Source of the DNA: a virus
Reading direction: 5' to 3' (one strand)
Length of the DNA stretch: 22,359 nt
Virus record (IMG/VR): IMGVR_UViG_3300015189_000033
Span: 1-22,359 of that record
Shown here piece by piece: positions 1 to 22,359 of this stretch. Position 1 is the first letter of the stretch; each line of letters starts with the position of its first letter. Under the pieces are notes generated by a model, which saw nothing but the letters and a program-made list of their open reading frames with translations, was not told the DNA's origin and did not search any database. Both the position numbers and the translations under genes were made by a program.

Positions 1-199
1 TGACCTCGCCGACGACGATGTTGTAGTTCTCCTCGATCTCCATGCAGCGACCGGCGATGCGGGCGAGATGGCGAACGTGGTGGTCGGGGTAGGGGATGCG
101 GCCGTCGATGGTCTCGTTGATGCGTTCGGCGGCGTCGATCAGATCGTTGTACGCGTCGAACGTCTCGACGCTGTACAGGTGCGGGCGCAGGCCAGTCAT
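1..199 (-). CDS. Partial hypothetical protein sharing a duplicated 62-residue N-terminal domain
   Basis: This gene runs off the left edge, so only its first 66 residues are visible. It starts at an ATG that overlaps the stop of the upstream gene (ATGA). Residues 1-62 match the N-terminus of the zinc-ribbon protein at 1367-1927, with one substitution (Tyr17 here, Phe17 there). The shared domain is probably helical, with Asp/Glu-rich segments and an H-H-V-R-H-L-A-R-I-A-G stretch; I recognise no family. After residue 62 the two proteins diverge completely, so the C-terminus of this one is unknown. It is the last visible member of the coupled accessory operon. The near-identity at DNA level implies a recent duplication or recombination event. 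Confidence 0.75.
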   Translation of the reverse strand, partial: MTGLRPHLYSVETFDAYNDLIDAAERINETIDGRIPYPDHHVRHLARIAGRCMEIEENYNIVVGEV

Positions 200-201
200 G
201 C
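14..201. repeat. 188-bp direct repeat, copy 1
   Basis: Bases 14-201 match bases 1742-1929 at a constant offset of 1728. The only difference is at position 150 (T here, A at 1878). The repeat begins just upstream of a start codon and ends after codon 62 of both genes, so it carries exactly one N-terminal coding module. Confidence 0.95.
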
Positions 202-441
202 CGCACCCGCTTCGTCGTCGTTCAGCGATTCGAGCAGCTCGTCGCACGCCGTGATCGCCGCACGCAACGATCCGCGCAACGCGGCAACCTGCTGGGCTTC
301 CTGATTGAGCGCCGCGTCGATCGAGCGCGTCAACACGCCGACCTGTCGATCGAATGCCTCGGCGGCCTCGTCGAGGGTCATGGCGGGCTGCTCGGGCGGA
401 TCCTGCGCGCCATGGGTATCGATTCCGATGCGATCCATCAT
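196..441 (-). CDS. Small helical acidic protein, unknown function
   Basis: This is an 81-residue protein starting at an ATG that overlaps the previous stop (ATGATGG); a second Met follows directly. The sequence is rich in Ala, Glu, Asp and Leu and is predicted by eye to be mostly helical or coiled-coil, with an Asn-Asp-Asp-Glu acidic tail. It has no Cys pairs, signal peptide or membrane segment. Its stop overlaps the start of the repeat-containing gene at the left edge. I recognise no family. Position and coupling suggest an accessory phage protein co-translated with its neighbours. Confidence 0.7.
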   Translation of the reverse strand: MMDRIGIDTHGAQDPPEQPAMTLDEAAEAFDRQVGVLTRSIDAALNQEAQQVAALRGSLRAAITACDELLESLNDDEAGAA

Positions 442-722
442 GCCGGCACCTCGATCTCGCGCAGGCGGTCACGCAGGGCGATGACGCGCTGCTCGCGGTT
501 GCCGTGACAGTTGCCGCAACGCGCGAGGTAGTCGCCCACCTCGATCACAGCCTCGGCCAGTTCCGGCGCCAACGCAATCAGCGCAGCGTCGGCACTATCG
601 AATGGGCCGGGAACTCGCGCCACGACACTCGCGCCCAGCGCCCCGTCGCGCTCGTAGATGACCGTCTCGCCATCCACGTACGTTCCCTCACACCACGGCG
701 CTTCGCTCCACGGCCAGCTCAT
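438..722 (-). CDS. Hypothetical 94-residue protein with a CxxC pair
   Basis: The start ATG overlaps the stop of the preceding gene by four bases (ATGA), and the stop overlaps the next start, so the gene is embedded in a translationally coupled chain. The N-terminus is rich in Trp, Glu and Gly; the middle is Ala/Leu-rich and probably helical. The only motif is C-G-N-C-H-G-N near residue 70, a single CxxC that might bind a metal but is too little to define a fold. It is not a cytochrome: there is no signal peptide and no CxxCH motif. Function unknown. Confidence 0.7.
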   Translation of the reverse strand: MSWPWSEAPWCEGTYVDGETVIYERDGALGASVVARVPGPFDSADAALIALAPELAEAVIEVGDYLARCGNCHGNREQRVIALRDRLREIEVPA

Positions 723-1210
723 GCGACCACCTCCGCGCTGGCAACCGCGCCCGCAGCTTCGGCAGCAGCAACCGCCTCCGCGTACGACGGCTCAAGATTG
801 TGCTCGTAGAGAATGCGACCGCTGCCAATGCCGCTCTCGTGCGCCATGTACTCAACCTTGCGCTCGATCAGGAACAGCTCGGTGTCGATGCAGTTGTCGA
901 ACATGCCGTCGTCATCCGGGTGCTTCTTGCGCGACACCGTGACCGCAACCTTGCCGACAGTGAGCGGCCCCGTGATGGTGTACGTCTCAACGTCGGCGTC
1001 GCCCACGATCTTCCCGTTGCGGCACTCGCTGATCGGGCAGAGCGCGCGCTGGTCTGTTCCTGCGGCGCTAACCCAGCCGCTACCGGTGCAGATGCTGCAT
1101 GCGTGGTAGACCTTCGCGCGGGACACCCACCAGTGGTAGACGGTGTCGCCGAGGTTGTAGCGGTGAGTCATTGAGGTGTCAGCTGAATCGGCCGGTGGTG
1201 CGGTTATCAT
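719..1210 (-). CDS. Hypothetical protein with an N-terminal Cys4-type zinc-binding motif
   Basis: This 163-residue protein is read from the ATG at 1210, which is preceded by a good ribosome-binding site (AAAGG, 7-base spacing). That start overlaps the upstream gene by 32 bases. A later ATG at 1171 would avoid the overlap but has no visible binding site. After an R-Y-N-L-G-D-x-V-Y stretch come C-S-I-C-T-G-S-G-W and C-P-I-S-E-C-R-N-G, the CxxC-x-G-x-G / CPxxxCxxG layout of a DnaJ-like or zinc-ribbon knuckle. The remainder is beta-rich and ends in an Ala-rich helix. It is probably a small metal-binding protein. It is the third Cys-rich product in this operon. Confidence 0.7.
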   Translation of the reverse strand: MITAPPADSADTSMTHRYNLGDTVYHWWVSRAKVYHACSICTGSGWVSAAGTDQRALCPISECRNGKIVGDADVETYTITGPLTVGKVAVTVSRKKHPDDDGMFDNCIDTELFLIERKVEYMAHESGIGSGRILYEHNLEPSYAEAVAAAEAAGAVASAEVVA

Positions 1211-1370
1211 GTCCTTGCCTTTCCGCAGAGAGGTTGGCGGCGTCCTTCGGGGCGCCGTCGTTGTTATTGGTGAGGTGTATCCAGAGGGCCAGTAGCGCGT
1301 AGGGGACGCCGACGAACACGGCGAACGATGCCCAGCCGGCGAACGTGATCGCGTCGAGGATGCTGCTCAC
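1179..1370 (-). CDS. Small single-pass membrane protein (copy 2 of a duplicated type)
   Basis: The GTG start at 1370 overlaps the stop of the zinc-ribbon gene (GTGA), giving 63 residues. Residues about 8-32 form one hydrophobic transmembrane segment, followed by an Asn/Asp-rich polar tail with A-P-K-D-A-A near residue 42. It resembles the product of 2887-3087: both begin M-S-x-x-L-D, have one membrane segment of similar length, then L-x-x-x-x-x-P-K-D, and both lie directly downstream of a zinc-ribbon gene. A longer upstream start is rejected because it would sit inside the preceding gene in a low-quality reading frame. Function is unknown; membrane location is inferred. Confidence 0.7.
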   Translation of the reverse strand: MSSILDAITFAGWASFAVFVGVPYALLALWIHLTNNNDGAPKDAANLSAERQGHDNRTTGRFS

Positions 1371-1927
1371 GACGCGGCCTCCGCCAGTTCGACCTGCACA
1401 AGCTCGCGGCAGTGCGGTACCTCGCGGCACCCGCCCCACGCGCACTCGCCGCACTGGTCCGGGTTATCGCCCATGTCGATGTCGGGGTCCGGGTCGTGGG
1501 TGGGCGCGTGCCCGCATAGCTCGCAGAATGAGTGGTCACAGATTTCGCAGCCGTGCAGCTGGTCGCCGTCGAGGGGGACGTAGGCGCAGCAGTAGCAGCC
1601 CTGCGACACCCCCGCAGCGGGAAGGTCAGAACACGCTGCGGGGGTTGCCGAGGGAGATGACGCTGGTGGATTGCCAGCGTCGTTGGGGTCGGGATGGGGT
1701 CCCGTGTCGCCGCCTGTCGGGAGGGACGTGGCGGCAATGTGGACGATGTTGTAGTTCTCCTCGATCTCCATGCAGCGACCGGCGATGCGGGCGAGATGGC
1801 GAACGTGGTGGTCGGGGTAGGGGATGCGGCCGTCGATGGTCTCGTTGATGCGTTCGGCGGCGTCGATCAGATCGTTGAACGCGTCGAACGTCTCGACGCT
1901 GTACAGGTGCGGGCGCAGGCCAGTCAT
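1367..1927 (-). CDS. Two-domain protein: duplicated N-terminal domain plus C-terminal zinc-ribbon
   Basis: The start ATG at 1927 overlaps the upstream stop (ATGA), giving 186 residues. Residues 1-62 are the module shared with the gene at the left edge. Residues about 65-108 are a Pro/Ser/Thr/Asp-rich linker encoded by a chain of inverted repeats. Residues 111-172 are Cys-rich: C127-x2-C130-x4-C135-x2-C138, then His144 and C159-x2-C162, with more Cys at 111, 113 and 114. The C-x2-C-x4-C-x2-C spacing is the same as in the protein at 3084-3515, and both are followed by a single-pass membrane protein. This looks like a treble-clef or zinc-ribbon fold for nucleic-acid or protein binding; no specific function is claimed. 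Confidence 0.75.
   Translation of the reverse strand: MTGLRPHLYSVETFDAFNDLIDAAERINETIDGRIPYPDHHVRHLARIAGRCMEIEENYNIVHIAATSLPTGGDTGPHPDPNDAGNPPASSPSATPAACSDLPAAGVSQGCYCCAYVPLDGDQLHGCEICDHSFCELCGHAPTHDPDPDIDMGDNPDQCGECAWGGCREVPHCRELVQVELAEAAS
1608..1735. repeat. Chain of four adjacent inverted repeats inside a linker
   Basis: Four hairpin-forming repeats follow one another. A perfect 12-bp stem pairs 1608-1619 with 1634-1645 (14-base loop). A perfect 8-bp stem pairs 1659-1666 with 1674-1681 (7-base loop). A 5-bp stem pairs 1690-1694 with 1700-1704 around loop TGGGG. A 6-bp stem pairs 1709-1714 with 1730-1735, with three more pairs inside its loop. They occupy the linker codons of the zinc-ribbon gene and end a few bases from the 188-bp repeat boundary at 1742. 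Confidence 0.85.
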
Positions 1928-1929
1928 GC
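1742..1929. repeat. 188-bp direct repeat, copy 2
   Basis: Partner of bases 14-201, with one mismatch (1878 A versus 150 T). It carries the first 62 codons and start-codon context of the two-domain zinc-ribbon gene. Its downstream boundary abuts the inverted-repeat chain. Confidence 0.95.
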
Positions 1930-2436
1930 GGTCACCTGCTCGGGTAGCGGCCGGCGACCGCCACCGCCCTTCGTGGGGCTGGGCCCGAACGCCTCGTACA
2001 CCGCGATATGCGCCGCGTCACGACCGAGCCCCATGTGCCGCGCGAACTCGCGGGCGCTCGGAACGTATCCCAGCTCGCGCCCGTAGTCGCGGGCGGCTTG
2101 CACGCGGTCATCGAACCGGCGTTGATCGGCAGCACGCCGGCAGTCGAAACACATCCGATCCGACGCGCGACGGGAACCCGACAGTGTCTTGCCGCACGAG
2201 CTGCACACGCCCGACACCTTCACCACGGCAGTCAGGTACGCGTGACGACGACGCAGGACGTTCGGCCGATCGCTGTGCGCGAGCTGATGGATGCGCGCCG
2301 GTACCTGCTCAGTGCACTCCGCGGCCTCCACCTGCGTGAGCCCTGCGTGTAGCAGGCCCAGCACGAACGCGCGGGTCTCGATGTTCGTGCGCAGGTCGTA
2401 GTGGTCGAGCATGTTGGTGGTCAGCGTGTCGCTCAT
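1924..2436 (-). CDS. Possible DNA-binding protein: zinc knuckle plus homing-endonuclease-associated-type repeat
   Basis: The ATG at 2436 overlaps the preceding stop (ATGA), giving 170 residues; longer versions run into low-complexity shadow sequence. The N-terminal third is helical and reads like a helix-turn-helix (G-L-T-Q-V-E-A-A-E-C). Next comes C-S-S-C-G-K, and about 18 residues later C-F-D-C, forming a four-Cys zinc knuckle. Near the C-terminus, L-G-Y-V-P-S-A-R-E-F-A-R-H-M-G followed by Y-E-A-F-G resembles the small helical repeats found beside homing endonucleases and in some regulators. No nuclease motif is visible. I infer DNA binding, perhaps regulatory; the exact family is uncertain. 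Confidence 0.7.
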   Translation of the reverse strand: MSDTLTTNMLDHYDLRTNIETRAFVLGLLHAGLTQVEAAECTEQVPARIHQLAHSDRPNVLRRRHAYLTAVVKVSGVCSSCGKTLSGSRRASDRMCFDCRRAADQRRFDDRVQAARDYGRELGYVPSAREFARHMGLGRDAAHIAVYEAFGPSPTKGGGGRRPLPEQVTA

Positions 2437-2696
2437 GCCGCACCAGCCCTTCGCGCGGCGCGTCCTGCTGCGTCCCGGTCGTCGTTCACGTCGCGCAGCA
2501 CATCCGCCATCGCGCCCACAAGCGATTCCAGGCGCTCGTTGATGCCGTCGCCGTACAGCGGCATGAGGATCTTGCAGGCGGCGAGCAGCTCGTCGGCCGC
2601 GCTGCCGAGGGCTTCCGCCCCGTCGCACCACGCGGTGTACGTGGAGCTCGGCGATGGCTCGGGCGGCCCGTTGCGGTGGGGATTGTCCAGCCTCAA
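2433..2696 (-). CDS. Hypothetical 87-residue helical protein with a TTG start
   Basis: The best start is the TTG at 2696: it overlaps the preceding stop (TTGA) and has a strong binding site, GGAGG, 8 bases upstream. A GTG at 2732 would add 12 residues but lies inside the upstream gene and lacks such a site. The N-terminal 20 residues are Pro/Ser-rich. The rest is Ala/Leu/Asp-rich and helical, ending in an Arg/Ala-rich tail. It has no Cys pairs or membrane segment and belongs to no family I recognise. Its stop overlaps the next start. Confidence 0.65.
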   Translation of the reverse strand: MRLDNPHRNGPPEPSPSSTYTAWCDGAEALGSAADELLAACKILMPLYGDGINERLESLVGAMADVLRDVNDDRDAAGRAARRAGAA

Positions 2697-2890
2697 TGGT
2701 CGGCCCTCCGCGACTCGCGTTCCAGTACGCACACGTCATCCCACGACGGGAACCGCAACGCGGCCGGGATCGGCACACGCGTCGGCTTCCACGGCAGTGG
2801 ATCGGCATCACGGCGCGCGATGCGTGCGGCGTGATCCCGGTCGGTCAGGATGCGCGCGGTGCGATCCGGGGTGGTAGCTAGAATGGTCAT
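2693..2890 (-). CDS. Hypothetical 65-residue basic protein
   Basis: The ATG at 2890 overlaps the upstream stop (ATGA), and the stop overlaps the TTG start of the next gene. The product is highly charged, with many Arg and Asp residues; the N-terminal half is probably helical, followed by a Pro-containing segment (P-L-P-W-K-P-T-R-V-P-I-P) and F-P-S-W-D-D-V. No domain is recognised. It is supported mainly by perfect coupling on both sides and by the plausible amino-acid composition compared with the other frames. Confidence 0.6.
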   Translation of the reverse strand: MTILATTPDRTARILTDRDHAARIARRDADPLPWKPTRVPIPAALRFPSWDDVCVLERESRRADH

Positions 2891-3087
2891 TGCACGGTGT
2901 CCTTCTGGCGATGGGTGGCGTTGCGGTTCTCCGGGCTCGACGCACTCACAGCGTCGGGCTCGGAATCTTTCGGGAGGGCGTGGTTCAGCCAGCGGATACC
3001 GGCGATCAGCAGGCCGCCAGCGAACATGTAGGTCGCAGCGACCGAGAGCCACGGGTACAGGACCAGCACGTCCAGCAGGCGGCTCAT
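2887..3087 (-). CDS. Small single-pass membrane protein (copy 1 of a duplicated type)
   Basis: The ATG at 3087 overlaps the stop of the zinc-ribbon gene (ATGA), giving 66 residues. After M-S-R-L-L-D comes one hydrophobic segment (about residues 7-33) ending in I-R-W-L-N, then P-K-D and a polar Ser/Asn/Asp tail. The layout matches the 63-residue protein at 1179-1370, which is also immediately downstream of a zinc-ribbon gene. The tail is probably soluble and the protein probably inserts in the host membrane. A holin is unlikely, because the gene is outside the lysis cassette and only one segment is seen. Function unknown. Confidence 0.7.
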   Translation of the reverse strand: MSRLLDVLVLYPWLSVAATYMFAGGLLIAGIRWLNHALPKDSEPDAVSASSPENRNATHRQKDTVQ

Positions 3088-3515
3088 GCGGTCCTCCAGT
3101 ACGCGCCCACGCCATGCTCGCGGTCGGATGCGTCGCGGCAGTCCGCGCAGTCGGCCTCGTCCGCGTCGGGGTGCACGGTGCCCGAGCAGTCCGGGCACAC
3201 GAGCAGGCCGCACGTACCGCACAGTTCGAACTCCCACGCCTCGTCGAGTGCTTCGACGCTGCCACAGCCCTTGCATGGGCACTTGTGGGGCTCGGGGTCG
3301 TCGGGAGCGGGGGTCGCATCCAGGGGGACGGATGTGCGATCCCCCGCTTCCGAGGGGGCTTCACTCGATGGGGTCGAGCCGGGCGTGCCATCCGGGGGGA
3401 TGGCAAGAATGGGCGTAGCAGGGATGTCAGTCCCCGCTACGCAGGACACGGCGCCGCAATCACGGCCCGCGTCGTCACCAGACGTGAAAACGAAATCGCC
3501 GAAGGGGCGCGTCAC
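3084..3515 (-). CDS. Zinc-ribbon protein with low-complexity linker (paralogue of 1367-1927 C-terminus)
   Basis: The GTG at 3515 overlaps the stop of the helix-turn-helix gene (GTGA); the product has 143 residues. Residues about 28-75 are rich in Pro, Thr, Ser and Asp and are encoded by consecutive inverted repeats. The C-terminal half carries C79, C81 and C84, then C99-x2-C102-x4-C107-x2-C110, His115 and C123-x2-C126. The central C-x2-C-x4-C-x2-C block has identical spacing in the protein at 1367-1927. It is probably a two-zinc treble-clef-like domain. As the first gene after the regulator it may be among the first accessory proteins made. No enzymatic residues are apparent. Confidence 0.75.
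   Translation of the reverse strand: MTRPFGDFVFTSGDDAGRDCGAVSCVAGTDIPATPILAIPPDGTPGSTPSSEAPSEAGDRTSVPLDATPAPDDPEPHKCPCKGCGSVEALDEAWEFELCGTCGLLVCPDCSGTVHPDADEADCADCRDASDREHGVGAYWRTA
3307..3442. repeat. Chain of four adjacent inverted repeats inside a linker
   Basis: A bulged 15-bp stem pairs 3307-3321 with 3330-3347. A perfect 5-bp stem pairs 3364-3368 with 3374-3378 around loop TGGGG. A perfect 8-bp stem pairs 3386-3393 with 3398-3405 around loop GGGG. A stem of 7+4 bp with one mismatch pairs 3413-3424 with 3431-3442. Spacers between the last three are only 7 bases. All lie in the Pro/Thr/Ser-rich linker codons of the zinc-ribbon gene, mirroring the chain at 1608-1735. Confidence 0.85.
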
Positions 3516-3736
3516 GCGGCACCCTTGACGTTGCGCTTGAACGGGGCGTGCGCCTGCTGTGCCGTGAGGAAGTGCTTCGCCACGAACAGCGCCCGGTACT
3601 TCGGGTCAGGGTTCCGGCGTCCGTTGAGCCACTGACTGACGGTGGACTGGTCCGCGTCGAACAACACGGCCAACTCGCGGACCGTGTTGCCCTTCCGCTC
3701 CCTTGCCTCCTGCAGTTCCTGGTCGATCGTGCGCAT
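3512..3736 (-). CDS. Cro/CI-type helix-turn-helix DNA-binding protein
   Basis: This is a 74-residue protein starting at the ATG at 3736, which has GGAG five bases upstream; a Met further upstream at 3760 lacks a binding site. Residues about 18-45 form a typical XRE-type helix-turn-helix: T-V-R-E-L-A-V-L-F, then D-Q-S-T-V-S-Q-W-L-N-G as recognition helix, followed by R-R-N-P-D-P-K-Y. It is essentially only the DNA-binding domain, so it resembles a small Cro-like regulator more than a full repressor. It is the first gene behind a sigma-70-like promoter surrounded by TGCA-rich dyads, which suggests autoregulation and control of the accessory operon downstream. Confidence 0.85.
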   Translation of the reverse strand: MRTIDQELQEARERKGNTVRELAVLFDADQSTVSQWLNGRRNPDPKYRALFVAKHFLTAQQAHAPFKRNVKGAA

Positions 3737-3753
3737 GTTCGCTCCGTGTGGTG

Positions 3754-3766
3754 ATTGCATTTGCAC
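3754..3766. promoter_or_regulatory. Candidate operator 1, near the transcription start
   Basis: ATTGCATTTGCAC on the plus strand is an inverted, 11-of-13 match to the site at 3803-3815. It sits at the expected transcription start of the promoter read leftward. A TGCA-TT-TGCA core gives it partial dyad symmetry. Binding by the adjacent helix-turn-helix protein is inferred. Confidence 0.5.
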
Positions 3767-3771
3767 TACGC

Positions 3772-3800
3772 ATGATACACACCCCATCGGACACATGCAA
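3772..3800 (-). promoter_or_regulatory. Sigma-70-like promoter for the helix-turn-helix gene and accessory operon
   Basis: On the minus strand, a -35 box TTGCAT (3795-3800) and a -10 box TATCAT (3772-3777) are separated by exactly 17 bases, with a TG one base upstream of the -10 box (extended -10). The first start codon is at 3736. The region is visibly more AT-rich than its surroundings. No other start in this window has a comparable promoter. Confidence 0.65.
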
Positions 3801-3807
3801 GGTTGCA
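3796..3807. promoter_or_regulatory. Candidate operator 3, overlapping the -35 box
   Basis: TGCAAGGTTGCA contains two TGCA boxes and overlaps both the -35 hexamer and operator 2. Occupancy would block RNA polymerase. This is the weakest of the three proposed sites. Confidence 0.35.
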
Positions 3808-3814
3808 AGTGCAA
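3803..3814. promoter_or_regulatory. Candidate operator 2, upstream of the -35 box
   Basis: TTGCA-AG-TGCAA is a perfect dyad with a two-base centre, of the size bound by small Cro-like dimers. It lies just upstream of the -35 box. Extended by one base (3803-3815), it is related to 3754-3766 in inverted orientation. Confidence 0.5.
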
Positions 3815-3855
3815 TACCGTCACGGGTGGACTAATGCGCAGGACGTAGCCCGAGT

Positions 3856-4065
3856 TCAGTGACGCGCGACAGCCCACACGGCGAGCCCACCCATCGCCAC
3901 AACCACCGCAGCGCCACTGGGAAACGCCCACCTGAGCAGCTTCATCTGCCCCCGCCGCTCCGCCTGCCCCTGCAGTTGCCCGTCCATACGGATCACGATG
4001 TCGCGAACCTCGCGAATCAACGCGTACATAGCTTCGGACGCCGGATTGTCGGAACGCTCGGGCAT
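3856..4065 (-). CDS. Membrane protein of the lysis cassette, possible holin or holin accessory
   Basis: The ATG at 4065 comes one base after the endolysin stop (TGACATG); a GTG at 4083 would add six residues. The product has 69 residues: a charged, probably coiled-coil N-terminal part (V-R-D-I-V-I-R-M-D-G-Q-L), then one hydrophobic segment near the C-terminus ending in W-A-V-A-R-H. This layout, a soluble helix followed by a C-terminal membrane anchor, is like XhlA-type holin-associated proteins. Together with the 45-residue protein on the other side of the amidase it probably forms the membrane half of the lysis system. Which one is the holin is undecided. Confidence 0.65.
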   Translation of the reverse strand: MPERSDNPASEAMYALIREVRDIVIRMDGQLQGQAERRGQMKLLRWAFPSGAAVVVAMGGLAVWAVARH

Positions 4066-4066
4066 G

Positions 4067-4591
4067 TCACGCGGGCCGGCCACGATACAGCGTGTGCCGG
4101 TACACCCGCGCTACGCGCAGCACCCACCGGAACGGGAACCCCGCACCGCAATCCGAATGCCCACCCTCGGGCAAGTCCTTGTGCTGGCACACGCCATGCG
4201 TGGTGGAGTACCGGATCGGGATACCGTGGCTGTACGAGTACCAGGCTATGAGCTTCGCGGTGGCGTGCAGCTGCCGTGTTCGGCGGAGCCACTTGCTGCG
4301 TGTGAACGATGCGAACCCGGCCTGTTCGATGCCGACCTTCCCGGTGTTCGGTGGTGCGTGGCGGCACCTGTCCGTTGCGGAGGCGTAGCGTCCGATCGCG
4401 CCGTCAGCTGCGACGCACGCGTGTACGGACAGGCCGGCGCGGTCGAGGTAGTCGCCGATGGCTTTCACGTACGCGCGGCCCTTGCCGTCTGATTCGGTGG
4501 AGTGCAGCACGACGACCATTGGCCGGTGTGCGCCGTCGGTGTGTAGGGCCTGCTTGACGTACACGGCGTGGGGTGCGCGGCGGCGGGTCAC
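4067..4591 (-). CDS. Endolysin: N-acetylmuramoyl-L-alanine amidase, Amidase_2 type
   Basis: The enzyme is expected to cut the bond between N-acetylmuramic acid and L-alanine in host peptidoglycan at the end of infection. The GTG start at 4591 overlaps the stop of the 45-residue membrane protein (GTGA); the product has 174 residues. V-V-V-L-H30-S-T-E carries the first zinc His. H78-A-P-P-N-T-G-K-V-G-I-E89 fits the family's substrate-groove motif. H137-K-D-L and H145-S-D147-C148-G-A-G-F-P match the second zinc His and the H-x-D-P-G loop, with Cys in place of Pro; D147 or C148 should be the third ligand. There is no separate wall-binding domain and no signal peptide, so export needs a holin. Confidence 0.9.
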   Translation of the reverse strand: MTRRRAPHAVYVKQALHTDGAHRPMVVVLHSTESDGKGRAYVKAIGDYLDRAGLSVHACVAADGAIGRYASATDRCRHAPPNTGKVGIEQAGFASFTRSKWLRRTRQLHATAKLIAWYSYSHGIPIRYSTTHGVCQHKDLPEGGHSDCGAGFPFRWVLRVARVYRHTLYRGRPA

Positions 4592-4725
4592 TTGCCGCGT
4601 CCCATCAGCGTGCCCGCAGCGCCAACCAACGCGGCGACCTGTACCGGGTCCCGGTCAAGCGCCACGGCCAGCACAGCGCCCACAGCGAGGATACTTGCGA
4701 CGAGGGTGTAACCGTTCAGCTTCAT
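4588..4725 (-). CDS. 45-residue membrane protein at the head of the lysis cassette, holin candidate
   Basis: The product reads M-K-L-N-G-Y-T-L-V-A-S-I-L-A-V, then a hydrophobic stretch to about residue 23, a short charged turn (D-R-D-P), a second amphipathic or hydrophobic stretch, and M-G-R-G-K. It could span the membrane once or twice, as expected for a very small holin. Its stop overlaps the endolysin GTG. An in-frame ATG at 4734 would add three residues; 4725 is preferred because it keeps the same distance to the upstream conserved element as in two other genes. The identification rests on size, hydrophobicity and position. Confidence 0.7.
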   Translation of the reverse strand: MKLNGYTLVASILAVGAVLAVALDRDPVQVAALVGAAGTLMGRGK

Positions 4726-4731
4726 GCCCCT

Positions 4732-4763
4732 CATCGTGCGCGCCCGCCCGAGGCGCGCCGTTT
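4732..4763 (-). promoter_or_regulatory. Conserved module-start element, lysis copy
   Basis: On the minus strand AAACGGCGCGCC (4752-4763) is followed after exactly 14 bases by ACGATG (4732-4737); the 12-mer ends 26 bases before the start codon at 4725. The same layout occurs ahead of the portal gene and of the gene before the major tail protein. The first bases overlap the TAA stop of the preceding minor tail gene. Confidence 0.75.
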
Positions 4764-6357
4764 ACGCCGCGCGCGCCAACGCACTCCACGGCGTCCCCGC
4801 ATTGAACCGCGCGAACATCCGATCCCACGCCGCACGATCCGACTCAAGCGTCACCTCGCACGCGCCCTCGTCCTGCAACCAATGCACGTTCTGGATCATG
4901 CCGCGGTACCCGATCGTGCCGCCGGGGTTACGCTCACCCGGCAGCTCGAGACGGTCGCCGACGAACAGGCGCGCGGCGGGCATCTCCACGCCCGAGTCCC
5001 GACCAACAACGAACCCCTGATGCAGACGGATCGAACCCGCGCGAAGGCTGGGCTGGGAGTAGGCGGCGAGGAACGCGTTGCCGATGGCGGTGGCCTCGGC
5101 GCTGTTGCAGGGGCGTTGCACTTCGATAGTGGCGGTGCGTGTCAGTCCGGCACGCGTGAGGATGTCGCTCGCGGTGGCCGTGATCGTCGTGGAGGATTCG
5201 ACGCCGCTAGCGGTTTGGTAGCGCACGACGACTTTGGAGTACAGGTCTGACACGTCGAAGCCCGCACCCTCGGGCAGCTGGTACGTGCCGGGTGGTGCGA
5301 CCCATTTGCAGCCGTCTGGGGTGGCGCGTACGACAAGCGGGGGCAGGGCTTGCGAGGGGTCGGCGTACCACTGGTAACCGTCGCGTCCGTTGGCGAGCTC
5401 GACGACGTCGTACGGGCTGACACTGCCGTCGGTGCCGAGGTTCGTGAGCGGGGTGGGGAGCGTGGCGATGCCCGCGGTGCTGGTGGACAGGTGCGGCGTG
5501 ACGCCCGCTGCGACGAGTTCTTTCATGGGGATGTCGCCTGTGAGGATGCTGGCGCCGGCCGAGTGGTACGTGCTGGCGGTGTAAACGCGGATATCGTTGA
5601 TGCGCAGCACGAGGTTAGTGCCGTACGTAATGCCGGCCGCACGCAGGAAATGGATGTGGGCGTAGCGGCGGGCGGTGGCGAAAGTAACGGTCGTGGTTTT
5701 GTTCAGCGCAGCGGTGAAGCCGGCCGCGTCTAGCTGTGTCTCTTCCAGCAGCGCGATGCCATCAACACTGGATGCGACCTCCATGTGTGCAGCTGCGTCG
5801 ACGCCCTCCACGACCGTGAAGTCAACGTAGATGCTCTTGATCGTGTTGCCCGGTCCGGCGTCCAGAGAGATGCCCGTGCGGTGGTTGACGCTGATAACGA
5901 TGCCCTGAGGGAAGCGCAGCACGAGCGGGCCGTAGTCCGCGTTGACTTCACCGCCGCCCTGAAACTGGCTGGTCTGGTTGGGTAGTTGCCGCGAGTCGAC
6001 CCAGCCAGCGAAACCGTAGCGCACCCACATCTTGCTGTAGACGTTGTCGTCTTGGAGGTGCTGAGTCGTGCCGCGGAGCGTGACGATGGTTTGGCGGCTC
6101 CGGCCGCGGCCGATGGTGTCGTACGCGCCGACGTTGCCCGTGAACACTGGGACACTGCCGGAGTAGGCGACGTATTGCGCGCCGAGCGGAACATCGTAGC
6201 CGCCTTGGATCGCGAAGCGTCCGTTGATGGGGCCGCCGGGCATGGCGTGTTCGTGTTCGCAGCCGGTGACGTTGTAGCCCGTCAGGCCCGTGATGGGCAC
6301 GAGCCCTGCGGCTGGGACGTAGACGCAGGGCGTGTATGGAGCTGCGCCGCGGATCAT
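4762..6357 (-). CDS. Minor tail protein, probable baseplate hub or tail-tip component
   Basis: This 531-residue protein starts at an ATG sharing one base with the previous stop (TGATG). The N-terminal ~130 residues and the C-terminal ~200 residues read like the split hub fold of siphovirus tail-associated proteins, including Y-D-T-I-G-R-G-R-S-R near residue 84 and G-D-R-L-E-L-P-G-E-R-N-P-G-G near the end. The centre (about 145-290) is beta-rich with S-V-D-G-I-A-L-L-E-E-T and a run of aromatic and Arg residues, resembling a galactose-binding or discoidin-like sandwich. No peptidase or lysozyme motif is seen. It probably sits below the distal tail protein and may contact the host surface. Exact role inferred from order. 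Confidence 0.75.
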   Translation of the reverse strand: MIRGAAPYTPCVYVPAAGLVPITGLTGYNVTGCEHEHAMPGGPINGRFAIQGGYDVPLGAQYVAYSGSVPVFTGNVGAYDTIGRGRSRQTIVTLRGTTQHLQDDNVYSKMWVRYGFAGWVDSRQLPNQTSQFQGGGEVNADYGPLVLRFPQGIVISVNHRTGISLDAGPGNTIKSIYVDFTVVEGVDAAAHMEVASSVDGIALLEETQLDAAGFTAALNKTTTVTFATARRYAHIHFLRAAGITYGTNLVLRINDIRVYTASTYHSAGASILTGDIPMKELVAAGVTPHLSTSTAGIATLPTPLTNLGTDGSVSPYDVVELANGRDGYQWYADPSQALPPLVVRATPDGCKWVAPPGTYQLPEGAGFDVSDLYSKVVVRYQTASGVESSTTITATASDILTRAGLTRTATIEVQRPCNSAEATAIGNAFLAAYSQPSLRAGSIRLHQGFVVGRDSGVEMPAARLFVGDRLELPGERNPGGTIGYRGMIQNVHWLQDEGACEVTLESDRAAWDRMFARFNAGTPWSALARAA

Positions 6358-9008
6358 CAGCCGGGCTCGGCAACGTGGAAACGGGGACGTACGCCGAACT
6401 GCATCACGTACATGGAGGTAGCTGGCGCATACGCGTCGGTCGAGGCGCCCGAGTGGCTGGCGTAGTTCAACGGGAACTGAGTCGGGACCACCATCACACG
6501 GGACCGCATCCCTGCAGGCAGACGCAGTGGCGCCGAGAGCCCCGATGGCGAGCGCACAGGGCTCATGTCGCGAGGCGTTGCAAACTGGCGATTGAGGTCC
6601 AGCAGCGCCAGCTCAGCGCGGCCGTCTGACCTGTAACGCTTCGTCCACCTGTAGCCTGCGCCGGGCGTGATGACGGATGCCATTGCGGCGGTCGTGCTGG
6701 TCGGGGTGGTGGCGCAGGCGCTCACGGGAACGCCAAACAGCGCGTCTATGCCGAACGTAAAGTTGGGTCCGGTGAGGCGCTCCAGGGTGAGTTCGTGTTG
6801 CGCGGTGGAGTACGTGTCCCATGTGAGCGTGCCGACGTAGTAAACGCGGTTTGCTGCGCCGGTTGCCGCTGGTAGCCCGGTGCGCCCGGCAGATCCGTAC
6901 GGCTCTGCGTAGGCGCGGTTGGTGGTGGCGCCCTCAGCGCCGCGCGTGGATAGCCGCAGGTCGTACGTGCTGGCGGCAGTGTTGCCGGGCTGCACGAGCG
7001 CGTAGTAGTCGACGGTGACGTAGCGCCCCATTTTACGCAGTGGCCATGCGACGATGGGCACAGTTACGAGCTGGGAGACGCCCGCGCCGATCGCGATGAA
7101 CCCGCCGTGGCCGCCGCCTGCAGTGGTGACAACGTTCGTCATTGTCGTGCCGGAGTCCAGCTCGATAACGCCGACGGGTAGTTCGCCGCCGAACACGTAC
7201 GCGGGGGCGGTGGTTCCCTCGTACACCATTGCTTCGGTCATCTCGAATGTCAGCGCGGTGCCGGGGGCTGTGGTGCGGGCCACTGCGAAATATGCGCCGT
7301 ACCGGTGCTGCGTCGGCCGCCATGTCAGCGTCAGTTGTTGCCACACAGCCGACAGGTTGGTAGCCCCGCCGCCTGACGCCGGAGTAATGTCGCCATTGAC
7401 GCCGAACTTCAGCTTCACGGGCGCCGTTGACCCGCTCAGGGATTTCACCCACACGCTTGCGGTGTACGTCACGCCCGCCAGAAACTCGCCGGGAACGAAC
7501 TGGGAGACGCCACTGTCAATGGTGTTGGGGAGCGTCGCCTGCCCACACTGGTTGGAGTATGGGCGCGGCACGGCGGCGGTGTTGAAGTTCACGAGGCTGG
7601 TGGCGGCAGCCGTCACGACACCTGCGACGATGCCGATTGCCCACACTGGCGTCGTCACCGTGTCGATCAGTGTATCGAGGCATCGGTTCCAGGGCTCGGG
7701 CTCGGGGAACCACGCGAACAGGTGGCCGCCGGTTGATCCGTCCGTGGTGGCTCCGCCGGCGCCTGCGCTGATTGACACGTCGAGCAGTGCGGGTGCTGAT
7801 CCGGGTGTGGACACTGGGATCTGTATTTCGGCGGGTGCGTACCGGCCTGCGTATGCGGTGCTGAATATGGCGCGGCCGTGGTAGTTGGCGCGCACGTCGA
7901 AGTCGTCGCAGGAGGTGGATGTGTTCTGTCCGTTGATGACGAGGCCGGCGCGACCCGTGATGCTTTTCCCCAATACGGCTTCCTGCGCGGCGGTGAGCGT
8001 GAGGTAGGACGGCGTTTCGTTCTCGGGTGTCTGCCCGAGGTAGTGGGGGAGCTTGGGTGTGGTTTCAGGGATGTAGTGTTCGGCGAATAGGATGTTCCCT
8101 GCGATCCCGCCACGTAGCCAGAGTGGCTCTCCGGCGATGCACCGGGCTGGTAGGTTGGCGGGGCCGTAGACGATTGTGGGGGCGCCTGCGATCACGACGC
8201 GTACGGAGAGCCGGCTGTTTACGCCGTTGTCGTCGATGTACGCTTCGAGATAGTTGTTTGCGTCGACGCGTTTGATGATGACGCCGAGCTTCATGCCGTT
8301 TTGCACGATGCCGGGAATGAGCTTTGCGAGGACTGCGACGTCGCCGTAGACGCGGGGCGTGCCGGTATGGATCAGGCGCTGCTCGACGGTCGGGTTCGCG
8401 GCGACGTTCAGCGTGCCGCCGCTGATGGCGAGGTCCCCCGCGGCGCCCGCGTCACGCGTCCAGTCCGTGCCGAGGTTGTTGTACTTGCCGGCTGCGCCCA
8501 GCGTGTTGGCTGCGAAGTCGTCCCAAATGTCGTAGGAGTCGCCCAGCGCGAACGGGCGACACGTCAGCACGAGCGTGCAGCGAATGCCCTGCGCGCCCTC
8601 CGCGACGTCGTCCCACCCGCCGACGAGGTTCGCGTGCTGGATCTCGTACTCCACCGCATACGTCAAGTTCTTCGCGCGGCGTCGCCACACCCCACCGTTC
8701 TCGGCGATACGCCTGACCATCGCGCCCAGCGTCTCGTACGCCGTGACCATCGCCGACTGTGAGTGCGGGATCGTGTTCGTCGCATCACTCACGAACAGCG
8801 GGATTTCGAACACGCGCGCGCCGATGCTTTCGCCCGACACCTCGATACCCTCACCGTCCACCGACGAGTCCCCAACCGGCTCCACTTCCAGCGCGGGAAA
8901 GGACGCGTCCTTGCCGATGATGTAACCCGTCTCAGCGCCGTCACCACGCTCCAATATCAGGGCTGTGTCATCGGGCCGGTTACTGACGATGTGCGAGTAG
9001 ACAGTCAC
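6357..9008 (-). CDS. Large minor tail protein with distal-tail-like N-terminus and carbohydrate-binding-like domains
   Basis: This 883-residue protein starts at a GTG that overlaps the tape-measure stop (GTGA). Residues 1-155 have the pattern of a siphovirus distal tail (Dit-like) domain. Residues about 160-330 look like a laminin-G or concanavalin-type sandwich (W-D-D-F then I-K-R-V-D-A-N-N-Y-L-E-A-Y-I). Residues about 440-640 include G-V-T-Y-T-A-S-V-W-V-K-S and W-Q-Q-L-T-L-T-W, typical of family 4/9-type carbohydrate-binding modules. The last ~240 residues are another beta-rich region. The likely role is tail-tip assembly plus binding to host surface sugars, so it is the best receptor-binding candidate in this window. 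Confidence 0.8.
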   Translation of the reverse strand: MTVYSHIVSNRPDDTALILERGDGAETGYIIGKDASFPALEVEPVGDSSVDGEGIEVSGESIGARVFEIPLFVSDATNTIPHSQSAMVTAYETLGAMVRRIAENGGVWRRRAKNLTYAVEYEIQHANLVGGWDDVAEGAQGIRCTLVLTCRPFALGDSYDIWDDFAANTLGAAGKYNNLGTDWTRDAGAAGDLAISGGTLNVAANPTVEQRLIHTGTPRVYGDVAVLAKLIPGIVQNGMKLGVIIKRVDANNYLEAYIDDNGVNSRLSVRVVIAGAPTIVYGPANLPARCIAGEPLWLRGGIAGNILFAEHYIPETTPKLPHYLGQTPENETPSYLTLTAAQEAVLGKSITGRAGLVINGQNTSTSCDDFDVRANYHGRAIFSTAYAGRYAPAEIQIPVSTPGSAPALLDVSISAGAGGATTDGSTGGHLFAWFPEPEPWNRCLDTLIDTVTTPVWAIGIVAGVVTAAATSLVNFNTAAVPRPYSNQCGQATLPNTIDSGVSQFVPGEFLAGVTYTASVWVKSLSGSTAPVKLKFGVNGDITPASGGGATNLSAVWQQLTLTWRPTQHRYGAYFAVARTTAPGTALTFEMTEAMVYEGTTAPAYVFGGELPVGVIELDSGTTMTNVVTTAGGGHGGFIAIGAGVSQLVTVPIVAWPLRKMGRYVTVDYYALVQPGNTAASTYDLRLSTRGAEGATTNRAYAEPYGSAGRTGLPAATGAANRVYYVGTLTWDTYSTAQHELTLERLTGPNFTFGIDALFGVPVSACATTPTSTTAAMASVITPGAGYRWTKRYRSDGRAELALLDLNRQFATPRDMSPVRSPSGLSAPLRLPAGMRSRVMVVPTQFPLNYASHSGASTDAYAPATSMYVMQFGVRPRFHVAEPG

Positions 9009-10918
9009 GCGGTCCTCACCTTCACCCCACGAGTCACACGCGACGCGCGGCCACGTTCCATCGCACGCTCTACCGCGCGCCCAACCTCACGCCCAACACC
9101 CGGCGCCGCGCCACGCGCATCGACGTTGATCGTGTACGTGTCACCACCGCCGGCTTTGTCCAGGGGCGTGACGCGTGCGCCGCGGGGCAGGTCGAGGAAC
9201 TCGGGGCCCTTCTCGCCGACGAGGACGCGGCCGGCGCCAGCGACGTCGCCACCCGTTGCGAGGCCCGGTAACTTGGGCGTGAACTTGTCGCTGTTCGGCA
9301 GCATCACCGTCTGAATGTTCAGCTTCTTCTTCTTTGGATTCCAGTTGTCCCACGCCGACTTCGCGATCTGAATAGACGCAGCGAACGACGATGCGGCTTT
9401 CATCGCCGGGGCGATTGCCGCAACGAATGCCGGCATGGTGCGCTTCGCCGTCGGGCCAACCTCGCGCAGGCTGGCCTTTACGTCGTTGATTTTCACGTCA
9501 AGCGCCGAGATGTCCCGACCCATCGACTTGGACACCGCGCGGAACGGGGCGCCCATCGAGCCGGGCAGCTTGCCCATGAAGTCAACGAGGCGCTTCAGCC
9601 CGGACATCATCGATCGGATCTGCGTGAGGAACGCAAGCTCGGCGACCTTGAACACGCGCGCCCACCCACCCATGCCCTGCACGACGCGGCCAATCCACCG
9701 CACCAGTTGCCCTAGTGGTGAGACCTTCAACAGCTCCCACAGGCCGTTGATGATCGTGCGGACCGTTTCGCTCTTGCGGTACAGGACGACCATCACGACG
9801 ATGAGCGCGGCGATGCCAACAACGACCAGCCCGACCGGGGAGATAATCAACCCGACGACCGCGACCAGCGCCTCAACGACCGCGACAACCGCACCGATGA
9901 CGCTTGCCAGTGGTCCCATCGCCACCGCCACCGCCAGCGCTATCGCCACCATCTTTTTCATGTGCGGCGACAGGTTCTGGAACTTGTCGGCCATGCGCTT
10001 CAACCAGTCAGCGCCCTGACGCAGTGCGGGCAGCAGCGTGACGAGCAGGGACGCGCCGATGCCTTTCAGGTTGTCCATCAGGACACCGAACTTCGCGGCA
10101 TCCGTTCCGCCCGCGGCTTTCGCTGCGCCGCCGATCTTCTTGTGCAGCGCATCCATCAGCAACGCCTGACGCTTCGTCGGGTCGTGCGTAGCCTTCATGG
10201 CCTTCTCAAGGCGCGTGGTTTCCTTCGCGGTGAGCTTCAACCCACGCGGCAGCGCCACCGTTCCGCCAGCAGCAGCCGCGAGCGACTTTGACAGCAGCTT
10301 TGCGGCGGCCGGCGCGTCCGTTTTCATCACGGTCGCGAGGTCCACCATTCCGAGGCTGGCCTTCTTGAACACGCGGACTCCGGCGTCCGTTTCCGTGTTG
10401 ATGCCCGACAGGCGCGCCATCAGGTTCGCGCCCGTCTGGATCAGCTGGTCGTCTTGGCCGCTGACGTTCTGCAACGCGACGGCCATGTCCTGCAGCTTCT
10501 TGACCGTCAGCTTTGTGTGCGACCCGAGGCGCTTCACGCTCGCGGCGCTACCAGCGTTCGCGGCTTGGATGTCCACCAACTCTTTACCGGCGGCGTGCGC
10601 CGCGAACGCCATCGGCAACGCGAAGCCCAGCGTCATCGCGCGCCCGGCCTTGCGCGCCGCGCCACCGACGCGCTTGAACCCCGCCTTCGCGCGCGAGCTG
10701 AAACTGTCCATCTGGCCACCGGCGTTCCTTGCGAAGCCGCCTACCGCGCGCGTTCCCCGCTCCATCGAAGACTCGGTGTCCTTGACGAACTTCCCATTCG
10801 CGTTGCGCAACCGGCCATTCGCGTCCCGATAGTTGCCCTCGGCCTGGGCAAGCCCGCGGTTCATCCCCGACGCGTCGACGTCCAGGTCGAGAACTGCGCT
10901 GCCGAGTGATTCGCTCAC
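9005..10918 (-). CDS. Tail tape measure protein
   Basis: This 637-residue protein starts at a GTG overlapping the chaperone stop (GTGA). The N-terminus (D-L-D-V-D-A-S-G-M-N-R-G-L-A-Q-A) is the usual tape-measure opening. It continues with long helical, Ala/Lys-rich sequence and has a strongly hydrophobic block at residues 322-380 that could insert in the host membrane during DNA entry. The C-terminus has G-G-D-V-A-G-A-G-R-V-L-V-G-E-K-G-P-E, a common tape-measure ending. No lysozyme or peptidase motif is seen. Its length suggests a tail of about 95 nm if the usual 0.15 nm per residue holds. The position between chaperones and distal tail genes confirms the assignment. Confidence 0.93.
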   Translation of the reverse strand: MSESLGSAVLDLDVDASGMNRGLAQAEGNYRDANGRLRNANGKFVKDTESSMERGTRAVGGFARNAGGQMDSFSSRAKAGFKRVGGAARKAGRAMTLGFALPMAFAAHAAGKELVDIQAANAGSAASVKRLGSHTKLTVKKLQDMAVALQNVSGQDDQLIQTGANLMARLSGINTETDAGVRVFKKASLGMVDLATVMKTDAPAAAKLLSKSLAAAAGGTVALPRGLKLTAKETTRLEKAMKATHDPTKRQALLMDALHKKIGGAAKAAGGTDAAKFGVLMDNLKGIGASLLVTLLPALRQGADWLKRMADKFQNLSPHMKKMVAIALAVAVAMGPLASVIGAVVAVVEALVAVVGLIISPVGLVVVGIAALIVVMVVLYRKSETVRTIINGLWELLKVSPLGQLVRWIGRVVQGMGGWARVFKVAELAFLTQIRSMMSGLKRLVDFMGKLPGSMGAPFRAVSKSMGRDISALDVKINDVKASLREVGPTAKRTMPAFVAAIAPAMKAASSFAASIQIAKSAWDNWNPKKKKLNIQTVMLPNSDKFTPKLPGLATGGDVAGAGRVLVGEKGPEFLDLPRGARVTPLDKAGGGDTYTINVDARGAAPGVGREVGRAVERAMERGRASRVTRGVKVRTA

Positions 10919-11235
10919 GCGTCCACCTCCGCGGCGGCTGCGATGCGCCGGTCACGTTCGGCGAGTCGCGCGGCGATGACGTCCGCGGATACGGGCACGA
11001 CTTCCACGCCCATCCCCTGCGCCTGCAGGTGCGCGATGCGCTCCTCGGGTGACGCCGCGCGGATAACCTTGCGCTTGATACCCGCCGCGTCCTGCATGGC
11101 GCGCTGCCACGCCTTCGAGCTCTTCTCGTCAACCGAGCCTGTGCCGACGGCGATCGCGTTCGCCAACTCCAGCAGCTCGGTGGCGTGCAGCTTCCCGGCC
11201 TGCACATCGAACGCGCACAGGGACCGGACAGTCAT
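10915..11235 (-). CDS. Tail assembly chaperone, downstream (T-like) part
   Basis: It can be read as a free 106-residue protein from the ATG at 11235, which overlaps the stop of the upstream chaperone (ATGA). However, this frame stays open and protein-like well upstream of that ATG: it encodes L-V-N-V-L-A-R-V-Q-R-F-Y-G-G-S-P-A-E-W-A-S-M just before it. In lambda-like phages the T region is made only as a fusion to G through a -1 ribosomal frameshift, and that arrangement fits here. The product is helical with charged C-terminus, and in the family it binds the tape measure during tail assembly. Whether the free form is also made is unknown. Confidence 0.8.
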   Translation of the reverse strand: MTVRSLCAFDVQAGKLHATELLELANAIAVGTGSVDEKSSKAWQRAMQDAAGIKRKVIRAASPEERIAHLQAQGMGVEVVPVSADVIAARLAERDRRIAAAAEVDA

Positions 11236-11642
11236 GCTGGCCCACTCGGCCGGGCTTCCCCCGTAGAATCGTTGGACTCGGGCGAGGACGTTGACGAGGG
11301 GGTCATCGCCGGGTCCGTGGTCGTCGAGTCGTCCGCGAAAGCCTCAATCAGCAGCATGGCTTTGGGCAGCGCGCGCGCCAACCGTCCCAGCGCGTCAGCG
11401 GGCGCACCGGGCAAGGCCATGCCAATCAGCCACATCATGTCCGCGTCGACCTGCACGATCTCGTCCTCAGACAACGCGAGGCGCTTCGTGTCATCCTCAA
11501 GCACCTGCAACCGTTCGATGGTCTGCTCCATGCGGATCACTCCACCCGCAGTGAGGCAGTTCACGTCGCCGAGCTCGTACTCGACGCCCTCCCAACGCAC
11601 CGGCTCGCGGCTAGTTGTCTCGCTCGTCAGGTCCAGGGCCAT
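10915..11642 (-). CDS. Predicted frameshift product: G-T tail assembly chaperone fusion
   Basis: A -1 shift near 11256-11262 would join residues 1 to about 127 of the G-like protein to the T-like frame, giving roughly 242 residues. The evidence is that the -1 frame carries convincing protein sequence upstream of the T-like ATG, while the tail of the zero frame is Ser/Thr/Pro-rich. The slip could also occur slightly upstream. This is the standard arrangement in long-tailed phages. Confidence 0.65.
11232..11642 (-). CDS. Tail assembly chaperone, upstream (G-like) part
   Basis: The ATG at 11642 has AGGAG six bases upstream, and the product has 136 residues; it overlaps the preceding small gene by 32 bases. 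The first ~60 residues include W-E-G-V-E-Y-E-L-G-D, and the middle is helical with D-A-D-M-M-W-L-I-G-M-A-L-P-G-A-P. The C-terminal ~30 residues are Ser/Thr/Pro-rich, a disordered tail typical of the unshifted product. Position between major tail protein and tape measure, plus the candidate -1 frameshift, identifies it as the lambda gpG equivalent, which keeps the tape measure soluble and recruits major tail subunits. It is not part of the virion. Confidence 0.8.
   Translation of the reverse strand: MALDLTSETTSREPVRWEGVEYELGDVNCLTAGGVIRMEQTIERLQVLEDDTKRLALSEDEIVQVDADMMWLIGMALPGAPADALGRLARALPKAMLLIEAFADDSTTTDPAMTPSSTSSPESNDSTGEARPSGPA
11256..11262 (-). promoter_or_regulatory. Candidate -1 ribosomal frameshift site
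   Basis: The minus-strand heptamer GGGGGAA is read in frame as (G)-GGG-GAA. A one-base slip back leaves GGG on GGG and GAA on GGA. After the slip the ribosome reads G-G-S-P-A-E-W-A-S-M and enters the T-like frame. It is not the classical GGGAAAG heptamer, so the exact slip position is uncertain. Confidence 0.5.
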
Positions 11643-11883
11643 GCGTGTCTCCTGCTGCGCCGTCGATGTGGATGGTGAGGCCGGCCGAGCGTGCAGCTGC
11701 GACCAGTTCTGTGATGCTGCGCCGGCAATCCCCAGCCCGCGCACGCGCTTCCCGCTCCGCGCGCTTAGCTGCACGCGCATGCCGGTCGAGGGCGACGATC
11801 GCGTTGGCGACCGCCACCCCCACCGGCAAGGGATCAACTGACACCCGCAGGGGGCGGGAATGGGTGTCAGCCGTGGGGGTCAC
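11611..11883 (-). CDS. Hypothetical 90-residue helical protein between major tail and chaperone genes
   Basis: The GTG at 11883 shares one base with the stop of the major tail gene (TAGTG). The protein has a short polar N-terminus, then a long Ala/Arg/Glu-rich helix (about residues 25-60), then L-V-A-A-A-R-S-A-G-L-T-I-H-I-D-G. No family is recognised. Its first codons contain a perfect 9-bp inverted repeat, so translation may instead begin at a GTG within that repeat (M-S-V-D-P-L-P). Its end overlaps the G-like chaperone start by 32 bases. A role in tail assembly is possible from position only. Confidence 0.55.
   Translation of the reverse strand: MTPTADTHSRPLRVSVDPLPVGVAVANAIVALDRHARAAKRAEREARARAGDCRRSITELVAAARSAGLTIHIDGAAGDTHGPGPDERDN
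11838..11870. repeat. Perfect 9-bp inverted repeat after the major tail gene
   Basis: CTGACACCC (11838-11846) pairs with GGGTGTCAG (11862-11870) around a 15-base loop that can itself form CCCGC/GCGGG. It begins 13 bases after the major tail stop codon on the minus strand. No T-run follows, so it is not a classical terminator. It could stabilise the upstream mRNA or reduce readthrough. Confidence 0.6.
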
Positions 11884-12476
11884 TACGCGGCCACGACGTT
11901 CTCGGCGCGGTACTTGCCGAACCCGTTGGTCAGGTCCTGCAGCGTCTTGACAGTGAACTTGGAGCCGGCGGGCTTGCCCTTGACGTACGCGTGGGACACG
12001 TCGCCGTCCTGCCAACAAGCGGGCAGCCAGTAGTCAGCGAACATGCCGTCGCCGTACGGGGAGTAGATGTCGGTCTTCGCGTACAGGCAGAACGTGGCGA
12101 CGTCGTAGCCGAGCAGCAGCGACACTTCCTTGCGGCCGGTCACACCCGATGCGCTGGCGACGGTGGTGAGCGCCGCGCGGTTCAACGCGTTGGTAACAAC
12201 CTCGGGCCGCATGTCCATGACAGTGACCTCGAACGAGCACAACTCGAACGTGCGCCACACCTTCGCGAACCCAGTCATGCCCAGACCCGACCACCCTTCG
12301 ATGGTCTGCTCCTTCGTGAACACGACGCCGTCCTCGTCGTAGTTCTTGCTGCCGCTGTTGCCGAGCTTGGTGTACGCGGCGATCGGGTCGGCGTCCATGT
12401 TCGGTGGGATCGCGGTGTTGGTCGCAGCGGTCCAGATGGTCGCGGCAGCAGACAGGATTTCGTAGGGGCTCGACAT
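11883..12476 (-). CDS. Major tail protein (tail tube subunit)
   Basis: This 197-residue protein starts at an ATG sharing one base with the previous stop (TGATG). The sequence is beta-rich with the features of siphovirus tube subunits: a P-x-x-I-L-S-A-A-A-T-I-W-T-A start, T-K-L-G-N-S-G-S-K-N-Y-D-E-D-G-V near residue 37, T-F-E-L-C-S-F-E-V-T near 76, and a long C-terminal segment. Order supports it: tail terminator upstream, chaperones and tape measure downstream. Hundreds of copies would build the tube, so strong expression is expected. The conserved module-start element sits just upstream of the small gene that precedes it. Confidence 0.85.
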   Translation of the reverse strand: MSSPYEILSAAATIWTAATNTAIPPNMDADPIAAYTKLGNSGSKNYDEDGVVFTKEQTIEGWSGLGMTGFAKVWRTFELCSFEVTVMDMRPEVVTNALNRAALTTVASASGVTGRKEVSLLLGYDVATFCLYAKTDIYSPYGDGMFADYWLPACWQDGDVSHAYVKGKPAGSKFTVKTLQDLTNGFGKYRAENVVAA

Positions 12477-12691
12477 CAGGCAGAGTGCTCCTCAGCAGCG
12501 GCAGCAGCGGCCGGCCGGGGCTGCTTGACGCGCTCGACATGAAGGCCCTGCGCTTGGAGCTGGCCGATGCGCTTCGCCGTGGTGTGGAACTCGCCGCCTG
12601 CCGGAAGGTCGCGCACGTCCGAGTCGTGGTCCGTGAGTAGGCCGGGGCCGTTCCAGCGGGCAACGATCGGGGAGTGGGAGGGGCGGGTCAT
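12476..12691 (-). CDS. Hypothetical 71-residue protein, first gene of the tail module
   Basis: The ATG at 12691 lies 25 bases downstream of the conserved AAACGGCGCGCC element, and its stop shares a base with the major tail start. The product contains G-P-G-L-L-T-D-x-D-x-D-V-R-D-L-P-A-G-G, then a short helical region, then an Ala-run tail (P-A-A-A-A-A-A-E-E). No domain is recognised. Short proteins of this type next to major tail genes occur in other phages, but their role is not known to me. The tight coupling suggests that its translation helps set that of the major tail protein. Confidence 0.65.
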   Translation of the reverse strand: MTRPSHSPIVARWNGPGLLTDHDSDVRDLPAGGEFHTTAKRIGQLQAQGLHVERVKQPRPAAAAAAEEHSA

Positions 12692-12696
12692 AGCCC

Positions 12697-12728
12697 CATC
12701 GTCAGCGGCAGGGGTCGGCGCGCCGTTT
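12697..12728 (-). promoter_or_regulatory. Conserved module-start element, tail copy
   Basis: AAACGGCGCGCC (12717-12728, minus strand), 14 bases, then ACGATG (12697-12702); the start codon at 12691 is 25 bases from the 12-mer. It lies immediately after the stop of the tail terminator gene (12733) in one of the few intergenic gaps. Identity extends upstream to GCAAAACGGCGCGCC, shared with the copy at 17364. Confidence 0.75.
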
Positions 12729-12732
12729 TGCG

Positions 12733-13177
12733 TCAGGCGGTGTCGGCGTGCTGGATGACGACGGACGTGATCGCGAGCGGCCAGTTTGTGGCGGGGTCAA
12801 TCAGGGGCGCGGGGCCGGATGAGTGGTGGACCCATGACACGGCGAACCGGGAACACATCGGCGAACCCGTCGATGTCGCCACTGTTGTACGTCTTCAGGA
12901 GGGCCTTCGCGCGCGTGGCAATGCGGCTGGCTTCCCACGCGGTTGGGGCGTAACAGCGCACGTCGATACGGCTCTGTGTGAACGGCACCCAGTCCTGCCC
13001 GATGGGCGCGCCACCGGCGGGGGCCATGACAATGCACGACTGTGGCATTGATGCGAGCCACTCGGGCTTGAGTTCGCCGCCTGCGATGCGCCCGTCAACG
13101 AGCTGCGCGAGGTCAACGAACGACTCGGCGATCTTCACGGCGATCACGACGGGGTCGGCGTAGCGCGTGGCGGTCAT
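12733..13177 (-). pseudogene. Tail terminator protein gene, apparently frameshifted
   Basis: The ATG at 13177 overlaps the previous stop (ATGA). The first ~107 residues read as a tail terminator (A-V-K-I-A-E-S-F-V-D-L, then I-D-V-R-C-Y-A-P-T-A-W-E-A-S-R). This frame then turns into Arg/Pro-rich sequence and stops at 12797. The +1 frame instead encodes a convincing family C-terminus, S-G-P-A-P-L-I-D-P-A-T-N-W-P-L-A-I, ending at 12733. The shift must lie between 12894 and 12798; removing one C from CCC at 12850-12852 would give D-V-F-R-F-A-V-S-W-V. This may be a sequencing or assembly error, a real mutation, or recoding. The protein normally caps the tail tube at its head-proximal end. Confidence 0.7.
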
Positions 13178-13509
13178 CGCATGCTCCGACGGATGTTCGC
13201 GGGCAGGTTCGGGTACGCCGCATCAGCCGCTGAGCGCAGCGCCGCACCGTGCAGGTATTCGAGCACGCCCATGTACGCGACACCAACCGAGCCCCACGAG
13301 CCACGCACGTGCATGCCCTGGTTGGCGGCGAACTGCTGCACGCGGATCGAGCCCTCCGCGATGCCGGTGCGGTTCTGCCAACCGGCGTGGTTGAACTTCG
13401 CGTGCCGGGCCGCCTCGATCATCGTCAGGTCCACGCCCTGCTTGGCAGCGGCGATGACCTTGGCTTTGACCTGCGCGCCCCGCCACTCACCGTTGCTGCG
13501 CTTGGGCAT
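13174..13509 (-). CDS. HK97 gp10-like neck or tail-completion protein
   Basis: The ATG at 13509 shares one base with the previous stop (TGATG) and has a purine-rich site (GGGGAAG) upstream; the product has 111 residues. After a basic N-terminus comes a helix (A-K-V-I-A-A-A-K-Q-G-V-D), then H-A-G-W-Q-N-R-T-G-I-A-E-G-S-I-R-V, which fits the A-x-x-x-T-G-x-L-x-x-S-I pattern of HK97 gp10-type proteins. The end is rich in Ala and Arg. It lies between the head-closure candidate and the tail terminator, as expected for this family. Assignment is by motif and order; no full alignment was possible. Confidence 0.7.
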   Translation of the reverse strand: MPKRSNGEWRGAQVKAKVIAAAKQGVDLTMIEAARHAKFNHAGWQNRTGIAEGSIRVQQFAANQGMHVRGSWGSVGVAYMGVLEYLHGAALRSAADAAYPNLPANIRRSMR

Positions 13510-13883
13510 CAGGACTTCCCCCGCTTCACGGCCTGCGTGTCGATCGTCAGGTGCGACGCGGTCCAACTGACACCCGTCACCCTGAGCGGGCCCGTGATGA
13601 CCACGGCGCCAGTACGGTCGCGGATGTCCTCGATGACGTCCGTCTCGGCAATGTCCGTATCGGTCGGCACGATCAACCGCACGCCGCCCAGCGCGATCGC
13701 ACGGTCGGTCGAGATGTCCTCGGCTAGCTCCATGCTCGTCCACGCACGGCACGGGAGCGCATCAAACAGGATCGGAACCTGCCCCGGGTTCACGGCCGGC
13801 TGCCCCCACGGATCATCCCCCGGGTCAACCGGGCGACGAACACGAGCGCGTTGCGTCATCAGCGAACGGCTCGCCACGCTCAT
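13509..13883 (-). CDS. Probable head-closure (head completion) protein
   Basis: The ATG at 13883 overlaps the previous stop (ATGA), giving 124 residues. The opening M-S-V-A-S-R-S-L-M-T-Q-R-A-R-V-R-R-P and the beta-rich body (L-G-G-V-R-L-I-V-P-T-D-T-D-I, then V-V-I-T-G-P-L-R-V-T-G-V) fit the small stopper proteins that plug the connector after packaging, and actinophage proteins of the DUF6093 type. The order connector, closure, gp10-like, terminator is canonical. The protein would form a ring under the connector and hold DNA in the capsid. Family is inferred from pattern and position. Confidence 0.7.
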   Translation of the reverse strand: MSVASRSLMTQRARVRRPVDPGDDPWGQPAVNPGQVPILFDALPCRAWTSMELAEDISTDRAIALGGVRLIVPTDTDIAETDVIEDIRDRTGAVVITGPLRVTGVSWTASHLTIDTQAVKRGKS

Positions 13884-14413
13884 GCGATCAGCCGACCAGT
13901 GTCCAGGCGGCGCAGGATCTTCGCGCGGTCGGCGTCGCGGTCGCCGGTCTGTGTGCGGACGTCGCCCACCGTTTCCTGCGAGGTGGGGCTGTACGTGATG
14001 GCGAGGTGTACGAGGTCCATCAGTGCGAGTGATCGGCGTGCGGTGTCGGCCGTGGGGGTGTACGTGATGGTGACGAGGGGCGCCCACTCGGTGCGTGGGT
14101 AGGTGCCGCCGATCTTGCGTCGGATCGTGCGCCGACCCTCCACGGCGTAGTCGCTGGCCGCGAGGGTCGTGGTGGTCTCGCCGTACGTGGCGGTGTACGT
14201 CTCGGTGATCGAGACGACGGCGCTGATGGGGCGGCTGGTCGTGAGGCGTTCGTCGCCCTCGCCGGGCCGGCGTGTCTCCACGATGTTCGCGGTGTGCGCG
14301 CCGAACAGGTCGATGATGGCCGCTTCCTCCGCGTCGATCGCGCGTTGGATCTCAGCGTCGGGGAGGTCCGTTTCGATGCGGGCGCGCACCTCGGTGGGCG
14401 TGATGAGACTCAC
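13880..14413 (-). CDS. Head-tail connector (gp6/gp15-like adaptor) protein
   Basis: The GTG start at 14413 follows the previous stop by three bases, and the product has 177 residues. It begins with the helical adaptor pattern (L-I-T-P-T-E-V-R-A-R-I-E-T-D-L-P-D-A-E-I-Q-R-A-I-D-A-E-E-like sequence). The central beta part includes R-P-I-S-A-V-V-S-I-T-E and Y-A-V-E-G-R-R-T-I-R-R, followed by V-T-I-T-Y-T-P-T and a C-terminal helix. This is the layout of ring proteins that bind beneath the portal. Position after the head genes and before the closure protein agrees. Confidence 0.8.
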   Translation of the reverse strand: MSLITPTEVRARIETDLPDAEIQRAIDAEEAAIIDLFGAHTANIVETRRPGEGDERLTTSRPISAVVSITETYTATYGETTTTLAASDYAVEGRRTIRRKIGGTYPRTEWAPLVTITYTPTADTARRSLALMDLVHLAITYSPTSQETVGDVRTQTGDRDADRAKILRRLDTGRLIA

Positions 14414-14416
14414 GGC

Positions 14417-14740
14417 CTACTTCGCCTTGGTCTTCGCGGGCTTGGCCTGCTTGTCCTTCGCGGGCTCCGACTGCTTCGCGCCGGTCTTCGCGGGCTTGGC
14501 CTGCACCACCTTGTCGCCCTTCATCTCGAGCGTCATGTCCCGCACCCACTCGCCCGGGATCAAGCTGCCCGGGTACGCCGCAACGAGCCACGCCGCATCC
14601 GGGTCGCCGGCTTCCAGCAGCATCGACCGGTCGGCGTTCGCGTACAGCGGGCGGTCGGCGGTCAGCGGGGCGGGCAGGTGGTCGCCGGTCGCGTCGTGGA
14701 ACGCGATGCCCGTCTTGGGTGTGGCCTTGTCGTCGCTCAT
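14417..14740 (-). CDS. Hypothetical protein with a histone-H1-like Lys/Pro/Ala tail
   Basis: The ATG at 14740 has a GGGGGA site seven bases upstream; the product has 107 residues. The first ~75 residues look folded, with A-A-W-L-V-A-A-Y-P-G-S-L-I-P-G-E-W-V. The last ~30 are built from repeats such as Q-A-K-P-A-K-T and S-E-P-A-K-D, encoded partly by a 22-bp direct repeat. A basic, disordered tail of this sort could bind DNA or acidic proteins. Its location between head decoration candidates and connectors suggests a structural or morphogenetic role. I recognise no family. Confidence 0.7.
   Translation of the reverse strand: MSDDKATPKTGIAFHDATGDHLPAPLTADRPLYANADRSMLLEAGDPDAAWLVAAYPGSLIPGEWVRDMTLEMKGDKVVQAKPAKTGAKQSEPAKDKQAKPAKTKAK
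14429..14504. repeat. 22-bp direct repeat coding for the K/P/A tail
   Basis: Bases 14429-14450 and 14483-14504 are identical over 22 bases and encode the repeated Q-A-K-P-A-K-T segments. The offset of 54 bases keeps the reading frame, so the tail probably grew by slippage or unequal exchange. Confidence 0.85.
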
Positions 14741-14784
14741 GGTGCTATCCCCCTACAGGTGGTGTGCGGTTGTTATGCCCGCCA

Positions 14785-15147
14785 CTACGACGGGAGGTGC
14801 ACGACGCCCACAATCAAGCCAGTCGTCTCCGAGAACGTGACCGTCGCGAGACCCGACGCGTCATTCGCGAGATCCACGGCGAACGGGCCGATGACCTGGT
14901 AGTTCGTGGACGCTGCGAGCGTGTACGCGGGGTCGGCGATGCCAACGCCGCGGACGGTGCCGGGCGTGGTGAGTGTCGCGGTGCACGCGCCGGCGCCCTT
15001 TGCGCACACGAGAATGGTCTTGCCGTCGTTCTGGAACGTGTACGAGTTGGTCGTGGCGACGAGGCCCGTGTTCTGTGTGATGGCTGCGGTGACGCCACCA
15101 ATGCCGGGCGCGGTGCTGACGGTCTCTGTGAGTGCGACGATGGCCAC
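14785..15147 (-). CDS. Small beta-rich structural protein, possible capsid decoration
   Basis: The GTG at 15147 is chosen because AGGAG lies seven bases upstream; a longer version would run back into the preceding gene. The 120 residues contain S-Y-T-F-Q-N-D-G-K-T-I-L-V-C-A-K-G-A-G and I-G-P-F-A-V-D-L, followed by S-G-L-A-T-V-T-F-S-E. This pattern (folded beta-sandwich with an N-D-G-K-T turn) is common in small phage head proteins of unassigned function. It is the third of three such genes between the capsid and connector genes. Decoration or head-fibre function is inferred, not shown. Confidence 0.7.
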   Translation of the reverse strand: MAIVALTETVSTAPGIGGVTAAITQNTGLVATTNSYTFQNDGKTILVCAKGAGACTATLTTPGTVRGVGIADPAYTLAASTNYQVIGPFAVDLANDASGLATVTFSETTGLIVGVVHLPS

Positions 15148-15157
15148 GATAGGGCTC

Positions 15158-15478
15158 CTACTGGCTGACGGTGTACGCGACGTAGCCGGCTGCAAGGCCG
15201 ACCGTGGAGGTGATGTTCAGTGCGGTATTCGCAGCGGTCGCAAACACGGGCAGGCCGCCTGCCGAGCCTGATACCGGGGCCGCGCCGACGCTCATTGCGC
15301 CGGTCAGGTCCGTGTTGCCCGACTGGAACTTCAGCGTGCCAGCCGCGCTCAGTGACGCGCACCAGCCGAGCACGTAGATCCGCAGGCCAGCGCCAGCAGC
15401 TGCAACAACCGCGGACTGACCAGCAGCGCCCTGCAACGGGATCGGCGCGTACTGCACCTGTGGCGAAGTGAGCGGCAT
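15158..15478 (-). CDS. Small beta-rich structural protein, possible capsid decoration or fibre
   Basis: The ATG at 15478 follows the previous stop directly, and the product has 106 residues. Its pattern is distinctive: A-A-A-G-A-G-L-R-I-Y-V-L-G-W, then S-A-A-G-T-L-K-F-Q-S-G-N-T-D-L-T-G, then P-V-F-A-T-A-A-N-T-A-L-N-I. Proteins with this A-G-T-x-K-F-Q-S-G motif are common in phage and prophage virion gene blocks, usually without a defined role. No membrane segment or enzyme motif is present. A virion surface protein is the most likely role given its two similar-sized neighbours and the capsid gene upstream. Confidence 0.7.
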   Translation of the reverse strand: MPLTSPQVQYAPIPLQGAAGQSAVVAAAGAGLRIYVLGWCASLSAAGTLKFQSGNTDLTGAMSVGAAPVSGSAGGLPVFATAANTALNITSTVGLAAGYVAYTVSQ

Positions 15479-15480
15479 GA

Positions 15481-15933
15481 CTAGTCGAGCGCCGTGTAGC
15501 CGTGGATGACCACGTCGAAACCGCCAGCGGTCAACGCCGCAGCAGCAATCGCAGCCTGGACCTTGGTGCCCGCGCCCGTCGCCTTGTGTGGCGTGGTGAC
15601 GATCGCGGACGCGTGAACGGCGTTCGTGTCGGCGTTGAACGGTGCGGCGGTGTACGCGGTGGCCGGGTGCATGATGGCGCCCTTGCCTGCCTCGCTCGTG
15701 CCCAGCGCGACCGTCGCGGCGCCGGCACTGGTCAGCGCCGTCGTCGTCGTGATCGACGCTGCCGTCATCACGAAGTTATCGGGCAGGACCAGCGCCTTGC
15801 CGTTCTCGTCCAGCAGGTCGATCGAGCTGACCGCACCACCGTCACGCGTGAACCGGTACGTGCCACGCAGCACGACGCGCGCGTCCCGCCGATCCAGCCC
15901 GGTCTGGACCGCTCCACCGCTGATGACTGGCAT
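15481..15933 (-). CDS. Structural protein directly after the capsid gene, possible decoration protein
   Basis: The ATG at 15933 has a strong site (AAGGAG, six bases upstream); a start nine codons earlier is rejected because it would leave that site inside the gene. The 150 residues comprise an N-terminal region with R-R-D-A-R-V-V-L-R-G-T-Y-R-F-T and an Ala/Thr-rich beta region with A-A-T-V-A-L-G-T-S-E-A-G-K-G-A. The end is V-V-I-H-G-Y-T-A-L-D. No known fold is obvious. The gene placement and composition are those of capsid-stabilising or decoration proteins, which is an inference. Confidence 0.7.
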   Translation of the reverse strand: MPVISGGAVQTGLDRRDARVVLRGTYRFTRDGGAVSSIDLLDENGKALVLPDNFVMTAASITTTTALTSAGAATVALGTSEAGKGAIMHPATAYTAAPFNADTNAVHASAIVTTPHKATGAGTKVQAAIAAAALTAGGFDVVIHGYTALD

Positions 15934-15969
15934 GTGTTCTCCTTCAAGCCCAGCGGGCAACGATTGGTA

Positions 15970-17265
15970 CTACAGGTTGGTGACGGTCGCGAACGCGGCC
16001 GGGCGGTACGACTGCACCGCAACGCGGATCTCACAGCGGATGCTCTGCTGGCCCTTGATGAAGTCGTCGTTGACGTAGCCAACCGACAGCGTCACGTTCT
16101 TCTTCCATGCGAGGCCGGAGAACATCGCGAACGAACCAAGGAGGCCCGTACCTGTGGTCTGCTGCTGCGTCGGAGCGACCGTCATGCCCCACAGGCTGTT
16201 CGCGGCCTGCGCGTCATTCGGGTTACCGAGCAGGTAGATACCGTCGGGCGTGCGTGCCAGGCGGAACTTGCGAATCCAGTCCGACGAGTTGGGAACGAAC
16301 GCGTCAGGAATGGCCTGACCGGTGTTGAGCACCAGGTCCATCGCCTTGGCAACAGCGTCGAACACGGGCTCGGCGCTGAGTGCGTACGTCTGCACGCCCG
16401 CGCGGACCTGCAACCCTTCGATGTTCGGCGATGCGCCGTTGCCCTTGAGTGCCTGCAGGTTCAGGCGCTGGCGCACCATGAACGGGAGGCGGTTGTTGAT
16501 GTAGGACTGGACCTGTGCGATGTCCTCGAGCTGCTCGTCCGTTACCGGGAGGTAGACGGCGATCTTGCGAACGGGCGACGTGCGCTCGGTCAGCGCAAGT
16601 GCGGCCTGTGCGTACGTGCCACCCTCAAGCGCCTCGGCTGCGTTGTTGGTGAACGTCGTCTCTTCCATGTAGACGACTGCGGCCTGATCGGTTGCCTCGG
16701 TGGGGATGACGTCGAGGAAGTCGATCGGTGCGGTCGCGAGGTCCACCATGCGGCCGGTGCGGATGTTCTGCGGCGCCCACCCCGCGCTGGTCGTCATGAT
16801 GGCCTTGACGCCTGTCATGAGGCTGCCGCCGCCGACCTGCTTGGCAAGGTCGATCTCGACCTCGGGGCCAGCAGCGCCACGCCGCCACTTGGTGTAGGCC
16901 TCTGAGTCGGTGAACAGCTCGCCGAGGCTCTTGGCTTCAGCGGTCTGCTCGCCACCGGCGTGCACGAGGCGTGAGCCGCTCTTGCGTCCGTCGCCGCGGT
17001 CCAGCTCGTCGCCCATGTCGCTGATCTCGCGAGCGGCGTCAGCGGTCTGCTTCAGCTGGTTCGCCTCAGCTGCCAGCGCCTTCATCTCGGCGTGCATGGC
17101 GTTGAAGTGCTCGACCTGACCCTTGGAGTCGCGGTCCTCGAACCCGTGGCCCTTGACCTTCGAGAAATCGTAGTCGCCATCACCGACGCTTGCGGTCTTG
17201 ACGATCTCGTTCATCTCGCGCTGCTTGGCAACGAGGTTCTCGCGGACTTCGGTGAGCTTCGACAC
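15970..17265 (-). CDS. Major capsid protein, HK97 fold
   Basis: This 431-residue protein starts at a GTG with GGAG about ten bases upstream. Residues 1 to about 100 are helical and charged (K-L-T-E-V-R-E-N-L-V-A-K-Q-R-E-M), matching the N-terminal delta or scaffolding domain removed by the protease in HK97-type phages. The remainder is the shell domain: M-T-G-V-K-A-I near 150, Y-M-E-E-T-T-F-T-N-N-A-A for the E-loop region, V-R-K-I-A-V-Y-L-P-V-T-D-E-Q-L-E-D, then P-D-A-F-V-P-N-S-S-D-W and a C-terminal R-C-E-I-R-V-A-V. The protease directly upstream supports the assignment. No separate scaffold gene is seen. Confidence 0.93.
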   Translation of the reverse strand: MSKLTEVRENLVAKQREMNEIVKTASVGDGDYDFSKVKGHGFEDRDSKGQVEHFNAMHAEMKALAAEANQLKQTADAAREISDMGDELDRGDGRKSGSRLVHAGGEQTAEAKSLGELFTDSEAYTKWRRGAAGPEVEIDLAKQVGGGSLMTGVKAIMTTSAGWAPQNIRTGRMVDLATAPIDFLDVIPTEATDQAAVVYMEETTFTNNAAEALEGGTYAQAALALTERTSPVRKIAVYLPVTDEQLEDIAQVQSYINNRLPFMVRQRLNLQALKGNGASPNIEGLQVRAGVQTYALSAEPVFDAVAKAMDLVLNTGQAIPDAFVPNSSDWIRKFRLARTPDGIYLLGNPNDAQAANSLWGMTVAPTQQQTTGTGLLGSFAMFSGLAWKKNVTLSVGYVNDDFIKGQQSIRCEIRVAVQSYRPAAFATVTNL

Positions 17266-17291
17266 GACGGGTGCGCTCCGGGGCTTGGGGG

Positions 17292-18029
17292 CTAGGCTGC
17301 GTCCCCGAGCTCGTGGAGGGTTTCCATCACTCGGGTCACCTCATACGCTGCTACGGCACCTGTGGCGCGCCGTTTTGCATCCGCGTCGTCCTCGGCGGCC
17401 TTGCCGGTCGTGTCGTCGTCCGCGCTGCAATTGCACTTGTCGAGCGGCTTGTCGCAGCTGGGGCATGAGCCGTCGTCGGCTTCGTCCGCGCTCTTGGCCG
17501 GCAAGTCCTGACCACACTCAGAGCACTGCTCAGCCGCGGCTTTCACGGCCAGCGTGTGCGTGCCAACACCCGCACCCCTGAGTACCGGCGACACCTCGAA
17601 GATGTGCAGCTTCTTGAGGACCTGCATGCGCTCGCCGTCGATCATCTCCATCGACGCGTCCAGCACGTCGTAGCCGTACGACCACTCACTGAACTCGCCC
17701 GCATCGGCCAGTGCTTTCTGCGTCGCGTACTCAGCTGCGCCCTGGGGAGTGTCGAGGAAGTAGGACAGCTCAGCGACGAGCCACCCGTCCTGCTCCAGCA
17801 CCTTGCCGGTGCCGGCCGGGAGCGCGTACCACTGGTGGCCCCACTGGCAGGCCTTGACCGTGGGGTTGCCGTCGATGACACCCACGCCGCTGGGGGTGTA
17901 GTCGCGGTCTGAGTCCATGACGTCGAGCTGCGCGAACGCGACGGTGATCACGCCCTGCGTGCCGTCGGCGCTGGTCTCGGCCTTCGTCCAGCCGGGGGTG
18001 ACGTGCTGCTTGCGCAGGTGCTCGCTCAT
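17292..18029 (-). CDS. HK97-type prohead protease with a Cys-rich C-terminal extension
   Basis: This is a serine protease that matures the procapsid by removing the capsid delta domain. The start is the ATG at 18029, just after the portal stop. Key features are the candidate catalytic His65 in Q-W-G-H-Q-W-Y-A-L-P-A-G-T-G-K, Ser117 in E-F-S-E-W-S-Y-G-Y-D, and K-K-L-H-I-F-E-V-S-P-V-L near 139-150, the family signature after the serine. At 245 residues it exceeds the usual core because of a tail with C169-x2-C172, C189-x2-C192, C199 and C201, probably one zinc knuckle, then an Asp/Ala-rich region. The tail DNA also carries one copy of the AAACGGCGCGCC core. Confidence 0.9.
   Translation of the reverse strand: MSEHLRKQHVTPGWTKAETSADGTQGVITVAFAQLDVMDSDRDYTPSGVGVIDGNPTVKACQWGHQWYALPAGTGKVLEQDGWLVAELSYFLDTPQGAAEYATQKALADAGEFSEWSYGYDVLDASMEMIDGERMQVLKKLHIFEVSPVLRGAGVGTHTLAVKAAAEQCSECGQDLPAKSADEADDGSCPSCDKPLDKCNCSADDDTTGKAAEDDADAKRRATGAVAAYEVTRVMETLHELGDAA
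17364..17375 (-). promoter_or_regulatory. Fourth copy of the 12-base core, upstream of the capsid gene
   Basis: AAACGGCGCGCC in the same orientation as the three intergenic copies, but inside the protease gene (codons K-R-R-A), about 98 bases before the capsid start. The flanking ACGATG block is not conserved here. Identity extends to GCAAAACGGCGCGCC, shared with the tail copy. Confidence 0.5.
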
Positions 18030-18033
18030 GGGT

Positions 18034-20166
18034 TCAGTCGCCTTCGAGTGCGGGCACCCAGTCAAGGGTGCCGTTGGGGTGGTCCTCTTCGCCCTCTGCG
18101 TCTGCGAGGGAGAACACGGTGCCGTTGCGGTCGACGCAGTCGTCGTCGCCGTGGCCGAGCCGGTCATCGAGCGCCATGACCGTGGTAATGCCAGCCTGCT
18201 GGTAACCGGTCAGGCACGACACGCGTTGCGCGTTCTTTGTCTCGGTGCGTGCGATGCGCATGGCCCGGGCCGACACCGATGCTTCCTTGCCGCCCGCTTC
18301 GACGTACGACCGGATACGACGCTCGAGGTCCGCGGCGCCCTCGCCCAGCTCGCGGCCTTCCTTCAACGCGGCCATGATCGCCTTGCGTGTCTGGTCCTCG
18401 ATACCGACCAGCTCGTACGCCGTACCGCCCTTGGCGAGCACGGTCTCGGCGTACACGTCGGGCTCGCCGATCTCGATGCCCACCGTCGCGCTCAGCGTCT
18501 TTGCGGTCTGGTCCGCGGTCGTCGCCCACACCTTCCGCAACTCGGCCTGCAGGTGCTTGCGCTTCCACTCAGTCAGCGCCGCCGCGGTCGTGACGCGTTG
18601 CGCGATGACCGTCAGGTCCGGGTCCCCCGCACCCTTCGCGAGCCCCGCAACCGCCGCCTTGCCATGCGAGTCGAACGCCGCCGCCACGTGCTCGGCCAGC
18701 TGCTTGAACAGGGGTTCGACCTGCCGCGCGTGCTTGGCCGCGAGGTGGTTGTAGTCGCGCATCAACGCGCGCCCCAGCCGCATCTGCCCCGCGCGCGTAA
18801 CGGCCGCCTTCCGCTTCGCCGGCTGCTGAACAGTCGCACCCGTCGCCACCGACTCAGCAGCCAACACGTCCGCCATCGTCTGCCCGGCCGGCACCTCGAC
18901 CAGGTTCACGGTGCGCAGGAACACGCGGTGCGAGTCGTCCACCGGCAGGCCAGCCGCAGCCCGCCCCTCGGCAACCTCCGCGACACCGGCCTGCACGAGC
19001 TTGACGGCGCGGTCGACTTTCTTGTCCTCGTCCTCGCGCATCACGCGCACCTCGGACGTGTCGAAGTCCACGAGCATCTCGCGCGCCGCGTCACCCTCAA
19101 AATCGGGCAGCAGCTGGTGACGGATCGTGCGCGCCATCAGCTGCCACTTCGGAACCAGCCCCTCCTCGGCGGCTGCTTCGCGTGCCTCGCCCATGTTCGC
19201 GAACGTGGACCGGTCGAGGCCAGCGCCGAAACTGGACACGATGGCCGGTACGCCAATGACACCCGACATGCGCTCCTCGGGCACGCGCCGCATGTCCCGC
19301 GCGTTCATCTTCGACGGGTCAAACCCGATCGTGTCCACCCGCGTGGGCCGCTTCAACACCAGCGCGCGGCCACGGTTCGCGCCGGTCGTGAGCTGCTCGA
19401 TCTCCTGCTTCAGCTCATCAATATCCTCGGCGATGGGATCAGCGAATCCGTTCACCGATTCGGGGCTGATGATCAAGCCCGGCACGCCCATGTTCTTCAG
19501 CATGTTCGCCGTGTACGCCGCCGCCTCGTTGTCCGTGAACACCTCACGCAGCACGGCCCGCATCTTCGGCATGCCCTTCATGGGGTTCTCGGGGTCCATG
19601 CCGTCGCGGAAATGCACGACGTCCTCCACCGCGACCTGCATCTCAGCGCCACCCACGGTGTACGCGTAGTAGTCGATGAAGTTGCCCGAATCCTCGCGGC
19701 GGCGTGGTTCCATGAACGCGTCGGGCGCCCACCACAATTGCACGACGCCGTCGAGGCGGTTGCGGATCTTCAGCCAGTACGCGTTGTCGTTGAGCGCGAG
19801 GTCGGCGATGGTCGCGGCGATGAGGGTCGCGCCGTCGTAGTGATCGTTTGGCGCGTCGAGCACTTCCAGCAGGCGGGCGGCGCCCGGGTTGGCTTTGTCG
19901 CCCGGGTGGATCGTGTCGAGCGCGTCACCCTCACCACGCCGCCGGATGCGTGGCACGGCCTGTTGCCCGTTGCGCATGAGCCACGCGAGCGGCGCCATGA
20001 CGAGCGACGAGTGGAGGGGGTTGCCGGCTTTGCGGGTGTAGTCGCCGCGGGTGCCCTGGAATAGTTGGCTGAGGGTGCCTGTGCCGCGTGGGAATACCAT
20101 GCGGGTGAGGGCTTTGGCTGCGCGGAGTGGGCTTGTGAGCGCGCGCGTGATGGGGTTGCGGGGCAT
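18034..20166 (-). CDS. Portal protein fused to a MuF (SPP1 gp7)-like domain
   Basis: This 710-residue protein starts at the ATG at 20166, 25 bases after the conserved element. Residues 1 to about 430 are an HK97-type portal: A-Y-W-L-K-I-R near 127-133, M-K-G-M-P-K-M-R, N-M-L-K-N-M-G-V-P-G-L-I-I and I-G-V-P-A-I-V-S-S-F-G. The portal forms the dodecameric DNA channel and connector docking site. Residues about 440-600 are helical. From about 637 comes R-I-A-R-T-E-T-K-N-A-Q, then D-D-C-V-D-R-N-G-T-V-F, the signature of MuF-type head proteins. In most phages these are separate genes. No toxin domain follows. One continuous frame leaves little doubt about the fusion. Confidence 0.9.
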   Translation of the reverse strand: MPRNPITRALTSPLRAAKALTRMVFPRGTGTLSQLFQGTRGDYTRKAGNPLHSSLVMAPLAWLMRNGQQAVPRIRRRGEGDALDTIHPGDKANPGAARLLEVLDAPNDHYDGATLIAATIADLALNDNAYWLKIRNRLDGVVQLWWAPDAFMEPRRREDSGNFIDYYAYTVGGAEMQVAVEDVVHFRDGMDPENPMKGMPKMRAVLREVFTDNEAAAYTANMLKNMGVPGLIISPESVNGFADPIAEDIDELKQEIEQLTTGANRGRALVLKRPTRVDTIGFDPSKMNARDMRRVPEERMSGVIGVPAIVSSFGAGLDRSTFANMGEAREAAAEEGLVPKWQLMARTIRHQLLPDFEGDAAREMLVDFDTSEVRVMREDEDKKVDRAVKLVQAGVAEVAEGRAAAGLPVDDSHRVFLRTVNLVEVPAGQTMADVLAAESVATGATVQQPAKRKAAVTRAGQMRLGRALMRDYNHLAAKHARQVEPLFKQLAEHVAAAFDSHGKAAVAGLAKGAGDPDLTVIAQRVTTAAALTEWKRKHLQAELRKVWATTADQTAKTLSATVGIEIGEPDVYAETVLAKGGTAYELVGIEDQTRKAIMAALKEGRELGEGAADLERRIRSYVEAGGKEASVSARAMRIARTETKNAQRVSCLTGYQQAGITTVMALDDRLGHGDDDCVDRNGTVFSLADAEGEEDHPNGTLDWVPALEGD

Positions 20167-20171
20167 GCCCG

Positions 20172-20203
20172 CATCGTGCGGTGGCGGGCGTGGCGCGCCG
20201 TTT
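20172..20203 (-). promoter_or_regulatory. Conserved module-start element, head (portal) copy
   Basis: AAACGGCGCGCC (20192-20203, minus strand), 14 bases, then ACGATG (20172-20177), then CGGGC and the portal ATG. It fills most of the short gap between the upstream gene (stop at 20209) and the portal start. The layout matches the tail copy to the base. Confidence 0.75.
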
Positions 20204-20208
20204 CGGGG

Positions 20209-20400
20209 CTAGGTGTCGTAGTCGTGGCGCACGACGTCGACCGCTACCTCGGCGGTCACCCGCTTGTCACACGTCGGGCAGTACAGCCAGCCGCGCATGA
20301 AGTCATCGGCGGTCGGCACATCGAGCGTGGAGCGGCACAGCGGGCACGCCTTCTCGTCGACCTTGACGACGAAGTGCGAGTCGAACCGGATCGGCTTCAC
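20209..20400 (-). CDS. Small four-Cys zinc-ribbon protein
   Basis: The GTG at 20400 overlaps the previous stop (GTGA); the product has 63 residues. C-P-L-C near residue 19 and C-P-T-C near residue 41 form a simple zinc ribbon, with short beta segments before (F-D-S-H-F-V-V-K-V) and after (V-T-A-E-V-A-V-D-V-V). It is a small, probably soluble protein. Similar small ribbons are common between terminase and portal genes of high-GC phages, without known function. It could bind DNA or a host protein. Confidence 0.7.
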   Translation of the reverse strand: MKPIRFDSHFVVKVDEKACPLCRSTLDVPTADDFMRGWLYCPTCDKRVTAEVAVDVVRHDYDT

Positions 20401-20600
20401 GCCTTGTCGGCCGCCTGCCGCGCGTGCGCAGCCTGATCAGCCGACGCCTGCTCTGCCGTGTCCACCGCAGGGCACTGCCATCCGCACGTGCAGTACGCGA
20501 CGAACACGTGGCCCTGGTCGAAGTCCATGCGCTTGATTTCGGTGAGGGTGTGATTCTCCATCAGCGCATCATCCCACCCCGCACGGCCAGCGTGCGTCAC
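20397..20600 (-). CDS. Small protein with a C-T-C-G-W motif
   Basis: The GTG at 20600 overlaps the terminase stop (GTGA) and gives 67 residues; a downstream ATG at 20561 is possible. The middle contains H-V-F-V-A-Y-C-T-C-G-W-Q-C-P, followed by an Ala/Asp/Gln-rich helix with H-A-R-Q-A-A-D-K. Short phage proteins with a C-x-C-G-W motif and a following helix with a His are common in actinophages and may hold one zinc through Cys and His. Function unknown. The stop is coupled to the next small zinc-ribbon gene. Confidence 0.65.
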   Translation of the reverse strand: MTHAGRAGWDDALMENHTLTEIKRMDFDQGHVFVAYCTCGWQCPAVDTAEQASADQAAHARQAADKA

Positions 20601-22165
20601 GCCACCCACCCCCCACTACCCGGCCGCATCACCAAATGCGCCTGCGACGACTCGTCCACCCGGTCATCATTCCGCCCGTTCGGAAACACCCGCAACTCGT
20701 GCACGTACTCAGCGACCCACTCCGCATACTGCGCGCACCCCTCGGCCGGCAGCCACACCTGCCCCGCTTCCTGCCTCGGCTGCCACGCCCACGCCCGCGT
20801 CAACTTGTCACCATACGGATCCGGGTTGAAGCCCACGAGGCCGGGCACGACCGGCCGCAGCTCGCTCAGGATCGCCTCGCCGTTGGCTTTCGCTTCCACC
20901 ACGTGACGGCGTGGCGGGAACGGGTGCGCCGACCGGCACCGCTGATCGAACGCCATCACTGCCGCCTTCGCCTGCACAAACGACCACTGGCCCCGCACCT
21001 CATCCACCCGGTACGTCTCCGCCCCATACCGATACCAGAGCGCGCCCACCACAAAGTCCGGGTTACCAGCCCTGCGCCGCTTCGCACCCGCACCACCCTC
21101 ACCCGGCCGCGCCTTCCCCGTGAACGTCATATCCCAACTGACGATCGCATCATCCGGGACACGCAGCTTCCCATCCGCACCCACCGGCAACGAACGGTAA
21201 CGACCCCACTGCTCAGCCGGGAAGATCGCCGACCCGTCATCAGGCGCGGGCTCCTGGTTGTACTGGCCGGCGTACGCGTACGACCCCAGCGTCTTCTTCA
21301 GCTCGGCACTGACGTCGGCGGTGAGGCGCGTGGGGAACAGCAGGTCGCCGGCCTTGCCGCGGGGGTCCTTCCACGTCACGCGCTTGCCGGTCTCGAGCGA
21401 CTTGCGTACCGTGATGCAGCGCCGCGCGGGGTTGTACTCGTTCGGCAGGTTCAGGTGCGTCCAGCCATGCTCAATGCACCACCCGGCCACGTCGTCCTCC
21501 GCGACACGCTGCATGACCACCACACGCCGCGCCGTCCTCGGATCATTCCGCCGCGACGGCATCGTCTCTGTCCACCACTTCAGCGTCCGGTCGAGCACCA
21601 CGCGGTTGTTCCCGTCACGCACGTTGATCGGGTCGTCGATGATCTGGATATCGCCACCGTACCCCGTGCCCCTACCCGTCGGGCTGGTCGCCACGCGGTA
21701 CCCGCCGACCGTGTTCTTGTAGTAGCTCTTCACGTCCTGATCTCCTGCAAGCCGGATCGGCCAACGCCGTTGGTACCACGGGTGCCGCAGGATGTCGCGC
21801 GTGCCAAGCGCGTGGTCGATCGCGAGGTCGCCGCCGTAGCTGGCCGTCAGGAACTTCGTCGCCGGCTTCGACGCCCACACGTGCGCCGGCCACGCTTTCG
21901 TCACCGCCGTTGTCTTCAGCGTACGCGGCGGGATGTTGATGACCAGGTCCGCGATCTCGCCGACACGCACGGCGTCGAGGTGTTCGCATACGGCGTCGAG
22001 GTGCCATCCCCAGTCGAGGCGTGTGCCGGGTTCCATGATGTCCCATGCGCAGGTGGCGCCCGCGTCGGCGTCGTCGGTGATGCGCGTCGCGTCCACGTTG
22101 CCGCGGATGAAGTCGCGCAGGCTCATGGAGTACAGTGCGCGTTCGAGGTCGACGCGCAGGCTCAC
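20597..22165 (-). CDS. Large terminase subunit
   Basis: This is the ATP-driven DNA-packaging motor and headful or site nuclease. The GTG at 22165 overlaps the upstream stop (GTGA), giving 522 residues; a later ATG at 22126 is less likely. The ATPase half has a Walker-A-like I-P-P-R-T-L-K-T-T at 78-86, Walker B I-Q-I-I-D-D at 173-178, and M-Q-R-V-A-E-D-D at 218-225. Q-Y-N-Q at 301-304 marks the linker region. The nuclease half has W-D345-M in a beta strand, E424 in V-V-E-A-K-A-N-G, and an acidic N-D-D-R-V-D near 505. Order of motifs and length are those of Terminase_6-type large subunits. No small terminase is visible. Confidence 0.93.
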   Translation of the reverse strand: MSLRVDLERALYSMSLRDFIRGNVDATRITDDADAGATCAWDIMEPGTRLDWGWHLDAVCEHLDAVRVGEIADLVINIPPRTLKTTAVTKAWPAHVWASKPATKFLTASYGGDLAIDHALGTRDILRHPWYQRRWPIRLAGDQDVKSYYKNTVGGYRVATSPTGRGTGYGGDIQIIDDPINVRDGNNRVVLDRTLKWWTETMPSRRNDPRTARRVVVMQRVAEDDVAGWCIEHGWTHLNLPNEYNPARRCITVRKSLETGKRVTWKDPRGKAGDLLFPTRLTADVSAELKKTLGSYAYAGQYNQEPAPDDGSAIFPAEQWGRYRSLPVGADGKLRVPDDAIVSWDMTFTGKARPGEGGAGAKRRRAGNPDFVVGALWYRYGAETYRVDEVRGQWSFVQAKAAVMAFDQRCRSAHPFPPRRHVVEAKANGEAILSELRPVVPGLVGFNPDPYGDKLTRAWAWQPRQEAGQVWLPAEGCAQYAEWVAEYVHELRVFPNGRNDDRVDESSQAHLVMRPGSGGWVA

Positions 22166-22359
22166 GGTGGGCTCGCGGCGGATGGCAGGGTCGTGGCCAC
22201 ATCGATGCGGGGGCGCTCGTGCAGCGTGGCGTGGAGCGCGTCCAGCACTTCGGTGGGAACGAAGCTGCCGGCGATCGTGACACCGACGCGCTGGCCGGCT
22301 TCGTCGACGAGCACGATGCACGGGTAGCCGGCGACGATGAGGCCGTCGGGGGTCTGGCC
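22162..22359 (-). CDS. Partial protein, C-terminal 65 residues, possible thioredoxin fold
   Basis: The gene enters from the right edge and ends with a TGA overlapping the terminase GTG. The visible sequence includes A-G-Y-P-C-I-V-L-V-D-E-A-G-Q-R-V-G, then I-A-G-S-F-V-P-T-E-V-L-D-A-L. This resembles the second half of a thioredoxin fold: cis-Pro, a beta hairpin with a central Asp-x-x-Gly turn, a Gly, and the final helix. The active-site half is outside the window. An unrelated fold is possible. Its place just before the large terminase is where a small terminase often lies, but the sequence does not look like one. Confidence 0.55.
   Translation of the reverse strand, partial: GQTPDGLIVAGYPCIVLVDEAGQRVGVTIAGSFVPTEVLDALHATLHERPRIDVATTLPSAASPP

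Follow-up and report, generated by a model that had tools for sequence, protein, structure and literature searches.

The locus and its repeat

How did two genes near one end of a phage fragment come to begin with almost the same 62 codons (hereafter the module), and what happens where the likeness stops? The sequence in which this question arises, referred to here as the window, is 22,359 bp long and is the entire IMG/VR record IMGVR_UViG_3300015189_000033, classed as linear and with 67% GC. Read from right to left, its minus strand carries the genes for the terminase large subunit, portal, protease, major capsid protein and tape measure, followed by an amidase, an HTH protein and then small genes without assigned function up to the left edge. 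Relatives of the capsid protein are 30-49% identical, many of them in Actinomycetota genomes and metagenomes; with this protein as bait only such distant relatives were recovered, and none of them carried the module or the left-end genes. Likewise, no close relatives of the fragment were found with the terminase, the portal and two of the left-end gene products (g170 and g94) as baits.

Bases 14-201 and 1742-1929 are identical at 187 of 188 positions, far above chance, with a longest common exact run of 136 bp. The sole mismatch (T at base 150, A at base 1878) exchanges Tyr17 for Phe17, and 61 of the 62 shared residues are identical. The pair is the top direct-repeat family in the window, where the remaining families are 24-47 nt long and mostly 60-80% identical, a level expected by chance. 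On the minus strand the shared stretch opens 2 nt 5' of the ATG (GC followed by ATGACTGG) and closes after codon 62 (...EENYNIV). The original prediction of a near-perfect 188-bp repeat that differs at Tyr17/Phe17 and extends from the start-codon context to codon 62 in both genes is thus confirmed. Copy 1 (14..201, minus strand) comprises the 2 nt upstream of the ATG and codons 1-62 (MTGLRPHLYSVETFDAY...EENYNIV) of a gene that continues past the contig end. Copy 2 (1742..1929, minus strand) is the 5' end of a zinc-ribbon ORF, zr2, with Phe17 in place of Tyr17. In both copies the ATG overlaps the stop codon of the upstream gene (ATGA), and the 62 codons have a coding-type bias (GC3 0.90-0.91).

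Past codon 62, copy 1 continues with codons 63-66 (VGEV) and one further base (1..13, minus strand), and there the contig ends, 13 bp beyond the repeat. Copy 2 continues with HIAATSLPTGG... into the Cys-rich ORF at 1367-1927. Provided that the last 13 bases are correct, the genes of the two copies part at codon 63 and, given VGEV versus HIAATSLP, the left gene does not repeat zr2 identically over its full length. Because the window is the whole record, the left gene is visible to codon 66 only. Of the two different continuations that had been proposed, the difference at codons 63-66 holds, and the copy 1 side is cut four codons past the repeat. The accompanying proposal of recent domain shuffling within one operon holds in so far as there is a duplication, recent by its single change in 188 nt, within a same-strand cluster with overlapping starts and stops; that two complete proteins share a domain goes beyond what the sequence establishes, the same domain on two proteins being a possibility.

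The genes around the two copies are small and closely packed. Upstream of copy 1 lies g81 (196..441, minus strand), the stop of which overlaps the copy 1 ATG; upstream of copy 2 lies g170 (1924..2436, minus strand), an ORF with two CxxC pairs, the stop of which overlaps the zr2 ATG. The 1,540-bp interval between the repeats (202..1741, minus strand) holds five genes: the 3' part of zr2, tm2, g150, g94 and g81. The zr2 ORF (186 aa; 1367..1927, minus strand) consists of the module, a linker that coincides with a hairpin array (codons 63-108) and a Cys-rich part (CYCC...CEICDHSFCELC...CGEC). A second ORF, zr1 (143 aa, GTG start; 3084..3515, minus strand), has a short N-terminus, a hairpin-array linker and a Cys-rich part, and does not have the module. 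By eye, the Cys-rich parts of zr1 and zr2 have a CxxCx4CxxC core in common; an alignment test of the two found no likeness beyond it. Each zinc-ribbon gene is directly followed by a gene for a small membrane-type protein, tm2 (1179..1370, minus strand) after zr2 and tm1 (2887..3087, minus strand) after zr1, possibly as a duplicated gene pair. The similarity between the tm1 and tm2 proteins is weak (z 4.5-5). The arrangement is suggestive of two related blocks (zr and tm) at the left end, with the module in the second only.

The upstream edge

The upstream edge of the repeat falls inside a motif, GGTG-N2-3-GCRTGA, that joins a GGTG resembling a ribosome site to an Ala codon and the stop/start overlap. 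At the copy 1 start it reads GGTGCGGCATGA (196..207, minus strand), and further sites lie at the gene starts at 438-450, 719-731, 1924-1936, 2433-2444 and 3512-3523 (all on the minus strand). The window contains eight matches against 0.63 expected, a count reached by none of 100 shuffles, and six of the eight are at left-end gene starts, those of both repeat copies among them. Given that 14 related records carry 0-4 matches each, above reversed controls, the motif is in part a general translation-coupling junction that is dense in this window. In phage mosaicism, short conserved sequences at boundaries have been suggested to serve as points of exchange (PMC3029335).

The placement of this edge bears on whether the repeat could have arisen during assembly, with the left end misjoined through the repeat or through a mixture of strains and one copy or flank absent from any single genome. 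Copy 1 does lie at the contig end, the contig starting 13 bp past the repeat, and the distance from base 1 to the only distinguishing base (150) is exactly 150 nt, as might be expected of an end limited by read length. The 136-bp exact run, moreover, is longer than common assembly k-mers. However, the right-hand flanks of the two copies differ and look gene-like, one difference separates the copies, and both edges coincide exactly with ATGA overlaps, in a motif that other gene starts carry as well; a misjoin by chance would hardly be expected to fall at a start codon twice. We therefore regard an assembly artefact as unlikely. A separate case is locus L060, where a near-perfect 33-bp hairpin at the contig start (1-71) is probably an end artefact of that contig.

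The downstream edge

Just past the other edge, 4 bp beyond copy 2, begins an array of four hairpins (1599..1737, minus strand; 1707-1737, 1690-1704, 1659-1681 and 1599-1654) separated by spacers of 2, 8 and 4 nt, with folding z-scores of -5.6 as RNA and -7.1 as DNA. A second array, of about five hairpins, lies in zr1 (3301..3470, minus strand; z -6.6 as RNA). Arrays were detected by fold z-scores, a plain count of 7-bp stems having been dropped as too noisy, and these two are the most structured places on the whole minus (coding) strand. Both are open in frame, yet without codon-position bias: GC1/2/3 is 0.70/0.74/0.65 in the zr2 linker and 0.68/0.72/0.72 in the zr1 linker, whereas GC3 is 0.86-0.90 in the module and both Cys-rich parts. 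Among 933 codon windows of annotated genes, the bottom ranks are taken by both zr linkers and one stretch of a tail gene. When codons were permuted with the peptide fixed, the arrays were still unusual (z -5.8 and -4.2); when codons were resampled by genome-wide usage the signal was weak (z about -1 to -2), owing to the lower GC3 of the linkers. A random stretch of linker composition would be open by chance with a probability of 0.49 (zr2) or 0.44 (zr1), and the open frame through the arrays is therefore weak evidence.

Structured linkers occur beyond this fragment. A RepA-like initiator in locus L022 has in-frame hairpins together with a loss of codon bias in its linker (z -4.8), and so does gp42 of Streptomyces phage Cumberbatch (z -4.7 and -4.5); the structure was weaker in Blett and MosMoris, and the linkers of SF3 and Raleigh showed none. 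The actinophage initiators (the L022 ORF and Cumberbatch gp42) thus resemble the zinc-ribbon ORFs in having a linker without codon bias and with in-frame hairpins (z -4.5 to -4.8). They differ in being replication initiators, not all of which have a structured linker, while the zinc-ribbon ORFs have no initiator domain. As an observation in its own right, the RepA-like initiators of actinobacterial phages at L022 3510-3760 and L103 895-1821 combine linker hairpins with a drop in GC3 and possibly contain embedded origins.

What the arrays do is a matter of several candidates: they may be terminators, origins, pause sites or recombination joints. Intrinsic terminators made of hairpin clusters likewise contain several short hairpins at distances below 15 nt and need no U-tract (PMC8355165), and the 2, 8 and 4 nt spacers of the zr2 array lie within that limit. 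Those clusters are, however, located after stop codons and between operons (PMC8355165), and the arrays described here are inside the zr2 and zr1 ORFs rather than between transcription units. An Rfam search gave no match. Rickettsia palindromic elements form a family of repeated sequences that are inserted in frame within several genes. This type was rejected, as a repeat search in the window found no sequence repeated between the zr2 and zr1 arrays, and the exact stem of the fourth zr2 hairpin did not recur in viral contigs, which disfavours the zr2 array as a mobile repeat. In phage lambda, an intragenic replication origin lies inside the initiator gene O; a counterpart was also rejected, zr1 and zr2 having no Pfam or PHROG match to an initiator. 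The most elaborate role, in which the in-frame arrays would act as built-in joints, structured as DNA or RNA, that also encode a flexible linker, mark where N-terminal modules are exchanged and control read-through to the zinc-ribbon domain, is in our opinion a long shot.

The module and the zr2 product

The original prediction saw copy 2 as fused to a zinc ribbon. The ORF is indeed open into the Cys-rich part; translation through the array was the part that had to be inferred, because codons 63-108 are a hairpin array without coding-type GC bias that is open by chance with a probability near 0.5. Judging from its sequence, the zr2 product is probably a fusion, with a two-helix module at the N-terminus followed by a Pro/Ala-rich linker that the array encodes and a Cys-rich domain that probably binds zinc.

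Alternatively, copy 2 may be an inert remnant: a truncated 5' duplicate, open by chance through non-coding hairpins, with the zinc-ribbon gene starting at an internal GTG (codon 107) and no fusion made or needed. The unbiased zr2 linker (GC1/2/3 as above, chance of an open frame about 0.49) and the presence of that GTG at the opening of the Cys-rich part agree with such a remnant. Yet the codon-107 GTG has no plausible ribosome site and itself lies inside the fourth hairpin. Moreover, zr1 has the same layout with no ATG, GTG or TTG between its array and its Cys-rich part, so that the zr1 array must be read through, and the only difference between the modules is the conservative Tyr/Phe exchange. 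We find it improbable that copy 2 is inert in this sense.

The module had also been proposed to be a docking or targeting unit, exchanged between effectors by domain shuffling. The same 62 residues do precede different sequence, and a single-sequence fold model gives two helices (a helical hairpin, a form common in interaction modules) at low confidence (mean pLDDT 63). However, the module had no match in Pfam or, by sequence or fold search, in the PDB, and its match to PHROG 15678 was weak (E 0.009). No relatives were found by an IMG/VR pattern scan, by tblastn against phages (best E 5), in a plasmid search or in 396 Actinomycetota genomes, and across 29 related records or genomes the single match (E 0.035) was at chance level. 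The expected occurrence with other C-termini was accordingly not found in viral contigs, phages, plasmids or those 396 genomes. As neither a third protein with the module nor a partner nor a functionally characterized homologue was found, and the second protein is unseen past residue 66, a docking or targeting role found no support and shuffling of this kind appears very doubtful. As a side observation, the module (window 1-199) aligns start to start with gp57 of Pseudomonas phage 201phi2-1 (phiKZ gp38-like; L099 565-1077) at 29% identity; the likeness to phiKZ gp38-like proteins was not significant in the database search (tblastn E 5), and we treat this sequence resemblance as a weak lead.

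Origin of the repeat

We consider it reasonably probable that the repeat records a recent recombination, either in this phage or in a near ancestor, that left the zinc-ribbon gene with a second copy of the 5' end in front of it or, in an equivalent description, brought in a block of genes at the 5' end. This reading rests on the near-identity of the copies, on an edge that coincides with a stop/start overlap, on the junction motif they share, on the five genes lying between them and on the hairpin array beside the opposite edge. It also draws on the retention of the ATGA overlap and of the module codon bias in both copies, together with the difference at codons 63-66. Against it, the left gene ends at codon 66 and the contig stops 13 bp past the repeat.

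The exchange would have begun in the conserved junction (ribosome site and ATGA overlap), between 5' gene copies, or both, and host or phage recombinases would have carried it out; phage recombinases acting on diverged sequence are known (PMC2327257). Recombination at the gene start would have put the 5' segment of an early gene in front of the zinc-ribbon gene; in the alternative form, a block of genes would have been inserted between two copies of the segment. The fusion protein would then be a likely by-product, and it may not be made as a protein, given that the copy 2 linker has no coding bias. The two copies could still recombine and delete the five-gene, 1,540-bp interval: when the flanks were joined across the repeat in silico, the copy-1 gene was left in frame behind g170. 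A search for an empty site, that is, a relative without the interval, found no relatives of the module or of the flanking g170. Since no relative was found, whether carrying the interval or lacking it, the direction and age of the event rest on one sequence.

A published precedent is mycobacteriophage Island3, in which gp67 and gp68 have about 50 bp in common at their 3' ends, a likeness ascribed to recombination between the repeats (PMC3029335). In both cases neighbouring small phage genes have a near-identical end; in Island3, by comparison with Brujita, recombination between repeats gains or loses the sequence between them (PMC3029335), and here direct DNA repeats at neighbouring gene ends flank 1,540 bp with five genes, which could be gained or lost. 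The Island3 genes are adjacent, whereas the present repeat is 188 bp long, at 5' ends 1.5 kb apart, and has no comparison genome. Recently emerged domain mosaicism has been described for phage proteins that share at least 50 aa at > 90% identity and are otherwise unlike (PMC10684548). Against the thresholds of that survey (at least 50 aa at at least 90% identity, the shared part at most half of both proteins), the present pair shares 62 aa, 61 of them identical, which is 33% of zr2 (62/186), the copy 1 protein being visible to residue 66 only. That survey compared protein families of many genomes, and ours is one contig with one partner truncated. Finally, in the chimeric nuclease Odn (gp88) of ICP1, an N-terminal domain that also occurs in another protein is linked to a C-terminal domain of a different kind (PMC8263062). 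For Odn, function and origin targeting have been shown (PMC8263062), while the present case is known from sequence alone and without a homologue.

The event itself is most likely ordinary phage mosaicism, recent and clearly marked. It adds a new gene-level example in which the copies are still nearly identical, one edge lies in a conserved junction motif and the other adjoins a structured element. More unusual than the repeat are the in-frame hairpin arrays, and it is these that merit attention. That such linker arrays are general is hinted at by two other actinobacterial phage sequences, which point the same way. If in-frame hairpin arrays were general in phage linkers, they would form a testable class of cis-elements that gene annotation has overlooked.
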